Positions 1 to 60,000 of a stretch of DNA of 60,000 nt are shown piece after piece. The translations under genes were made by a program, and so were the position numbers. Origin of the DNA: a virus; the IMG/VR virus record IMGVR_UViG_3300032246_001735, positions 1 through 60,000 of that record; one strand, 5' to 3'. Below the pieces are notes generated by a model. That model saw only the letters and a program-made list of their open reading frames with translations, was not told the DNA's origin and did no database searches. Every line of letters begins with the position of its first letter. Position 1 is the stretch's first letter.

Positions 1-74
1 ACAACTCCGTGATCTAATAACCATTGCCCGTGCCCAACTTGGTTACGATCACAATCAAATCTGTTGATAATCAT
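1..74 (-). CDS. partial CDS, 5-prime end of an unrecognised protein
   Basis: An open frame on the minus strand starts with ATG at 74-72 and runs without a stop through the left edge of the window. It begins MIINRFDCDRNQVGHGQ. An AGGGG stretch a few bases upstream can serve as ribosome-binding site. The gene follows the methyltransferase at 134-745 in the same direction, so it is probably the next member of that surface-modification operon. The visible 25 residues are too few to assign a family. Confidence 0.5.
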   Translation of the reverse strand, partial: MIINRFDCDRNQVGHGQWLLDHGV

Positions 75-133
75 CAGCCCCTGTTCAGTACTGACCAGGA
101 CATTTTTCCTCACTCGATTGTTTACATAAAACA

Positions 134-745
134 TTATTTTAGATTTTTTCTTAGCCAGTCTGCATATCTAGCCGGTTTGTGTACCTTGATAAAAATATTA
201 ACGGATTCGGCTACATTGGCCAAGGTATTTAGGTTGATGTCTAATTGTTTAGGTGCCAACATACCATCTTCTTGCTGTCCTCGCCAATATCCTACAATAT
301 TATAGGTAACATCTGTGACTTCTATGTCAACATCGTGATATAAGCCAAATGTACTATCACTAAGTCTTTTTTGAATAGATTCAACATTGGCCTGTTGATC
401 CCACATCTTGAAAGTTTTAGGGGTAAGTACTCGCACGTGAGTATAATCATCCCAGAAGAGATCGCAGCGATGGTGAGGTACATTCACAAACCATTCGGCA
501 TCAGGTTTGCTCACACGATACATTTCTTTAATAATATTGGTAAACACCTTCGGATCTTGTCCTAGGTGCTCCAGTATGTTATCGGCAGTGATCTTGTCAA
601 AGAAATTGTCTTCATAGGGCCACGGTGTTTGTTCAAAATCCAACACTTGGTCAGGATTACAGGATTGCTGTACATCTACATTCCAGTAGTTGTCCAGTTT
701 CTTAAAACCACAACCCATATTTAATTGTGTATGTTCAGGTATCAT
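134..745 (-). CDS. SAM-dependent methyltransferase (class I)
   Basis: A 203-residue protein. Near the N-terminus LNMGCGFKKLDNYWNVDV matches motif I of class I Rossmann methyltransferases (glycine-rich loop, then an acidic residue after strand 2). DKITADNILEHLGQ and the following REMYRVSKPD-like stretch resemble motifs around the post-II and IV positions of Methyltransf_11-type enzymes. The substrate is unknown; small proteins of this type often methylate sugars or other small molecules. The ATG overlaps the TGA of the upstream sulfotransferase gene (ATGA), so the two are translationally coupled. With the neighbouring glycosyltransferase this suggests a role in surface glycan decoration (inference). 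Confidence 0.7.
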   Translation of the reverse strand: MIPEHTQLNMGCGFKKLDNYWNVDVQQSCNPDQVLDFEQTPWPYEDNFFDKITADNILEHLGQDPKVFTNIIKEMYRVSKPDAEWFVNVPHHRCDLFWDDYTHVRVLTPKTFKMWDQQANVESIQKRLSDSTFGLYHDVDIEVTDVTYNIVGYWRGQQEDGMLAPKQLDINLNTLANVAESVNIFIKVHKPARYADWLRKNLK

Positions 746-1536
746 ATCCAGGCGTCCCAGAAAATTTCACGATTGTACTGCTGATACAGATCCAGGCCCA
801 GGTAGTCCACACAATTCAGTGTGGTTCTTTCCAGTGCGGGCTTGATCCGGTGTAGATTTGGCAAACCTGCTGCTAGATCATTAAATTGTTCCGCCTGTTC
901 GATTTTTTTAAAATCGTGTTGAAACTCAGGTAGTTCAAAAAAATCATAGATGCGTTTTGTTTGACTCTTGGGACTATTGCAGAATCGTGAATAGTCAATA
1001 AATAGCAACCTATCTAGGTAACCACTGGTCACTGCGTCTTTGATACCAGCGTGTGCTAATCCCATAGGACCATTAGGCCCGGCATAGTAGTAGGCTCTAG
1101 CAGCAATAGTGGAACTTTCTCTCAAATTTTGATCAGGCAGCACAAATGCCAGTGGATTTTCTCTACGAATCTTTTCAAATGATGACAATATCTCAGCAGG
1201 ATTACGCACCGGGCACAGCATCTTTACTCTACAGCCAGTGACCGCTTCTAGTAGACCAATCTTGGTAACCCAGGCTCGATCCTTGTCAAACACAATAGGT
1301 CGATCAATGTGTTTGAAGTATCCCTCCAATATACTCTGTAAGACACCCAACTTGGCCGCATCATTGACATATTCTTTGTTCATCTCAAAACTGTCCCAAC
1401 TGGCGTGAACAGATGAAAAGATACTGGACAAACTGCTAACAGGTTCTGTGTGTATTTGGGGATTTTGTCTTAATAGATAGGCCAACATAGTGGCTCCTGA
1501 TCTCGGTAGTCCCGCAATAAAATATAGTGTTTTCAT
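742..1536 (-). CDS. sulfotransferase family protein
   Basis: A 264-residue protein that starts MKTLYFIAGLPRSGATML. The GLPRSGATML segment is the 5-prime phosphosulfate-binding loop of PAPS-dependent sulfotransferases, and CPVRNPAEILSSF (about residue 108) fits the 3-prime phosphate-binding motif with its Arg and Ser. The length suits a single-domain sulfotransferase. Members transfer sulfate from PAPS to sugars, lipids or proteins. It lies 2 bases after the TPR-glycosyltransferase gene and overlaps the methyltransferase, so it is part of one operon. The acceptor cannot be read from the sequence; a virion or host-surface glycan is the likely target (inference). Confidence 0.75.
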   Translation of the reverse strand: MKTLYFIAGLPRSGATMLAYLLRQNPQIHTEPVSSLSSIFSSVHASWDSFEMNKEYVNDAAKLGVLQSILEGYFKHIDRPIVFDKDRAWVTKIGLLEAVTGCRVKMLCPVRNPAEILSSFEKIRRENPLAFVLPDQNLRESSTIAARAYYYAGPNGPMGLAHAGIKDAVTSGYLDRLLFIDYSRFCNSPKSQTKRIYDFFELPEFQHDFKKIEQAEQFNDLAAGLPNLHRIKPALERTTLNCVDYLGLDLYQQYNREIFWDAWI

Positions 1537-1538
1537 AA

Positions 1539-2576
1539 TTAGTCTTTTTTGGTTAATTCAAAATGTTTTGCTAATTCTAGTTCTAGTTTTTCAAAGGTTT
1601 CAGTCCAGTCACCAAAGGTGGTCTGTCTGAACACTCTAGTGGTCTTTTGATACCAAGGACTATGGTCACCGCCATAGGCCCAAATATGATATGGCAACAG
1701 TGGCACAATGACCCAAGTAGGTTTTCCCATTGCTGCCGACAAATGAGCAATACTGGTACAACTGGTTATGACCAGATCAAGATTGTGTATACAGGCCGCA
1801 GTGTCTTCCCAGGAAATAATCAGGTGCTGTAAATCAAAGATTTCCTCAGGCAGTTCTCTAGTGTCTGTATCTCTCTGTAGACTGTAAAACTCTAGGTCTG
1901 TGTATTTTGATAAGTTGATCAATTTCTCAGGAGGAAAAATTCTAAACTGTTGATGCTCAAATAACGGGCTACCACTCCACCTGATACCAATTTTGGGCTT
2001 ATCTGTTTTCTTTAACATCTGTTTCCAAATTGGTACACTGAGTGGATTAGCAGCAAGATATGGTGTATTAGGCAGTGTTTCAAAAGTATGACCAAATATC
2101 CAACTACAACTAAATCCCGGAATCCAATAATCGTGTTTGGTAGTTTTTACTTTGTCTAAACTGATACAGTGATCCACACCCGGAATTCTAGAAAACAAAC
2201 TGTGTAGCAGTGGTTCGCAACAGAGCACGGAGCGACCTCCGCGTTTTTGTATTTCGCTGGCATATCTTGCGTAGATAATTTGATCACCAAATCCACATTC
2301 TAAATTAATGATCACAGTTTTATTGGTTAAATCTTCTTGATTCCAAATTGGTTTAGTTGTAGGCAATCGTGGACTACCATATACTTTCAAATGTCTACCT
2401 GCCTCGAGACTCTGAAATCCTGCTTGTAAATCCCCTTGATTGATTAAAAACCATCCTCGATTAAACATATGTCTTAGATCATTGGGATTTTCTCGTTCCA
2501 TTTCCTCGCTGAGTCGCCAACCTTCTTCAAATCGGCCACGAATCATTAGGTTAAGTTGTTGATCTATTAGATGCAT
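1539..2576 (-). CDS. TPR-domain glycosyltransferase, GT9/heptosyltransferase-like
   Basis: A 345-residue protein. Residues 1-60 look like TPR helices (GRFEEGWRLSEEMERENPND, then a helix pair with FNRGWFLINQGDLQAG). The rest resembles a GT-B fold of the ADP-heptose:LPS heptosyltransferase type: NLECGFGDQIIYARYA is the N-terminal Gly-Asp loop, KIGIRWSGSP starts the second Rossmann domain, and CTSIAHLSAAMGKPTWV is the conserved donor-site region with a Ser-x-Ala-His-Leu motif. TPR plus GT9 fusions are common in phages and bacteria with modified surface polysaccharides. It is the first gene of the operon that continues with sulfotransferase and methyltransferase. Donor and acceptor sugars are unknown. 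Confidence 0.75.
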   Translation of the reverse strand: MHLIDQQLNLMIRGRFEEGWRLSEEMERENPNDLRHMFNRGWFLINQGDLQAGFQSLEAGRHLKVYGSPRLPTTKPIWNQEDLTNKTVIINLECGFGDQIIYARYASEIQKRGGRSVLCCEPLLHSLFSRIPGVDHCISLDKVKTTKHDYWIPGFSCSWIFGHTFETLPNTPYLAANPLSVPIWKQMLKKTDKPKIGIRWSGSPLFEHQQFRIFPPEKLINLSKYTDLEFYSLQRDTDTRELPEEIFDLQHLIISWEDTAACIHNLDLVITSCTSIAHLSAAMGKPTWVIVPLLPYHIWAYGGDHSPWYQKTTRVFRQTTFGDWTETFEKLELELAKHFELTKKD

Positions 2577-2598
2577 TCTACGATTATTAAAATTATAG

Positions 2599-2625
2599 TT
2601 TATAATATTAGACAGACTATGTCAA
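2599..2625 (-). promoter_or_regulatory. possible promoter for the glycosyltransferase-sulfotransferase operon
   Basis: On the minus strand a perfect TTGACA (2620-2625) is followed after 15 bp by TATAAA (2599-2604), or after 17 bp by TAAACT. It lies 23 bases upstream of the start codon at 2576. The -35 is consensus but the spacing or the -10 is imperfect, so this is a moderate candidate only. Confidence 0.3.
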
Positions 2626-2679
2626 AGAATAGTATCAATATATTTAAATTAATAATTATCGGGGATTAGAAAAATAAGA

Positions 2680-4776
2680 TTATTGTATAGCCACTGTATG
2701 ATTACCACCAGCTCTGACTATAGTCCACGAACTGGATCCGACTTGTACCGGACTACTCTGGTCAGTAGTATTTCCGTTGCCTAGTTGGCCAGCGGCATTA
2801 CGACCCCAGGCAAATAATAATCCGTCACTGCGTATAGCCGCTGTATGAGTACCACCAGCACTGACTGCAGTCCAGGAACTGGATCCGATTTGTACCGGGC
2901 TGCTTCGACTAGTGGTGGTTTGGTCGCCCAGTCGTCCGAAACCATTATTCCCCCAAGTGAACAATAATCCATCACTACGTATAGCCGTACTATGAAAGTA
3001 TCCGGCGGCAACTGCAGTCCAGGAACTGGATCCGATTTGTACTGGACTACTTTGAGTGGTAGTATTGCCGTTGCCCAATTCTCCATAAACATTACGACCC
3101 CAAGTGAACAGTGTAACCCCACTGCGTATAGCCGCGGTATGATTACCACCGGCGGCAACTGCAGTCCAGGAACTGGATCCGATTTGTACTGGACTACTTT
3201 GAGTGGTAGTATTGCCATTACCTAGTTGTCCATAAGTATTACGACCCCAAGTAAATAGTGTGCCCCCACTGCGTATAGCCGCTGTATGAGTACCACCAGC
3301 ACTGACCGCAGTCCAGGAACTGGATCCGATTTGTACTGGACTACTTTGAGTGGTAGTATTGCCGTTGCCTAATTGACCGAGACTATTATTCCCCCAAGTA
3401 AATAGTGTGCCCCCACTACGTATAGCCGCTGTATGAATGCTACCAGCGGAAACCGCAGTCCAGGAACTGGATCCGATTTGTACTGGACTATTTTTAGTAG
3501 CAATAGTTCCGTCACCTAGTGTTCCGAAACCATTATTCCCCCAAGTGAACAATAATCCATCACTGCGTATAGCCGCTGTATGATAACTGCCAGCAGCAAC
3601 TGCGGTCCAGGAACTGGATCCAGTTTGTACTGGGCTACTTTCAATGCCGAATCCCAGTTGCCCATAAGTACTACGACCCCAAGTAAATAGTGTGCCCCCA
3701 CTACGTATAGCCGCTGTATGAAAAATTCCGGCGCTGATCATAGTCCACGAACTGGATCCGATTTGTACTGGACTGCTATAGGTATTATTGGTTCCATCAC
3801 CAATATTACCGTCAGTATTACTTCCCCAAGTGAACAGTGTACCTCCACTACGTATAGCGGTTGTAAAATATCGGCCAGCACTGACTGCAGTCCACGAACT
3901 AGATCCAATTTGTACTGGACTACTTTTACCGACCGTAGTTCCATCACCTAATCCACCTGCAGTATTACTTCCCCAGGTGAACAGTGTAACCCCACTGCGT
4001 ATAGCCGCTGTATGATTACCACCAGCACTGACCGCAGTCCACGAACTAGATCCAATTTGTACTGGACTACTTTGAGTGGTAGTATTGCCATTACCTAGTT
4101 GTCCATAAGTATTATACCCCCAAGTGAACAGTGTGCCCCCACTACGTATAGCCGCTGTATGATAAGTGCCGGCAGACACCGCAGTCCACGAACTGGATCC
4201 GATTTGTACTGGACTACTTTGAGTGGTAGTATTGCCGTTGCCTAATTGACCGAGACTATTACTCCCCCAAGTGAACAGTGTACCCCCACTGCGTATGGCA
4301 GCGGAGAAATATTTTCCAGCACTGACTGCAGTCCACGAACTGGATCCAATTTGTACTGGACTGCTTTGAGTGGTACCATTACCATTACCTAGTTGTCCAT
4401 TGGAATTAAAACCCCAAGTGAACAATACTCCGTCACTGCGTATAGCCGCTGTATGAGTACCACCAGCAGCAACTGCGGTCCAGGAACTGGATCCGATTTG
4501 TACTGGACTGCTTTGATCGGTACCGGTGAGGCCGTTGCCTAGTTGTCCATCAGTATTACGACCCCAAGTGAACAATAATCCGTCACTGCGTATAGCCGCT
4601 GTATGATTACCACCAGCACTGACCATAGTCCACGAACTGGATCCGATTCGACTTGGTACTGTGTTAGAATGTTCATTACCTAGTTGCCCTTGATTGGAAT
4701 TCCCCCAAGCATAAAGTAATTTTTGAGCAACGGCGCTACTAGGAGGAGATCGTAATAACAATGCTTCTAATAACAT
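2680..4776 (-). CDS. RCC1-repeat protein, predicted double seven-bladed beta-propeller
   Basis: A 698-residue protein made almost entirely of RCC1-type repeats of about 50 residues. Each carries SSPVQIGSSSWTAVSAG, then HTAAIRSGGTLFTWG and GQLGNG. I count 14 SSSWT motifs and 14 (F/Y)(T/A)WG motifs. RCC1 propellers have seven blades, so 14 repeats suggest two complete propellers in tandem. The repeats are nearly identical at the DNA level too, which points to recent expansion or gene conversion. The gene is the last of the tail-fibre block and ends before a 103-base gap. A role as a virion adhesin that binds host glycans or proteins is inferred from position; RCC1 domains in general mediate protein binding. 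Confidence 0.8.
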   Translation of the reverse strand: MLLEALLLRSPPSSAVAQKLLYAWGNSNQGQLGNEHSNTVPSRIGSSSWTMVSAGGNHTAAIRSDGLLFTWGRNTDGQLGNGLTGTDQSSPVQIGSSSWTAVAAGGTHTAAIRSDGVLFTWGFNSNGQLGNGNGTTQSSPVQIGSSSWTAVSAGKYFSAAIRSGGTLFTWGSNSLGQLGNGNTTTQSSPVQIGSSSWTAVSAGTYHTAAIRSGGTLFTWGYNTYGQLGNGNTTTQSSPVQIGSSSWTAVSAGGNHTAAIRSGVTLFTWGSNTAGGLGDGTTVGKSSPVQIGSSSWTAVSAGRYFTTAIRSGGTLFTWGSNTDGNIGDGTNNTYSSPVQIGSSSWTMISAGIFHTAAIRSGGTLFTWGRSTYGQLGFGIESSPVQTGSSSWTAVAAGSYHTAAIRSDGLLFTWGNNGFGTLGDGTIATKNSPVQIGSSSWTAVSAGSIHTAAIRSGGTLFTWGNNSLGQLGNGNTTTQSSPVQIGSSSWTAVSAGGTHTAAIRSGGTLFTWGRNTYGQLGNGNTTTQSSPVQIGSSSWTAVAAGGNHTAAIRSGVTLFTWGRNVYGELGNGNTTTQSSPVQIGSSSWTAVAAGYFHSTAIRSDGLLFTWGNNGFGRLGDQTTTSRSSPVQIGSSSWTAVSAGGTHTAAIRSDGLLFAWGRNAAGQLGNGNTTDQSSPVQVGSSSWTIVRAGGNHTVAIQ

Positions 4777-4779
4777 TTT

Positions 4780-5262
4780 TTAGAATACCGGCCAATTAAC
4801 TTGACTAATGTCTACCACAGAATCAGTTAAATGAACACTAGGCAAATCGCGCAGTGCCTGTCTGTAAGTTTGCCAACGAACTTTATCCACATCACTGAGT
4901 GGAGAATCTAACAACTGAGTCCAGTCGCTGTCTTTTAATCGATTTGTTCTCATGGATCTCAACTGATTTAAAAACTCTGCCTTTTTCTGTTCAAAGGTCC
5001 TAATTTCACTTTCAGGTATTGACTCTACAATCGGAGTTTCCGTTACCCATTGATCAAATATTTCATAACTGTATCCGTTGGTTCTCGCTGTTTCCGGGTC
5101 ATAAGTTACGTCTACCTTGGTCACAGGATACCAACCTAAACTAACCAAAGAAGGAACATCATCTTTGAGCAAGTTTAAGCCACTGATATTACTCCAACTG
5201 GCGGGCAGACTGCTGTGATATTCTGTTATTACACCATTTTCAACTAGTACGTATTCTGCCAT
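4780..5262 (-). CDS. tail fibre assembly chaperone (Phage_tail_APC-like)
   Basis: A 160-residue protein. Its C-terminal third has the pattern R-x-x-RL-x-x-SDWTQL, then DSPLS, KVRWQTYRQALRDLP, which is the hallmark of phage tail assembly chaperones (PF16778). The N-terminal part (MAEYVLVENGVITEYH) is a typical variable fibre-recognition segment. Such proteins help fold or trimerise the tip of the neighbouring tail fibre. It sits 3 bases upstream of the RCC1 gene and just after a small fibre gene, fitting a chaperone for one of these adhesins. A GGA six bases before the ATG serves as ribosome-binding site. Confidence 0.75.
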   Translation of the reverse strand: MAEYVLVENGVITEYHSSLPASWSNISGLNLLKDDVPSLVSLGWYPVTKVDVTYDPETARTNGYSYEIFDQWVTETPIVESIPESEIRTFEQKKAEFLNQLRSMRTNRLKDSDWTQLLDSPLSDVDKVRWQTYRQALRDLPSVHLTDSVVDISQVNWPVF

Positions 5263-5274
5263 TTTTGATCCAGA

Positions 5275-5781
5275 TTATTTACTATCCAACATAGAAGCAA
5301 CTCCACGCCAGTTGGTTCCAGCATCGTCTGTGATAAATGCCAGTACATCGACGCCTGATGCAGTTAATGTAGGTGCAGTTCCACTAGGCCATCTTACGCT
5401 AGCCGGCCAGTTTTGAGTAAATGCACCGCCGTTAGTAAGTTCTAAAATAAAACCACTGGCATTGGGGCTGGCTGTGGGATTGCTGAATGTCCAAGTGGTT
5501 ATGCCCCCAGCAGTAGCAGTAACATAATTTCCCAGAGTTAAATCAATAGTTTGTGCACCAGAAATACTTCCCCGTGCGTTACTCTTTAAACTATAACCTA
5601 AAATTTGTCCAGTAAAGGTACCACCAACGTATAAATTGCCCCTAACGCCCACGCCGCCTGTGACTACAAGTGCACCTGTGGTTGTACTGGTGCTGGTTAG
5701 AGTACTGGTTATACTAACCGTACCTGTAGTAACTGCACCGGATAAACTAGTTATAAAACTTAGGTCGCTTGCCGAAGACAT
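5275..5781 (-). CDS. tail fibre-related structural protein with TTTGALVVTGG motif
   Basis: A 168-residue Ser/Thr/Gly-rich protein. It contains TSTTTGALVVTGGVGVRGN, the same motif that recurs in the 786-, 1173- and 1849-residue fibres of this window. The C-terminal part (GGAFTQNWPASVRWPSGTAP) resembles phage fibre end domains that finish with a WRG stretch. Upstream lies a CAGGAAC ribosome-binding site and, further back, CATAAATAG, which resembles a T4 late-promoter element. A nearly identical upstream stretch precedes the 14-codon remnant at 6802-6846, showing that this region was duplicated. Confidence 0.6.
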   Translation of the reverse strand: MSSASDLSFITSLSGAVTTGTVSITSTLTSTSTTTGALVVTGGVGVRGNLYVGGTFTGQILGYSLKSNARGSISGAQTIDLTLGNYVTATAGGITTWTFSNPTASPNASGFILELTNGGAFTQNWPASVRWPSGTAPTLTASGVDVLAFITDDAGTNWRGVASMLDSK

Positions 5782-5811
5782 TCTTGTTCCTGGTTATTTT
5801 AACTATTTATG

Positions 5812-6798
5812 CTACCAAGCGGTGGCTATAACTAGGCCATCACCGCCGCGGCCGCCGGGACCACCGCCAGAACCCGAAAATCCAGCTCCACCACCTCCGC
5901 CACCACACCCATAACCTCCAGCACCGCCGCGGCCTCCAGTATTTGCTGTTGCGCCGGCAGCTCCGAGGCCACTTGAACCACCACCAGTTCCGCCATAAAA
6001 ATATTGTAAATTACGTAATACCTGAAATCCGTTTGACCCGGAAAATCCGCCTGTTGTATTGTTTGCCACGCCGCCAGCGCCGCCCGGCTGTGCTGGAAAT
6101 ACACCAGTAACTGTAAATGAACCACCAGCAGTTCCTGCTGTGTTTAATGCGCCAAGGCCCCCTCCGCCAGTGCCGCCAGTTACTACTAGTCCAGTAGTAG
6201 GAATAGTTAACGCACCACTTGCGGCCGCGTTGAACGCACCAATAATTCCGTTTTGTCCTGCAATGTTAATATTACCGGCAGTTGTAGAATAAAATTGACC
6301 TAATGCTGCTAGTGGTGCTGAGGCTATAGTTGATATTGCACCACCGACACCAGCAGGACCACCGACTGCAGCAGTACCTGCACCAGCAACAGTCACTGTG
6401 CCACCGCCTTTACAAATCATTAATAAATTATTTGCTGTTACTGACGGGTCTATAGATATGTAACTATCAACTCCTGCACTGCCAGCACTACCGGTTCCAG
6501 TACCACCTGCACCACCATACCCAACACTGATATACAGTACATCAGGTAATGCCCAAGATGGAAAAATAATTGATGCTTGTGCTCCGGAGCCGCCACCTCC
6601 GCCCCCACCTGCAGCAGTAGCGGCTCCGGCAAATCCGCCACCACCACCACCACCACCGGCCAAACAAAAAAAGTGTACAAAGTTAACACCGCGTGGTTTA
6701 ATCCAAGTTTGCCATCCCACACCAAGAGCGGCCGCGTTAGCATAAAATATCTGTTGAACAGCTTTAGGGTTGGTTGGTAAATGAACAAAATCTAACAT
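5812..6798 (-). CDS. glycine-rich tail/adhesin protein, copy 1
   Basis: A 328-residue protein. The N-terminal 45 residues (MLDFVHLPTNPKAVQQIFYA, then GWQTWIKPRGVNFVHFF) are followed by glycine-rich stretches such as GGGGGGGGF and a C-terminus GGGGAGFSGSGGGPGGRGGDG. This layout resembles phage tail proteins with a conserved attachment domain and polyglycine-rich tips that form polyglycine-II bundles. It is a paralogue of 6877-7872 with the same first 50 residues and similar end. Both lie between small structural genes in the fibre block. Function in host attachment is inferred. Confidence 0.6.
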   Translation of the reverse strand: MLDFVHLPTNPKAVQQIFYANAAALGVGWQTWIKPRGVNFVHFFCLAGGGGGGGGFAGAATAAGGGGGGGSGAQASIIFPSWALPDVLYISVGYGGAGGTGTGSAGSAGVDSYISIDPSVTANNLLMICKGGGTVTVAGAGTAAVGGPAGVGGAISTIASAPLAALGQFYSTTAGNINIAGQNGIIGAFNAAASGALTIPTTGLVVTGGTGGGGLGALNTAGTAGGSFTVTGVFPAQPGGAGGVANNTTGGFSGSNGFQVLRNLQYFYGGTGGGSSGLGAAGATANTGGRGGAGGYGCGGGGGGAGFSGSGGGPGGRGGDGLVIATAW

Positions 6799-6801
6799 AG
6801 A

Positions 6802-6846
6802 TCAATAGGCCTTGGTTATAAAATTTAAATTACTTTGTAAAGACAT
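6802..6846 (-). pseudogene. 14-codon hybrid remnant left by tandem duplication
   Basis: Between the two glycine-rich genes there is a mini-ORF MSLQSNLNFITKAY. Its start and ribosome-binding site match those of the gene at 5275-5781 (MSSASDLSFITS with the same CAGGAACAAGA leader), while its last codons and the bases after its stop match the end of the gene at 7876-8304 (GCC TAT TGA TCT ATG). It is best explained as a junction scar where a block carrying the glycine-rich gene was duplicated. It probably has no function of its own. Confidence 0.6.
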
Positions 6847-6876
6847 TCTTGTTCCTGTTTATTTTAACTACTTATG

Positions 6877-7872
6877 TTACCAGGCAACGGCTATAACTAG
6901 ACCATCACCGCCTCGCCCACCAGCACCACCAGTTGAACCTGTAAATCCGCCGCCGCCGCCGCCGCCGCCGCAGCCATAACCTCCAGCACCGCCGTTCCCG
7001 CCGGTGTTAGATGTGTTTCCAGCTCCATTAAGGCCGGTTCCACCACCTCCAGTTCCACCATAAAAATAGTTTAATCTGCGAAATGCTTGAAATCCATTGC
7101 TGCCATTGCTACCACCAGTGTTGGTACCGCCAACACCTGCTGTACCACCCGGCTGTGCGGGAAATGCTCCAGCAACAGTAAATGAACCGCCGGCAAAACC
7201 TGCCGCATTCGATGCCGCCGCGTTACCGCCGCCGGATGTACCACCAGTTACCACTAGCCCTGTAAGAGGAAGAGTTAATGCAGTACCGGCAACGGAGGCT
7301 CCACCGTTAATAGTTCCGTTTTGTCCTGCAATGTTAATATTACCGGCAGTTGTAGAATAAAATTGACCTAATGCTGCTCTTGGTGCTGCGGTTATAGCGG
7401 ATGCTGCACCTCCAACACCCGCGGCTGCACCGCCAACCGACCCGCCGCCAGCTGGGGTCACTGTGCCACCGCCTTTACAAATCATTAGTAAATTATTTGC
7501 TGTTACTGATGGGTCTATAGATATGTAAGTATCAACTCCTGCACTGCCAGCACTACCGGTGGCATTGGCACTTGCTCCCCCAGCACCGCCGTACCCAACA
7601 CTGATGTATAGTACATCGGGTATTGCCCACACTGGAAAAATAATTGACGCTTGTGCTCCAGAACCACCACCACCACCGCCAGATGCGTTAGTGACGCCGT
7701 TATTGCTACCACCGCCACCACCACCACCACCGGCCAAACAAAAAAAGTGTACAAAGTTAACACCGCGTGGTTTAATCCAAGTTTGCCATCCCACACCAAG
7801 AGCGGCCGCGTTAGCATAAAATATCTGTTGATCAACTTTGGGATTGGTTGGTAAATGAACAAAATCTAACAT
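6877..7872 (-). CDS. glycine-rich tail/adhesin protein, copy 2
   Basis: A 331-residue paralogue of 5812-6798. The first 50 residues differ at few positions (NPKVDQQIF instead of NPKAVQQIF). The middle and the polyglycine segments have diverged more, as expected if the tips are under diversifying selection. The C-terminus is again a GRGGDGLVIAVAW type ending. The start is 3 bases after the stop of the gene at 7876-8304. A role as virion attachment protein is inferred from composition and neighbours. Confidence 0.6.
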   Translation of the reverse strand: MLDFVHLPTNPKVDQQIFYANAAALGVGWQTWIKPRGVNFVHFFCLAGGGGGGGGSNNGVTNASGGGGGGSGAQASIIFPVWAIPDVLYISVGYGGAGGASANATGSAGSAGVDTYISIDPSVTANNLLMICKGGGTVTPAGGGSVGGAAAGVGGAASAITAAPRAALGQFYSTTAGNINIAGQNGTINGGASVAGTALTLPLTGLVVTGGTSGGGNAAASNAAGFAGGSFTVAGAFPAQPGGTAGVGGTNTGGSNGSNGFQAFRRLNYFYGGTGGGGTGLNGAGNTSNTGGNGGAGGYGCGGGGGGGGFTGSTGGAGGRGGDGLVIAVAW

Positions 7873-7875
7873 AGA

Positions 7876-8304
7876 TCAATAGGCCCCGGCTATTACACTG
7901 GGAACCCATCCAGAACCTAGTGGAGCACTAGAGCTAATTCCTATAACAATCCTATATCCGGGATTTAACGCCAAGTTCATCGGATAATCAACATCAACTG
8001 TGGCGGCTGTTGGTGTAGCAGTCACTGCCGGCAATGAGAGTTCACCATAGAATATATTATTAGACGCTGTTGTATTGGCCTGGCCATTATTGATATATAT
8101 TCTTGCCACAGAAGCGGTAGAATTTGTTCCTGCAGATTTAAATCTAATTCTTTGAACAAATCCACCGTTAGTAGAATCAGCAGTAAATGGTACAATATTA
8201 TTAGTACCTGTACCAGTATACTCAGTGACTGTGCTCGCGATTACGGTAGAGGTCCATCCTATTGCTCCCACTCTTGAAAAAATTGGTGTTGAATTTCCTG
8301 CCAT
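7876..8304 (-). CDS. small structural protein of the fibre block
   Basis: A 142-residue protein rich in Thr, Ala, Ser and beta-branched residues, with no family I recognise. It begins MAGNSTPIFSRVGAIGW and reads like a single beta-sandwich domain (alternating hydrophobic strands such as VARIYINNG and YRIVIGISSS). A clear GGAG lies seven bases before the ATG. It sits between the 786-residue fibre and the glycine-rich pair in the same direction, so a virion or fibre-adapter role is likely. Confidence 0.5.
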   Translation of the reverse strand: MAGNSTPIFSRVGAIGWTSTVIASTVTEYTGTGTNNIVPFTADSTNGGFVQRIRFKSAGTNSTASVARIYINNGQANTTASNNIFYGELSLPAVTATPTAATVDVDYPMNLALNPGYRIVIGISSSAPLGSGWVPSVIAGAY

Positions 8305-8335
8305 ACTAAATCTCCATTATTCTTTATATATTTAA

Positions 8336-10696
8336 TTAGAGCATATTAAAGCCCATTGACATTACGGTTGCCTGGCCCAGAGTCAATCCGCCTCCGCCAC
8401 CGGTAAAAATTGTTCCATTTATGTATAGATTGCTACTGTCAACTCGAAGACGCTCAGTGGTGCCGGCTGCGATGATCACAGTGTTGGATAAGCCTGCTGT
8501 ACCACTTACACTGCCTATTATGGTATTACCAGTACCTGTGGTAATAGCATTGCCAGCATTATAACCTATACCAATATTGTATTGTCCAGAGGTAACATTT
8601 TGAAGTGCACCTGAACCTAGAGCAGTGTCTGCAAAAGCATTTGAAGTTAGATATAGTGTTTGATAACCCACAGCAACGTTATCGGCTCCAGTAACATTAC
8701 TGTTTAGAGCAAGATAACCAACAGCAATGTTGTCTGTACCAGTAGTATTCGTATCTAAGGCTTGATAACCAAGTGCGGTATTGGTCAATAAAGATCCGGC
8801 ACCGCGACCTATTCGAACACTGTTAAAAGTAGAATCAGCAGTTAATGTCAAAGTACTTTGATAAGCGGGTTGACTAGTTCCAGCACTAACCAGTACTTGA
8901 CCACTAGTTCCCGGGCCAGCAAACGCGGTTACCCCAGGAGCACTTTGATAAACTAACTGCCCTGCAGTTCCTCCTGCTACATAGTTAGCGGTACCACTAA
9001 CTGCGGTAAGTAAAGACATTACTCGAATGATATCACCGGCATTCCTGGCCTGTCCAAATACCACAGTAGATCCGTTAGTAGCAGTATAATCACTGCTAGC
9101 AAGATTTATACCATTAGCAAATACCTGTATTTGTCCAACAGTATATCCTGCAGATACGGTAAATGTGGTTTGACCGGCAGTGGCGGTGAATTCCTGCACA
9201 GTGAATACTGAACCACCGGAAGTTCCTGTACTAACAGGGAATCCATTAACAGTAATTTGTGTAGCAGTGATAGTGCCGCCTACAAATAATCCTCCACCTA
9301 TACCCACACCACCATTAACTACCTGAAGAGCACCTGTTTGAGTTGAATTAACCCCGGTAGAGTTATTAATTGTTAAGGCACCAGTTATTGTTCCACCATT
9401 AAACGAACTACTTAATGTAGTCCACGATATACCATTACCTGTAGAAATTAATACTTGTCCATTAGTTCCCGTAGTACCACCTGCATACAATGCACCACCG
9501 ATAGCTACATTTCCGCCTATACCTACACCACCTACTACCTGCAATGCCCCAGTAATAGTAGATGTTGCACTAGTAGTATTAGTGACTGTGGTTACACCAC
9601 CAATTCTTACCCCTCCTGAGGCCGGGTTTACAGTAAAGGAACTGGTTGTATACACTGGCTCAGATAGTGCAGTAGCATTGTTGGTATCAACAAAGGTTAA
9701 AAAGTAATTGGCGTTAGCAGTCTGTGCTATCGTGTTTACATTAGCAGCTAGGTTTGCAAAACCAACATATGTACTACCGGTGTTTGCCAATGCATACGCT
9801 GTGGCAGCACTTGTGGCCGTTGTAGCTGATCCTACAGTTAGTGTAGACGGGGCGGCCCAAGCAGGTTGCCCATCTCCGCTGCCGTCTGCTACCAATACAT
9901 AACCGGTGGCCCCCAAAGGAAGCCAGGCATTAGGAGCATTTGCGCCGAGCCCGCTATAAGGAATTGCACCTTGGCCGCTAGAGTATATTAAGTATCGTGA
10001 GTTTTCAACTGTGATGAATTGATTACTAACAAATGTAGCTGTGCCTGATGCACCTATCTGCAGCAAAGATCCGTTAACCCCGGTATTAATAAATCTAGTC
10101 ACTCCGGGAGCACTTTGATAAGGAATTGATCCAGCGGCGCCGGCCGCGATATTTGTAGCAGTAGAAGCAGTTCCTGTTAAATTGCCAATGAATGTAGTAG
10201 CTGTAACTACACCACCTACAAATATACTACCACCTACCCCTATGCCACCATTGGTTATCTGTAGTGCACCAGTATTAGTAGAACTGGCGCCTGTTGAATT
10301 ATTGATAATCAGCGGACTAGTGATTGTGCCACCGTTAAAGGAACTGCTCAGTGTGGTCCAAGATATACCATTACCTGTGGAAGTTAATATCTGTCCATTG
10401 GTTCCTGTGGTGCCGTCTGCGTACAGTGCACCGCCTATAGCTATATTCCCTCCTATACCCACACCACCTGTAACTACTAGAGCACCGGTGGTAGTTGATG
10501 TTGCTTGAGTTGAACTTGTGATTGATAGGGCAGTAGTAAATGTTCCACCATTGGCAATGTAATTGATTAAATTGCCTGCAGTTTTATAATAAAGTTTACC
10601 GTCGGAGTAGTTTAGTGCTATCTCACCAAAGGCTAGATCACCTACAAGAGGAACTTTGCCCGCCACGGAGCTTTTTTTAAGAAAAATATTCGGCAT
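8336..10696 (-). CDS. modular tail fibre with YadA-like head repeats
   Basis: A 786-residue protein. I use the ATG at 10696 because AGGG lies six bases upstream; an in-frame GTG directly precedes it. The N-terminal segment (LVGDLAFGEIALNYSDGKLYYK) is a common phage fibre attachment domain. The body repeats TTTGALVVTGGVGIGGNIA modules. Near residues 640-740 there are runs like NTALGYQALDTNTTGTDNIA and NVAVGYQTL that match the head repeats of trimeric autotransporter adhesins (YadA/Hia type), which fold as trimeric left-handed beta-rolls. It is therefore a likely trimeric fibre. There is no visible intramolecular chaperone. Confidence 0.7.
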   Translation of the reverse strand: MPNIFLKKSSVAGKVPLVGDLAFGEIALNYSDGKLYYKTAGNLINYIANGGTFTTALSITSSTQATSTTTGALVVTGGVGIGGNIAIGGALYADGTTGTNGQILTSTGNGISWTTLSSSFNGGTITSPLIINNSTGASSTNTGALQITNGGIGVGGSIFVGGVVTATTFIGNLTGTASTATNIAAGAAGSIPYQSAPGVTRFINTGVNGSLLQIGASGTATFVSNQFITVENSRYLIYSSGQGAIPYSGLGANAPNAWLPLGATGYVLVADGSGDGQPAWAAPSTLTVGSATTATSAATAYALANTGSTYVGFANLAANVNTIAQTANANYFLTFVDTNNATALSEPVYTTSSFTVNPASGGVRIGGVTTVTNTTSATSTITGALQVVGGVGIGGNVAIGGALYAGGTTGTNGQVLISTGNGISWTTLSSSFNGGTITGALTINNSTGVNSTQTGALQVVNGGVGIGGGLFVGGTITATQITVNGFPVSTGTSGGSVFTVQEFTATAGQTTFTVSAGYTVGQIQVFANGINLASSDYTATNGSTVVFGQARNAGDIIRVMSLLTAVSGTANYVAGGTAGQLVYQSAPGVTAFAGPGTSGQVLVSAGTSQPAYQSTLTLTADSTFNSVRIGRGAGSLLTNTALGYQALDTNTTGTDNIAVGYLALNSNVTGADNVAVGYQTLYLTSNAFADTALGSGALQNVTSGQYNIGIGYNAGNAITTGTGNTIIGSVSGTAGLSNTVIIAAGTTERLRVDSSNLYINGTIFTGGGGGLTLGQATVMSMGFNML

Positions 10697-10720
10697 CACA
10701 TACCCTAAAAAGGATCAACC

Positions 10721-10740
10721 GGGAGAATAAAAATTCTCCC
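10721..10740. terminator. perfect hairpin between two fibre genes
   Basis: GGGAGAAT, AAAA, ATTCTCCC form an 8-bp perfect stem with a 4-base loop, between the stop of the 1173-residue fibre and the start of the 786-residue fibre. On the minus strand a CTTTTT run follows eight bases after the stem. It may be a weak terminator or an mRNA-processing or stabilising hairpin. Confidence 0.45.
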
Positions 10741-10756
10741 TTATTTCAAAAATTAT

Positions 10757-13700
10757 TTAGTAAGTACCACCATCAATATCGCTATAAATCAAAGCATTAC
10801 CCGCAGTGTTGACCTGTAAAACTTGACCTTGAGTACCTAGTGCTAGATAAGCAGTTGTTCCGGCAACACTTTGATATACCAGTTGATAACTGCCGCTGCC
10901 GCCTGTTAGGTTTGTCGCATTGGTAGCAATTCCTACCATTATGCTACTTGTAGTAACGAATGTTGCTGTACTACTAGCACCCATTTGCAGTAAGGACCCA
11001 ACAGTGCCGGTTCCTATGAACTGAGTAACACCACTAGCACTTTGATAATTTATCGCACCTGCAGTACCACCTGAGATGTTTGTAGCATTAGTAGCATTAA
11101 CTGCCTGGTTAGCAAATCCTACATAAGTTGTTGATGTATTGGCCAATGCGTATGCGGTAGCGGCACTTGTGGCTGTTGTGGCATTTGCAGCCAAGTTAGC
11201 AAATCCAACATATGTAGTACCAGTGTTAGCCAGGGCATATGCAGTTGCAGCACTGGTAGCAGTTGTGGCATTAACTGCTTGATTGGCAAAACCAACATAT
11301 GTAGTTGATGTATTAGCCAGAGCATATGCAGTTGCAGCACTTGTGGCTGTTGTGGCATTAACTGCCTGGTTAGCAAATCCTACATAAGTTGTTGATGTAT
11401 TGGCTAATGCATATGCAGTAGCGGCACTTGTGGCTGTTGTGGCATTTGAAGCATTAGTAGCATTAACTGCCTGGTTAGCAAAACCAACATATGTAGTTGA
11501 TGTGTTAGCCAGGGCATAAGCAGTAGCAGCACTTGTGGCTGTTGTGGCATTTGCTGCTTGGTTAGCAAAACCAACATATGTAGTTGATGTATTGGCCAGG
11601 GCATATGCAGTAGCAGCACTTGTGGCTGTTGTAGCATTTGCTGCTTGGTTAGCAAATCCCACATATGTAGTCGATGTGTTAGCCAGGGCATATGCAGTTG
11701 CAGCACTGGTAGCCGTTGTGGCATTTGCTGCTAGATTAGCGAATCCAACATAGATACTACTAGTATTAGTAAATATCGGTCCAGAAGCACTAGCACCTTG
11801 GCTTACTAATAGCTGTCCTGCTGTACCTGGTCCATAAAAACTAGTTGCACCTGGACCAGTTTGATAAGGAACTTGCCCTGCGGTTCCGCCTGTTATATTA
11901 GTGGCTGTAGTAATACTACCAGAAATTGTAGCATTAATAGTTCCGCTAACAGTTAAATTACCGCCAACAAACATGTTGCCGCCAACGCCAACACCCCCCG
12001 CAACTACAAGAGCGCCTGTAGTAGTGTTAGAACTTGCAGTGGTATTAGTTAATACAATACCGCCGGTTTTAAATGTGCCGTAAACTGTACCTGTGAAAAC
12101 ACTAGATGTCGATTCTGCACCTTTTAGGTACCACTCTAGATAACCAGTATCATTAGCAAAACCTAGGAAACTGTCATTATCTGCGCCATCAATATAATTG
12201 TGAAATACGAATCCAATATCCTTGCCATCGTTAACTGTCCAAGCACCGCTGACTCCGCCTGTAGGAGTATGCAGGTTAAGAATATTGTCAGTAATAACTG
12301 TTTGAGTGGAAAATACATATGTAGTTGTTCCATTAAACACAACATCATTTTGGAATACTGCAGGACCTTTTACATATATAGATCCATCAACACCGATGCC
12401 GCCTGCTACATATAGTGCATTGTTAGCCACTGTTGTAGTGCTGGCCATAGTGCTCAGTATTGTGGCACTGTTTCCAACGAATAAATTACCTCCAATTCCA
12501 ACACCGCCGCGAACTTGGAATGCACCGGTACTAGTGGATGTGGCCTGAGTAGTATTTGTTACCGTACTAACAGCACTAAATGATCCAGCAGTAGCGGTTA
12601 CGGTACCACCGTTAACATTAGTAGCATTAACTGCCTGGTTAGCAAAACCAACATATGTAGTTGATGTATTAGCCAGGGCATAAGCAGTAGCAGCACTGGT
12701 AGCAGTTGTGGCATTAGTAGCATTGACTGCTTGATTGGCAAATCCAACATATGTAGTTGATGTGTTAGCCAGGGCATATGCAGTAGCAGCACTTGTGGCT
12801 GTAGTAGCATTTGCTGCTAGATTGGCAAAGCCAACATATGTAGTGCTAGTGTTAGCCAGGGCATATGCAGTAGCAGCACTTGTGGCTGTTGTGGCATTGA
12901 CTGCCTGATTAGCAAATCCTACATATGTAGTTGATGTGTTAGCCAAAGCATATGCAGTAGCAGCACTGGTAGCAGTTGTGGCATTAGTAGCATTAGTGGC
13001 ATTGACCGCCTGATTAGCAAATCCAACATATGTAGTTGATGTGTTAGCCAGTGCATATGCAGTAGCAGCACTTGTGGCTGTAGTAGCATTAACTGCTTGA
13101 TTGGCAAACCCGACATATGTAGTGCTAGTATTAGCCAGTGCATATGCAGTAGCAGCACTTGTGGCTGTTGTAGCATTGGCTGCTTGATTGGCAAACCCGA
13201 CATATGTAGTGCTAGTATTAGCCAGTGCATATGCAGTAGCAGCACTTGTGGCCGTAGTGGCATTGGTAGCATTAACTGCTTGATTGGCAAAGCCAACATA
13301 TGTAGTACCAGTATTGGCTAGTGCGTATGCAGTAGCAGCACTGGTAGCAGTTGTGGCATTAACTGCTTGGTTAGCGAACCCGACATATGTAGTTGATGTA
13401 TTGGCTAATGAGTAAGCAGTAGCAGCACTGGTAGCAGTTGTGGCATTAACTGCTTGACCGGCAAATCCAACATAGATACTACTTGATGAAACAAATGTTG
13501 CTGTATTGCTAGCACCCATCTGCAGTAAGGACCCCACAGTACCTGTTCCAATGAACTGAGTAACACCGCTAGCACTTTGATAATGCAGTGCACCTGCGGT
13601 GCCACCTGAAATATTTGTAGCAGAACCTGCAGCAAGAGCATAACCTACTACTAGTGTGGAAGTTGATGCCCAAGTTGCTGTAGAGCCGCTGCTTAACAGT

Positions 13701-14278
13701 ATCTGTCCAGCAGAACCTGCAATGATAAAGGATGTGGCACCAGCAGCAGTCTGGATGGGGATATACCCAGCAAGACCACCTGCTATATTAGTAGCAGTTG
13801 TTGAAGCAGCAGCATTTGCCCAGGATAAGTTTCCAGCGCCATCTGTGGTTAATACATAGCCCGCTGTTCCATTTGTAGTCGGAAATGAGTATGCGCTGTA
13901 GAATGTTATCTTACCAGAACCTGCCGGAGTTAGTTTAATATCTCCGTTACTGTTTGTAGAACTAATGGTATTTGTAGAACCAGTAACTGTAATATTACCC
14001 ACGTTGATAATATCAATTTTACTACTAGAATCTACTACGATCGCAGAACTAGCAGTTAGTGTTCCCGGGACTTGATCCAACATATCGGTAAAATACTTAC
14101 CGCCAATCACTAGATGATTCGCAGCATTCCCGCCGGTTTCTGTACCTTGACCAATATATAAGCGATCACCACCGTTAGATTGTGTGCCAGCAAGTGCCGA
14201 GTAGGCTAATTCTCCCGTTGCCAGTGTACCCGGATTTCCGCTCGTATCCGACCGTTTAATTCTGATAGTTGTTGCCAC
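10757..14278 (-). CDS. long repeat-rich tail fibre (1173 aa)
   Basis: The start is GTG at 14278, with GGGAGA six bases upstream. The N-terminus (RIKRSDTSGNPGTLATGELA, then DRLYIGQGTE) is a phage fibre attachment module. Two blocks of a 29-residue repeat (core ATAYALANTSTTYVGFANQA) hold 9 and 7 copies and are separated by a non-repeat region with TTTGALVVAGGVGVGGN and an EWYLKG-containing domain. The C-terminus ends DIDGGTY, one of several DGG-type ends in this window. Repeat-length change by slippage is likely. The protein probably forms a long thin trimeric shaft. Confidence 0.7.
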   Translation of the reverse strand: MATTIRIKRSDTSGNPGTLATGELAYSALAGTQSNGGDRLYIGQGTETGGNAANHLVIGGKYFTDMLDQVPGTLTASSAIVVDSSSKIDIINVGNITVTGSTNTISSTNSNGDIKLTPAGSGKITFYSAYSFPTTNGTAGYVLTTDGAGNLSWANAAASTTATNIAGGLAGYIPIQTAAGATSFIIAGSAGQILLSSGSTATWASTSTLVVGYALAAGSATNISGGTAGALHYQSASGVTQFIGTGTVGSLLQMGASNTATFVSSSSIYVGFAGQAVNATTATSAATAYSLANTSTTYVGFANQAVNATTATSAATAYALANTGTTYVGFANQAVNATNATTATSAATAYALANTSTTYVGFANQAANATTATSAATAYALANTSTTYVGFANQAVNATTATSAATAYALANTSTTYVGFANQAVNATNATNATTATSAATAYALANTSTTYVGFANQAVNATTATSAATAYALANTSTTYVGFANLAANATTATSAATAYALANTSTTYVGFANQAVNATNATTATSAATAYALANTSTTYVGFANQAVNATNVNGGTVTATAGSFSAVSTVTNTTQATSTSTGAFQVRGGVGIGGNLFVGNSATILSTMASTTTVANNALYVAGGIGVDGSIYVKGPAVFQNDVVFNGTTTYVFSTQTVITDNILNLHTPTGGVSGAWTVNDGKDIGFVFHNYIDGADNDSFLGFANDTGYLEWYLKGAESTSSVFTGTVYGTFKTGGIVLTNTTASSNTTTGALVVAGGVGVGGNMFVGGNLTVSGTINATISGSITTATNITGGTAGQVPYQTGPGATSFYGPGTAGQLLVSQGASASGPIFTNTSSIYVGFANLAANATTATSAATAYALANTSTTYVGFANQAANATTATSAATAYALANTSTTYVGFANQAANATTATSAATAYALANTSTTYVGFANQAVNATNASNATTATSAATAYALANTSTTYVGFANQAVNATTATSAATAYALANTSTTYVGFANQAVNATTATSAATAYALANTGTTYVGFANLAANATTATSAATAYALANTSTTYVGFANQAVNATNATNISGGTAGAINYQSASGVTQFIGTGTVGSLLQMGASSTATFVTTSSIMVGIATNATNLTGGSGSYQLVYQSVAGTTAYLALGTQGQVLQVNTAGNALIYSDIDGGTY
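11090..11760 (-). repeat. 87-bp coding repeat block, seven copies
   Basis: In-frame tandem repeats of about 87 bp encode the YVGFANQAVNAT unit near the C-terminal end of the 1173-residue fibre. Some units carry one or two additional Asn-Ala-Thr triplets, so unit length varies by 9 bp steps. Confidence 0.8.
12610..13490 (-). repeat. 87-bp coding repeat block, nine copies
   Basis: This is the second and larger block of the same in-frame repeat, in the N-terminal half of the fibre. Copies alternate between QAVNAT, QAANAT and LAANAT forms, which are also found in the other block. That pattern suggests exchange between the two blocks. Confidence 0.8.
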
Positions 14279-14298
14279 TTACAATCTCCCGTAGTTCT

Positions 14299-14598
14299 TT
14301 AAAAATGACCGCCGTCCATACTTTGCTTTGTAAGATCTTTGGTTGCGACCCACTTATTTATGCTGATATCGTAAACAAGCACAGAGCCATCAGCAGGATC
14401 AACTGCTACAACATCGGTCATGTCTCCTAATTTAGTGGTACTATTGGCATAACTTATATCATTCCAGTGATTGACTCCGTTGCCTATTTTAAATTTACCG
14501 GTATCAGTCTCTGCAGCCAATTCGCCGTCTGCAAGTATTGGATTTGCAATAGTCCACTGTGCTGCAAAGCCACGCCGTATTTGTATTCTAACAGCCAT
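14299..14598 (-). CDS. short fibre attachment-domain protein
   Basis: A 99-residue protein beginning MAVRIQIRRGFAAQWTIANP, followed by ADGELAAETDTGKFKIGNG. This is the N-terminal domain found on major tropism determinant-like and other phage receptor-binding proteins, here almost alone. The 928-residue protein at 19303-22089 starts with the same domain. It ends SMDGGHF, a DGG-type C-terminus shared with neighbours. Its ATG overlaps the stop of the upstream gene (TAATG) and has GGAGGCGG before it. Confidence 0.6.
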   Translation of the reverse strand: MAVRIQIRRGFAAQWTIANPILADGELAAETDTGKFKIGNGVNHWNDISYANSTTKLGDMTDVVAVDPADGSVLVYDISINKWVATKDLTKQSMDGGHF

Positions 14599-15353
14599 TA
14601 AATTCCGCCTCCGTCTACCGGATCTAATCCACCATATACCGAATTTGGAGTCCCGCCGTCTAAATTACCGAATCCTAGTGCCTCTATAGTTATCGTTTTA
14701 TAGGGCGATGCGGCAGGATCTGTGGTTATGGTAATTGCGTTACCCGCTACAAATTCTATAATATCTTCTCCACTGGCCACTAGATCCGTAGAACTGTTAA
14801 CTTTTATAGTTTTAAAAGTACTCGAAACTCCTACAGTACCAGTATTGGCATTTAATGTACCATCAGGGCCAATAGTTAAATTTGTACCAACTTTAATGCC
14901 ACCTAGTGTTGAAGTAGTAGCAGCAGGTAATGTATACGAACTGGTACTTACTGAGGATAATGTTCCATCACCACTGATACTAAGTCCAGCACCTACCTTA
15001 ACTCCGCCTAGTACACTGCCTGTAGCAGTGTTTAACACATAGGGTGCTGGTGTATTGGTTAAATCATTATAATTGCCACTAAATGGTGCTGCGACAGAAA
15101 TAGTGCCATCTGCGGTAATTGAGACATTGGCACCGATCTTGACGCCACCTAGTCTAGTATTTGTGGCTGTAACCAGTACATAGGTGCCAGTGCCACTGCC
15201 CCCACTAGTGAACAGTATTCCCCCAGGAGTATGCCCGTCACTGAGTCTTAATTCGGGTGTGTCTTCGTCGTAGAATATCGTGCCCTTTTCACCTACATAG
15301 GTAGGGGCCTGAACGGTAATTATTCTACCTGATTTTATTTTTTGTACGGGCAC
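14598..15353 (-). CDS. tail fibre protein with LGGVKVG repeats
   Basis: A 251-residue protein. The start is GTG, with GGAAG upstream. After an N-terminal domain (GRIITVQAPTYVGEKGTIFY) it has repeats of the type LGGVKVGAGLSISGDGTLS, three to four copies, known from long tail fibres of T4-like phages. It ends DPVDGGGI, again a DGG-type C-terminus. It overlaps the next gene by one base, so the two products are probably made in matched amounts. Confidence 0.65.
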   Translation of the reverse strand: MPVQKIKSGRIITVQAPTYVGEKGTIFYDEDTPELRLSDGHTPGGILFTSGGSGTGTYVLVTATNTRLGGVKIGANVSITADGTISVAAPFSGNYNDLTNTPAPYVLNTATGSVLGGVKVGAGLSISGDGTLSSVSTSSYTLPAATTSTLGGIKVGTNLTIGPDGTLNANTGTVGVSSTFKTIKVNSSTDLVASGEDIIEFVAGNAITITTDPAASPYKTITIEALGFGNLDGGTPNSVYGGLDPVDGGGI

Positions 15354-15395
15354 ACTAAATCTTCCAGTTTAGTGTATTTACCGTTTGAACCCGGA

Positions 15396-15740
15396 CTAGT
15401 CTTCTTGCAGTGTACTGCGAAATTCGTCAGTTAATAGGTCAAGGCTTTCAGAGACATCAAACTCTGTCTGTTCTGCAACTTCTTCATTAGATTCTTCAGA
15501 ATAGGCACCATTGTCGTCGAGTATTTGACTGAGTACTTTACTACGCTTGCCTTCTTGGTGCTTGAGTAATTCTAGTTGTTGCTGTAATGGAAACACATTA
15601 ACAGGAGCCGGGGGTAGTTCTTTTTCTGGGGCAGAGGCCACAACCGGATCACCGCTACCTGACGGTATAGTAATAGTAATAGGAATATTGATAGTAACTA
15701 CTTTACCGTCAGATTCTGATAAAAATTCTCTTGCTCTCAT
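15396..15740 (-). CDS. hypothetical phage protein, MRAREFL type
   Basis: A 114-residue acidic protein starting MRAREFLSESDG. Proteins beginning MRARE(F/L)L or MKI-x-x-LLTE are frequent in T4-like environmental phages, and 32863-33108 and 33113-33667 here start in a similar way. The C-terminal half is helical and acidic (SESLDLLTDEFRSTLQED). No enzymatic motif is visible. The ATG is preceded by GGTAAATAATATACT with no Shine-Dalgarno, which resembles the sequence in front of the two similar genes. Confidence 0.5.
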   Translation of the reverse strand: MRAREFLSESDGKVVTINIPITITIPSGSGDPVVASAPEKELPPAPVNVFPLQQQLELLKHQEGKRSKVLSQILDDNGAYSEESNEEVAEQTEFDVSESLDLLTDEFRSTLQED

Positions 15741-15772
15741 AGTATATTATTTACCAAAAGCGGCAGCAGTTA

Positions 15773-16318
15773 TTAGAACCGGCGTATGTATGCAAAGTTC
15801 CATGAATTTTGTTCAAGGTCCCCACGCTGATAATCATAGCGAATACTTAATATATCATTTTTAGTTAACTCATAGGCTAAACCTATTCGTGTGGTATTTG
15901 TACGCTCGTTTACGGATCCATTAAATCCATCTCGCATACGATAACCCAGCCTAAAATCCCAATCTTTAGCAAAAGGAATAACAATCCCCGGCTCAATACC
16001 GTAATACTCTCTGTTGCCCGTGCTGGACAATCGTTGTCCCACTGCAAACTTGGTGTAAAATGTTCCAAATCCTAGATCGTATCTAGGCGTTAGCCCAAAT
16101 TCGTATCTAGAAGTAACAGCATTGGTTTTATCGGCCTGAGTTACCAGCATCTGTGCCGAGGCATCTAGATTTTTAGCGACCTGCTCGCTGACCTGAATTA
16201 AATATCCCTCCGAATCTGGGCGGTTGGATACATTTGCATGGGATCCTTCAACTATGAATGATCCAGCGTGGGCAAGACCGGAACAAATTAATAATGCCAC
16301 TGCTAATAATTTTTTCAT
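15773..16318 (-). CDS. outer-membrane beta-barrel protein
   Basis: A 181-residue protein. I choose the ATG at 16318 because AAGGAA lies just upstream and a signal peptide (MKKLLAVALLICSGLAHA) follows directly. The mature part has about eight alternating amphipathic strands (for example YEFGLTPRYDLGFGTFYTKF and RIGLAYELTKNDILSIRYDY) and ends in Phe (FAYIRRF), the typical BAM recognition end. It is most like small porin or OmpW/KdgM-like barrels; no exact family is claimed. The start lies one base after the stop of the TctC-like gene, so the two are coupled. A phage-encoded barrel could alter uptake or block receptors (inference). Confidence 0.65.
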   Translation of the reverse strand: MKKLLAVALLICSGLAHAGSFIVEGSHANVSNRPDSEGYLIQVSEQVAKNLDASAQMLVTQADKTNAVTSRYEFGLTPRYDLGFGTFYTKFAVGQRLSSTGNREYYGIEPGIVIPFAKDWDFRLGYRMRDGFNGSVNERTNTTRIGLAYELTKNDILSIRYDYQRGDLEQNSWNFAYIRRF

Positions 16319-16319
16319 A

Positions 16320-17255
16320 TTATTTCCTTGATGTTTTAATATATTCAATAAAGTTAGTCTGTTGTTTAATAGACTCTGCTACGCTTTGATTGGCCTGATC
16401 CGCAAGCCGAGGTTCTAAAACTAATCCAGTGGTTCTAATGAGTTGAACAAACTTAGGATTGGTCATTAATTTTTTAACTGCTCTATCAATTTGCTGAAGT
16501 GTACTAGAATCGCTGGTAACATTACTTAGCAGTAGCCATTTGGCATTTTGTGGCATTGTGATACCTTGTTCGGCAAATGTTGGTATACCGGGACTAGTTT
16601 CAACTCTTTGCGGCTGAATGATTGCTATAACTTCAACATTTCCTGCGGCCATTTGATTTTCTAGGCTGGCCAAATTGGACCACATAGCATCAATGTGTCC
16701 TCCGATTAGATTATGTAGCATTTCATTAACACCTTTATAGGGTACCGCCACAATTGGAGTAGTGGGCATCTGATTTTTAAATAACCAATTGTAGTAATGA
16801 TGTGCTCCACCATAACCATTAATTCCAATGTTAATGGGTTTGCCCTTATAATTTCTTAGATCATTTATGGTCTTAATTGGGCTGTCCTTACGAACTGCTA
16901 GACCTATGCTGGTTGTAACTCCTAACTGTGTAACGTATCTAAAATCATCTGGGCCGATATCATCGTGTAGTAAAATAACATTGCTAACTGCCATAGCATC
17001 AATAATGGTGATTAAAACTTCATCATTTTTGGCCTGTGCTATTTGTTTTAGTCCTAGATAACCTGCTGCTCCCGGTTTTAGTTCAATAATAATCCTACGA
17101 TTTAATTCTTCTTCGAGTGCTTCAGCAAATCTGCGATTAAGATTGTCTACCAATCCACCTATGCCAAAAGGTATAACAATTTTTACGGGTTTCTGCTGTG
17201 CCTGTGCCGTGAGTGTAAACAACAATAACACTACAGCCATTATTCTATTAAACAT
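16320..17255 (-). CDS. TctC/Bug-family periplasmic binding protein
   Basis: A 311-residue protein with a signal peptide (MFNRIMAVVLLLFTLTAQA). The mature part starts KPVKIVIPFGIGGLVDNLNR and continues IELKPGAAGYLGLKQIAQAK, followed by PYKGVNEMLHNLIGGHIDAM and a SPGIPTFAEQG-like stretch. These are the conserved segments of Bug proteins, the substrate receptors of tripartite tricarboxylate transporters, which bind small carboxylates in the periplasm. The length is normal for the family. No membrane components TctA or TctB are present, so it would have to work with host partners or alone. It overlaps the adenylate-forming enzyme gene by 16 bp and has AGGA upstream of the ATG. Confidence 0.8.
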   Translation of the reverse strand: MFNRIMAVVLLLFTLTAQAQQKPVKIVIPFGIGGLVDNLNRRFAEALEEELNRRIIIELKPGAAGYLGLKQIAQAKNDEVLITIIDAMAVSNVILLHDDIGPDDFRYVTQLGVTTSIGLAVRKDSPIKTINDLRNYKGKPINIGINGYGGAHHYYNWLFKNQMPTTPIVAVPYKGVNEMLHNLIGGHIDAMWSNLASLENQMAAGNVEVIAIIQPQRVETSPGIPTFAEQGITMPQNAKWLLLSNVTSDSSTLQQIDRAVKKLMTNPKFVQLIRTTGLVLEPRLADQANQSVAESIKQQTNFIEYIKTSRK

Positions 17256-18520
17256 ATTGATTCCTCATATTTTCCATCTGTGGGTAACTGTGTTCTATAT
17301 TCTGTGATACGTATACAATCAAATCCCAGAGTCTTGCGAAATATCTCCAACAGTTGTTCCTTGACTTCTGAAGATAGCGGCTGGTCCGTAACTAGTTTGT
17401 ATTCAATGTCCTCTAGACTGTGTTGTATGATCTGCCATTGATTAATTTTAACAATCTTTGCGGCTGAGTATTGTCCTGCCATAGGCCAATATCTGTCACC
17501 ATTTGCCCTACGGAATAATCCGCGTTCACGACCCACAATCTGTTTCAGCGTGGGCATATTGCGGCCGCAGGGGCAGGCTCCTCCCACTTCGGCATAATCT
17601 CCTATGTCATAGCGTATCAAAGGATTCATTGTATTGTAAAAATCTGTAACCACAACACGACCCACCTCCCCTTGTTTACAGGGCAGACCTGCTTCATTTA
17701 ATACTTCTACTATTAGTGTTTCGGCCATTGTGTGCTGTAGACCTGTGCCCGGACATTCAAGGCTAATACAATTTACTTCGTTGCTGGAATATATATCTTC
17801 TATATCTAGGCCAGTGATTTTTTTAACTCTTTGTCTTAGATCAGGTTGTAGTGTTTCCCCTACATTTTTAATATGTTTGAGGTTGAGTGTATAACCTTCT
17901 GTTTCCCAAATTGAACACAAGACATTTAATACACCCGCGTGTACACTCAGCATATCTGGATTAAACTTTTTCAGGTATTCATTCTGTTCTCGCACAGGAA
18001 TGTTTAAGGGAATGCCCACAGCCGGTCCTGTTTCATACAAGTGGCTAATATGGCCTCCCCAGTTGGGCGCTTCTTCATATTCTCTGTTGTTGGCACGTAT
18101 GCTGGCCAATCTATACTTGTAGTCGTGTTTCCACCAGCGGTGTTCTCGAGCAGCAATAGCACCAAAGAACAATTGATTCATTTGTGTCTTGTAGATGGTA
18201 ACAGGTTCGCCTGTTCGACCACTGGTCTGTGCTTTGAGTATAGGTGCGTGACTGGGCGGTACTGCTAGACTGTTAAAAGAATACCCTGCTTGTTGTATAT
18301 CTCGTTTGGTTATGGGAGTAAGTCTCTTGAGACCTTCTAGTGTGCTAACATCTTTAGCAGTAAGAGTTTGATCTGCTAATCTTTTTTTAAAATGAGGATT
18401 GTATTGACTGTGATGATCTACAATACGAGCCAAACAAGCGGTCTGTCTACTCTCTATTTGTTCCGGTGTATGCCATTCTGATTCTTCTAATTTTTTAATT
18501 AATTCTTCTAGTGTTATCAT
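17240..18520 (-). CDS. PaaK-like adenylate-forming enzyme (phenylacetate-CoA ligase family)
   Basis: A 426-residue protein. LKAQTSGRTGEPVTIYKT is the Ser/Thr/Gly-rich phosphate-binding loop of ANL enzymes. YSSNEVNCISLECP aligns with the (Y)(G)-x-(T/S)E motif. NPLIRYDIGDYAEVG followed by CPCGRNMPTLKQIVGR is the R-Y-D-x-G-D hallmark of the PaaK/CapK/F390-synthetase branch, which activates a carboxylic acid as an acyl-adenylate. The C-terminal domain with its Lys region is present. Substrate is unknown. The ATG overlaps the stop of the methyltransferase gene, and the end overlaps the TctC-like gene. Together they suggest activation and modification of a small carboxylate (inference). Confidence 0.7.
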   Translation of the reverse strand: MITLEELIKKLEESEWHTPEQIESRQTACLARIVDHHSQYNPHFKKRLADQTLTAKDVSTLEGLKRLTPITKRDIQQAGYSFNSLAVPPSHAPILKAQTSGRTGEPVTIYKTQMNQLFFGAIAAREHRWWKHDYKYRLASIRANNREYEEAPNWGGHISHLYETGPAVGIPLNIPVREQNEYLKKFNPDMLSVHAGVLNVLCSIWETEGYTLNLKHIKNVGETLQPDLRQRVKKITGLDIEDIYSSNEVNCISLECPGTGLQHTMAETLIVEVLNEAGLPCKQGEVGRVVVTDFYNTMNPLIRYDIGDYAEVGGACPCGRNMPTLKQIVGRERGLFRRANGDRYWPMAGQYSAAKIVKINQWQIIQHSLEDIEYKLVTDQPLSSEVKEQLLEIFRKTLGFDCIRITEYRTQLPTDGKYEESICLIE

Positions 18521-19272
18521 CGTATGAATGTTAATATTGGACAGGTTTCTGCTATTTCATATGTGCCCACATCAACAAAACGGCTGCCTGCGGGTGCTAT
18601 ATCTAATATTTCTCGCCTGGTAGGAAACCAACTTGTGGAAGTGCTGGTACGATAAGCATCTATAGAACTGGTATTCTTCCAGGGTAACTGGCCAGGATCA
18701 GGGAACAAATCATCAAACAACTCTGCTATCTTGGTCACAGGAAATACACTTCCGTCCCTGTCGGCAATCAGCATATTGAGCAATCTGCGAAAAGCAGTAA
18801 AACTCATAGTACCTGCTTTGGCCTCTGCCAGTATCTGTTCTCGAGTAACAGGTATATCAGGGCGTGTCCACACACGGGCAGCAAACACACCCCCGTGTTT
18901 GAGCCACTGTAAACTACGATTGAACAACTGCTCAACTTCTACAGGATATGCCAGCATATTCACACTACCATCTCCTATAATAGCATCAAATGTGCCTGCA
19001 GGTAAATCTACAGTAAGCCAATTATCCTGTTGTACCTGTTTAGTTGCTGTGTTACCGGGCCATACTCGCTCGATCATTTCCGGACTATAGTCTACCGCAG
19101 TGATATGTTCATAGGCCGCGTGTATTTTAGCCGTTACACCTAGCAATAGGATATGTCCACTGGTAGGTGCTAGACTGATAAACTGGTCTATGATTTCTTG
19201 ATTTGGATTTAAGGGAGGGCCGCTCTGGTTATATGTTAAACTACGAGCGGCCCAGTGTGTTGTATTCGACAA
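18517..19272 (-). CDS. SAM-dependent methyltransferase
   Basis: A 251-residue protein. The start is TTG at 19272, supported by a very strong AGGAGG five bases upstream. GHILLLGVTAKIHAAYEH then ITAVDYSPEMIERVWPG gives motifs I and II of class I methyltransferases, although motif I (LLLGVTAKI) is less glycine-rich than usual. FDAIIGDGSVNMLAYP is motif IV. It heads the cassette with the PaaK-like enzyme, TctC-like protein and barrel. Substrate is unknown. Confidence 0.65.
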   Translation of the reverse strand: MSNTTHWAARSLTYNQSGPPLNPNQEIIDQFISLAPTSGHILLLGVTAKIHAAYEHITAVDYSPEMIERVWPGNTATKQVQQDNWLTVDLPAGTFDAIIGDGSVNMLAYPVEVEQLFNRSLQWLKHGGVFAARVWTRPDIPVTREQILAEAKAGTMSFTAFRRLLNMLIADRDGSVFPVTKIAELFDDLFPDPGQLPWKNTSSIDAYRTSTSTSWFPTRREILDIAPAGSRFVDVGTYEIAETCPILTFIR

Positions 19273-19302
19273 GATAGCCTCCTGTCGATATTTAATTATA
19301 TA

Positions 19303-22089
19303 TTACCAACTCCAGTCCATAATATGAACAGGACTATCGCAGGACAGCAACCAACGGTTTATATCAACTTTGGTCAATGTGGCGATACAAGGAATTTGAG
19401 TGTAGTTAGGGTGACGCACACTCCAACCTTCCCCGCTGTCATACTGGTTACCTATCATATACTCTGCTGGGTTGGCAGGCATAATTGTAACACTATTGTT
19501 TTCTGGCCAGAACATCAATGACTTAAAACCTTTATCTTTCATAAAATGAATTCGAGTACCTATTTCAAAAGGCACACTACTGTTTGTGGGCACATAAATG
19601 TATACGCTTACACCCCAAGCCCAATTTTCAGCAACCCAACGAGTCATCCTGCCTGCATCATCTAGGTTGAGATAATAGTCATCGGTATTGTAAATTCGCG
19701 GACTGTCATAACCCTGCGGATATCCAGGTTTGTAGGCAGTTTTTTGTACGCTACCATCTTCAAATCCTAAAGAATACAGATTTTCAATTCTTCCGTTAGT
19801 TTCTCCAGATCTAATCGATACTGAAGTATTGCTAACTGTTGAATTAGCAGCAGTGAAACTTGATGTTGTAGACACGGTCAAACTGGTAGCAGTTGTCCAA
19901 AATATAGCCATAGTTTGAACAGTGGCTGTTGAGGTTGTTACATTCCAATTAACTGCTCGATAATGGAATCTTCCAATGTGGTCATCGCTAGCACCCGTGC
20001 CGTCTGTGGGGAAATTCAGGCCGAATCCGACATCATCGCTTCCTTGATAACTGTTGCCAGCAAGATAAAATCTATCGCCCTGTACAGATAAAATTTGATA
20101 ACCGTTGTTCCAGTTAGAATCTTCGTCAGCAGTGGTTCCAGCGTCTCTTTGCCATATGGTATTACCGTGAGTATCAAATTTAACGATTAAGAAATCGTCG
20201 CCGGTGTTATTACCCATATAATCGTATTCAGCAGCAACATAAACATTATTGTCGCTGTCAACTTTTACACAGGCATTCCACATATCCAAAGGATCCCCTC
20301 GAGCAATCCATTTTTGCCATAGAACAGTACCAGAACTGTTTACCTTGGTAATAATTTTATCGTGGCAGACTATGATATTATCTTGACTGTCAACTACCAC
20401 ACCGGTATAACCGTTATCGAAATCATTAAAGTTTACCGGATCAAAGTTCTTGGCCCATATCAAGTTACCCGAACTGTCCACCTTGACCAATATACCTCTG
20501 GTTCGATAGTTTAGAACAGAAAGATCATATGTGTTACCGGCTATGTAAATATTGCCATTGCTGTCAGTGTCTACTGCTTGGGCGTTATCCCAGGCAGTAT
20601 CACCAAATAGTCTATTCCAGGTTGGGGTCCAAATAAATGATTGCTGTTCTTCGTGTCGTACATACCAAGTACCTGTTGTACCAAAATTTACACTGCTGCC
20701 AGAATACAATTTAATTGTGCTGGTATTAAACGTTCCTGTAAACGCAAAATCAGTAACTTCTCCGCTTCCGCCAACTGCGGTAACAGTAACAGTAGCACTG
20801 GTTAAACCTCCGTAGTCTCCGGGATTGATGTACACAGTATCATTTACAGCATAGCCCGATCCTTGTTGTTGTAACCAGAAACCAACATGATCTTGATAAC
20901 TTGGAAAATAGACATCACTGCCCTTCATACGCCACACCGTACTCAACAGCAAGTTTGATCCTGACGCAATATTTGTGCCGGTAACACCGATAAATTGTGC
21001 TCCACCTGTGCTCAATCCGGTGATAGATGCGGCTGTTACACTACCAGTGGTTACTGCAGTAATAGTGATAGTGGCATCATTTACTGTGTCAGCACCGCCC
21101 AACGCACTGCCTAACACCAAAATCTTGTTTCTTACAAAGTAGTTTGAACCACCTGCGGTAACGGCATCAAGTGTGTATCCACCTGCTCCGTCACTGCTGA
21201 CCGTAAATGTAGCACCGGTGCCAGTACTGGCAATTCCAAATGTAGGAATGTTATTATATTGATTTACCCCAGTGATATACAGTTTGTTTACAATATTTGT
21301 TCCTGTTATGTACCAATTATAATAAGGAACCGGATACTCACCTGCTGGGAATACTGTAGCATCAACGAACGCAATATCTTGTGTGCTACCTGTTTGTGTA
21401 GTAACAGCATATACAGTTAAATTACCAGTTTTACTGCCTATTACAATAGGATCACCTGAATTTGTCAGTGCGATATCATAAACATATAGATAGCCGTAGT
21501 CACTACCATCTGCAATATTGTCATCTCTAATAGTAACAACATCGCCGATGAGAGCACCAGTTGTGGGGTTCATTTTAATAACCGCAACTGTATCATCATA
21601 TTCAGGACCCGGAGTATTCTTCCACCACTGTGCTGTTAAGACCAGTTGATCTGTGGCAGTATTGTAGATACCGCTAATTCCAGCACCTTCATAGCCATCT
21701 GCCCAGGTTATTTCTTTTGCCCAAACAATATCACCATTGACATCAACTTTAACCACATGACCTCGGCCGGTTCCATGATCATATTCAGTATCGCCACCTA
21801 GATAATAAGCACCGCCGTTTGGATCTGCAACCACTGATTCAAACCACCAATCTTGACCACTCGGTGGTGTGTCGTTAGGCACCGGGCCGTGTAGTAAAAA
21901 ACCGCCAACAACATCTCTAGGCTTAACATAGGCACTGGAATATTCCAAGTTAGACCAATTCAAGGTACCGTCACCGTGCTTGACTTTGCCAGTGTCGGTT
22001 TCTAAACCTGGTTCACCTGCGGCTAGGATGGGATTGTTTGTGGTCCAGTTGGCCGCTGTATCTCTGCGTAGTTTAATTCTTGTTGTCAT
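19303..22089 (-). CDS. receptor-binding tail protein with beta-propeller (SBBP/PQQ-like) repeats
   Basis: A 928-residue protein. I choose the ATG at 22089, with GGAG six bases upstream; the longer frame starts with GTG inside the upstream gene. Residues 1-45 (RIKLRRDTAANWTTNNPILA, then ETDTGKVKHGDGTLNW) are the same attachment domain as in 14299-14598. A long middle part has repeats like DSNGNIYIAGNTYD, GNLIWAKNFD, DSDNNVYVAAEYDYMG and GNTIWQRDAG, which are SBBP or PQQ-type propeller blades. A beta-rich C-terminal domain follows. The protein is probably a tail adhesin. Confidence 0.65.
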   Translation of the reverse strand: MTTRIKLRRDTAANWTTNNPILAAGEPGLETDTGKVKHGDGTLNWSNLEYSSAYVKPRDVVGGFLLHGPVPNDTPPSGQDWWFESVVADPNGGAYYLGGDTEYDHGTGRGHVVKVDVNGDIVWAKEITWADGYEGAGISGIYNTATDQLVLTAQWWKNTPGPEYDDTVAVIKMNPTTGALIGDVVTIRDDNIADGSDYGYLYVYDIALTNSGDPIVIGSKTGNLTVYAVTTQTGSTQDIAFVDATVFPAGEYPVPYYNWYITGTNIVNKLYITGVNQYNNIPTFGIASTGTGATFTVSSDGAGGYTLDAVTAGGSNYFVRNKILVLGSALGGADTVNDATITITAVTTGSVTAASITGLSTGGAQFIGVTGTNIASGSNLLLSTVWRMKGSDVYFPSYQDHVGFWLQQQGSGYAVNDTVYINPGDYGGLTSATVTVTAVGGSGEVTDFAFTGTFNTSTIKLYSGSSVNFGTTGTWYVRHEEQQSFIWTPTWNRLFGDTAWDNAQAVDTDSNGNIYIAGNTYDLSVLNYRTRGILVKVDSSGNLIWAKNFDPVNFNDFDNGYTGVVVDSQDNIIVCHDKIITKVNSSGTVLWQKWIARGDPLDMWNACVKVDSDNNVYVAAEYDYMGNNTGDDFLIVKFDTHGNTIWQRDAGTTADEDSNWNNGYQILSVQGDRFYLAGNSYQGSDDVGFGLNFPTDGTGASDDHIGRFHYRAVNWNVTTSTATVQTMAIFWTTATSLTVSTTSSFTAANSTVSNTSVSIRSGETNGRIENLYSLGFEDGSVQKTAYKPGYPQGYDSPRIYNTDDYYLNLDDAGRMTRWVAENWAWGVSVYIYVPTNSSVPFEIGTRIHFMKDKGFKSLMFWPENNSVTIMPANPAEYMIGNQYDSGEGWSVRHPNYTQIPCIATLTKVDINRWLLSCDSPVHIMDWSW

Positions 22090-22090
22090 T

Positions 22091-22297
22091 TTATGCTCCG
22101 CCACCGTCTATGGTGTTATCTATTAGTTCGTTGTATACCGTATCAGAGTATCCTCCCTCTGCTACTGAATTTGCCTGCCCGTGTACTACGGGCCACGCTG
22201 TGCTCCATCTATCCCCGACCCAAACGTAAACTGTTCCGTTATTAGGGATGTATTCCTGACCTAGTGTGGGATTTTTTGGAAATGTAATTGCTGTCAT
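22091..22297 (-). CDS. small tail protein with NPTLGQEY motif and DGG C-terminus
   Basis: A 68-residue protein. The start is taken at MTAITFPKNPTLGQEYIP (ATG at 22297) because the conserved segment begins there. PNNGTVYVWVGDRWSTAW is a carbohydrate-binding-like strand pair often found near the start of phage tail proteins. It ends NTIDGGGA, a DGG-type C-terminus. The stop lies a single base before the ATG of the next gene. Confidence 0.5.
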   Translation of the reverse strand: MTAITFPKNPTLGQEYIPNNGTVYVWVGDRWSTAWPVVHGQANSVAEGGYSDTVYNELIDNTIDGGGA

Positions 22298-22313
22298 ATG
22301 TGTATTTACCCTA

Positions 22314-23048
22314 TTATAGTCCGAATCTTGCTCGCTCGGCATTGTAATTTTGTAGCACTCCTGCGGCGTCTAAAGCTGTTTCGTAGATGCGTACAACTGC
22401 TAGTCTACCTCCCCACCACTCGGCATTGTCCCATCGACCCATTAGTCTAATGCCGTTACCGCCTCTTGAAGAAGGCGGCGAACCAGGTGTATTGGAAGTT
22501 ACTACTTGCCCATTAACATACAATTTAATAGTAGTTCCGTCCCAGGAACCCGCAATATGATACCAGTTGCCCGCTGTAAGAGTATATCCCGGAGGAGTAG
22601 CAGCCCACCCACCACCGGGGAAATAACCTGCCTGTAGATTAGGGCTAGTATCTTGAGTATTACCTAGGGTAAAGTTTATAGGATTACCGAAGTACAATTC
22701 CGTAAGGATACATGGACTATTACCGGTGTTAGTGCCAGTGTAATAATGCCAAACTTCCGCTGTCCAATTAGTTAAATCGTTAGCAAGACTACTGCCATCA
22801 GCATACTGACTGCTAGTAGGATCAAAGGTAAGGTATCCGCCATTGTCAGCAGAATATGTAGGACCGTTGTTTAAGGTAAATGCGTTAGCAGCCACTAGAT
22901 CAGTCCAAGTAGTTCCCGAACCTGGATAACTAGTGGGATTACCGGCATCTAGATGTAATCGTAGTCCAGCAGTAACCACAATATATGGATTAGCATCTAG
23001 AACTATGCCCGGACCTAGGCTAAATCCTGAATTTAATATTAGACTCAT
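22314..23048 (-). CDS. LamG/concanavalin A-like lectin domain protein, copy 1
   Basis: A 244-residue protein with a single LamG-like jelly roll: GLRLHLDAGNPTSYPGSGTT, WTAEVWHYYTG, NWYHIAGSWDGTTIKLYVNG and the typical end ETALDAAGVLQNYNAERARF. These are the WxHxAxxxDG-x-LYVNG motifs of Laminin_G_3 domains. Such domains bind sugars, so this is a likely receptor-binding protein. Its ATG overlaps the stop of the next LamG gene (ATGA). Confidence 0.7.
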   Translation of the reverse strand: MSLILNSGFSLGPGIVLDANPYIVVTAGLRLHLDAGNPTSYPGSGTTWTDLVAANAFTLNNGPTYSADNGGYLTFDPTSSQYADGSSLANDLTNWTAEVWHYYTGTNTGNSPCILTELYFGNPINFTLGNTQDTSPNLQAGYFPGGGWAATPPGYTLTAGNWYHIAGSWDGTTIKLYVNGQVVTSNTPGSPPSSRGGNGIRLMGRWDNAEWWGGRLAVVRIYETALDAAGVLQNYNAERARFGL

Positions 23049-23800
23049 AGTCCATACCTTGTTTTAGTTCTGTTAAACTCACTGGTAACTTCTTGCTGTG
23101 TAAGTGCTCGGCTATAGGCTATGGCACCGCCAATGTATCCATGTAAAGGGTAACTATCTCCAGGAGCACTGCCTATCCTAAATGGTAAAACGCTGTCGGC
23201 CCAATTGTAACTGGTAATAATGGTTGTTCCTATTTGATTACCGTTAACATAAAGTCTCGATTGTCCGGCATTGCCATCGGCTACAAATGTTATATAAGCC
23301 CACGTGCTAAAATAAGCATTGTAGGGTTGGTTTATATCAAAACTGCTACTGGTATTCAGTACTCTTGCTTCTGTTATATTATTAGATCCGCCCGACAGCA
23401 TTAAAAAATAAAAATGGAAATTGCCATCTCGCCAACCGGCAACGTGTTGATAATCAAGAGTTTGAGTAATGTTAGCCCATACGCTTAATGTGGCGTTAGG
23501 TGTTGTATTATCTGCTATACCCCAACCTGACTCACTGCCCACTATATCAATGTAGTTAGCACCTACACCACTAAACCCAAAGTAACCACCTATTGAATCA
23601 GTGTAGTAAGGAACTGTGCCATGTAGTGTAGCGTGTCTATTATTACCAGATATGTCTAACCAAGTAGTACCTGATGTATAGGTGCTAGCATCTAATTCAA
23701 ATAGAATAGGCAATCGCACAGGTGCTACATACTGAGTATTATTTCCTCTCAACGTAATACCGTTTCTAACTGTTTGTGCTCTTCGTATGGTTATTGACAT
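23045..23800 (-). CDS. LamG/concanavalin A-like lectin domain protein, copy 2
   Basis: A 251-residue protein. After an N-terminal stretch (MSITIRRAQTVRNGITLRGN) come LamG signatures: LPILFELDASTYTSGTTW, WAYITFVADGNAGQSRLYVN, LHGYIGGAIAYSRALTQQEV and the end FNRTKTRYGL. Sequence identity to the next gene is modest, so the pair is an old duplication or two separate gains. It follows the 1849-residue fibre by a 3-base gap. Confidence 0.7.
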   Translation of the reverse strand: MSITIRRAQTVRNGITLRGNNTQYVAPVRLPILFELDASTYTSGTTWLDISGNNRHATLHGTVPYYTDSIGGYFGFSGVGANYIDIVGSESGWGIADNTTPNATLSVWANITQTLDYQHVAGWRDGNFHFYFLMLSGGSNNITEARVLNTSSSFDINQPYNAYFSTWAYITFVADGNAGQSRLYVNGNQIGTTIITSYNWADSVLPFRIGSAPGDSYPLHGYIGGAIAYSRALTQQEVTSEFNRTKTRYGL

Positions 23801-23803
23801 ATA

Positions 23804-26800
23804 TTAAAGAGTTGTATAACCCCAGTAGGCTGTTTGCGTTGATCCGCTGTTGTTTGTAATGCCAAAGCTAAACACGTTAGAAATAGTTCCGGTGTAACCA
23901 GTAGCTGAGCTGATAACGCCCGCTGTTCCAATAATTTGATTGGGTATAGAAGTTAATACCAAGGCATTTCCCGCGGCATAATACCACCCATATTGGCTTC
24001 CTATTGCCGGAACATTTGTGTTTGAAACATTTACTGTAGCATTCCATTCAACAATACCATAGTCACATGTTCCGCTAACCCACATTTGGTAGTTGCCGTT
24101 GGGGGGCACAGTGATACTAACTGTGTTAGCACCTGTAGCCAAAATCCAACTACCTGTTGTTCTATTAACAACTGCCGGGGCACCTGTTATATTACTGTAG
24201 GCAACAGTTCCGGTATAGGCTGTGGTCTGTACTGTGGCATCTGGAAACTTCAATGACTTGCCGCTGGCTATCTCTAAACCTGTTGGAACAAACTTAGCAA
24301 TTTGACCATTACCGGCATACACAGTGACTTCATTTTCTATCACAGCGTAACCGTCCCGTCCATTGCGGTATACAGTGATGTCTGAATCTGTTGTCCATAT
24401 TCTCGATTCGAGCGAACCGACGCTACCGTAACTGCTGATAGTTAGATCATTGTTAGGAAATGTCAGTGTGCCATTTGACGCCAACGAAACTACTGCTGTG
24501 CTAGATGTAAGTTGGAATACTGGGCCACCTGCTCCGCCACCTAGTACGCTGGCACCGTTGCGTACAATATCGCCTCCGGTTGGTAATATCAATGTACCAG
24601 TTGAATCAAACGTCCAAGTCTTGTCAGCGGCCTTGATATCAAGTTCAAGATATTGACTTATGGTATAGACAAGATCTGGACTTGTTGGATTATGTCCACC
24701 ACTGTTGAATTCTGATCCATCTGGTAATGGCGTATTGCCACTGCCTATTCTTATGATCAGATTATCGCCGTTGTCTTGTACTCCAGTGATCTGTTTCCAA
24801 CCTACTAAACCAGGACCTTTGATATACCAAGCGCCGCCTATGGTTGCGATTGATCGCAATATAGGATTGTCAGTATAATAAAAGGCTCCTGCCTGTGGTA
24901 GATAGTTGAAAACTGCGTTAGTAGCAGTAAAGCAGTAGCCCTTTAGAGTGTTTTCGGGAAGTACAGTACTACCATCATGAGCAAAGATCCAGTTATTGCG
25001 ACTGTTAAACGCACCTGTAGATACAACCACCGAACCGGTTGATGCGTTTTCTGGACTGTTAACTCTCACAGCGGCCCATTTTCTTGTTGGCATTGTACCA
25101 TCCGCAAACCAATATTGATTGATTCCTGAGGTGTTACCTTGTACACTAGTACCATATTGTGTTCCACTACTAACTGATATTCCATTGTTGTAAAAGGTTG
25201 TACCTTCAGGGAATAACAGTTGTCCTGGCAATGTTAGATCACCATCTGTGCCAAAATTCCAAGTGTTAAATGTTGACCCGGCATCTGGGCTTGTTGCGAC
25301 ACGCACATCTTGATCTTGGGCAAGTATTGCATTATATCCAGCATTGTTAGCTAATACTGCTTGACTACCCGAAGGTGCCTTAACTATTACTGCCGCCACA
25401 CCATCACTAGTAATAACTCCGCCTTGAGGCAATGTTAAGTTACCATCTGTGCCAAACTGCCAAGTGTTGAATACTGTTCCAGAATTGTTCACACTGGTCT
25501 GTACATAGGCACCGTCACCTTGAACGAAGAATTGTTGATAACCTGTACCACCGTTGGTTACTCCTGCTCCTTCGCCTGGAGCACCAAAAATAAATCCACC
25601 AGCTACTCCAGACCCACCTGGTAATGTTAGTGTACCATCTGCGCCAAACACCCAAGTACTTGTGTTAGTTCCTGTGCTGGCTATAACTGTAACATCTGTG
25701 CCTGTGCCGCCGCCTTTGATGATAGGTGTTGCAGCAGGTAGTGTTAGTACACCGTCTGTACCAAATGTCCAAGTGCTGGTTGTGGCTGTTGTGGCAGTTT
25801 CAATGTAGACATTAGGATCACTACTATTACCTAAAATTGTACTGGCTGTGCTGAGTGTTAGAACACCATCCTGTCCGTATACCCAGTTATTACGAGCGTT
25901 CATCGCACCGGTTGATACAACTACTGATCCTGTCGACGCATCTTCAGGAGCATTAACTCTTATTGCCGCCCAGTGTCTTGTTGGGTATGTGCCGGGACCA
26001 AACCATTGTAAGTTAATTCCGCTGTCGTTACCTGCTGAGGAAATAGCATACTGTGTGCCACTGGTTACTGATATTCCATGATTGTAAATGGCTGTGCCAT
26101 CTGTTGAACCAAAGTATAAGTTACCGTCAGGTAGTAATGTTGACCCATCTGTACCAAAGGTCCAGGTGCTGGTTGTTGTAGCAGTTGAGTAAGTTCCAAT
26201 AACTATGGTACCACTGTGATCTACTTTAACATACTGGCTATCATTGCCCAGGTATAGATCAGTATCATTACCATTTGCAGTTAGATGTATATGATTACCA
26301 TCAGCAACTGTAGGATAAATTACTAGGGCTTGTCCAGTGCTTGCATTTGCCGGAGCAATAGACAACCATCCGCCACCTGGGCCATCGTTGTCAAAAATAG
26401 TTGCACCGTTTGGTAATGTCAATACACCATTCGATGCTAAACTTACTACCGATGTGCTTGATGTTAGTTGCCAACCGTTAGCAGTTCCGCCACCTCCTCC
26501 GCTGGTCTCAACCACAGTCATTCTGCCAGCAAGTTGATCTAATCCTTCGCCAAAGGTGGATACTATTACTGAAAGGCTATTTGACCAATCTAGAGGATTT
26601 GCCGGTATGTATGTACTGTTATTATTTGTAACCTCACTACCATTAACCAATAAAATACCATCATTATTGATCGACAATGTGCTACCATTCATATTGATAG
26701 TTGACCCATCAATAGTGATGTTGCCTAGGTATGTTTCTGGATCAGGGACGGCCGAAGGACTAGCGTCAACCCATTGTCCACTGTAGGCAATATAAATTCT

Positions 26801-29353
26801 ACCTTCCCTAGAGTTAAACCATTGTGATCCCGGTGTGGTTGCGTCCGGAGCAGTGTCACTTATAATCACACTACCCAGTACAACATCAGTGTTTCCCTGA
26901 ACAGTTAGTGTACCCGATGTACTAACTGTGATAATGGGGTTGCCGTCAACTGTAATATAATTGTTTTGGCTAACTCCTAGAGCCACCCCGCCAATGTAGA
27001 TAGTGCCTGTACCCACATATAGACTATGCCATTGACTGCTGGTACTGCCTAGATCGTATTTTAAATTTTCTGCTGGTATAAGATTATGCGACACAATGTT
27101 GCCGGCAACTCCAATACCGCCAGCAACGGTCAATGCACCTGTAGTAGTACTGGTACTATTTGTGCCCGCAGCATTAAAGGTAGCCACAACATGTTTTTCC
27201 AGCGTACCTCCAGTATGTATTTTAACTGTAGTACCTGAACTGTCTGTACCCACAGTGAGATTATTACCAGAAGCATATAAGTATCCGTCTCTGCCTCCGG
27301 ATATGGTCCATCTGTTAGAACTAAAATTGCTACCGTTAATACCAAGATCTATATAATCAGTAGAGTCATTACCGCTATCTGCAGTGGCCACAAAGTCTGT
27401 ACTAGCACTAGTTCCTGTGCTTTGATTTTGTGCCTGTATCTGACTATAACCATCAACTTCAGAGGTAAACACCGACAATGGATTGATCGCTATCCAAGAA
27501 GGTATAACACCAAAAAATCCTGTTCTGGCATATAGATTACGCCAATGAGAGGAGGTAGATCCTAGATCATGAATATATGATATATTTGGGTTAACAGAAG
27601 TGTTGATTTTGGTAAGATCAATTTCATCACCTAGATTCCTGATTAAAAACTGTCCGGTCATGCCAGGATGATACTCACAGGCATAGTATAATATATCTGC
27701 AGCATTTTCCGGAACTGTAAATGTCAGTGTGCCAACCTCAACACCATTGTTAATGATTCCATCTGTATAAACAGAATTTATGTCAAAAGCACCCGGAGTG
27801 GTTTGAATCCAAAATGGATGACCTGGTAAGTTTGCTTCAAAATAATAAGTCAGCCCTCGAATTAATACAATATCAGGACTGTCCGGTGTTCCATTAAACA
27901 CATATTTTAAACCGTCTTGACTTTCAGTTACTACAAAAGTTCTACCTACTAGACTGCTTAATACCGAAAGACCATTGCGCTCAATGTCTCCACCCGCAGG
28001 AATAACCAATTTGCCATCTGGATTAAAGATCCACTCCTTTTCATTTGACCGTACTGTTAATCTAGATTTTACATCCTGAAACTCTAGTTGCCCGCCGCCC
28101 TGAAAGGTGCCAGTAAACGCATAAGATGCTTGATTTACCAGGGGCCAAGTATTATCTAGAATAAACTGATAGAGCACTCTACTGGACGTGGTCTGTGTGT
28201 TTATGGCTAATACTTTTGATGTGCCTACTCCGTTACTGATGTATATGGGCCCTACCATTCCTGCATGATGCTGGCATTGATAGTACAGAACATCCGGAGC
28301 ATTTAGAGGTACAGTAAAAGTAATAATTCCATCACCGGTACCTTGATTTGTAACACCAAGACTGTAAACATCTGCAGGATTATATCCTGCACCTGTGGTC
28401 TGTATATAAACAGGATGGGGAGGAGCAAATACATTCAAATAGTAGGTATTTCCCCTCTGCAGATACAGTGGTTTATTCACTGTTCCATCTACAAGATAAT
28501 TCAAAAAGCCAGGCTGTTTGATTACGGTATAACTAGTAGCATTTGGATCGGGCTGATCTATTCCTGCACCACTAGCATACCAGTTGACACGAATATTAGT
28601 CATAGCAGGGTGAACATCGAGGAATTGACTAATAACGTTAGATCTGCCAGTAGTACCTGTATTGGTAAATGTTTCGGCGTTGGATAGACCAAGATAAGGC
28701 GTATACCCTGTTCCGTTAACTGGAACGGACAGCGCAGCGTCTTCGTATAGATTTATTGTATTAGGATCTATTACTTGAACATAGTGATATTTGTTGTTGA
28801 GCTCTACAGTGGTTCCGATGCCTGTAATCTTTACTAGATCAGAATTACTTAGGTTATGCAATCCAACAGTGTGTACCATTACCGGAGAATCCAGCATGAT
28901 ATCATTAATATAAATTATTGTAGCAGTGGTTGCAGAACTAACGTAGGATTGAAGTATTCCACTGGGCGGAAAATGTAAACTTCCTTGAGCATCTAAATGT
29001 ACTTGAGCAGAACCGTTGATTAAAGAACTGGTAGACGCAAATCCACTCTGAAATGGTGTGCCGTTAATTGTGATATTTCCGCTACCGTTAATGGTTAACG
29101 CATTGCCATTAATAGTAACACCATCTGGACCCACATACAACTTGTCCCATTGTTTGCTGGCACTGCCTAGATTGTGTGTTTGGTCATTATCTGGAACAAG
29201 ATTGCTAGGAATTGCCAACAGATCAAAATTTGTACCTGTGGCTATCGTGGCCAATTCCGCAAAGTTAGCATTAACTTTACTAAATGCTGTGCGAATACTG
29301 TCGCCGTTGCCCGAATTAGGGCCAGTTCCTGTGTTAATGACTTGAATGGTCAT
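23804..29353 (-). CDS. giant tail/baseplate fibre with two cupredoxin-like domains (1849 aa)
   Basis: The N-terminus (VINTGTGPNSGNGDSIRTAF, then KVNANFAEL) is a domain common on phage baseplate and tail proteins. Around residues 290-370 and 490-570 there are two cupredoxin-like domains: PPHPVYI then YYQCQHHAGMVG, and PGHPFWI then YYACEYHPGMTG. Each keeps one His plus Cys-x2-His-x2-Met, the ligand set of type 1 copper sites. The rest is repeats of the kind WTFGTDGVLTLP (about nine variants) mixed with TTTGALTVAGGIGVAGN. It starts with AGGA upstream of the ATG and is the largest gene in the window. Role: virion fibre, with possible metal-stabilised folds (inference). Confidence 0.7.
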   Translation of the reverse strand: MTIQVINTGTGPNSGNGDSIRTAFSKVNANFAELATIATGTNFDLLAIPSNLVPDNDQTHNLGSASKQWDKLYVGPDGVTINGNALTINGSGNITINGTPFQSGFASTSSLINGSAQVHLDAQGSLHFPPSGILQSYVSSATTATIIYINDIMLDSPVMVHTVGLHNLSNSDLVKITGIGTTVELNNKYHYVQVIDPNTINLYEDAALSVPVNGTGYTPYLGLSNAETFTNTGTTGRSNVISQFLDVHPAMTNIRVNWYASGAGIDQPDPNATSYTVIKQPGFLNYLVDGTVNKPLYLQRGNTYYLNVFAPPHPVYIQTTGAGYNPADVYSLGVTNQGTGDGIITFTVPLNAPDVLYYQCQHHAGMVGPIYISNGVGTSKVLAINTQTTSSRVLYQFILDNTWPLVNQASYAFTGTFQGGGQLEFQDVKSRLTVRSNEKEWIFNPDGKLVIPAGGDIERNGLSVLSSLVGRTFVVTESQDGLKYVFNGTPDSPDIVLIRGLTYYFEANLPGHPFWIQTTPGAFDINSVYTDGIINNGVEVGTLTFTVPENAADILYYACEYHPGMTGQFLIRNLGDEIDLTKINTSVNPNISYIHDLGSTSSHWRNLYARTGFFGVIPSWIAINPLSVFTSEVDGYSQIQAQNQSTGTSASTDFVATADSGNDSTDYIDLGINGSNFSSNRWTISGGRDGYLYASGNNLTVGTDSSGTTVKIHTGGTLEKHVVATFNAAGTNSTSTTTGALTVAGGIGVAGNIVSHNLIPAENLKYDLGSTSSQWHSLYVGTGTIYIGGVALGVSQNNYITVDGNPIITVSTSGTLTVQGNTDVVLGSVIISDTAPDATTPGSQWFNSREGRIYIAYSGQWVDASPSAVPDPETYLGNITIDGSTINMNGSTLSINNDGILLVNGSEVTNNNSTYIPANPLDWSNSLSVIVSTFGEGLDQLAGRMTVVETSGGGGGTANGWQLTSSTSVVSLASNGVLTLPNGATIFDNDGPGGGWLSIAPANASTGQALVIYPTVADGNHIHLTANGNDTDLYLGNDSQYVKVDHSGTIVIGTYSTATTTSTWTFGTDGSTLLPDGNLYFGSTDGTAIYNHGISVTSGTQYAISSAGNDSGINLQWFGPGTYPTRHWAAIRVNAPEDASTGSVVVSTGAMNARNNWVYGQDGVLTLSTASTILGNSSDPNVYIETATTATTSTWTFGTDGVLTLPAATPIIKGGGTGTDVTVIASTGTNTSTWVFGADGTLTLPGGSGVAGGFIFGAPGEGAGVTNGGTGYQQFFVQGDGAYVQTSVNNSGTVFNTWQFGTDGNLTLPQGGVITSDGVAAVIVKAPSGSQAVLANNAGYNAILAQDQDVRVATSPDAGSTFNTWNFGTDGDLTLPGQLLFPEGTTFYNNGISVSSGTQYGTSVQGNTSGINQYWFADGTMPTRKWAAVRVNSPENASTGSVVVSTGAFNSRNNWIFAHDGSTVLPENTLKGYCFTATNAVFNYLPQAGAFYYTDNPILRSIATIGGAWYIKGPGLVGWKQITGVQDNGDNLIIRIGSGNTPLPDGSEFNSGGHNPTSPDLVYTISQYLELDIKAADKTWTFDSTGTLILPTGGDIVRNGASVLGGGAGGPVFQLTSSTAVVSLASNGTLTFPNNDLTISSYGSVGSLESRIWTTDSDITVYRNGRDGYAVIENEVTVYAGNGQIAKFVPTGLEIASGKSLKFPDATVQTTAYTGTVAYSNITGAPAVVNRTTGSWILATGANTVSITVPPNGNYQMWVSGTCDYGIVEWNATVNVSNTNVPAIGSQYGWYYAAGNALVLTSIPNQIIGTAGVISSATGYTGTISNVFSFGITNNSGSTQTAYWGYTTL

Positions 29354-29355
29354 GG

Positions 29356-29658
29356 TTAAATTCCTGCAAGTTTGCGTATTGCTTCTAATTCTACATTAGG
29401 TTCTGCTTCTGGTTGTTCTTTTGCTGCCAACTGATCATATTGATCCATGGTCAGCACACCCTGGTTTTTCATTTCAACTAACTTGGAAATAAGATCGTGT
29501 AATTCAGTGTCGGATTTGATTTCTTCTCGAGCCAATTCTAGAATTTTAGTTAATAAAGGGACATCCATGGTCACAGTGTCTACGGGATCTTGTGTTTCTT
29601 TAAGTTTTGGCTTGGCTGGGTTTACCAGGCTGGAATGTATAATAGTAGAATAAGTCAT
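29356..29658 (-). CDS. hypothetical helical protein next to the giant fibre
   Basis: I choose the ATG at 29658 (MTYSTIIHSSLVNPAKPKL), giving 100 residues. A longer frame would overlap the divergent HNH gene. The middle is a run of helices (LLTKILELAREEIKSDTELH, then VEMKNQGVLTMDQYDQLA) and the end is acidic. It precedes the 1849-residue fibre by 2 bases and could be an assembly or scaffolding partner. No family is recognised. Confidence 0.5.
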   Translation of the reverse strand: MTYSTIIHSSLVNPAKPKLKETQDPVDTVTMDVPLLTKILELAREEIKSDTELHDLISKLVEMKNQGVLTMDQYDQLAAKEQPEAEPNVELEAIRKLAGI

Positions 29659-29735
29659 ATGACTATTTAGTTGCTCTTTTATAGTTTTAATCTTATAATA
29701 TTCAGTACAACTATTCGAATAAATATTGTTATAAT

Positions 29736-30245
29736 ATGGCCGCACTAATGTTGAACGCCGACGGAGCACCTATTTCATATTTGCCTCTCTCCATCATTAC
29801 TTGGGAAGAATCCATTAAGTACCTAGTTTTAGAAAAAGCCAGTGTACTTGAATTCTATGAAGATTGGATAGTTCGCAGTGCCAATTGGAGCACACACGTT
29901 CCAGCAGTAATGATCCTAAAAGACTACGAAAAAAGAAAAACCACTGTGAGATTTTCCAAACAGAATGTTTTTTTGCGGGACGGGTATGTATGCCAATACT
30001 GCGGAGTTCAACTGAATAAAAAGACCGCAACTCTAGATCACGTGCTACCAATTAGCCACGGCGGGAAATCCAACTTTGAAAACTGCACTACCAGTTGCGG
30101 ACCTTGTAATGCTGTTAAAGGGAACAATCAGAAAATTGTTCCTGCAGTAAAACCCAACAAACCTAGTTATTTTACACTGGTTGAAAAGAGAAAGAAACTA
30201 AAATGGGAAATAGCCCATTCAAGTTGGGCAAACTATTTAGATTAG
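29736..30245 (+). CDS. HNH endonuclease
   Basis: A 169-residue protein. FSKQNVFLRDGYVCQYCG and the later CGPCNAVKG supply two CxxC zinc pairs, and ATLDHVLPISHGGKSNFENC carries the catalytic D-H of HNH nucleases with the N downstream. The N-terminal half (MLNADGAPISYLPLSIITWE) is typical of free-standing phage HNH proteins. It may be a homing nuclease or help in DNA packaging or replication. It is the only plus-strand gene between 1 and 32.5 kb and lies between the fibre partner and IF-1, as expected for an inserted element. Confidence 0.85.
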   Translation: MAALMLNADGAPISYLPLSIITWEESIKYLVLEKASVLEFYEDWIVRSANWSTHVPAVMILKDYEKRKTTVRFSKQNVFLRDGYVCQYCGVQLNKKTATLDHVLPISHGGKSNFENCTTSCGPCNAVKGNNQKIVPAVKPNKPSYFTLVEKRKKLKWEIAHSSWANYLD

Positions 30246-30246
30246 T

Positions 30247-30465
30247 CTATTTTTCTCTATATACAATGCGACCTTTGGACAGATCGTAGGGACTCATTTC
30301 TACTTTAACTCGATCTCCAGCAAGAATTTGAATTTTATTCTGCCGCATCTTTCCGCTTATATGGCCTAATATAATTGAGCCTTGTTCTAGTTTAATTCTA
30401 AACATCGCATTAGGAAGAACTTCTTGTATACTTCCATCCATTGAAATTACATCATCTTTAGCCAC
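30247..30465 (-). CDS. infA: translation initiation factor IF-1
   Basis: A 72-residue protein, the exact size of bacterial IF-1. [20 protein letters not shown] then [20 protein letters not shown] and [20 protein letters not shown] follow the family from end to end and give the OB fold that binds the ribosomal A site on the 30S subunit. The start is GTG. The Shine-Dalgarno is poorly placed. It ends next to the HNH gene and is followed upstream by DNA ligase. IF-1 in a phage could favour initiation on phage messages; this is inference. Confidence 0.9.
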
Positions 30466-30510
30466 GGTTTAAATATTTTTCCTTTAATTTAGTAAATTTT
30501 TACTTATGCG

Positions 30511-31812
30511 TTAAATTTTATCACCTGCAGTAAAACCACGAAAACGTTCGAATCGAGGAAATCGAAGACTGTAAGCCTCATCGCTGTCTTGATTCTTAGT
30601 TACACAATCTGCTTTAATTTCGACAATTTGTCCAATTACAGACTGTCTATCTTTCCAAATTTCATCTCGTTGCTCATCAGAGAGTCCTGAGCCCACATTT
30701 ACTCGAATAGTTCTACCTTGATCAATTCCTTCACAGATCAATGCACCCAATTTACCTTGATTCTTGCCTGTGCCTTCTTCAACTGCAACCACAGCAAGAT
30801 CCACAGTGATCACAGGTTTGATCTTGAGCCAACTGTGACTGCGTTTGCATTCATATTTGGCATCGAGGTCTTTTAGCATGATGCCTTCGAACCCATTATC
30901 GATAGCCCATTGGTTGTATTCTTTAAATTCCACTTGGCCTACAAAGGTATCTAGATTCACTTCCTTTTGAGGAATAATGTCAACATTACCCAATTTATCA
31001 AAGACTGCATTTAGTGATCGTAGTAGATTGCTACGACGTCGCTGACCCAAAGTACTTCGTCCCGCTTGAAACTCTGATAGGGGAATAATATCAAACAGCA
31101 TGAGTCTGGCATCTTCTGCCTGCACATTGTCTTTACGATGTACCTGTTTCATTAAGGCCTGAAAACTAGATGAAACCATTTCCCCATCAAGAACTACACT
31201 TCGATCAAACATTGTGATATTTTGTTCAATAGCCTGAGTAATGTGCCCAAAGTTCTCTAGAACTTTTCCGTTACGGGTGTATTGTGTAACTGTTTTACTC
31301 TCTGCATCAATCACTGTTAGAACTCTAACCCCATCTAACTTAGGCTCAATCAATTTTTTCCCGACAACTTTCTTTTCGTGATTGGCACCATCATGAGACA
31401 GCATACATTCGAATACTGGAACAGCATCTTTAACAATTTTGTTAATGGTCTTTTCACTTACACCACAACGTAGATCTTTGATAAGAATCCTTCGATACCA
31501 ATCGTTCCATTGTGTTTTAGTACTGGCGCTGAGTGCTAATTCAATAGCGGCTCGAGCATCATCTCCAGTAAGTTGGCGTGTACTCAAAAGATGAGTAAGT
31601 TCTTTGAACGCAGCCCAAGGCAAGCCTTGTCCATCCGGGCCACCATGAGTAGGTACTTTCTTTACACCAAATGTAATATAGGGACTGAGAGCCAGTTTGA
31701 ATCCTTCAAACAGTTCTTGATTATCTCGTTGTGCCTCTATAATGGCTTCTTTGTTAAGACGGCTAGGGTGATCTTCTAGACTACGAATTACTCGATCACA
31801 GGAGTCAATCAT
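30511..31812 (-). CDS. ATP-dependent DNA ligase (T4 gp30-like)
   Basis: A 433-residue protein. LIEPKLDGVRVL holds the adenylated Lys (about residue 158) in motif I. DGEMV is motif III, NGFEGIMLKD motif IV and SWLKIKP motif V. The N-terminal 140 residues are the DNA-binding domain seen in phage and archaeal-type ligases (KDLRCGVSEKTINK). It seals nicks in replication and repair, with ATP as cofactor. A sigma70-type promoter directly upstream (31846-31874) would allow expression before the late genes. Ribosome-binding site GGAA precedes the ATG. Confidence 0.9.
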   Translation of the reverse strand: MIDSCDRVIRSLEDHPSRLNKEAIIEAQRDNQELFEGFKLALSPYITFGVKKVPTHGGPDGQGLPWAAFKELTHLLSTRQLTGDDARAAIELALSASTKTQWNDWYRRILIKDLRCGVSEKTINKIVKDAVPVFECMLSHDGANHEKKVVGKKLIEPKLDGVRVLTVIDAESKTVTQYTRNGKVLENFGHITQAIEQNITMFDRSVVLDGEMVSSSFQALMKQVHRKDNVQAEDARLMLFDIIPLSEFQAGRSTLGQRRRSNLLRSLNAVFDKLGNVDIIPQKEVNLDTFVGQVEFKEYNQWAIDNGFEGIMLKDLDAKYECKRSHSWLKIKPVITVDLAVVAVEEGTGKNQGKLGALICEGIDQGRTIRVNVGSGLSDEQRDEIWKDRQSVIGQIVEIKADCVTKNQDSDEAYSLRFPRFERFRGFTAGDKI

Positions 31813-31845
31813 GAATTATTTCCAAATAGTTATAGTAACTATACG

Positions 31846-31874
31846 ATTATAACACAGTTATCAATAAAGGTCAA
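31846..31874 (-). promoter_or_regulatory. sigma70 promoter of the DNA ligase gene
   Basis: On the minus strand TTGACC (31869-31874), a 17-bp spacer and a perfect TATAAT (31846-31851) lie 34 bases upstream of the ligase ATG. The TGA stop of the SDR gene (31871-31873) is inside the -35 box, the same arrangement as in the plus-strand early cluster. Confidence 0.75.
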
Positions 31875-32374
31875 TCAGATAAAATAATATCTACCGCTCG
31901 GTCAAGAGTGATATAATCTTTTTCAGTAAAATGTGGATAACGTTCCAGAATACGTTCAGTTCCGACATATCCAAAAGATTTGTATTTGACTTTACAGGTA
32001 TAACCGGATAACTTTTCCGACATTGTTTTTAGAGACATTTTTTCGGCTTGATAATTTAACAAATCAAATCTTGATTCCGGAAGATTTACTTCGGTAACCC
32101 TACTACCGATATTAATTATAGTTTTTTCTAAATCAGCCCATCGATTGAAAAAATCGATAAGCATGTAAGTTTGGCCAAATCCATTATAAGCACAATTGAT
32201 AAATGTATCGAAATCTATTGATTCATTTAAAATTTGTTTTCGACTCACGGGATTATTGATATCATATCCATTTGATCTAGAAAATCCCTTACACTCAACT
32301 CCTTGATTCGATAGATGCTCGAATAGTGATTTACCGATTCCATAAGTATGACCGGTTATTGCTACCCTTTTCAT
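31871..32374 (-). CDS. short-chain dehydrogenase/NAD(P)-binding protein
   Basis: A 167-residue protein, shorter than usual SDR enzymes (about 250). VAITGHTYGIGKSLFEHL is the TGxxxGIG nucleotide-binding motif, INCAYNG replaces the NNAG motif, IINIGS carries the active-site Ser, and YQAEKMSLK is the YxxxK pair. All core catalytic motifs are present, so the protein could be active with a minimal substrate domain. Its TGA is part of the -35 of the next promoter. Substrate is unknown. Confidence 0.65.
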   Translation of the reverse strand: MKRVAITGHTYGIGKSLFEHLSNQGVECKGFSRSNGYDINNPVSRKQILNESIDFDTFINCAYNGFGQTYMLIDFFNRWADLEKTIINIGSRVTEVNLPESRFDLLNYQAEKMSLKTMSEKLSGYTCKVKYKSFGYVGTERILERYPHFTEKDYITLDRAVDIILSD

Positions 32375-32523
32375 ATTGAAAAACTGGATTCGAAAATGTT
32401 TACAGAACGATTTTTCATTTATAAAATTATAATAAATATATTTAACTATAAAACTAGATTAAAGTAGTTAAAAAGATTTAATAAAGACAAAACAAGATAT
32501 GAATTAATTAAAAAGTTCAAAAT

Positions 32524-32862
32524 ATGAAACCATGGCTTAGAGAAGATACCAAAGATTGGATCAACCAAGTAGAGCATCGCATTGAGGATATAGATTACTA
32601 TCTCAAACGCACTATAGAATGGTGTGAGATCAATGAAGTTTACCAAGACGAGCAGGTGTTTATGTGTAGTTTTTTAACCTGTATTTGGGTATGTAGAATG
32701 CGTAATGAGCAAGTTTCATATAATGAACTGCTGGAAATATTGGGACTAGAAAGTCATACTATTCCAAACGCTGATAAATTATATGACCTAGGTCCTATGT
32801 TTGAAAATCTAGATCACGAAGAAATACTCAACTTAGCAGTCAATCACTTTCCGAAATTTTAA
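32524..32862 (+). CDS. hypothetical acidic protein
   Basis: A 112-residue protein, starting MKPWLREDTKDWINQVEH, rich in acidic residues and helices. No family is recognised. The upstream 150 bases are very AT-rich and divergent from the SDR gene; no clear Shine-Dalgarno is seen, so the start is uncertain. The reverse-strand frame in the same place is judged a shadow. It ends just before the convergent gene at 32863. Confidence 0.5.
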   Translation: MKPWLREDTKDWINQVEHRIEDIDYYLKRTIEWCEINEVYQDEQVFMCSFLTCIWVCRMRNEQVSYNELLEILGLESHTIPNADKLYDLGPMFENLDHEEILNLAVNHFPKF

Positions 32863-33108
32863 TTACTTGCCGTCGTAGTCCTTAACCGGACCGCCATGTA
32901 TTTCGCTTTTGGCCTTTTTACCTTTAAGACGAACACCGCTACCTTTTCGACCTTGCTGACCAGTACCGGCTGTATGATCAGTGTCATGTGCTCTTAGGCC
33001 CAAACTCACGCACTGAGAATATCTCACATTGCTTAACCGTTTGACAGCACACTGACTCTTAGTGGGATTTGCTATCTTCTTTTCTAGAATAAATTCAATG
33101 GCACGCAT
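32863..33108 (-). CDS. small basic phage protein
   Basis: An 81-residue protein starting MRAIEFILEKKIANPTKSQ at ATG 33108; the longer frame uses TTG and overlaps the upstream gene. The C-terminal half is very basic and glycine-rich (QQGRKGSGVRLKGKKAK), fitting nucleic-acid binding. It starts 4 bases after the stop of the ART-like gene. Confidence 0.5.
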   Translation of the reverse strand: MRAIEFILEKKIANPTKSQCAVKRLSNVRYSQCVSLGLRAHDTDHTAGTGQQGRKGSGVRLKGKKAKSEIHGGPVKDYDGK

Positions 33109-33112
33109 GTGA

Positions 33113-33667
33113 TTATTTACCAATTAAATCTGCAAGATTAACCGTTTCCTGTTTAACCACTTGTAGGGCATTTTGATCAAAAGCAATGTAACTCATCTGA
33201 CCGGGATCTTCTATTTGATTTACATATCTAAATCCTTCAATACCGCAGTTTCTTAGAATATTAATAAATTCATCAATAAATTTCTGAGCATTGGGTATCA
33301 GTCGAGCTTTGATTCTAAGACTGATATCAGTTAATTGTTCGGCTCCGCCGCAGGAGTTAATCCTAGGATCCTTTTTTAATTCCGGAATCCATTTAACTAA
33401 CTTTTTAAAATCGCCGGGAGGATCACCTAAATTGGGATAATCTGTCACAAGAGCAGTTTTGCTGGTATCCAAATTTACTGTGTAAATGTAAGCACGAGTT
33501 TTGGACTGCCAGTCGGGCTCATTGGTATGCACTTGCACCAGTCTATCTAATGCAGCCTGACGACTACCCAAATGTGTGAAAGGTCTAAATTTCTTAATAT
33601 TGGGGCTAAAACTGCCATGAAAAGCAGATCCGCTTATGTCTTCAGTTAATAGATCACAGATTTTCAT
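33113..33667 (-). CDS. predicted ADP-ribosyltransferase-like protein (ART-PolyVal type)
   Basis: A 184-residue protein. AFHGSFSPNIKKFRPFTHLG and SRQAALDRL fit the H-G-x-x-x-x-x-x-F and (T/S)-H-x-G-x-x-x-A-A pattern of the ART domains found in phage polyvalent proteins. The C-terminal EGFRYVNQIEDPGQMSYIAF and a following FDQNALQVV match the end of these domains. If active it would transfer ADP-ribose from NAD to host or phage proteins. The catalytic residues are not certain by eye. ATAAATA lies five bases before the ATG, where a T4-like late promoter could give an almost leaderless message. Confidence 0.45.
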   Translation of the reverse strand: MKICDLLTEDISGSAFHGSFSPNIKKFRPFTHLGSRQAALDRLVQVHTNEPDWQSKTRAYIYTVNLDTSKTALVTDYPNLGDPPGDFKKLVKWIPELKKDPRINSCGGAEQLTDISLRIKARLIPNAQKFIDEFINILRNCGIEGFRYVNQIEDPGQMSYIAFDQNALQVVKQETVNLADLIGK

Positions 33668-33671
33668 ACGA

Positions 33672-34397
33672 TTATTTATCGTAGAAAATGTGTGCTCCGG
33701 TTCTGGTTACTCGATTCAACCTCCAGCCTGGGTTAACATAGTAAGCATGATAATGAAAACTAGTCGAATACTTTTTCTTCCATTCCTCATAGCCATCAGT
33801 TATCACTTTCTTAGCCACACGCTGGCTAGCAATCCATCTAGGATTATCATCATCTGGTACCTTAACTGCTTCGCAAGTCCAGGAAAACTGGCAAACAGTC
33901 CAGGTTTTGTTAACTTCTTTGGTTTTATTTTTAGATATCTTAACCGTTTTAACTGCGGAAAAAGAACTACGCTGATAAACTACATCGCACAATGTTTTAG
34001 GATAAGACCTGTTATTCAATCTATTTAAAGTAACAATACCCACAGCAGCCATACCTTCTTCGGGTTCATTGGCTGCTTCGTGGTAAATGTTACGGGATAA
34101 GCAATAAAAATCTTTAGATGTTATAGGTGCGGGAGTAGCAGTTGCTTTTCGAATAATGGATTCTAATGCATCTGCTCCGGCGCCCATAACTCTGCCAAAA
34201 AACCCGGGTTTTTTCTCCGGTTGAACTTGCTCTGCAACTGTGTCAATACCGGAATCAGTCTTTTCTACTATTTCTTGTATAGACTGTTCTGATAAAATCG
34301 AATTGTCAAGATTTAACTTTTCTTCTGCAGCCCGCACAGGAACCGCTATTAAACTAAATGCCAATAATAAAACTCCAAATAAGGTTATTTTGGTCAT
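33672..34397 (-). CDS. SleB-like cell wall hydrolase with signal peptide, copy 1
   Basis: A 241-residue protein. I choose the ATG at 34397 with GGGAG six bases upstream; a TTG codon precedes it. The signal peptide (MTKITLFGVLLLAFSLIAVP) is followed by a linker and a hydrolase_2/SleB domain: FYCLSRNIYHEAANEPEEG then VGIVTLNRL, YPKTLCDVVYQ and CQFSWTCE. The Glu in YHEA is the expected catalytic residue of this lytic transglycosylase-like family. The C-terminal HYHAYYVNPGW follows the family. It probably cleaves peptidoglycan from the periplasmic side, at entry or lysis. Confidence 0.8.
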   Translation of the reverse strand: MTKITLFGVLLLAFSLIAVPVRAAEEKLNLDNSILSEQSIQEIVEKTDSGIDTVAEQVQPEKKPGFFGRVMGAGADALESIIRKATATPAPITSKDFYCLSRNIYHEAANEPEEGMAAVGIVTLNRLNNRSYPKTLCDVVYQRSSFSAVKTVKISKNKTKEVNKTWTVCQFSWTCEAVKVPDDDNPRWIASQRVAKKVITDGYEEWKKKYSTSFHYHAYYVNPGWRLNRVTRTGAHIFYDK

Positions 34398-34411
34398 CAA
34401 ACTCTCCCATA

Positions 34412-34933
34412 TTATTCATAAAACACATGCCTCCCGATTTTAGTCACGGGCTGTTTACCCCATTTGGGGTCAACATAGTCGGCGTGATAAAACAACGACG
34501 CTTTTACTGATCTAACACGAACATTCTCTAAAAGTACCTGTTTGGCTACTTCCATTGATTCTACATAGGCTTTTATATTTATAGGTTTTTTAATGATGTC
34601 TTTTTCACAATACCAGGAAAATTGACAAACTGATTGAACTTTTTGATATATCACCTGACAAACATCACTAGGAAACTTGCCACTTTTTACCCTATTTAGA
34701 GTAACCTGTGCTACAGCAACCTTACCTTCCCAGGGTTCAGATGCTGCTTCGTAGTAGATATTTTTAGTAAGGCAGTCAATATGCTGTGCGTTAAATCTCC
34801 GTGAATTAGTTGCAGATCCCTTATCAACCCAAATCTCTCGTTGTTTAATAGTTAGGGCAGGGGAATCAACTGGCTGGATAAGACTAAAAAATAATAAAGT
34901 CGCAACCAAAGATCTAATAATTTTTTTCGACAT
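34412..34933 (-). CDS. SleB-like cell wall hydrolase with signal peptide, copy 2
   Basis: A 173-residue protein, related to the next gene. The signal peptide is MSKKIIRSLVATLLFFSLIQ. The SleB domain is DCLTKNIYYEAASEPWEG, VAQVTLNRVKSGKFPSDVCQ, VQSVCQFSWYCE, then LFYHADYVDPKWG. The Glu of YYEA is retained. The core matches copy 1, which has an additional linker of about 80 residues. Two secreted SleB proteins in tandem is unusual; one may serve lysis and one entry, or they form a pair (inference). Confidence 0.75.
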   Translation of the reverse strand: MSKKIIRSLVATLLFFSLIQPVDSPALTIKQREIWVDKGSATNSRRFNAQHIDCLTKNIYYEAASEPWEGKVAVAQVTLNRVKSGKFPSDVCQVIYQKVQSVCQFSWYCEKDIIKKPINIKAYVESMEVAKQVLLENVRVRSVKASLFYHADYVDPKWGKQPVTKIGRHVFYE

Positions 34934-35051
34934 TGTTAATTATCTATATGTAAGTTAAAGTTGTTATTAGGTGCAAAAATAGTCGCAGATGCTAGAAGCA
35001 ACCGCAAGTTTACATTAAAAACAACAGGAAATCAAGAAAGGCGTGTGGCTT

Positions 35052-35600
35052 TTATTTGACGCCTATTACCATGTATCTTGTAAATTTCCATTCTGGATAA
35101 TTAAAATCCAAACTACCCCGGTACATTGTATCGGTTAATGAGTAGTTAGCACAAAAATCATCCAGCGAATCACTACAAAAGTAGTGATCATCGTGTGGCA
35201 TATTATTGCCCTGTAGGGCCACTACCGTGCCAAGCGGTATATTATCAAACCATTCCTTTGAAGTAAAATGTTCTGTACTAGTATTAATTATAAGATCAAC
35301 ACCGGTAGGGAGTAATTTGTTACAGTCTTCAGTAATGGCCTTGAACTGCCATTCTTTAATAACCCAATTCTCGTTGAGCATATCTGCTACTGATTCGCAG
35401 TGAGGGTCAATGTCAATACTGCGTATCTCTTTAATTTCTATTCGATTGCGCGATCGTAACAACAGAGCGGTTACAGCATACCAACCACCGTAGATCCATA
35501 TTGAATCTATTTTTTCAAATAGGTCTTCTAGTTGTTCGCAAAGCCAAAGTTTGCTGCCCATTTGCCCACTGCTGAAAGCGTCTTTATCTACTGAGATCAT
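35052..35600 (-). CDS. methyltransferase-fold protein
   Basis: A 182-residue protein. ATG at 35600 overlaps the stop of the nucleotidase gene (ATGA). SIWIYGGWYAVTALLLRSRN then IRSIDIDPHCESVADML resembles motifs I and II of class I SAM methyltransferases, and VDLIINTSTEHF resembles motif IV. The GxGxG loop is modified to YGGWYA, so SAM binding is unproven. Similar proteins are common in environmental myophages. Substrate is unknown. Confidence 0.55.
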   Translation of the reverse strand: MISVDKDAFSSGQMGSKLWLCEQLEDLFEKIDSIWIYGGWYAVTALLLRSRNRIEIKEIRSIDIDPHCESVADMLNENWVIKEWQFKAITEDCNKLLPTGVDLIINTSTEHFTSKEWFDNIPLGTVVALQGNNMPHDDHYFCSDSLDDFCANYSLTDTMYRGSLDFNYPEWKFTRYMVIGVK

Positions 35601-36079
35601 AGTTCTTGTATTCGAGATAGAGTTTGATCTGTGGTCTTGTGCCAAACACCTATACCACCGGCTCGATCCCAGTCCATTATATTCTGCAGCCTATCATCAA
35701 TTAAAATAGAATTACCTGTACACCACTTCGACTTATCTTTACTGTATGGACCAAACCAAACTGGAATGGCTGGATAATAACGATTGGCCCATTCAACTTT
35801 GTCATTAAATGCCCAAGGAAAGTCATTGTCTCTAGGCACAGCGGTTAAAAATCTCAACTCATAATTTTTCTTTTGAGATAAGGTAACAGCGGCTTCTACA
35901 ATTAAATCTGCGTCTTTACATTTTTCCAAATCTCTGTAGAATCTCGGATACTGTAAAAATTTATCCCAATCTTCTTTAGGATATTTGGCTCCTTGATCAA
36001 CTAGATACCCAGCAAGTTCAAATGCCCTTTTGCTAAAATCGGCTACTACATCATCCATATCTAAAAATATAACAGACAT
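35597..36079 (-). CDS. HAD-family 5-prime(3-prime)-deoxyribonucleotidase-like protein
   Basis: A 160-residue protein. FLDMDDVVADF carries the DxDx(V) motif with both Asp residues, FLTAVP supplies the Thr/Ser of motif II, and SILIDDRLQNIMDWDRAGG is motif IV (DD). This matches the NT5C class of phage and bacterial nucleotidases, which dephosphorylate deoxynucleoside monophosphates. It may adjust nucleotide pools in infection. Overlaps the methyltransferase-fold gene by 4 bp. Confidence 0.8.
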   Translation of the reverse strand: MSVIFLDMDDVVADFSKRAFELAGYLVDQGAKYPKEDWDKFLQYPRFYRDLEKCKDADLIVEAAVTLSQKKNYELRFLTAVPRDNDFPWAFNDKVEWANRYYPAIPVWFGPYSKDKSKWCTGNSILIDDRLQNIMDWDRAGGIGVWHKTTDQTLSRIQEL

Positions 36080-36093
36080 TCGAAAATCCTTGA

Positions 36094-36216
36094 TTAATAA
36101 ATGAAGGGATCTCTTTCTCGGAGTTCCTTTAACCGTTTTTTATATCTATAATGTCGAATAAGTCTTCCAAACAATAATTCTACTAGAAAATCTTTGGCTT
36201 TGATTATGTATTTCAC
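36094..36216 (-). CDS. 40-residue basic protein (KRLKELRERDPFIY)
   Basis: The start is GTG at 36216 with AGAGG seven bases upstream, inside the end of the SnoaL-like gene. The protein starts VKYIIKAKDFLVELLFG and ends KKRLKELRERDPFIY. I believe this small-protein type recurs in T4-like environmental phages, from memory only. An N-terminal amphipathic or membrane-near helix is followed by a highly basic helix. Function is unknown. Confidence 0.6.
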   Translation of the reverse strand: MKYIIKAKDFLVELLFGRLIRHYRYKKRLKELRERDPFIY

Positions 36217-36220
36217 AGTA

Positions 36221-36556
36221 TTACCTCTTGTATGCTTTGACCGATGTTATCAATCCATTGCTATCAAATTCTATAACATCTACAACATTTATAAAACTAA
36301 TAGTTTGCTGATCTGTAATCTGAATTTTTATCTCTGCCATTGCTGTATTATCTTTTGTAATTAGATTTATTACCTGGATCACAATGCTATCTACCGCAGA
36401 AAATAATTTTTCATTATTGGCAATTACTTGAGATTTACCCATACAGGTATTTTCCCAATCTTGTAGGAAAATGTCTTCAGAAAACATGTCAGCCAAAGAC
36501 ACAATGTCTTTGTTTTGAAAATGTTTAAAATAATTGTAAACTTTTAAATCAATCAT
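36221..36556 (-). CDS. SnoaL/NTF2-like small protein
   Basis: A 111-residue protein. YFKHFQNKDIVSLADMFSED begins the NTF2-like cone fold (helix pair), and IKIQITDQQTISFINVVDVI with the end SNGLITSVKAYK are the beta-sheet of SnoaL-like proteins. These act as small enzymes or ligand-binding folds. It overlaps the SGNH gene at 36549 by 8 bp, so it belongs to the glycan island and may act on a sugar intermediate (inference). Confidence 0.6.
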   Translation of the reverse strand: MIDLKVYNYFKHFQNKDIVSLADMFSEDIFLQDWENTCMGKSQVIANNEKLFSAVDSIVIQVINLITKDNTAMAEIKIQITDQQTISFINVVDVIEFDSNGLITSVKAYKR

Positions 36557-37436
36557 TGTCTAATATTTTATTTTCAATGATGTATCTATACAACTCTTCT
36601 GCCCATATCATGTGTCCTGTCTCATTTGGATGCCAGCCATTATACCCATTTACACCACACATTAAATCAACATAGGTTTTAAATGTGCTATTTTTTTCAT
36701 CTTTGTTATAGTATCGAGTAGAGTCTACCTCAGACCATATTAAGTTGTAGTCTGGTTTATAATTGTCCCTAACATTATTTTTGCTATCCGTTATTACATA
36801 AGATGGATAATTTATTTCATTAAGTTCTTTTGTAACGTTAATATCAGTCCATCTATTAATATCGAGATTTTTTATTCTATAAAAGGAATTAAAACTAAGA
36901 AATTTAACTTGTTGCTGTTTACAAAAATTCTGAAAATTGTATACAACGGTTGCATATCGTAACATATACTCTTCAGGATGCCAAAAATTTTTTGAATAAA
37001 TTTTTATAAAATTACTAGTGACGGACTGATCAGTAGATATAGTATGGGGATTCAATTTAAATTTATAATTATGTTTACCATCATCACTTTTATACCAAAA
37101 ATCTCTGCGTTCAGGGCTAGTCCATCCTATTACCACAAATATATTCTTTGAAGAATACTTTTTTTTTCTCAAATACAAAATGTACTCTTGAGTTCTTGTT
37201 AAGATACTAGTATTATCATCGCCAGGTTCAGCCAAATTTACTACTCGAGTTCTTAATTTTTTTGCCAAAAACGTCGGCCATATTCTAGTTGTTCTATAGT
37301 CGTCATTTTCCGCTATAAAATCAATCTCTGTTAAATATTTTATTCTCGGATATTTTTTTAATATTTCTGGATCCACTATTTCACAACCAAAGGTCCAACT
37401 GTCACCATTCGCTATCAAGATCGATTCATCTGTCAT
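36549..37436 (-). CDS. SGNH hydrolase-like protein 1
   Basis: A 295-residue protein. NGDSWTFGC carries the GDS nucleophile motif of block I, VVNLAEPGDDNTSI supplies the block II Gly and Asn region, IFVVIGWTSPERRDF corresponds to block III, and WHPNETGH near the C-terminus gives the block V catalytic His with NGWHP. All four SGNH signatures are recognisable. These esterases often add or remove acetyl groups on sugars. It overlaps neighbours on both sides. Confidence 0.65.
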   Translation of the reverse strand: MTDESILIANGDSWTFGCEIVDPEILKKYPRIKYLTEIDFIAENDDYRTTRIWPTFLAKKLRTRVVNLAEPGDDNTSILTRTQEYILYLRKKKYSSKNIFVVIGWTSPERRDFWYKSDDGKHNYKFKLNPHTISTDQSVTSNFIKIYSKNFWHPEEYMLRYATVVYNFQNFCKQQQVKFLSFNSFYRIKNLDINRWTDINVTKELNEINYPSYVITDSKNNVRDNYKPDYNLIWSEVDSTRYYNKDEKNSTFKTYVDLMCGVNGYNGWHPNETGHMIWAEELYRYIIENKILDND

Positions 37437-38241
37437 AATCGTTTTCTTTCATTCGATTTATTATTAGTTCAGCGGTGTATTGGTGAGCTGGGAAATCAGC
37501 ATGATGACTTCCTATAGTATCTGGATACTGTTTAGACAAATCAAACCAATTGTGATCAATTAAATCCATACTAGGAATCAATGATTTAAATTTAGGGTGA
37601 TTTGACAAAACTAGACAATTAACACCACTATTTTTTATTTTAGTGTATGCCGATAGTATCAAACCTATGTCATAATCAGTCTTGATACTATTATTTGCCC
37701 ATATCTCCATGTAATGATTTAAAATAGTTTCTAACTTATATTTAGTCTGGCCATGCATTCGGTGATAATAATCATCGTGAATTTTATTTTTCATTCTGTC
37801 CAGATAATCAGCAACCGCAGTTATTTGTTCTGTTAATAATCTAGGGCTGTACTCAGGCTTATCTTTTAAATAAAAATCTAATGGCTCATCATGATGTGGT
37901 TGTGGATGTAGGTGAGGAGGATATTGATGATAGTTTAAATTATTCAAATGTATAGTTGTATAATGATCTGAGTTGTTATCAGACAGCCACTCAACTCTAT
38001 CACAACTGGTAAAACTCAATATTACGCATTTAGGTTTTGGCTTTAGATTACTGGCATATACACCTTGGAGATGAACTGCATAGTTACTAGCACTGCCTCT
38101 CGCTAAGGTCAGTAAATTCCAACCAAAATGATCTGCTACTAGCTGACCGTAACGCTGTTTGACCATGTCCACTAATCCTATGCCGACATTAAAACTATCG
38201 CCACAAATTACCAGTGTATCAGTTTGTGAATTATTATTCAT
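37426..38241 (-). CDS. SGNH hydrolase-like protein 2
   Basis: A 271-residue protein. I choose the ATG at 38241 (MNNNSQTDTLVICGDSFNVG) since the motif follows directly and it overlaps the previous stop by 8 bp. GDSFNVGIGL is block I, LARGSASNYAVHLQG fits block II, ILSFTSCDRVEW block III, and GSHHADFPAHQYTAEL supplies an acid-His pair. It is diverged from protein 1 except at the motifs. It probably works on glycans. Confidence 0.55.
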   Translation of the reverse strand: MNNNSQTDTLVICGDSFNVGIGLVDMVKQRYGQLVADHFGWNLLTLARGSASNYAVHLQGVYASNLKPKPKCVILSFTSCDRVEWLSDNNSDHYTTIHLNNLNYHQYPPHLHPQPHHDEPLDFYLKDKPEYSPRLLTEQITAVADYLDRMKNKIHDDYYHRMHGQTKYKLETILNHYMEIWANNSIKTDYDIGLILSAYTKIKNSGVNCLVLSNHPKFKSLIPSMDLIDHNWFDLSKQYPDTIGSHHADFPAHQYTAELIINRMKENDYDR

Positions 38242-39028
38242 ATACTTGCTTAAATTCAGAAAATAAGTGTTCACCCCATAGTCTGTGACCTTCGATCATG
38301 GTATGATGATCTTTAGCCATGGGAACTCCATTTTCTTTACAGAATTCACTCATGACATTTTCAGATTCCTGACAGTTTCTGGTATTAAGTATCTGCGGCT
38401 TTTGAACTGCACCGATCTCTGTAGCAAACCTCTCAGAGATATTAAAGCGTTCGTGCTCTGGTAGAGGGACATTACGCCACGGAAGACTGCTAAAGAACAA
38501 ATATTTTATACTTAAATTTTCCAAAACGTTACTCATAAGCCACATTTCTTGTAAAAACTTAGTGTAGTTATTATGATGAGTATAAATGTCAAGCAGATAA
38601 TTTTTTTGCCATGCATCCACACGCTTTAGATAGTCTTGTGAAAAATCAGGCCTGAATGGTGGTCGATGTGAACTAACAGGTTGAGTAGCATTTAACATAC
38701 ACCATCCTTCTTTACCATCATTATGGAGATAAACCTCATTTCTATCAACTGTTGTCCATCCTAAAACAACAATCAAATTTTTGTATTTTTCTTTGGGATA
38801 GCATCTTAAAAAATCACATGTTGTTCTGACCATACGGGCATTGCTACCAGCACCTTGTGCGTTATTGACATGTTCGATACCTAACTTGTCAGAGAATACG
38901 CTCGGCCAGGCTCTTTTCTTCAAGTGATTCCATCGTTGTTCTATAGGAATATCACTTAATTGGGGATCATCCTGAATACCATTACCTGCTGTCCAACTAC
39001 AGCCATTAGCATAAAGAAAATCAATCAT
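38234..39028 (-). CDS. SGNH hydrolase-like protein 3
   Basis: A 264-residue protein. YANGCSWTAGNGIQDDP is block I, with GCS in place of GDS; the Ser nucleophile is kept. HVNNAQGAGSNARMVRTTCD gives the Gly and Asn region, LIVVLGWTTVDRNEV is block III (compare VVIGWTSPERR in protein 1), and the end has MIEGHRLWGEHL for the His. Proteins 1 and 3 are clear relatives. It overlaps the glycosyltransferase gene by 8 bp. Confidence 0.55.
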   Translation of the reverse strand: MIDFLYANGCSWTAGNGIQDDPQLSDIPIEQRWNHLKKRAWPSVFSDKLGIEHVNNAQGAGSNARMVRTTCDFLRCYPKEKYKNLIVVLGWTTVDRNEVYLHNDGKEGWCMLNATQPVSSHRPPFRPDFSQDYLKRVDAWQKNYLLDIYTHHNNYTKFLQEMWLMSNVLENLSIKYLFFSSLPWRNVPLPEHERFNISERFATEIGAVQKPQILNTRNCQESENVMSEFCKENGVPMAKDHHTMIEGHRLWGEHLFSEFKQVYE

Positions 39029-39851
39029 AAAATTTCATCTCCCTATTTTCCATTTGAAATATTTTTTTAAACTCATCCTCTGAATGAGCATTAGAGTAAT
39101 GAATTCTGTCAACATTGAAGCAATGTTTAAAATCAGTCATTGGATCTAACATATACGCTTCCGGGCGATATATAGTATATTGAGGCCAAATCTCGGATGT
39201 GGGTAAATTCGCGATCTCTTGATTCTGCAGATAACTCAATACTATCTGATTATGACTATGTATAATATCTTTGTTTTCGTATTTTTCAAAATAGTACGGT
39301 AAATTAATCATACGATCTGCAACCTCACTATTCAAAATCCAAAATACATCATCCAGTCTACTTAAAGAATAAACATCGCTATAAACAGCTCTATCACTGA
39401 GATTTATGTTATCTAATTCGTATGCTAAATTTCTATTAGGAGGAAATATAACATCCGGGCGTATCTTAATTACCGCATCATATGTGAAGTTATTTTCTGC
39501 TTCGTATTTCTTCTTTAATTCAAAACATCTTGACATTGTATGCCAAACAACATTACCATGTGTCTTGGGATATTCTTTAATGAATTGATGATAGATATCC
39601 ATTTTCCAAGACTTTGGTGTATAAGCATTCAGAAATTGCTCTAATTTGTCTAAGTCTAAGATTTTTGATTGTCTAGGTACAAAAGGCACATCATTCCATG
39701 ATGATCTGGCGTATGGCTTTACAGTTTCGTAGTCCCATGTATGAATAAAAAAATCACACCGCGGCCATAAATCAGCGATATATCTGCGTATGTTTTCAAC
39801 GCAATGAACGCCTGTTCTTATTATACCGCTAAAACAAACTGCAATTCTCAC
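39021..39851 (-). CDS. phage glycosyltransferase-like protein, family member 1
   Basis: A 276-residue protein. The start is GTG at 39851, with AAGGAG ten bases upstream. It begins MRIAVCFSGIIRTGVHCVEN, has FFIHTWDYETV after 35 residues, and YDAVIKIRPDVIF in the middle. The CxSGxxR start, FxHxWD and YDxxxxxRxD elements define a family with three more members downstream (39898, 40605, 41452). The RxD element could be a metal-binding motif of a GT-A fold. Sugar specificity is unknown. Confidence 0.55.
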   Translation of the reverse strand: MRIAVCFSGIIRTGVHCVENIRRYIADLWPRCDFFIHTWDYETVKPYARSSWNDVPFVPRQSKILDLDKLEQFLNAYTPKSWKMDIYHQFIKEYPKTHGNVVWHTMSRCFELKKKYEAENNFTYDAVIKIRPDVIFPPNRNLAYELDNINLSDRAVYSDVYSLSRLDDVFWILNSEVADRMINLPYYFEKYENKDIIHSHNQIVLSYLQNQEIANLPTSEIWPQYTIYRPEAYMLDPMTDFKHCFNVDRIHYSNAHSEDEFKKIFQMENREMKFYD

Positions 39852-39897
39852 TTTATATTTCTCCTTATTATGGTTACATTGTTATTTTCGAATTGTC

Positions 39898-40569
39898 TTA
39901 TTTTAATACCTCTGTCGGTAAGAAATTCTGCATGATGAACTTGCCAATCACTGTTATTTTTTTTGATTCTCGTTCTATAGCAAAACTACAGACGATATCT
40001 TGTATATCGCTACTAGATATCCAACATATATCTTCTAGGTAACCATTTGATAATTTATTATGGAAGTCAACCGTATATAAAACATTTTTTTCTACGCCGA
40101 TATAATTTGTATCTTCTGTTAAAAATCTACCTTCTCCAAAGTCTAAATCAAATCGTAGTCTCATAACAAGATTATATTTACTATTACTGAGATGCTCGTG
40201 TCTTATTTTTAATTGATTTACTTCCCATATACTTTGAAACATAGGTATTTGAGCATGACAGCATCCTTCCCTAGATTTAACTCGTTTTTGATGAACAGAT
40301 TGATAAATATCGAAATTATCAATTCGTATGTCGATGGGATTATATATTTCCACTATCCTTTTAAATTCTAATTCATCTACTTTCCTACGTATCTTACGAT
40401 CTTCGTGTTCCACAACATGAGGACTCATCGTTTCAATGTCCCAGGTATGAATAAAGATATCAACATTATCACGTAGATTGCCTATATACCTTAACAGAGA
40501 ATCTGCGTTTTCCACCCCAGATCGAATTTGACCACTAATACAAATAGCAATTCTATCACTCAAAGCCAT
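39898..40569 (-). CDS. phage glycosyltransferase-like protein, family member 2
   Basis: A 223-residue protein, shorter than the others and perhaps lacking the C-terminal part. It starts RIAICISGQIRSGVENADSL, with IFIHTWDIETMSP and YNLVMRLRFDLDF. The order and spacing of motifs match member 1. Separate from both neighbours by about 40 bases instead of overlapping. It is AT-rich compared with the early genes, like the whole island. Confidence 0.55.
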   Translation of the reverse strand: MALSDRIAICISGQIRSGVENADSLLRYIGNLRDNVDIFIHTWDIETMSPHVVEHEDRKIRRKVDELEFKRIVEIYNPIDIRIDNFDIYQSVHQKRVKSREGCCHAQIPMFQSIWEVNQLKIRHEHLSNSKYNLVMRLRFDLDFGEGRFLTEDTNYIGVEKNVLYTVDFHNKLSNGYLEDICWISSSDIQDIVCSFAIERESKKITVIGKFIMQNFLPTEVLK

Positions 40570-40604
40570 GATTAGTTATTTCTTCTGAACACAAGATTCT
40601 ATTT

Positions 40605-41465
40605 TCATAAAAACATTCTCCTTTCGTATTCGTATATTTCATTGTGGTCGTTCGGCAAGGTCAAATATTCGGCGATCTTTCTAAACACATATGAATCGAA
40701 ACATAATCGATTATCAACAACTTGTATATTTTTGATAGTTAGCCATTTATAAAGATTCACGTTGTAGCCACATTGCTTGATGTAGGAATCGTTCCAATGA
40801 CTGCCTAGCATACTCCAAAATTTACCACTATGGTAGTACCGATAAAAATCACAAACAACATTCATTACTCGACTAGACCCAAAGAAAATGGTATCATTTA
40901 AGGCAATTTGCCAATATTCTGATGGAAATACACTAGTATTACCATATAAACTTATAGGACCTATTTCCTGTGGAATAAAATCAGAAAATTTTTTATCAGG
41001 AGTATGATAGATGTCGTGTCGTGTTCTAACCACAATATCAAACTGCATGTTATTATTTAATTCATACCGAGTTTTTAGCCAATTAGCTATCATAATACTG
41101 TAGCTCATATGCACAAAACCCATTGGCTTACGCAGACTAGCAGAGTACTTAGCAGTGAAATGTGGTGGCTGATAATCGTTTGCGTGTTCTGGGTTAAGAA
41201 TCAGGACTGACTTATCATCAATGATCAAATCTTGATAGCCAATTTTTGATAGCATAGCATTGTGCAAACTCTCAGAATCTTGATTCTCTTGTTTTTTAAT
41301 GTTATAACTTACATTTTCTTTTGTATAATCACTGCTATTCCATGAATGTCCAAAGAATACAACGTTATGTGTATTACTTTGATAAAAATTCAAAACATTT
41401 TCGGCGCATTTATGCCAAGTTCTAGGCTCACCAGATAAGCATACTGCTATGTTATATGATTTCAT
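40605..41465 (-). CDS. phage glycosyltransferase-like protein, family member 3
   Basis: A 286-residue protein. It starts YNIAVCLSGEPRTWHKCAEN, with VVFFGHSWNSSDY and FDIVVRTRHDIYHTPDK. A region between (LRKPMGFVHMSYSIMIANWL) is probably the acceptor-side helix. The start overlaps member 4 by 14 bp. It may transfer a sugar to a glycan shared with its siblings (inference). Confidence 0.55.
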   Translation of the reverse strand: MKSYNIAVCLSGEPRTWHKCAENVLNFYQSNTHNVVFFGHSWNSSDYTKENVSYNIKKQENQDSESLHNAMLSKIGYQDLIIDDKSVLILNPEHANDYQPPHFTAKYSASLRKPMGFVHMSYSIMIANWLKTRYELNNNMQFDIVVRTRHDIYHTPDKKFSDFIPQEIGPISLYGNTSVFPSEYWQIALNDTIFFGSSRVMNVVCDFYRYYHSGKFWSMLGSHWNDSYIKQCGYNVNLYKWLTIKNIQVVDNRLCFDSYVFRKIAEYLTLPNDHNEIYEYERRMFL

Positions 41466-42234
41466 ATGGTTTTAACTCTCCTACTAGATCAGCATAATCC
41501 TGTGATCTCATAATTTTAAAATCCTGATGAGATACTGTATTAATAATTCCCATAGATCGAACAAAAGGGTAAAGTGCAGCCTCGGGAGGGGGACAAGGTA
41601 TGTGTCTAGGAACTACATCATAAGTATCTATATAATATAATGCCCAATAAAATTCAGAAATTTGATCAAAGGTAAAACTGTCAGAAAAATAAAAAGTATC
41701 TCCTATCATAAATGACTCTGTACTAGTCATCCAGCTATTGTTGGGACTATATATAGAATTAGGTAATATAGGTGTTGGTAGGATTACAGGTTTTCGAAAA
41801 AACAGATCAGTACGAATTCTAAACACAATATCATATTCAAAATTATTTTCAATTTCATGTTGACGTTTTAATCTTGAAGCGTACCATTGGCTATAATATT
41901 GACTTCTACACCACCACCCCAGGGGCGTTGTCACATACTTGTTAACAAGACTAGAATCAAAAGCATTGGTCACATTGATATTACGATCATCGTAACAATA
42001 TTTTTTTGGTTTTAAAGTATCTACAATTCTATTCAATTCATCTTGATCTAATGGTATGTCTTTGGTGTTCTCTTTTGATTTTACTTCCCGAGGAGCCGAT
42101 GCCGGCAAAGTGTTATAAGTCCAGAAATGAAAAAAGATATCTTTTTCTAATTTAGGAAAAATGTTATCTAACCAATTTTGATAACACTTTTCCCAGATCC
42201 TGGGCTGTCCGCTGATGCATAAAGCAATTTTCAT
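41452..42234 (-). CDS. phage glycosyltransferase-like protein, family member 4
   Basis: A 260-residue protein. I choose the ATG at 42234 since it overlaps the radical SAM stop as ATGA and follows GGA; it starts MKIALCISGQPRIWEKCYQN. FFHFWTYNTLPAS and YDIVFRIRTDLFFRKP are the family motifs. YSQWYASRLKRQHEIEN aligns with the helix in member 3. The four genes form a tandem family by duplication. Confidence 0.6.
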   Translation of the reverse strand: MKIALCISGQPRIWEKCYQNWLDNIFPKLEKDIFFHFWTYNTLPASAPREVKSKENTKDIPLDQDELNRIVDTLKPKKYCYDDRNINVTNAFDSSLVNKYVTTPLGWWCRSQYYSQWYASRLKRQHEIENNFEYDIVFRIRTDLFFRKPVILPTPILPNSIYSPNNSWMTSTESFMIGDTFYFSDSFTFDQISEFYWALYYIDTYDVVPRHIPCPPPEAALYPFVRSMGIINTVSHQDFKIMRSQDYADLVGELKPYEII

Positions 42235-43631
42235 AGATTTTTCCATCTAGAGTAAATCCCAGAGAACTCAGGAAATGTTTCTAGAAAATTTGTGCCGCGG
42301 CGTCGATCGTGCTCATCAACAAAAGTTATAAAGTTTTTTCTGTTGACATTGGTCCATTCATTTTCCGGAATATCTTTAGCGATGTTATATATTCTTTTTA
42401 ATTTGTCGGCCTCATGTTCAAAAAATCCTCGATTAGCAGTACCATACCAATTCTTATATTCAAGATTTTTATACATGTGAGTAACTTGATCATAGATCAT
42501 TCCGATCATTTCTTTTTCCATAATAAAAACCGCTTGATGATTAGGAAATCTGAGATAGGGAATGTCTAGAAGCATGGGAGTTCTGGACTCATTATGTCTA
42601 CCATACATACGCTTAATTTCTAAAATATCATCAAGGAATTTAGTATAAGAAGTAAGACTTAAAATATTATAGGTACTCATTATGGTAAACTGAATGCTAG
42701 GAATTTCTTTAAAAGTTCTATGAATATTCTTTAGCCAAGATTCATAATTCATACCAAATCTAATGTATTCACTTTGTTTACCATGTGCTTCTGCACTGGT
42801 AAACAATTTAAAATTCTTAAGTTTCTTTTCTTCTACAATAATCTTTACTTTTTCTAGAAATTTAGAAAACACTTCTTCAGGTGGATTCATATTGGTATTG
42901 ATACTTACTTCTAGGTTAGGATTAGGATTTTTAATAATGTAATCCAAGACCTTAAAGGTATTTTTGCTGAGTAATGGCTCTCCGCCAGTGATCCTAAAAT
43001 GCTGCAAACTACTGTACATCTTCGGCCACCAATCCCAGAAAGCATCTACATAGGGATTTTCTTCTCTGTTTGGGATTGGTATCATGTTCTCTTGTTTGAT
43101 CCACTCTAAATTATTGAATCGATCAGTAGTGGGATATGCTCCAAATTTTTCAATCTCTTCCATCCATTGGCTACTGATGTGAGGAGCACAATAACTACAT
43201 TTAAAATTACAAACATTACTAAAACTTACTTCTACATAACTGGGATCTGCATTATCATCCCAAGGTTTAGAAACAATATCTTCTACAAAAGGATATGCCC
43301 AACGATCTGCGCTCTTGTATACCCGATCGCTATGACTCTCCCCTTGATCTTCTACTCGCCAGCAATAATCACATTCTTCCGGCCGGCTTCCTTCCAACAT
43401 TAATTTTCTTTGCTGTTTCTTAAATTCCGAGTTGTGAAGTGCAGTAGGATTCCTTTTAATTTCTGAAACAGGCACAACATGAGCCTTGGGGTGATGGCAA
43501 CTGTGTGTCATACCATTTTGTAGATGCATAGTTACCTGTTTCCATTTTGCCACACAAAACGAGGGACTAACTGTATCTAATTTAGATTTTACCTGAACTA
43601 GATGCTGTTGATATTTGTTTTCTTCACTCAT
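42231..43631 (-). CDS. twitch-domain radical SAM protein
   Basis: A 466-residue protein. The start at ATG 43631 is chosen because AAAGG lies six bases upstream; another ATG directly precedes it. SFSNVCNFKCSYCAP is the CxxxCxxC cluster motif that binds the 4Fe-4S and SAM, followed by FRITGGEPLLSKNTFK, the GGEP motif. Additional Cys (SCHHP and ECDYCWR) may hold an auxiliary cluster. The layout fits the twitch radical SAM proteins common in environmental phages. Substrate is unknown; the setting suggests sugar or peptide modification. Confidence 0.8.
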   Translation of the reverse strand: MSEENKYQQHLVQVKSKLDTVSPSFCVAKWKQVTMHLQNGMTHSCHHPKAHVVPVSEIKRNPTALHNSEFKKQQRKLMLEGSRPEECDYCWRVEDQGESHSDRVYKSADRWAYPFVEDIVSKPWDDNADPSYVEVSFSNVCNFKCSYCAPHISSQWMEEIEKFGAYPTTDRFNNLEWIKQENMIPIPNREENPYVDAFWDWWPKMYSSLQHFRITGGEPLLSKNTFKVLDYIIKNPNPNLEVSINTNMNPPEEVFSKFLEKVKIIVEEKKLKNFKLFTSAEAHGKQSEYIRFGMNYESWLKNIHRTFKEIPSIQFTIMSTYNILSLTSYTKFLDDILEIKRMYGRHNESRTPMLLDIPYLRFPNHQAVFIMEKEMIGMIYDQVTHMYKNLEYKNWYGTANRGFFEHEADKLKRIYNIAKDIPENEWTNVNRKNFITFVDEHDRRRGTNFLETFPEFSGIYSRWKNL

Positions 43632-45633
43632 CATGAACCTTTTTGTTAAATTGTTTTTCCAACCACACTCGATCATTAATTTTTAGCAGCGAGTTGTGAT
43701 CATTTATATATTTCTCGGCATATTCTATTGCCTCTTTTGCTCCAAGAACTGCATACTGATCTCGAGAAACAAGCCAGGCTTCCAGTCTATTCTTCTGTTC
43801 TAAATTTTCCGGTTGTTGAATGGAATTATGATATAACTTTACACATTCTCTAAATGCACTGCGCCAAGTGGAAAAAGGATCTGTATTAAATTCAGTTACA
43901 TTACTTATTTCTTCCATGACCTTGATGTCTCGAACTACGGCCGCAAACATATCAAGATCATTCCAAGATCGAAGATTCAATAGGGCCGATTTGGAAAATA
44001 ATTTAACTCCCCCGTATCCATACACCAGATCATTAATTGGATTTTTTGAACTCCATACATATGAGCAGTCTCGATCGAATATCCCCGGTTGATAATTAAA
44101 CTCAAAAGAATCAACCAGCCAGGCATCACCATCTACTACATAAAACATATCGGTGTCTGCTAGACCAGCAGCGGCTTTGTGTGCTTGAAATATGCCTCTG
44201 ATTCCATCTACTCGTTTGGCCCAGGGTGCTTTCTCTAACACACGCGGCCAATTCTTTTCTGCGTTGGGTTCATTATAACTGATAAACACCACATCCAATC
44301 TATTGGCCAGCAGGGGTACAACACGACCTGCATCCTTCTCACCCCAGATGATTGACGATGCTGTTTTCTTTGCGGCCCATATTTTCTCATCTCCGGTATA
44401 CAACTCGTCTAGATACCAAACATGAGTGTAATATCTATCATAATAGGGAATATCATAATCAATGTCCAGTTTTAGATTTTTAAGATCAGTATTATATTCC
44501 ACAGTTTCTAGAGGATATAACTCTCCTATGTTTTTCCATCCTTGAGGTTTATTGATCAATTTGACTCTAATAGCCCAAATATCCTGTCCCCCAGACAATC
44601 TAGAATCTAAGTTCCAAACATGCTCATACTTAAAATCATAATACTGTATATCATAATTAATGGCAAACTCATAGCCCGCAAGATCAGTATTTTCTGTTAC
44701 CGTATACTGCGGTGATACATAATCAACAATCTTGGTCCCTGTAGGAGTTGCTGTAGCAGACATCTTAACAGCCCAAATCTCATCATCGAGATTTTTAGAA
44801 TGTTTGGTATCTAACATCCATACATGTTCATAGGCCAGGTCATGCCAGGGTATTGAGTAGTCTAGACCATAATCTAACTGAGGCAGTGTGGAATTATATT
44901 CGATCTTGATCTCGGGAGATATGGTACCATACCATTTCCACTCCTTGACTTTTCTGTAGTTAGGCGTGAACTTGAATATATACTGTCGCTCATCGGTGAT
45001 ATGCTGCTGATCTAACTCCCAAGCACACTCCCAGGCCAAATCATAAAAGGCGGGGCAACAGGCATCGATGTCAATGTTAAAATCCGGAAGATGCTCATTG
45101 AAAGTAACTGTAACATCGGGAGTTAGATAACCCATATCCTTGGTACCTAGGACCTCTTTACCAGCCCGCTGAGCACTCATTACCCATACTTTATCCTCGA
45201 GAGGATTGAATCTAGGATCCATGTACCATATTAACTTGTAATCCATATCCCAAGGATCTGGTTCAAACTTTGAATAGGGATCATCAACAAAGGTCATTAG
45301 CCTATCTAGATCCGGATTCTTAGTCCATATAAAGTAGGGCTTTTTAATTTCCTTTACATAAAATCCCAGATCATAATGCCAGTCAGACCTGAACAATTTG
45401 GCCACCCACTCGTCTTTATAGGTCCATACTTGACACTGCTCTATATCCGCGTACTGCTCTATATAGAGCTCCAGTTTAGGATCTGACAGATAAGGATTTA
45501 CCACTAGAACATGTTCATGACCCTGTAGTTGCACCAACTCAAATAGATCCAGATCATACTGGCGGTCATCTCCAGTCCACTCTACTGTTTTGACCAACTC
45601 GGGATCTAGTTTAAAAATTTTTCTCTGATTCAT
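43624..45633 (-). CDS. multi-repeat protein with GT-A-like C-terminal domain
   Basis: A 669-residue protein. From about residue 40 to 460 there are about five repeats of 75-90 residues with the pattern DYDIPYYDRYYTHVWYLD, then DEKIWAAKK. The C-terminal 200 residues start LDVVFISYNEPNAEKNWPRV and include DMFYVVDGDAWLVDSF, a VDGDA motif like the DxD of GT-A glycosyltransferases. The repeats may bind a polymer or partner. The end overlaps the radical SAM gene by 8 bp. The overall family is known in environmental phages but has no tested function that I can name. Confidence 0.55.
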   Translation of the reverse strand: MNQRKIFKLDPELVKTVEWTGDDRQYDLDLFELVQLQGHEHVLVVNPYLSDPKLELYIEQYADIEQCQVWTYKDEWVAKLFRSDWHYDLGFYVKEIKKPYFIWTKNPDLDRLMTFVDDPYSKFEPDPWDMDYKLIWYMDPRFNPLEDKVWVMSAQRAGKEVLGTKDMGYLTPDVTVTFNEHLPDFNIDIDACCPAFYDLAWECAWELDQQHITDERQYIFKFTPNYRKVKEWKWYGTISPEIKIEYNSTLPQLDYGLDYSIPWHDLAYEHVWMLDTKHSKNLDDEIWAVKMSATATPTGTKIVDYVSPQYTVTENTDLAGYEFAINYDIQYYDFKYEHVWNLDSRLSGGQDIWAIRVKLINKPQGWKNIGELYPLETVEYNTDLKNLKLDIDYDIPYYDRYYTHVWYLDELYTGDEKIWAAKKTASSIIWGEKDAGRVVPLLANRLDVVFISYNEPNAEKNWPRVLEKAPWAKRVDGIRGIFQAHKAAAGLADTDMFYVVDGDAWLVDSFEFNYQPGIFDRDCSYVWSSKNPINDLVYGYGGVKLFSKSALLNLRSWNDLDMFAAVVRDIKVMEEISNVTEFNTDPFSTWRSAFRECVKLYHNSIQQPENLEQKNRLEAWLVSRDQYAVLGAKEAIEYAEKYINDHNSLLKINDRVWLEKQFNKKVHDE

Positions 45634-45652
45634 GTTATATGCTAATTATCAT

Positions 45653-45669
45653 AGTGTATAATATACACT
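45653..45669. promoter_or_regulatory. palindrome in divergent intergenic region
   Basis: AGTGTATA, A, TATACACT is a perfect palindrome with 8-bp arms between the divergent genes at 45633 and 45702. It contains TATAAT on the plus strand. It could be an operator or a shared promoter element. Similar TGTATA-rich palindromes lie in the 48.3-49.1 kb region. Confidence 0.45.
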
Positions 45670-45701
45670 GATCAAGAGTGAAACTCAATTTATAAACTAT
45701 T

Positions 45702-46439
45702 ATGCTTATGTCTAAAGACCAAAATAAACGACCCAAACTGGGCATTATACAGAGTAGAGGGCTAGGTGACCTTGTGATAGCCCTGCCCATAGCCAAGTAC
45801 TACTACGATCAAGGCCATGAAATCTATTGGCCCATATTGGAAGAATTTGTTTCCAGTATGCAGCCCGCGGTACCCTGGGTCAAATGGATCCCTGTACCTT
45901 GGGATCCACAGGGCAAGTTCTTTTGGGATGTGCCCACAGAAAGACTGCGTAACTTTAAGGTTACAGAAACACTATGCCTTTATCAAGCACTGACTGGGCA
46001 TCCGTTTCATGAAGAAATTTATTTTCAACATACTAAATTTGATCAGTACAAGTACATACAGGCCGCTGTACCCTTTCTACACAAATGGCAGTTAGGTGAA
46101 TGCATTACTAGAAACAGAGATCGTGAGCAGGCGCTGTACAATCAAATGGTCAAGAACCCTAACTATGCGGTTGTACACCTTGAGGGCAGTGATCATAGAG
46201 CACAATTCGATACTTCGATCATACCCAAGGACTGGCAGATCATTGAGATCACTGCACAGACTGATTCAATATGGGATTGGCTGACCATCTTGGAAGGTGC
46301 ACAGAGTCTGATCATGGTGGACAGTGTATACAGCAATATAGTGGATCAGCTGGGCATAGGCGATGACAGATACTTTATACCTAGAAGCCACATAGGACTG
46401 ACACCTGTGCAAGGGCAACATTGGAATTGGATCAAATAG
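45702..46439 (+). CDS. GT9/heptosyltransferase-like protein
   Basis: A 245-residue protein. LGIIQSRGLGDLVIALPIAK is the N-terminal loop of heptosyltransferase-like proteins (compare CGFGDQIIYARYA in 1539-2576), YAVVHLEGSDHRAQFD starts the second domain, and LIMVDSVYSNIVDQLGIG is the donor region. It is shorter than the family norm of about 330. Start is M at 45702, although M at 45708 is possible. It is the first of three plus-strand genes in the glycan island. Confidence 0.6.
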   Translation: MLMSKDQNKRPKLGIIQSRGLGDLVIALPIAKYYYDQGHEIYWPILEEFVSSMQPAVPWVKWIPVPWDPQGKFFWDVPTERLRNFKVTETLCLYQALTGHPFHEEIYFQHTKFDQYKYIQAAVPFLHKWQLGECITRNRDREQALYNQMVKNPNYAVVHLEGSDHRAQFDTSIIPKDWQIIEITAQTDSIWDWLTILEGAQSLIMVDSVYSNIVDQLGIGDDRYFIPRSHIGLTPVQGQHWNWIK

Positions 46440-46486
46440 ACTGTATAATATAATTACACATACTACACTATAGGAAACAGTTACAC

Positions 46487-46693
46487 ATGAGCCTGCCCAA
46501 TCCCGAATACCTAGGTCCCCGCTGCCCGCACTGTGCCATGCCCGTTTGGAGGGGTGCTACTCGTTGCCCCCACTGTACCGGTACTATTGATTTTAGTGCC
46601 CTCGACACCATGGGTGCATTGGGCGCACTAGCAGCAGTGGGCTTGATCATTTATCTATTTTTTGCTGCCATATACAAGGTGTTCTTTGGCTAA
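46487..46693 (+). CDS. small zinc-ribbon membrane protein
   Basis: A 68-residue protein. RCPHCAMPVWRGATRCPHC holds two CPHC knuckles that form a zinc ribbon, followed by a single membrane segment (LGALAAVGLIIYLFFAAIYK). AGGA lies 11 bases before the ATG. It probably sits in the inner membrane with the ribbon in the cytoplasm. Function is unknown. Confidence 0.6.
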   Translation: MSLPNPEYLGPRCPHCAMPVWRGATRCPHCTGTIDFSALDTMGALGALAAVGLIIYLFFAAIYKVFFG

Positions 46694-47456
46694 ATCCGAC
46701 TCCTCTCGATTAGAACCTGCACGTACAGCCTTGCTGTTTGCTGGTGCTCCACGCTGGTGTAGGGACACAGATCTGCAACTCAAGGCATTAAAAACCCTAG
46801 GACAAGTAGATTGGTATGTGGTATTCTGGGCCGAAGACTACTCTCGAGACCCACTGGTCAGCCCCCAGTGGCGTGTGAGTACACCACAAGAGGCCATACT
46901 TAAACTGGAAGCCCTACTGCCCCAGAATCACAAACTGGCCCAGGTACAGATGCTATACCCACACGTATTACCCCCTATACCCAAAGCAAACTATACAGCA
47001 CATCTGGTGGCGCCCCAAACAGTATGGCGGGACTATTGGTGTTTACACCGTGCTGGTCTACTGCTCAAACAGACCGGCAGAGCCTATGATCTAGTGATAC
47101 GCAGTAGACCTGAACTGGCTATTACTACAGGGCAGGTCAACTTGGATATAGCAGCACGATATGTTAGGCAGAATCCACTGACCTTGATCACACCCCGCAA
47201 CTTGAGATTTGGCACTAAAAAGTTCTGCGAGCATTGGGCCATGGGCTCACCCCAGGCCATGAGTGAGTATACAGACAGTGTATTCCAGTTCGATCATGCT
47301 TATATGGGCGGAACACCCTATTATGCCAGTCACCTGCTGGGTGCTCTGCTCAGTGCAAGGGGTCTAGACTGGCCACAATCGGACTTTGAGATCTCGGTTA
47401 GGGACTCTGCTACAGCACATACATATACAGCCAAGGACTGGGGTCGCTGGCTATAG
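46686..47456 (+). CDS. glycosyltransferase-like protein, distant family member 5
   Basis: A 256-residue protein. The start is TTG at 46686, with AAGG six bases upstream and 8 bp overlap with the zinc-ribbon gene; an ATG start at 46662 would overlap by 32 bp. It begins ARTALLFAGAPRWCRDTDLQ after a short leader, then WYVVFWAEDYSRD and YDLVIRSRPELAI. This corresponds to CxSGxxR, FxHxWD and YDxxxRxRxD of members 1 to 4. Base composition is more GC-rich than in those, so it was probably gained separately. Confidence 0.5.
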   Translation: MAKSDSSRLEPARTALLFAGAPRWCRDTDLQLKALKTLGQVDWYVVFWAEDYSRDPLVSPQWRVSTPQEAILKLEALLPQNHKLAQVQMLYPHVLPPIPKANYTAHLVAPQTVWRDYWCLHRAGLLLKQTGRAYDLVIRSRPELAITTGQVNLDIAARYVRQNPLTLITPRNLRFGTKKFCEHWAMGSPQAMSEYTDSVFQFDHAYMGGTPYYASHLLGALLSARGLDWPQSDFEISVRDSATAHTYTAKDWGRWL

Positions 47457-47495
47457 TATAGATGGCCAGCGAGCAGTTGCAGGCACATGATCTGT

Positions 47496-48254
47496 TTAAT
47501 GCGAACTGTGAAATAAAACACCCAACTCAGAGGCTATCAGTTGAGCCATGCGCTGATGACTGAAGGGCCCGGGATGTACAAGATCTCGTGCAGAATCTAA
47601 AACATTTAGATAGTGACGCACAAGGGCTAAATCTCGTCCCCAGGTTAAATTTATACAGGGACAACCCCACTGCAGACTGCTGATCATCAATTGAGCCATG
47701 GTGGCAGCATACAAAGGATTCAGAACCCATGCAGATGAACTGGCACCTGGAACAGTTAGATCACTGACAGGCTGCGACCAAGGACCCCAGTTTATCACTC
47801 TCTGCCCTCCCTCGATAAACTCACAACTACGATTAACATTGGGCCAATAATAGACCACAGCACGGGGTCGAACTGATTGAGTTTGCAATTTAACTGAATT
47901 GGCCCAATTTAACTGTATACTGCCCCCAGCCACAGATAGATTAATACAGGGAATACCCACGATCTGCTCTAGATAATGGGGCCAAGTTTCAGAATCATCT
48001 ACTCCGATACCAAATGTCATACTGCAACCAAAACACAAGATACTACTGGACCAATTAATAGAATCAAATTCCGGTGCACGATATCCCTGCGAGTTAAGTG
48101 TATAGGTTACTGAACGATTCCTCCAGATCCAGTCAGATGGCTGACTTTGAAGATTATGCTGATAACGAACTCGAGTGTCAATGGGATAAAAATAAGGTAA
48201 ATCCGCTTGAGCATGGGGCGGCAATCGCGGCGGATAAAATAATTCTATGGACAT
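47496..48254 (-). CDS. SGNH hydrolase-like protein 4
   Basis: A 252-residue protein. I choose the ATG at 48254 (MSIELFYPPRLPPHAQADLP). SILCFGCSMTFGIGVDDSET is block I with GCS instead of GDS, INLSVAGGSIQLNW gives block II, AVVYYWPNVNRSCEF block III, and DLVHPGPFSHQRMAQL the catalytic D-x-x-H-like block V. It is convergent to the plus-strand genes and borders the large gene-free region. Confidence 0.6.
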   Translation of the reverse strand: MSIELFYPPRLPPHAQADLPYFYPIDTRVRYQHNLQSQPSDWIWRNRSVTYTLNSQGYRAPEFDSINWSSSILCFGCSMTFGIGVDDSETWPHYLEQIVGIPCINLSVAGGSIQLNWANSVKLQTQSVRPRAVVYYWPNVNRSCEFIEGGQRVINWGPWSQPVSDLTVPGASSSAWVLNPLYAATMAQLMISSLQWGCPCINLTWGRDLALVRHYLNVLDSARDLVHPGPFSHQRMAQLIASELGVLFHSSH

Positions 48255-48296
48255 GATTAGATAAAGAACACTGCTTATAACAGTATTTACACACGT

Positions 48297-48381
48297 ACAA
48301 ATACCCCGCTGTAGAGGTTTGAGAAATAATAGAAGCACGGGCCGCAAACATAGTATATACAAATACCCCGCTGTAGAGGTT
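48297..48381. repeat. pair of 23-bp direct repeats
   Basis: Copies at 48297-48319 and 48359-48381 share ATACCCCGCTGTAGAGGTT with ACAA before it, at a 62-bp period. They lie directly upstream of the minus-strand SGNH gene, in non-coding DNA. Confidence 0.8.
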
Positions 48382-48392
48382 GGGGGAAATCA

Positions 48393-48436
48393 TACTGTAT
48401 ATACACACACGCATATACATATGTGTATATACAGTA
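48393..48436. repeat. 15-bp inverted repeat forming an AT-rich hairpin
   Basis: TACTGTATATACACA (48393-48407) and TGTGTATATACAGTA (48422-48436) are perfect inverted repeats around a 14-base loop. It is a strong extrusion or protein-binding candidate. It has no T-run as in a terminator. Confidence 0.75.
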
Positions 48437-48475
48437 TAAGTGTAGAGTACACTGGGATCCCTCTGTGAGAACACT

Positions 48476-48545
48476 GGGAGAACTGAAAAGGCACGGTAGG
48501 GAAATGGTAACTGCACTGAGGGAGAACTGAAAAGGCACGGTAGGG
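48476..48545. repeat. pair of 26-bp direct repeats
   Basis: Copies at 48476-48501 and 48520-48545 share GAACTGAAAAGGCACGG with GGGA before and TAGGG after, at a 44-bp period, in the same gene-free region. Confidence 0.8.
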
Positions 48546-48719
48546 GACCGCAAAGGATCGGTGAGAGAATGGCGGGAGAATTGTGGGATTATGGTGAAAA
48601 GTATTTTAACTTAACCCCCCACCCCCACCCTGGTCTCACGGTGAATCACTATAGAAACAGTGCTAAATCCTGTCAAATGGTGTCTAGAGTGGGACCAAAA
48701 TTGGGGGAAATAGCCTATT

Positions 48720-49000
48720 TTTAGACCATTAGGACCCCATATATAAATAGAATTCTAAACCGAGCGCTAGTGGGAATCTAGGATCTAATCTACCGGGCAC
48801 TCTAGGGCCGACGGGTTGATTCATTCTAGAGGTCATGAGGACATGGTCCCTTGAATCTGCGGCTAGTCTGCGACCAACTTAGAGAGGTAAGACCGCCCCT
48901 GTAGGGGTTAACAGCAGAACGGGACTGCTTAGAACTGGTCAGCTAGAGCAGTACTACTAGGGGCACACTGTATACACGTATACTCTGTGCCCTTTAGTTT
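48720..49000. ncRNA. candidate structured RNA in the gene-free region
   Basis: This stretch is richer in G and C than its surroundings and has nested complementary segments. GATTCA and TGAATC enclose CATG, AGGA, CATG. CCCC, TGTA, GGGG forms a short hairpin. ACTGC pairs with GCAGT. At the right end GGGGCACA pairs with TGTGCCCT around GTATA, CACG, TATAC. I do not recognise an RNA family. Boundaries and strand are not determined; the plus strand is suggested by the CCTTTAGTTT after the last hairpin. Confidence 0.35.
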
Positions 49001-49137
49001 CTATCACAGAGCACTGTATACTCATATACAACACTATATGTATAGTATAAACAGTCGAGGATCTCAAGGCCCGTAATCCCACTGTATATACTCACTATAC
49101 TATTATCTCAGTATAGTGTGTATTATAGCCGTATACT

Positions 49138-49356
49138 CCCGGGTTATAGTGGTATAATATTATCTGATTATACGGGTTTTTAGTCTTATACTCCCGGGTT
49201 ATAGTGGTATAATATTATCTGATTATACGGGGAGTATACGGCTATAATCCCGGGTTTTAAAATTATAATATTATCTGATTATACGGGAGTTTATCGGAAT
49301 AATATTATGTCAGTATACGGGATTATATCAGAATAATGTTATTGGATTATAAGTGG
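49138..49356. repeat. iteron-like array, possible origin
   Basis: Three 39-bp copies (49138-49176, 49193-49231, 49249-49287) start CCCGGGTT and end with ATAATATTATCTGATTATAC followed by GGG. Two degenerate copies follow (49299-49321 and 49333-49356). The period is 55-56 bp, then 34 bp. Each copy has an AT-rich palindrome ATAATATTAT. The first two have TGGTATAAT, which looks like an extended -10. Such arrays bind replication initiators or regulators. Confidence 0.65.
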
Positions 49357-49372
49357 AGTGCCGGGGTGTGGC
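49355..49372 (+). repeat. GGAGTGCCGGGGTGTGGC element
   Basis: This 18-base element has its exact reverse complement at 52832-52849. Shorter forms (AGTGCCGGGGTGT) precede the terminators at 51027, 55814 and 57624. Here it stands between the iterons and the first early promoter. Confidence 0.7.
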
Positions 49373-49415
49373 TTTTGGGCAACGATCACAGTCATCACGA
49401 TCTCACACTTTTCGG

Positions 49416-49443
49416 TTGACACAGTGTGCAGAGACTGTATAAT
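49416..49443 (+). promoter_or_regulatory. early promoter P0 (leaderless gene)
   Basis: TTGACA, 16 bp, TATAAT. The ATG of the GIY-YIG gene begins 7 bases after the -10, where transcription should start. It lacks the AACACTAA leader of the other promoters. Confidence 0.8.
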
Positions 49444-49449
49444 ACGAGA

Positions 49450-49794
49450 ATGGACACACAAACACAGCCCCGCAAAAAACGCAGCGACCGCAATCACATT
49501 GTGTACGAGCTGGTCATCGGCTCAGAAAACTATGTGGGAGTCACTGCTAAGACTGAGAGCACTGTGGTCAAGAGTGTGCAGAGCAGGCTCGCCAAGCACT
49601 GGTATCGTGCACAGAAGGAAGGCAAGGACTGGGCCTTGTGCCGTGCACTGCGTCAGTTGACCAATCGTGCAGAAGTTGAGATCCGCATACACGAGATCGT
49701 GCGGGGCAAGAGTGCCGCGCACAAGAGGGAAGTTGAGATCCGTCGTGGCGTTAAGCCCACACTGAACACAGATGTTAGGGGAGATAGTGCTTGA
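49450..49794 (+). CDS. GIY-YIG-type nuclease-like protein
   Basis: A 114-residue protein. The start at MDTQTQPRKKRSDRNH (ATG 49450) is chosen because the promoter -10 ends 6 bases before it; the longer frame would start before the transcript. IVYELVIGSENYVGVT matches the Y-x-I and YVG halves of a GIY-YIG domain, SRLAKHWYRA holds the Arg, and HKREVEIRRGVKPTLN gives the Glu and the PxLN end. It may cut host or competing DNA early in infection. Its TGA is inside the -35 of the next promoter. Confidence 0.65.
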   Translation: MDTQTQPRKKRSDRNHIVYELVIGSENYVGVTAKTESTVVKSVQSRLAKHWYRAQKEGKDWALCRALRQLTNRAEVEIRIHEIVRGKSAAHKREVEIRRGVKPTLNTDVRGDSA

Positions 49795-49819
49795 CAGGGC
49801 ACTAAGACTTCGCTATAAT
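49791..49819 (+). promoter_or_regulatory. early promoter P1
   Basis: TTGACA, 17 bp, TATAAT, then ACTTGAACACTAACG leader. The TGA stop of the previous gene (49792-49794) is within the -35. Confidence 0.9.
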
Positions 49820-49854
49820 ACTTGAACACTAACGCAACAGAGAGAGCACACACT

Positions 49855-50043
49855 ATGCTATACGACCTCGACACCTTCGTTAACACTAACGCTAGCACCT
49901 TTGAGGGCTCGCTTGAGGAGTTCACCAGCACGTTCCCTGCAGCAGACTGCGACGAAACAGCAGACCCAGTGCTGGTGTACCTGCGAGCGGGAGAGCCTGT
50001 TGCTTGGTACGACCTCGAACTTGAGTGCGGGTTTGTGGCTTAA
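49855..50043 (+). CDS. small acidic early protein
   Basis: A 62-residue protein (MLYDLDTFVNTNASTFEGSL). ATG 49855 is preceded by GAGAGAG; the longer frame starts with a TTG inside the promoter leader and is not used. It is highly acidic (Asp and Glu) with three Cys or Trp-rich segments (PVAWYDLELECGF). No family. Such small acidic early proteins often inhibit host enzymes (general inference). The end TGTGGCTTAAATGCCACA forms a short hairpin over the stop codon. Confidence 0.6.
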   Translation: MLYDLDTFVNTNASTFEGSLEEFTSTFPAADCDETADPVLVYLRAGEPVAWYDLELECGFVA

Positions 50044-50061
50044 ATGCCACAATCTGCGGGG

Positions 50062-50090
50062 TTGACAACAGCCCCGCAGTTCGCTATAAT
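50062..50090 (+). promoter_or_regulatory. early promoter P2
   Basis: TTGACA, 17 bp, TATAAT, then the leader ACTTGAACACTAACAGCA and GGAGCAGCAAAG before the ATG of the ATPase gene. Confidence 0.9.
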
Positions 50091-50121
50091 ACTTGAACAC
50101 TAACAGCACGGAGCAGCAAAG

Positions 50122-51012
50122 ATGAAAGCAGAAATTATTTTCCAAGACGGCAATTGGATCGGTATGGCAGCAGGCAAGAAAGTGGTCAAGAGCTACGATC
50201 AAACCCGTGTGGTCAAGATGATGGCCAAAGCAGGCTACAAGAACGTGCCCATCCGGGGTGAGGATGTTACCACTGCAGTGGAAGATGCAGAGTGCCAGTG
50301 GGACATCAATCAGCGATTCAGTTTCCTCACTGACCTCGTTACCATGGTAGCCAAACGGCAGGCTGTGAGTGTGGTTGTCACAGGTCCTGGAGGCCTAGGC
50401 AAGACGCACACTGTACAGGCTGCGCTCCAGTCAGCAGGTCTCAAAGATGCCAGCGACATGAACAATTATGGCAAAGACGGCCTGTATCGCGTGATCAAAG
50501 GCTATAGCACTGCTAAAGGCCTGTTCCGTGAACTCTACGAGAACCGTGACAGTGTGATCGTGTTTGACGACTGCGATGCTGTGCTCAAGGATCCCGTGGC
50601 CTTGAACCTGCTCAAAGGTGCTCTTGACAGTTACGACAAACGAGTGATTTCTTGGAATGCAGACTTCCGTGACGAAGATCTCGAGCGCAGTTTCCAGTTC
50701 ACGGGGCGTGTGATCTTTATCAGCAACATCAAGCGTGAGAATCTTGATGCTGCCTTGCTGACTCGTGCCTACTGTGTGGACCTGCGTATGACTGATGCAC
50801 AGAAACTGGAGCGTATGAGTGTGCTCACTGAAAGTGCTGACTTCCTGCCGCAGTTTGACATCAAGCACAAGCGGGAAGCACTGGCCCTGATTGGGGAGGT
50901 AGGCGATCGTGCTCGTGAGATCAGTCTGCGTACCCTGCAGGCTGTGACTCGGATCCGTGCTGCTAACACCAAGAACTGGCGTGCACTGGCAGAGTACACT
51001 TTGACCAACTAA
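50122..51012 (+). CDS. AAA+ ATPase
   Basis: A 296-residue protein. GPGGLGKT (residues 88-95) is the Walker A loop, SVIVFDDCDAVL (about 145-156) Walker B, GRVIFISNI the sensor 1 Asn, and DAALLTRAY carries the likely arginine finger. The N-terminal 80 residues are a separate small domain. It resembles short AAA+ proteins of phages of unknown role (possibly clamp loading, replication or host protein remodelling). It is the largest early gene and has its own promoter P2 and a strong terminator after it. Confidence 0.8.
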   Translation: MKAEIIFQDGNWIGMAAGKKVVKSYDQTRVVKMMAKAGYKNVPIRGEDVTTAVEDAECQWDINQRFSFLTDLVTMVAKRQAVSVVVTGPGGLGKTHTVQAALQSAGLKDASDMNNYGKDGLYRVIKGYSTAKGLFRELYENRDSVIVFDDCDAVLKDPVALNLLKGALDSYDKRVISWNADFRDEDLERSFQFTGRVIFISNIKRENLDAALLTRAYCVDLRMTDAQKLERMSVLTESADFLPQFDIKHKREALALIGEVGDRAREISLRTLQAVTRIRAANTKNWRALAEYTLTN

Positions 51013-51026
51013 GGCGGCAGTGCCGG

Positions 51027-51054
51027 GGTGTTGTAGAAATGCAACACCTTTTTT
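51027..51054 (+). terminator. intrinsic terminator after the AAA+ gene
   Basis: GGTGTTG, TAGAAATG, CAACACC, then six T. The 7-bp stem with T-run is a good Rho-independent terminator. The AGTGCCGGG motif precedes it, and promoter P3 follows directly. Confidence 0.85.
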
Positions 51055-51056
51055 GG

Positions 51057-51085
51057 TTGACGGGCGGGCTCTAGTTCGCTATAAT
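51057..51085 (+). promoter_or_regulatory. early promoter P3 (CATTGAAC subclass)
   Basis: TTGACG, 17 bp, TATAAT, then CATTGAACACTAACAGCAC. The -35 starts two bases after the terminator T-run. Confidence 0.85.
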
Positions 51086-51120
51086 CATTGAACACTAACA
51101 GCACACACGGAGCAGTAGAG

Positions 51121-51525
51121 ATGGGCAAGATCTTACACTTTAGACCTACTTGTATCAATCTAGGCTGTAAGAGCCCGTGTACCCCCATGCGAGGCCGGAT
51201 TGGGGACAGTGACGTGCGCTACAGAGTTTTCTGTGACCTTTGCCACAGAAACAGTTATATGGACAAGCCCTTGGCCCCAGGTGTCACTCGCTTCAAGAAG
51301 AACCGTTGCTCCAATACCAATAGCCGACTGGGTTTCCCTTGCGTAGTGGATTGGGCCTTGGTAGAGAGCACAGGCTTCAAGCTGAGCACCGAAGTGGATC
51401 ACAAGAACGGTGACAATACAGACAATCGGTTGCGTAATCTGCAAGAGCTGTGCAGCCTGTGCCACAAGGAAAAAGGCAAGCGCAGTGGGGATCACGACAG
51501 CTGGAAACACTACAGATCGGCTTGA
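51121..51525 (+). CDS. HNH endonuclease, cysteine-rich
   Basis: A 134-residue protein. FCDLCHRNS and LCSLCHKEKG give two zinc knuckles, and STEVDHKNGDNTDNRLRNLQ is the D-H-x-x-G-x-x-x-(N)-x-x-x-N-L core of HNH nucleases, matching the phage type. The start ATG 51121 follows GGAGCAGTAGAG. An additional N-terminal Cys cluster (CINLGCKSPC) may bind a second zinc. The TGA stop is inside the next -35. It may cut host DNA. Confidence 0.8.
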   Translation: MGKILHFRPTCINLGCKSPCTPMRGRIGDSDVRYRVFCDLCHRNSYMDKPLAPGVTRFKKNRCSNTNSRLGFPCVVDWALVESTGFKLSTEVDHKNGDNTDNRLRNLQELCSLCHKEKGKRSGDHDSWKHYRSA

Positions 51526-51550
51526 CAAGTAGAGTTTGCGGCTATATAAT
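51522..51550 (+). promoter_or_regulatory. early promoter P4 (CATTGAAC subclass)
   Basis: TTGACA, 17 bp, TATAAT, then CATTGAACACTAAGCAAATG. The HNH stop TGA (51523-51525) is inside the -35. Confidence 0.85.
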
Positions 51551-51579
51551 CATTGAACACTAAGCAAATGGGGCACGAG

Positions 51580-51864
51580 ATGTTGCAAGACTACACCATG
51601 TACATTTGGAAACTGGATCGTCGACTCAAGACCGGGCGGCGTGCCGTTCAAACCTATGTTTATCGTGCCAAGCATGATCAGTGGATGCAGGAGGAGGTGC
51701 GTGATCTGCAGGCAGGCTTGTACCCTAAGAGCAAGGGGTTTGTGCTAGAGTTCGTGCCCACCATGAAGACGGTGCGGAACCTGATGACTGGGGAGGAAGT
51801 GCAGATCCCCCATGATACTCCTCGCTCTTGCGACCCTAGTACTGAACTTTATTGGAGCATGTGA
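51580..51864 (+). CDS. hypothetical early protein
   Basis: A 94-residue protein (MLQDYTMYIWKLDRRLKTGR). ATG 51580 follows GGGGCACGAG; an in-frame ATG nine bases upstream overlaps this ribosome-binding site, so the later start is favoured. Charged and rich in Arg and Lys in the first half (RRAVQTYVYRAKHDQW). No family is recognised. Confidence 0.6.
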   Translation: MLQDYTMYIWKLDRRLKTGRRAVQTYVYRAKHDQWMQEEVRDLQAGLYPKSKGFVLEFVPTMKTVRNLMTGEEVQIPHDTPRSCDPSTELYWSM

Positions 51865-51865
51865 T

Positions 51866-52105
51866 ATGAATTGGATTCTACTAGCAGTGGCCACTCTGCA
51901 GCCCATTTCCGCTCACACCACGCGAGTGGGCTGTGAGTTGGAGATCAGACAGATGATCCGGCAGGAGAACCCCATGCCCCACCACTTGACATTTGAGCAA
52001 GAAGAAGCATACAAGGCCCGGATTGATGCACTGTACAATGGTCAAAAATCCTACCTCTGTGTGCGAAATAAGCCACAATCTTCGGTTGACAAGCCAGTTC
52101 AATGA
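51866..52105 (+). CDS. hypothetical small early protein, possibly exported
   Basis: A 79-residue protein. ATG 51866 lies one base after the stop of the previous gene. The start MNWILLAVATLQPISA looks like a short signal peptide or membrane anchor, then a charged helical part (EQEEAYKARIDALYNGQ). Two Cys are present. The end reads through the next -35 and stops in the promoter spacer, so the coding end overlaps promoter P5. Confidence 0.5.
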   Translation: MNWILLAVATLQPISAHTTRVGCELEIRQMIRQENPMPHHLTFEQEEAYKARIDALYNGQKSYLCVRNKPQSSVDKPVQ

Positions 52106-52114
52106 AGGTATAAT
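52086..52114 (+). promoter_or_regulatory. early promoter P5
   Basis: TTGACA, 17 bp, TATAAT, then ACTTGAACACTGGGAAACA and AGGAGTAGCAG. The whole -35 is inside the previous coding frame. Confidence 0.85.
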
Positions 52115-52144
52115 ACTTGAACACTGGGAAACAAGGAGTAGCAG

Positions 52145-52234
52145 ATGTTAACAGTTCTTGCAGTTTGGTTTGCGGTCAGTGTGCCTGTAGCACTGCTGGT
52201 AGGCGCTGTAATCCGATTTGGCTCAGGAGAGTAA
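52145..52234 (+). CDS. 29-residue membrane peptide
   Basis: ATG 52145 follows AAGGAGTAGCAG and promoter P5. The peptide MLTVLAVWFAVSVPVALLVG plus AVIRFGSGE is a single membrane segment with a basic end. The next gene starts 4 bases after its stop. A small early membrane peptide could act on host envelope or proteases (inference). It is real by position, not by homology. Confidence 0.55.
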   Translation: MLTVLAVWFAVSVPVALLVGAVIRFGSGE

Positions 52235-52238
52235 CAGC

Positions 52239-52415
52239 ATGAAAATTGATACCATGATGGAGATTGGTGAAATTCAAGGTCTGCTAGAAGATCTTGCTGA
52301 GCGTATAGGCTACCTGCCCATTGCTACCGTGAAGCGGCGGCAGATGGAAAGCAAACTCCTGGAGATCGAAGAGTTCCTGGATGAGGAACTGCAGTTGGCC
52401 AGCACTGATTGGTAG
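52239..52415 (+). CDS. hypothetical helical early protein
   Basis: A 58-residue protein (MKIDTMMEIGEIQGLLEDLA). ATG 52239 with GGAG nine bases upstream at the end of the membrane peptide gene. The whole protein is predicted as a helical hairpin (RRQMESKLLEIEEFLDEELQ). Same operon as the membrane peptide. No family. Confidence 0.55.
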   Translation: MKIDTMMEIGEIQGLLEDLAERIGYLPIATVKRRQMESKLLEIEEFLDEELQLASTDW

Positions 52416-52416
52416 G

Positions 52417-52445
52417 TTGACACAAGGCTCAAAAGGCCTTATAAT
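52417..52445 (+). promoter_or_regulatory. early promoter P6
   Basis: TTGACA, 17 bp, TATAAT, then ACTTGAACACTAGCAAACA and AGGAGCAGCAA. Here the previous stop (TAG) is just upstream of the -35. Confidence 0.9.
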
Positions 52446-52475
52446 ACTTGAACACTAGCAAACAAGGAGCAGCAA

Positions 52476-52808
52476 ATGAACTACACTCAAGAGCAGATTA
52501 ACGCAATCGTAGCAGAAGCCCAAGTTGAAGCCCGCCGGGCAGCAGAAGCATTCCACGCCCAGTATGGCGATCGTGATTGCTGTGGCTTTGCGTGGACCAA
52601 CATATACGGCATCAAAGGCAACACCAAGGTGGGCAAGATGCTCAAGGCTGCTGGTGTGCGGCAGGATTACACCAAGGCCTTCCAGATCTGGAACCCCTCA
52701 AAGTTCCCCACGCAGAGCATGAACATTCTGGAAGCGGGTGCACAGGCCGCAGCGGAGGTGTTCCGCAAGTACGGCTTCGACAGCCTTGCTGGCAGCAGGA
52801 TGGACTGA
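52476..52808 (+). CDS. conserved-looking early protein of unknown function
   Basis: A 110-residue protein. After a helical N-terminus (QINAIVAEAQVEARRAAEAF) comes CCGFAWTNIYGIKGNTKVGK and AFQIWNPSKFPTQSMNILEA, a pattern that reads like a compact enzyme or binding fold, but I cannot name it. ATG 52476 follows AAGGAGCAGCAA. A hairpin with GGGGTGTGG and CCACACCCC lies right after the gene. Confidence 0.55.
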   Translation: MNYTQEQINAIVAEAQVEARRAAEAFHAQYGDRDCCGFAWTNIYGIKGNTKVGKMLKAAGVRQDYTKAFQIWNPSKFPTQSMNILEAGAQAAAEVFRKYGFDSLAGSRMD

Positions 52809-52815
52809 GCCCTAA

Positions 52816-52841
52816 GGGGTGTGGTGTATGTGCCACACCCC
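52816..52841. terminator. bidirectional hairpin terminator
   Basis: GGGGTGTGG, TGTATGTG, CCACACCCC is a 9-bp perfect stem after the gene at 52476. No T-run follows on the plus strand. Its right part (GCCACACCCCGGCACTCC, 52832-52849) is the reverse complement of the element at 49355-49372. Confidence 0.55.
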
Positions 52842-52859
52842 GGCACTCCAATCTAGTGG

Positions 52860-52888
52860 TTGACAGGCGCCCAAGAGTTCGCTATAAT
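52860..52888 (+). promoter_or_regulatory. early promoter P7
   Basis: TTGACA, 17 bp, TATAAT, then ACTTGAACACTAACAGCA and AGGAGCAGCAAG. Confidence 0.9.
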
Positions 52889-52918
52889 ACTTGAACACTA
52901 ACAGCAAGGAGCAGCAAG

Positions 52919-53137
52919 ATGCAGTGGAACTTGGAAGGTATGCGAGTTTGGGGACACTACCTGGACATGTTCCCGGTCAGCGGAGAGGTTGTCTTGAGCC
53001 GCGTGTGCTATGGTGGCAGTGTACAGCATACCGTGGTCCTGGAGCAGCCCTTGACGGTGTTTGGTCGAGTGCGGGCAGCAGGCGAGCGGGTCTTGCTGGA
53101 TCACAAGGATGTGGTTCGTGTAAAGGATGCGGTATGA
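52919..53137 (+). CDS. hypothetical early protein
   Basis: A 72-residue beta-rich protein (WGHYLDMFPVSGEVVLSRVC, then GERVLLDHKDVVRV). ATG 52919 follows AAGGAGCAGCAAG. It reads like a small barrel or OB-type domain. The stop overlaps the next ATG (ATGA), so the two are coupled. No family is recognised. Confidence 0.6.
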   Translation: MQWNLEGMRVWGHYLDMFPVSGEVVLSRVCYGGSVQHTVVLEQPLTVFGRVRAAGERVLLDHKDVVRVKDAV

Positions 53138-53322
53138 CCAATGAGTATATCCCCGTAGTCGCTGTTCGTTGGTGGTTTCGCAATGACCACGAATGGATCC
53201 AGCATTTTGATAATGCCCCCGAGCGGGACTATTGGATCAACCGTGTGGGCTTGGTCACGCATCCTGACATTGTGCGAGTCACTATCTATGAAGGTGACTG
53301 GGAAATGAACCTTAAAGGATAG
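53134..53322 (+). CDS. hypothetical early protein
   Basis: A 62-residue protein (MTNEYIPVVAVRWWFRNDHE). The ATG overlaps the previous TGA. Rich in aromatic residues (WIQHFDNAPERDYWINRVGL). It ends three bases before the next TTGACA. Unknown function; probably co-translated with the previous gene. Confidence 0.6.
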   Translation: MTNEYIPVVAVRWWFRNDHEWIQHFDNAPERDYWINRVGLVTHPDIVRVTIYEGDWEMNLKG

Positions 53323-53323
53323 G

Positions 53324-53352
53324 TTGACAAGTCAGAGACTTGACAGTATAAT
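53324..53352 (+). promoter_or_regulatory. early promoter P8
   Basis: TTGACA, 17 bp, TATAAT, then ACTTGAACACTAGCA and AGGAGCACACG. The spacer ends in another TTGACA directly before the -10, as in P12 and P14. Confidence 0.9.
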
Positions 53353-53378
53353 ACTTGAACACTAGCAAGGAGCACACG

Positions 53379-53570
53379 ATGTTGAACACTTGGGAAATGG
53401 ATACGATCCGCGAGATCAAGGCCCGTGTTGTGCGTAAACAACCCGTGGCAGATTGGGAGAAGCAGCTGGTCCTAGATCTGCTCCGCCGCGAAGGCGAGGT
53501 AGTGCGGCAGGATGTGATCGATCGTGCTCGCAATAGCGGCTTCAATGTGCAGGGCATCAAGACTCGATGA
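53379..53570 (+). CDS. hypothetical early protein, helical
   Basis: A 63-residue protein (MLNTWEMDTIREIKARVVRK). ATG 53379 follows AGGAGCACACG. Two helices and a basic C-terminus (RARNSGFNVQGIKTR) suggest a small nucleic-acid or protein binder. It is the first gene of a four-gene run (to 54206) with TTGAC but no -10 at the joints. Confidence 0.6.
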   Translation: MLNTWEMDTIREIKARVVRKQPVADWEKQLVLDLLRREGEVVRQDVIDRARNSGFNVQGIKTR

Positions 53571-53592
53571 GGTTGACAAAATGGAGCAAACT

Positions 53593-53763
53593 GTGAGCAA
53601 AGACACTTACCTGTTCTATACATACGATTCTAGGGGCAATGACAGGATCATCCCGGTCAAGGCCCATACCAGAGACCAAGCGTTCGAACTGTTCGATCGT
53701 GTGTACGGAGAGGACACACCGGTTGACTTCGTGGTACGCCGGGAAGAGCAGTATCTCGGTTGA
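53593..53763 (+). CDS. hypothetical early protein
   Basis: A 56-residue protein, starting at GTG 53593 (MSKDTYLFYTYDSRGNDRII) because GGAG lies six bases upstream, as in other leaders. An ATG at 53581 in the same frame overlaps that GGAG. It ends EEQYLG with GGT TGA. The mixed beta and helix pattern does not match a family I know. Confidence 0.55.
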   Translation: MSKDTYLFYTYDSRGNDRIIPVKAHTRDQAFELFDRVYGEDTPVDFVVRREEQYLG

Positions 53764-53785
53764 CAAATAGGAACAGGAGATGAAT

Positions 53786-54010
53786 ATGAGCAGACGTATT
53801 GAGTACCGTGTGGATTTGGATGAGCGTGGTGAATTCCGTGCCACAGTCTACGATGGCGACACTGTATTGGCCGAAGTTGACACCGAGGATATGATGTTTA
53901 TGATAGAGAACATGGGGGTCCGTGATCCTCGTGATCACCATGGGTTGAGGGATTATTTCCGCCTTGCTGGAGTGTTGGATTCTAGCGACACCTTTGAAGT
54001 CTGCGGTTGA
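53786..54010 (+). CDS. hypothetical early protein, acidic
   Basis: A 74-residue acidic protein (MSRRIEYRVDLDERGEFRAT). ATG 53786 is chosen because AGGAG lies six bases upstream; ATG 53780 is too close to it. DTEDMMFMIENMGVRDPRD forms the second half. It ends FEVCG with GGT TGA. No family. Confidence 0.55.
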   Translation: MSRRIEYRVDLDERGEFRATVYDGDTVLAEVDTEDMMFMIENMGVRDPRDHHGLRDYFRLAGVLDSSDTFEVCG

Positions 54011-54026
54011 CCGGGAGGATTAAACA

Positions 54027-54206
54027 ATGGAATACCTCAAAAGAGCAGAACTCTACTGTGCGGCCAGAGGTGATGAACTTTGGTTCAAGAACCTGTACAC
54101 AGGATTCCGGCAATACAATACTGTGTCTGACAGTGTATGGAAGACCTTGAGTTACCTGTACAGCAACGAAACCGCTGATCTGCTGGAGAGCCAACAAACC
54201 GGTTGA
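54027..54206 (+). CDS. hypothetical early protein
   Basis: A 59-residue protein (MEYLKRAELYCAARGDELWF). ATG 54027 follows GGGAGG. Aromatic-rich and helical (SDSVWKTLSYLYSNETADLL). It ends QQTG with GGT TGA, and this stop is inside the -35 of the next promoter. Last gene of the four-gene run. Confidence 0.6.
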   Translation: MEYLKRAELYCAARGDELWFKNLYTGFRQYNTVSDSVWKTLSYLYSNETADLLESQQTG

Positions 54207-54231
54207 CAAGCCCTAGACCCGGTGCTATAAT
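54203..54231 (+). promoter_or_regulatory. early promoter P9 (variant leader)
   Basis: TTGACA, 17 bp, TATAAT, then ACACTTACACTGAAACACA and AGGAGCAGCAA. The leader differs from the others. The stop TGA (54204-54206) is inside the -35. Confidence 0.85.
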
Positions 54232-54261
54232 ACACTTACACTGAAACACAAGGAGCAGCAA

Positions 54262-54405
54262 ATGGAAACTTTTGATGATATCCAGTGCGAAGAGTACTAC
54301 GAGGCATTTGGCACCGAGCAGGAGCAGTTTGAGCAGTGGCAGCAGTCCTTGGAAGCAGCAGAGATTGACCTTGTTAACGCTGAACTCAGGTGCATTACTG
54401 GTTGA
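54262..54405 (+). CDS. 47-residue acidic early protein
   Basis: ATG 54262 follows AAGGAGCAGCAA. The protein starts METFDDIQCEEYYEAFG and has EQEQFEQWQQSLEAAEIDLV, a very acidic helix with many Gln. It could mimic DNA or bind a host protein (inference). The stop is GGT TGA inside the next -35. Confidence 0.6.
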   Translation: METFDDIQCEEYYEAFGTEQEQFEQWQQSLEAAEIDLVNAELRCITG

Positions 54406-54430
54406 CAACGCCCGAAAGGGCTGCTATAAT
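54402..54430 (+). promoter_or_regulatory. early promoter P10
   Basis: TTGACA, 17 bp, TATAAT, then ACTTGAACACTAACACAAC and GGAGCACGGAA. The stop TGA (54403-54405) is inside the -35. Confidence 0.9.
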
Positions 54431-54460
54431 ACTTGAACACTAACACAACGGAGCACGGAA

Positions 54461-54766
54461 ATGAGCTACCCCAATATGAGTTACTGCATGTGCGAAAACA
54501 CCCTGCTGGCTCTGCAGCAGATTATCACGGCCATGAACATGGAAGGCACGGACTTTATCCGTGACCTGAGCCGTAGTGAGCGGCGTGCGTTCGGCGAACT
54601 GCTCAACGCCTGCGAGGACTTTAGGGCGGTTGCAGAGGAACTGCAGGACGAAGCGGATCGTGAAGAAGAGTACGAGGACGATATGGACGGCGATCATGCC
54701 AGTGCTTTGGCTTCGGCAGGCTTGGGCACAGACGAGGATTATGGTGCCTGCGACGAGCGGTTCTAA
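54461..54766 (+). CDS. acidic early protein, unknown
   Basis: A 101-residue protein (MSYPNMSYCMCENTLLALQQ). ATG 54461 follows GGAGCACGGAA. The second half is strongly acidic (EADREEEYEDDMDGDH) and the end is CDERF. Two Cys lie in the first 12 residues. The pattern of a helical domain plus acidic tail suits a protein inhibitor or DNA mimic (inference). Confidence 0.6.
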   Translation: MSYPNMSYCMCENTLLALQQIITAMNMEGTDFIRDLSRSERRAFGELLNACEDFRAVAEELQDEADREEEYEDDMDGDHASALASAGLGTDEDYGACDERF

Positions 54767-54802
54767 CCTGGATAATTGCGTCTGTTATTTTAAAGGAAAA
54801 TA

Positions 54803-55750
54803 ATGTATAAAACTACTAAGAAATTAGTTCTCACCTGTCTTGTTGGACTTATTCCCACGCTCTCGTTAGCATGGGAACCTACCAAACCAGTTAATGTGGT
54901 TATCGCGTATGGTCCTGGATCGGGAAACGAAATTCTCTTTAGAAAAATTGACAGTATCATCAAAAAAACAAATAAGAATGTAACATTTGTTCTTGAGTTT
55001 AAACCAGGTGCAAACGAATTAGTGGGTATGAACCATTTCGCACAAGCGGCGAATGATGGTTATACAATTTATGCTCCCGCAGTCGGTGTGTGGATTGGTA
55101 CACCTGTTTGGTACAAAAAATCAATGATTCAAGATCCCATCGAATGGTCACCGATTGTCAGTCTAGGCGAAGCGCCACTGGCTCTATATGCTTCTAATGA
55201 AAGTAAAGTGAATAACCCTAGAGAATTTTCACAGGCATTAACAGCAGGTGCTAAAATTAATGTGGGAGTTGGTGCTGCTGTTCATGTTCTATCGTATGAA
55301 TATATGGCTAAACAGACCAATGCGACTAACGCTCAACGTATTCAATTTAATAGCCCTGCCGCGGTGGCACAAGCAGTTTCCGGTAACCAAATTGAATTTG
55401 GTATTAGTCCATTGCCTATCGCTCTAGAACTTGCAAAAGCCGGTAAACTTAAAATTATTGGTATCACAGGAAATATAAAGGGGGGCCCCTATCCAAATAT
55501 AGCAGACACATTTAAAGGTCTTGACTTAGTTGGGCAGATCGGAATCGTACTTCCTAAAAATACTTCGAAAGAAATTTTAGATTTTTATATCGGACTATTT
55601 ACAGAAGCAGTTAATAGCCCAGAATATCTAGAGTTTTTAAAAGAAACTAATTGGTTTGATACTATGTATAATCACAATAATTTCAAAGCATTTATTTTTT
55701 CACAACGCAAGAAGTGGATCCCTGTAGCAGAAACAATACAGTTTAACTAA
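54803..55750 (+). CDS. TctC/Bug-family periplasmic binding protein, second copy
   Basis: A 315-residue protein with signal peptide (MYKTTKKLVLTCLVGLIPTL, cleavage after LSLA). KPVNVVIAYGPGSGNEILFR and FVLEFKPGANELVGMNHFAQ, then AANDGYTIYAPAVGVW, correspond to the Bug family. It differs clearly from the copy at 16320-17255. It has AAAGGA before the ATG but no early promoter of its own, is much richer in A and T than the flanking early genes, and is followed by a terminator. It looks like a recent insertion (inference). It may bind carboxylates in the host periplasm. Confidence 0.8.
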   Translation: MYKTTKKLVLTCLVGLIPTLSLAWEPTKPVNVVIAYGPGSGNEILFRKIDSIIKKTNKNVTFVLEFKPGANELVGMNHFAQAANDGYTIYAPAVGVWIGTPVWYKKSMIQDPIEWSPIVSLGEAPLALYASNESKVNNPREFSQALTAGAKINVGVGAAVHVLSYEYMAKQTNATNAQRIQFNSPAAVAQAVSGNQIEFGISPLPIALELAKAGKLKIIGITGNIKGGPYPNIADTFKGLDLVGQIGIVLPKNTSKEILDFYIGLFTEAVNSPEYLEFLKETNWFDTMYNHNNFKAFIFSQRKKWIPVAETIQFN

Positions 55751-55813
55751 TTGTGAAATTACCAAATCGAGTGTTTTTTACAGAGGTCACTGGGCTATTT
55801 GCGGCAGTGCCGG

Positions 55814-55841
55814 GGTGTTGTAGAAATACAACACCTTTTTT
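55814..55841 (+). terminator. intrinsic terminator with GAAA tetraloop
   Basis: GGTGTTGTA, GAAA, TACAACACC then six T. The 9-bp stem, GNRA loop and T-run make it a very strong terminator. AGTGCCGGGG precedes it, as at 51027, and promoter P11 follows. Confidence 0.9.
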
Positions 55842-55843
55842 GG

Positions 55844-55872
55844 TTGACAGGCAGTCCAAACTCCGCTATAAT
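55844..55872 (+). promoter_or_regulatory. early promoter P11 (CATTGAAC subclass)
   Basis: TTGACA, 17 bp, TATAAT, then CATTGAACACTAACGCAATG and GGAGCAGCAA. Directly after the terminator T-run. Confidence 0.9.
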
Positions 55873-55901
55873 CATTGAACACTAACGCAATGGAGCAGCA
55901 A

Positions 55902-56159
55902 ATGATTTCAGCAAAACAGCAGGCACGTTTCGATCGCGAAGCACAGCAGCGCGAGGTCTTTGTTCAGGCACTGAATCAAATGATGGAGGCACAGCGTGAA
56001 AACTACGGCGGTTACGCTTATAGTGCCGGTTGGCTGCAGAGTATGTTGACTCAGGCTTGGATGCAAATGCCCAAGGCAAAGCGCGAGCGGGTGCTGGAAG
56101 ATGTGCAGGCTCAGACCATCAAGCAGTTGAAAGAAGTGGTTGACCGGGCTCGAGTTTGA
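55902..56159 (+). CDS. hypothetical early protein, helical
   Basis: An 85-residue protein (MISAKQQARFDREAQQREVF). ATG 55902 is favoured over an in-frame ATG at the ribosome-binding site. Helical with Gln and Arg. The promoter P12 -35 (TTGACC) is inside its last codons and its TGA stop precedes the -10. Confidence 0.6.
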   Translation: MISAKQQARFDREAQQREVFVQALNQMMEAQRENYGGYAYSAGWLQSMLTQAWMQMPKAKRERVLEDVQAQTIKQLKEVVDRARV

Positions 56160-56168
56160 CACTATAAT
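56140..56168 (+). promoter_or_regulatory. early promoter P12
   Basis: TTGACC, 17 bp, TATAAT, then ACTTGAACACTAACAGCA and AGGAGCACTAG. The -35 is fully inside the previous gene; the spacer ends with TTTGACAC and the stop. Confidence 0.85.
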
Positions 56169-56197
56169 ACTTGAACACTAACAGCAAGGAGCACTAG

Positions 56198-56398
56198 ATG
56201 ACTAACATTGAACTGGCAAAAGGCATCAAGCACGGTATGTTCGCTAGCCGCCCTACCGTTGAGGAGGCTTGGGACTATGTGGATCACATTGCCCGCTCCT
56301 GCGGCAAGGACAACCGTGCGGCAGTGATCACTGCGGTGCAGGTCATGCTTAACACCGTGGCAGAGCAGATGTTGCGTAACGAACACACTGAAGTCTAA
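56198..56398 (+). CDS. hypothetical early protein
   Basis: A 66-residue protein (MTNIELAKGIKHGMFASRPT). ATG 56198 follows AAGGAGCACTAG. Helical, with a conserved-looking EEAWDYVDHIARSCGKDNRA. No family is recognised. Confidence 0.6.
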   Translation: MTNIELAKGIKHGMFASRPTVEEAWDYVDHIARSCGKDNRAAVITAVQVMLNTVAEQMLRNEHTEV

Positions 56399-56402
56399 GT
56401 GG

Positions 56403-56431
56403 TTGACGCAGCCCTTCGGGGCTGCTATAAT
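56403..56431 (+). promoter_or_regulatory. early promoter P13
   Basis: TTGACG, 17 bp, TATAAT, then ACTTGAACACTAGAGCAATG and GGAGCACACA. The spacer holds GCAGCCCTTCGGGGCTGC, a 7-bp hairpin (GCAGCCC, TTCG, GGGCTGC less one mismatch) of possible regulatory use. Confidence 0.85.
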
Positions 56432-56460
56432 ACTTGAACACTAGAGCAATGGAGCACACA

Positions 56461-56697
56461 ATGGCTATCACAGAAGATCAAATTGCCGATATGGCTTTGA
56501 AGGCCTGTTTCTATGTTACGCCCGAGGATCAGTGGCTGAGAATCGATTACTGCGATATGTCAGAGGGATACTTTCAGTGCCACGACGAAGAGTCCTTTGA
56601 AGAGTACCGTGTGGATTTTGCAGAGGTCACCCTGCAAGGTAACGAATGCTTCTATCAACTGACCAAGATGGAAGTAGTTGACACAGAGTCAGTTTGA
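56461..56697 (+). CDS. hypothetical early protein, acidic
   Basis: A 78-residue protein (MAITEDQIADMALKACFYVT). ATG 56461; an in-frame ATG overlaps the GGAG upstream. Acidic, with FQCHDEESFEEYRVDFAEVT. The -35 of P14 is inside its last codons. Confidence 0.6.
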   Translation: MAITEDQIADMALKACFYVTPEDQWLRIDYCDMSEGYFQCHDEESFEEYRVDFAEVTLQGNECFYQLTKMEVVDTESV

Positions 56698-56706
56698 CAG
56701 TATAAT
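56678..56706 (+). promoter_or_regulatory. early promoter P14
   Basis: TTGACA, 17 bp, TATAAT, then ACTTGAACACTAGAGCAATG and GGAGCAAGTG. The spacer ends GTTTGACAG, with the stop TGA of the previous gene (56695-56697). Confidence 0.9.
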
Positions 56707-56735
56707 ACTTGAACACTAGAGCAATGGAGCAAGTG

Positions 56736-57011
56736 ATGCGAGTAAAAACGATCGACCCATACGATACCCGTGCGTACACCTGCGCGGTGCTGGAACTTGT
56801 CGACGAAGGTATGCTGGACAAGGACACACTGATCGCAGACTTGCTCAGTTGGATGAGCGAGTTCGAAGTTGAGCAGTTTTGCCGCAAGAACTTGCGGGAC
56901 GATGACACCAACGAGTGCCTGATTGGTCCCGATGTGGACGATGAGGAAGAGGACAGTGACGAAGCACTACTGAACAACTTTAACTATGTGGGTTCACGTC
57001 ATCACTATTGA
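56736..57011 (+). CDS. hypothetical early protein, acidic
   Basis: A 91-residue protein (MRVKTIDPYDTRAYTCAVLE). ATG 56736 is favoured by GGAG spacing. The second half is very acidic (GPDVDDEEEDSDEALLNNF). The end overlaps the next reading frame region, with TGA 57009-57011. Confidence 0.6.
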   Translation: MRVKTIDPYDTRAYTCAVLELVDEGMLDKDTLIADLLSWMSEFEVEQFCRKNLRDDDTNECLIGPDVDDEEEDSDEALLNNFNYVGSRHHY

Positions 57012-57022
57012 TCGGAGAGCAT

Positions 57023-57211
57023 ATGATCCCGGAATTTATTCATAAGATTGACTGGGCTCTGTTACGCAAACAGAAACGTTGGCTGCGGCGGCAATTGCAG
57101 CGCCATCTTGACTGTGCCGAAGCAGAGGGGCTACTGGCCCTAGTGGTTGCGATACAGGACTACGCAGTTGATGAGATGTTTATTGATGAAGCAGAAGTTT
57201 TTGGAGAATGA
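57023..57211 (+). CDS. hypothetical early protein, basic
   Basis: A 62-residue protein (MIPEFIHKIDWALLRKQKRW). ATG 57023 with GGAG five bases upstream. Basic N-terminal helix (LRRQLQRHLDCAEAEG) and acidic C-terminus. Same operon as the previous gene. No family. Confidence 0.55.
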   Translation: MIPEFIHKIDWALLRKQKRWLRRQLQRHLDCAEAEGLLALVVAIQDYAVDEMFIDEAEVFGE

Positions 57212-57212
57212 T

Positions 57213-57377
57213 ATGAAAGATTGGTTCAATACTCGCTACAGTGTACAAGAGCTGCGTACTATGATCGCAGACCATCCACAGTGGATCTATCGTGAAGTGC
57301 CTGAGAATATGGGCCGCTGTCGGTTGGCCGCAGAGTTGGAGCGGTTGGATCAAGAACTAGAGGAGCAGGCCCTGTGA
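57213..57377 (+). CDS. hypothetical early protein
   Basis: A 54-residue protein (MKDWFNTRYSVQELRTMIAD). ATG 57213, one base after the previous stop, with GGAG six bases upstream. Ends in an acidic helix (RLDQELEEQAL). The stop overlaps the next GTG. Confidence 0.6.
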   Translation: MKDWFNTRYSVQELRTMIADHPQWIYREVPENMGRCRLAAELERLDQELEEQAL

Positions 57378-57613
57378 GGATTCCGTCGGGTCCTGTAGAC
57401 AAGGCTCTTAAATGGACCGCCACTGCGATCTTGATTGTAGGATCGCTGATCAACGGTTTGGGCTATTATCCTTGGGGTCCATTAATCCTCACAGCAGGCG
57501 GAGCCGTTTGGCTCATAGTGGCCTGTCGGTGGCGTGAACCCAGTATGATCGTGACCAATGCTGTTATGTTTGTGGCGGGCGCTGGCGGTTTGCTGTTTAA
57601 TCTCATTAAGTGA
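57374..57613 (+). CDS. small membrane protein, early
   Basis: A 79-residue protein with GTG start at 57374 (GTGA overlap). It has two to three membrane segments (ATAILIVGSLINGLGYY, PLILTAGGAVWLIVAC and IVTNAVMFVAGAGGLLFNLI). The segment WREPSMIVTNAVM is charged between them. It could be a transporter-like or holin-like small protein; no family is clear. Confidence 0.55.
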   Translation: MRIPSGPVDKALKWTATAILIVGSLINGLGYYPWGPLILTAGGAVWLIVACRWREPSMIVTNAVMFVAGAGGLLFNLIK

Positions 57614-57623
57614 AGTGCCGGGG

Positions 57624-57647
57624 TGTTGTAGAAATACAACAGAGATT
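57624..57647 (+). terminator. degenerate copy of the terminator element
   Basis: TGTTGTA, GAAA, TACAACA follows AGTGCCGGGG as in the two strong terminators, but the rest is GAGATTTT, so the T-run is short. It may be a weaker terminator. Confidence 0.55.
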
Positions 57648-57651
57648 TTGG

Positions 57652-57680
57652 TTGACAAGACAGAACAGATCCGCTATAAT
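57652..57680 (+). promoter_or_regulatory. early promoter P15 (CATTGAAC subclass)
   Basis: TTGACA, 17 bp, TATAAT, then CATTGAACACTAACAGCAC and GGAGCACAAG. It follows the terminator-like element. Confidence 0.9.
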
Positions 57681-57709
57681 CATTGAACACTAACAGCACG
57701 GAGCACAAG

Positions 57710-57931
57710 ATGACAGACTTTCAAGACCGCGACAACGACAACTTAGACTTCCTGCTCAGCCTGGACCAAGCAGGCCTGGTTGTTTGGTTCATGCAGGCCA
57801 CAGCCGATGACGTTGCTTATGCTATGGAACTGATGGCCCGGCACAGCGAGGAGTTGGCCATTGAGCAGACTCTTAACACCACGGAGTGGATCGAATCCAA
57901 TGTGGTGCTGGAACGTTTTCGTTTACACTGA
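57710..57931 (+). CDS. hypothetical early protein
   Basis: A 73-residue protein (MTDFQDRDNDNLDFLLSLDQ). ATG 57710 follows GGAGCACAAG. Helical and acidic (DDVAYAMELMARHSEELAIE). Twenty-seven bases after its stop the next gene starts, with a leader copy but no promoter. Confidence 0.6.
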   Translation: MTDFQDRDNDNLDFLLSLDQAGLVVWFMQATADDVAYAMELMARHSEELAIEQTLNTTEWIESNVVLERFRLH

Positions 57932-57958
57932 TTCACACTAACAGCCTGGAGCAACTAA

Positions 57959-58387
57959 ATGGGAACTCGTAGCGCAATCGGTATGCAGTTTGGCAACATC
58001 GTCAAAGCAGTCTACTGCCACTGGGATGGTTATCCAGAGTATGTGGGTGCAATACTGCACAAGTATTACAACAGAACCAAGACTGCACACCTGCTCAGTC
58101 TGGGCAATCTCAGTTCGCTGGGTGAACTTATTGAACCCGATCCGGAATTTCCGCACTCATTCGAGCACAGGCAGAAAGATGTGTGCGTGTTCTACGGTCG
58201 AGACCGAGATGAATCAGGTAATGAGTATCAGGTGTTTGACACAGTGGATCTATTCAAGCAAGACTTTGGTTCAGGTGTAGAATACTTGTACCTACTGACC
58301 ACTGATGGCAACTGGGTGGTTGCTACAGATGACAGTTACTCTAATTGGCAACTGTTGGCTGATGTGCTAGAACAAGAAGAGGCCTGA
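57959..58387 (+). CDS. phage protein of the MGTRSAIG type
   Basis: A 142-residue protein. It begins MGTRSAIGMQFGNIVKAVYC, then HWDGYPEYVGAILHKYYN, a start I recall from many phage and bacterial hypothetical proteins. The C-terminal GVEYLYLLTTDGNWVVAT is beta-rich. Function is unknown. The leader ACACTAACAGCCTGGAGCA before the ATG is a relic of the early leader; its -35 and -10 are missing, so it is transcribed from P15. Confidence 0.65.
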   Translation: MGTRSAIGMQFGNIVKAVYCHWDGYPEYVGAILHKYYNRTKTAHLLSLGNLSSLGELIEPDPEFPHSFEHRQKDVCVFYGRDRDESGNEYQVFDTVDLFKQDFGSGVEYLYLLTTDGNWVVATDDSYSNWQLLADVLEQEEA

Positions 58388-58388
58388 T

Positions 58389-58595
58389 ATGAACAAGATC
58401 GAAAAGAAGATCCTATCTGCACTAGAAGATCAAGACATCCTAGATGTATACTTTGATTCTGGGCGATTGATCTATATGAATGATTGGGACGGGAGTGCCG
58501 TTCGAAAGACCGTTCAAGACCAATTCCCCCAATTCGATCCCTCAAATATTATCTATGATGAGGAGCCGGAATACTTTGGAAAAATTGGTTACTAA
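58389..58595 (+). CDS. hypothetical early protein
   Basis: A 68-residue acidic protein (MNKIEKKILSALEDQDILDV). ATG 58389 follows the previous stop by one base. Contains aromatic residues (EPEYFGKIGY). No family. Confidence 0.6.
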   Translation: MNKIEKKILSALEDQDILDVYFDSGRLIYMNDWDGSAVRKTVQDQFPQFDPSNIIYDEEPEYFGKIGY

Positions 58596-58601
58596 AAACG
58601 G

Positions 58602-58630
58602 TTGACCATTCGAATAGAATACTGTATAAT
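58602..58630 (+). promoter_or_regulatory. early promoter P16
   Basis: TTGACC, 17 bp, TATAAT, but with a long different leader (about 57 bases to the ATG) ending in AAAGGATTTAATT. So it is a sigma70 promoter without the shared leader. Confidence 0.8.
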
Positions 58631-58687
58631 ATTATTAATGCGAGATAATTCGCAGTCACACACAACACACACAGAAAGGATTTAATT

Positions 58688-59092
58688 ATGTCACAGTTTA
58701 CATATGCAGGTGTTTCCAGGCACAAAGGCGAGTTCAAAGTTCGATTTGCCAATGATCAGATGCGGGTCAAAGTTCTAGCCAAGAACGATCATACTGATAT
58801 TGACATCATTGCTCTTCCGGACGCAATGACCAAAGAGGCCGCTGTGGCCTACCTAACCCAGATCGCATTCTGGGACAAGGGTGGTGTAGTCAATGCTGAA
58901 GTCCGTGCTGCTATTGAAGCAGAGCAGACCAAACGTGAACCCAAGGCTGCTAGCAAGGACAAGCCCAAGAAAGAGGCCAAGAAGCCCAAGAAAGAAGTTC
59001 CCGCTAAGGCGATCACGCTGGACGCTATCAAGGCCAAAGCACCCAAGGTTGCCAAGCCCAATCTAGAAGACCTAGAAGAGGCTCCGTTCTAA
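58688..59092 (+). CDS. hypothetical protein with Lys/Ala/Pro-rich tail
   Basis: A 134-residue protein. The first 80 residues (MSQFTYAGVSRHKGEFKVRF, then DIDIIALPDAMTKEAAVAYL) look like a folded domain. The tail (KPKKEAKKPKKEVPAK) is Lys, Pro and Ala-rich as in histone H1-like tails and may bind nucleic acid. The ATG has AAAGGA upstream. Its end is followed by the nested hairpins at 59096. No family is claimed. Confidence 0.6.
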   Translation: MSQFTYAGVSRHKGEFKVRFANDQMRVKVLAKNDHTDIDIIALPDAMTKEAAVAYLTQIAFWDKGGVVNAEVRAAIEAEQTKREPKAASKDKPKKEAKKPKKEVPAKAITLDAIKAKAPKVAKPNLEDLEEAPF

Positions 59093-59095
59093 ATC

Positions 59096-59163
59096 TAAAT
59101 ACCCCTGGGGCTGATACTTGTAAATAATCAAACGCAAGTATCTACTCTTTAGCGGGGTATTTA
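59096..59163 (+). ncRNA. candidate nested-hairpin RNA element
   Basis: TAAATACCCC (59096-59105) pairs perfectly with GGGGTATTTA (59154-59163), and inside it GATACTTG (59113-59120) pairs with CAAGTATC (59135-59142). The two stems leave a 7-base and an 11-base bulge and a 14-base loop. There is no T-run, so it is not a simple terminator. It starts 3 bases after a stop and ends 16 bases before the next ATG. It might be a cis-regulator of 59180-59503 or an mRNA end structure. Confidence 0.5.
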
Positions 59164-59179
59164 GAAATGGGTAGGGACA

Positions 59180-59503
59180 ATGGGAAAATTGACTATACTG
59201 ACTAGATCATCTGTAAGGTTTGATCCCCGGGATCCAACTCATAGGTTATACTATTATCAGTACATACGAACAAATAGACAGGGCGAATGTCCTGTAAGAT
59301 TTACCACAGTGCAGGATGATCAGGGCAATATGGTAGAGAAGGTACGCAGAATGCTCTGCGATTACTATACTGGCCTTGAGTTTCAGATGTATCAAGAACG
59401 AGATCCAAATTCTTTTACAGTTCGAGAAGAAAGAATCATCGCAGCAGAAATTCCGGATGAAATCCCCACACTGACAGATACAATTGGTGAAACTGATAGT
59501 TGA
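59180..59503 (+). CDS. hypothetical early protein
   Basis: A 107-residue protein (MGKLTILTRSSVRFDPRDPT, then YYYQYIRTNRQGECPVRFTT). Start ATG 59180 follows AGGGACA. The C-terminal tail is acidic (PDEIPTLTDTIGETDS). The stop TGA is inside the TTGATT of the next promoter. No family. Confidence 0.6.
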   Translation: MGKLTILTRSSVRFDPRDPTHRLYYYQYIRTNRQGECPVRFTTVQDDQGNMVEKVRRMLCDYYTGLEFQMYQERDPNSFTVREERIIAAEIPDEIPTLTDTIGETDS

Positions 59504-59528
59504 TTAACTGTGTTAATATGTGTAATAT
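59500..59528 (+). promoter_or_regulatory. weak sigma70-type promoter P17
   Basis: TTGATT, 17 bp, TAATAT before the HTH gene. The previous stop TGA (59501-59503) is inside the -35. Matches are partial and the common leader is absent. Confidence 0.5.
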
Positions 59529-59574
59529 TATTAGACACTGCACAGCGCAGTTAAAGAACAAAAAGGAAAACAAA

Positions 59575-59817
59575 ATGAGTTTCACGCAAATTAAAACTAC
59601 ACAGAAAGAGTTTCTAGAAGATTATCTACGTGGTACAGGTCGCACTCTATCAGGTGCCCAAGCCCGTGCTACATTTGGTATCATGAACCTTCGTGCTCGA
59701 GTATCGGAACTGCGTAAAGCAGGTCTACGAGTTCGTCGTGAACGTAACACGGAAGGCCGCAGCACATACGCAATCAGTGCTCGCGATGTTACCGGTAGCC
59801 GCAGCAACCTATTCTGA
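59575..59817 (+). CDS. winged-helix/HTH DNA-binding protein (HTH_39-like)
   Basis: An 80-residue basic protein. ATG 59575 follows AAAGGAAAACAAA. LRGTGRTLSGAQARATFGIM and NLRARVSELRKAGLRV fit a helix-turn-helix with wing, as in the phage HTH_39 type. The end has many Arg and Ser (RDVTGSRSNLF). It may regulate the early cluster or the nearby structured region (inference). Confidence 0.7.
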   Translation: MSFTQIKTTQKEFLEDYLRGTGRTLSGAQARATFGIMNLRARVSELRKAGLRVRRERNTEGRSTYAISARDVTGSRSNLF

Positions 59818-59823
59818 GTAGAA

Positions 59824-59898
59824 CCAGTCGCTCCGAAGTCCGGGGGTAGTGTCCCGGCAAACTGGAAGGGTCCCGCTGGGAAGCGTCGACCCTTCCGC
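59824..59898 (+). ncRNA. candidate structured RNA
   Basis: CCAGT (59824-59828) pairs with ACTGG (59861-59865) around CCGGG and CCCGG. GGAAGGGTC (59864-59872) pairs with GACCCTTCC (59888-59896), with CGCT, GGGA (a GNRA loop) and AGCG inside. Some arms overlap, so two foldings are possible. It is GC-rich and non-coding, and leads into the 31-bp hairpin repeats. No known family is recognised. Confidence 0.5.
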
Positions 59899-60000
59899 CT
59901 TCTTCTGGTGTTGTGCCTCTACGACACCCCTTCTTCTGGTGTTGTGCCTCTACGACACCCCTTCTTCTGGTGTTGTGCCTCTACGACACCCCTTCTTCTG
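59899..60000 (+). repeat. 31-bp tandem hairpin repeat, runs off the window
   Basis: Three complete copies begin at 59899, 59930 and 59961 and a fourth at 59992 is cut by the window edge. Each has GGTGTTGT, GCCTCT, ACGACACC, an 8-bp stem with one G-T pair and a 6-base loop, joined by a CCCTTCTTCT linker. The copies are identical. The stem arm GGTGTTGT is also that of the early terminators. Confidence 0.85.

Follow-up and report, generated by a model that had tools for sequence, protein, structure and literature searches.

A repeated unit of promoter, leader and ribosome site at gene junctions in the probably early region of an uncultured phage

Results and discussion

Organization of the locus

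The window analysed here is a 60-kb stretch of DNA from one virus record. Genes between 134 and 45633 lie mainly on the minus strand, and proteins of this region read as DNA ligase, tail-fibre-like and sugar-modifying proteins. Starting at 49416, small genes form a block on the plus strand (Table 1). The window comes from an uncultured virus of bacteria, and the block is probably the hypervariable early region of a T4-related phage. Kinship with T4 is probable from the association of the window with array-bearing contigs that carry gp23, a gene absent from the window's nearest sister records, which are fragments. The term "early" describes a timing suggested by the host-type promoters, and we likewise infer both the use of host sigma70 and the position of the transcription start site.

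Table 1. Features of the plus-strand block, in window coordinates. G001 is a sister contig to which the window was aligned.
Feature	Position	Strand	Basis or remark
N16 sigma70-type promoter of leaderless gene, TTGACA-N16-TATAAT-ACGAGA-ATG	49416..49449	+	ATG at predicted +1
Predicted leaderless early gene, 114 aa, GIY-YIG-like, family F3	49450..49794	+	Spacing, predicted fold
Cassette 1, promoter and leader; SD is AGAGAG	49791..49854	+	Motif
Cassette 2, drives AAA ATPase gene 50122-51012 (PF00004)	50062..50121	+	Motif
Intrinsic terminator GTGTTG..CAACACC-T6, directly adjoining the -35 of cassette 3	51025..51056	+	
Cassette 3; homology with G001 ends at 51104 within leader (HNH gene swapped)	51057..51120	+	Motif, alignment
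Cassette 4; TGA in its -35 is the HNH gene stop; homology restarts at 51539 in spacer	51522..51579	+	
Cassette 5, leader ACACTGGG	52086..52144	+	Motif
Cassette 6	52417..52475	+	Motif
Cassette 7	52860..52918	+	Motif
Cassette 8; homology lost at 53381, its ATG; G001 lacks about 400 bp of genes here	53324..53378	+	
Cassette 9, variant discriminator, leader ACACTTACACTG	54203..54261	+	Motif
Cassette 10, inverted repeat GCCCGAAAGGGC in spacer	54402..54460	+	Motif
Intrinsic terminator adjoining cassette 11	55812..55843	+	
Cassette 11	55844..55901	+	Motif
Cassette 12, TTGACC	56140..56197	+	Motif
Cassette 13, TTGACG; spacer identical in G001, downstream gene different; junction at 56456 in leader	56403..56460	+	
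Cassette 14; homology restarts at 56671, 7 bp 5' of the -35	56678..56735	+	
Cassette 15	57652..57709	+	Motif
Copy resembling the leader, CACACTAACAGCCTGGAGCAACTAA, ahead of the gene at 57959; promoter hexamers not intact	57934..57958	+	Read from sequence

The cassette motif

Promoters were sought across the whole window with the pattern TTGACNN{15,18}TATAAT, and dinucleotide shuffles served as the null. Eighteen sites were found, compared with 0.17 expected. Fifteen of them lie at 49791-57680, all on the plus strand, all with a spacing of exactly 17 bp and with TTGAC(A/C/G) as the -35 element, which bears out an earlier sequence-only reading that had counted at least 15 such promoters. That reading also gave fourteen of them a shared leader followed by GGAGCA. 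The leader count stands, TTGAACACT(A/G) following 14 of the 15 promoters, but the count for the ribosome site was slightly generous: GGAGCA is exact in 12 of the 15 cassettes, mostly 6 nt 5' of the ATG, and the other three carry AGAGAG, GGGGCA and GGAGTA. TTGAACACTA is exact at 13 of the 15 promoters, with TTGAACACTG at 52117 and the variant ACACTTACACTG at 54203. When the window was searched with TATAATNNTTGAACACTA, allowing up to two mismatches, there were 14 forward matches, no reverse matches and none with a reversed-pattern control; the full cassette motif has no occurrence elsewhere in the window.

Column statistics for the 15 cassettes show that the -35 core TTGAC, the -10 element and the predicted +1..+5 ACACT are invariant, that a GG just 5' of the -35 element is conserved, and that the leader is A/C-rich and the spacer mostly near background. 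Late genes in the window are without a uniform SD, and thus the early genes differ from them in translation signal too. The preceding gene most often ends at the TGA within the -35 element, which places the cassettes exactly at gene junctions. The degenerate leader at about 57934-57958, where clear hexamers are absent, had been missed by the earlier reading and is probably a decayed cassette.

Conservation among relatives

Motif searches of the window and its relatives, as the sequence-only reading had proposed, confirmed the array: the leader recurs in three related contigs, with 14 copies in G001 and 8 in G002, and up to 18 copies (no more than three mismatches, array strand) were found in the more distant G007. 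Conservation was assessed on 12 orthologous cassettes of the window and G001. Differences numbered 0/72 at +1..+6, 0/72 in the -10 element, 2/72 in the -35 element, 6/72 in the discriminator, 34/204 in the spacer, 40/216 upstream and 90/1792 in coding sequence. The leader has changed far less than the spacer (Fisher p = 3e-5), the comparison on which the earlier reading had staked its claim, and it also differs less than coding sequence (p = 0.047). The six discriminator differences fall in three orthologous cassettes, each with a whole AC<->CA dinucleotide swap, and look like exchange between cassette copies.

Gene exchange at cassettes

Gene replacements between the window and G001 begin or end at 51104, 51539, 53381, 56456 and 56671, all of which are inside cassettes or no more than 7 bp from them. 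The HNH gene at 51121-51525, for example, is replaced in G001 by another gene, in an exchange that runs from the leader of cassette 3 to the spacer of cassette 4. A TctC-like gene (54803-55750), absent from the corresponding place in G001, lies downstream of the preceding stop codon (54766) and upstream of the cassette 11 terminator. Under a strict definition, 14 of the 22 window-G001 breakpoints lie outside cassettes. For a broader count we took 186 breakpoints from 25 pairs of 15 loci and defined the cassette zone as -10 to +68; 35.5% of the breakpoints were inside cassettes, 3.5 times chance, although alignment run-on into look-alike cassettes can inflate the counts there. With randomly placed positions the proportion was 10.4% (maximum 19.4% of 2000), and with rotation it was 10.2% (maximum 19.4% of 1000). 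The spacer of cassette 13 is identical upstream of different genes, which argues against run-on for at least that junction. The 15 loci have 31 gene families in common, mostly with different neighbours and in scrambled order. Taken from these alignments, the evidence indicates that the cassettes are probable places where genes are swapped in and out.

The sharing and shuffling of this gene pool uphold the claim that an identical leader stands ahead of unrelated small genes. Together with the concentration of breakpoints and the greater conservation of leader than of spacer, they also support the description of the array as a "transplantable expression cassette for small early proteins", in which "early" is to be understood as predicted from promoter type.

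Distribution and leader dialects

A looser promoter pattern was found in 70 stretches, many of them in arrays that reach roughly two dozen promoters, from uncultured phages; many of the single matches are probably due to chance. A gp23 capsid gene of T4 type was seen in 5 of the 6 large array-bearing contigs examined (151-383 kb). Where contigs are larger, most of the array lies in a single block, as at about 221-234 kb of the 259-kb G008. Four contigs with AAA proteins about 55% identical (G003-G006) have few or ordinary consensus promoters, and the window's leader is absent from them. The search for a cultured phage with this array returned no nucleotide match, and its protein matches were all below 60% identity. 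A collection of bacterial and archaeal genomes totalling 257 Gb contains the 16-base motif once in each of 106 stretches and twice in one, about the number expected from its length (we estimate approximately 120); no host or prophage copies of the array were found in that collection, the matches being scattered and at chance level.

The leader has dialects, which differ from genome to genome: acttgaACACTAACA in the window, gcacttACACTAACAA in the 259-kb phage and acatacATACACACAA in others. The nearest neighbour of a leader came from the same genome in 42.5% of cases, compared with 8.6% for shuffled labels and 11% for a coding control. The spacer has a same-genome nearest-neighbour effect too (44.3%).

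Regulators and nucleic acid structure

Profiles for RegA (PF01818) and RegB (PF10715) found no match in the array-bearing records searched, which include those of 259-383 kb and many fragments. The RegB profile matches T4, which served as a positive control, and the RegA profile matches only G004, a contig without the leader array. Analysis of leader folding gave no evident conserved RNA fold. The suggestion that "one factor that sees the leader" controls the array is left unsupported by these results and by the differences between dialects.

Three structural candidates were set aside. A specially unstructured leader is a weakened proposition, as late-gene starts fold only slightly more (-3.9 vs -2.8). 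Although certain spacers form perfect inverted repeats (CAGCCCTTCGGGGCTGC), such repeats are only modestly in excess, and a spacer hairpin is not a universal part of the cassette. Nor is an upstream hairpin: the 45 nt upstream fold by about 2.5 kcal/mol more than random window sites, a modest excess, and clear terminators adjoin just 2 of the 15 cassettes.

How the array may work

We favor, at a probability of roughly 0.7, the explanation that each cassette joins a strong early promoter for host sigma70 to an escape-friendly A/C-rich start and a ribosome site, and that recombination spreads the cassettes and keeps them uniform. A separate start cassette would serve every small gene or gene pair and would consist of GGTTGACA-N17-TATAAT, the fixed discriminator and initial sequence ACTTGA/ACACTA, a leader rich in A and C, and GGAG some 6 nt upstream of the ATG. 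Upon entry of the DNA, host RNA polymerase would start transcription at every cassette and yield short mRNAs with the same 5' end and ribosome site. Because the cassettes are short, nearly identical and situated at gene junctions, often overlapping the previous stop, recombination between copies could swap, insert or delete genes and preserve correct expression, and the same exchange would keep the copies of one genome alike. The pattern points to homologous recombination as the probable cause, rather than selection on junctions, though purifying selection alone could hold +1..+6 fixed. Promoter strength, escape, translation and recombinational spread would explain the conservation, so that a new factor is not needed.

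The conservation might instead arise by convergence of every early promoter on optimal polymerase escape and ribosome loading, with no special role for recombination. The -35 element, the -10 element and the initial transcribed sequence are all conserved, the leaders are A/C-rich and weakly folded, and in T5 N25 the initial transcribed sequence alters productive yield up to 25-fold (PMC12464699). We nonetheless consider convergence unlikely: it does not predict breakpoint enrichment or gene shuffling, the leader dialects of relatives differ, and early starts fold only slightly less than late ones. Furthermore, T4 initial sequences are not conserved, with an identity of 0.29 compared with 0.69 here, in a small T4 sample of 11 simple-pattern sites, some of them probably within genes.

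The invariance of ACACT and the near-uniformity of GGAGCA would likewise be expected if one phage or host factor read the leader, as RNA or DNA, and controlled all genes jointly, for example through an early mRNA shut-off at GGAG like that of T4 RegB, with leaderless genes exempt. One abundant gene family does consistently avoid the leader, and T4 has annotated RegA and RegB regulators. Such joint control seems improbable in view of the lack of RegA or RegB profile matches in array-bearing records, the absence of an evident conserved RNA structure, and leaders that differ between related arrays whose function is presumably kept, although a factor from an unrelated family might have escaped these searches of incomplete records. 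A gene recently duplicated in tandem along with its promoter would account for the near-identical upstream sequences, but this reading deserves almost no credence: spacers and coding starts are at background identity, and the genes behind the cassettes are almost all unrelated, which rules out duplication of a single gene.

Comparison with known systems

Arbiol in 2010 and Comeau in 2014 are said to have described promoter-early stem-loops (PeSLs) as "mobile regulatory cassettes" of T4-like phages. The likeness is broad: in both systems a strong early promoter stands in many copies between small genes of variable content, an intrinsic terminator immediately precedes some of the copies, and exchange junctions lie at the motif; the relatives of the window's array also include gp23-bearing phages. 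Unlike in PeSLs, clear U-run terminators stand next to only two of the 15 cassettes, and the conserved unit continues past the promoter to take in the initial transcribed sequence and the ribosome site. Work on T4-like PeSLs is cited in PMC4503421. The array is best described as working like these mobile cassettes but reaching through the leader to the start codon.

The SAS repeats of cluster K mycobacteriophages are 13-bp GGGATAGGAGCCC-type sequences that contain an SD and lie 3-7 bp ahead of the start in many non-structural genes that are unrelated to one another; the ESAS adds inverted repeats, and its consensus varies between subclusters (PMC3203893). The repeat described here similarly contains an SD and precedes unrelated genes, preceding stop codons can fall inside the motif, and dialects differ between related phages much as the ESAS consensus does between subclusters. 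It differs in sequence, with ACACTA, a variable A/C-rich stretch and GGAGCA in place of a GGGATAGGAGCCC-type repeat, and the leader, unlike the ESAS, is not an inverted repeat. A promoter is not a defining part of the SAS, whereas promoter, +1 region and SD form one unit here. The early promoters of T4 have an "uber" UP/-35/TGn/-10 architecture (PMC2988021). Those of the array resemble them in lying close to the sigma70 consensus and in being expected to compete immediately for host polymerase, but TTGACA with a fixed N17 dominates, TGn is rare and the downstream region is fixed. As in T5 N25-type promoters (PMC12464699), the initial transcribed sequence may tune escape; N25 is a single promoter, whereas here an array shares one initial sequence.

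The idea of mobile regulatory cassettes would thereby extend to a large group of uncultured phages. If the exchangeable unit includes the transcript start and ribosome site, a newly gained gene would be expressed at once, and the cassettes offer a concrete, testable route by which phages could take up new small host-takeover genes.

A predicted leaderless gene beside the array

The N16 promoter at 49416, with an ATG at the predicted +1, had been missed by the sequence-only reading. The gene behind it, the first early gene, is predicted to be leaderless. Members of its family, F3, have the ATG 5-6 nt past the -10 element in 8 of 8 phages of one comparison, and a script scored the leaderless arrangement in 47 of 50 non-redundant homologues; reading of the three exceptions showed, in two of them, an in-frame ATG 6 nt past TATACT, which raises the count to about 49 of 50. 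Among 599 stretches matching F3 motifs, 576 encode a relative. A Pfam search of the F3 protein found no GIY-YIG match. Its structural model (pLDDT 82.6) has the I-TevI GIY-YIG domain as best PDB match (probability 0.96, TM 0.53/0.62, with a weak E of 0.12), and Y19, Y28, R46, H50, E94 and N106, which we take to be the catalytic GIY-YIG set (Y, Y, R, H, E, N), are invariant in six F3 sequences.

Under the terms used, our literature search found no paper joining leaderless mRNA with T4-like phages or early promoters. A more speculative possibility, to which we give little weight, is that a large group of uncultured, probably T4-related phages has two classes of early translation, in which dozens of exchangeable genes carry an identical leader and GGAG, and one ubiquitous, consistently leaderless GIY-YIG-like gene escapes a switch that targets mRNAs with leaders, or survives it; this nuclease might even promote cassette exchange. 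If the gene beside the arrays is indeed leaderless almost everywhere, bacterial viruses would have in it a rare example of a widely conserved mRNA with no leader, on which one could test why leaderless translation persists.

The distance from promoter to ATG, taken over 289 promoters, has two peaks, one at 17-35 nt and another, with 20 cases, at exactly 6 nt. In several of the latter an SD precedes a second in-frame ATG, an arrangement favored by the detection procedure, which required an open frame, and these genes may have two starts.

Stop codons and gene insertion in the cassette array

In 45 of the approximately 217 promoters examined, the gene ahead of the cassette ends at the TGA within the TTGAC -35 hexamer, and the distribution of such stop codons has a second peak at +17, in the promoter spacer. 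The TctC-like gene is inserted between a stop codon on one side and the terminator of cassette 11 on the other, and is absent from the matching place in the sister contig G001. At 53564-54020, several GGTTGAC motifs are followed directly by an SD and a start codon, with no -10 element; these are possibly remnants of deleted cassettes.

Features in and beside the array
Feature	Position
-35 TGA serving as stop of the preceding gene	51522, 54203, 54402; also relatives
TctC-like gene (tripartite tricarboxylate transporter receptor)	54803-55750
Predicted leaderless early gene, GIY-YIG-like	49416-49794

Starts, repeats and other genes

For the GIY-YIG-like gene, IMG/VR holds no fewer than 576 stretches that match, and the ATG lies 5-6 nt downstream of the -10 in about 49 of 50 homologues. 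Leaders of related arrays (L205, L208, L177 and L218, the last on the more distant contig G007) carry an ATG starting at the +1 A, in frame with the SD-preceded ATG (for example, ATGATGAACGCAACGGAGCAGACGATG), a possible double start.

Dense repeats around CCCGGGTTATAGTGGTATAATATTATCTGATTATACGGG occupy 49000-49340, between the two gene blocks, and CTTCTTCTGGTGTTGTGCCTCTACGACACCC recurs in tandem at 59905-60000, continuing past the record end. At 5812-7872, two neighbouring genes encode glycine-rich proteins of 328 and 331 aa that closely resemble each other and are probably tail-fibre related.
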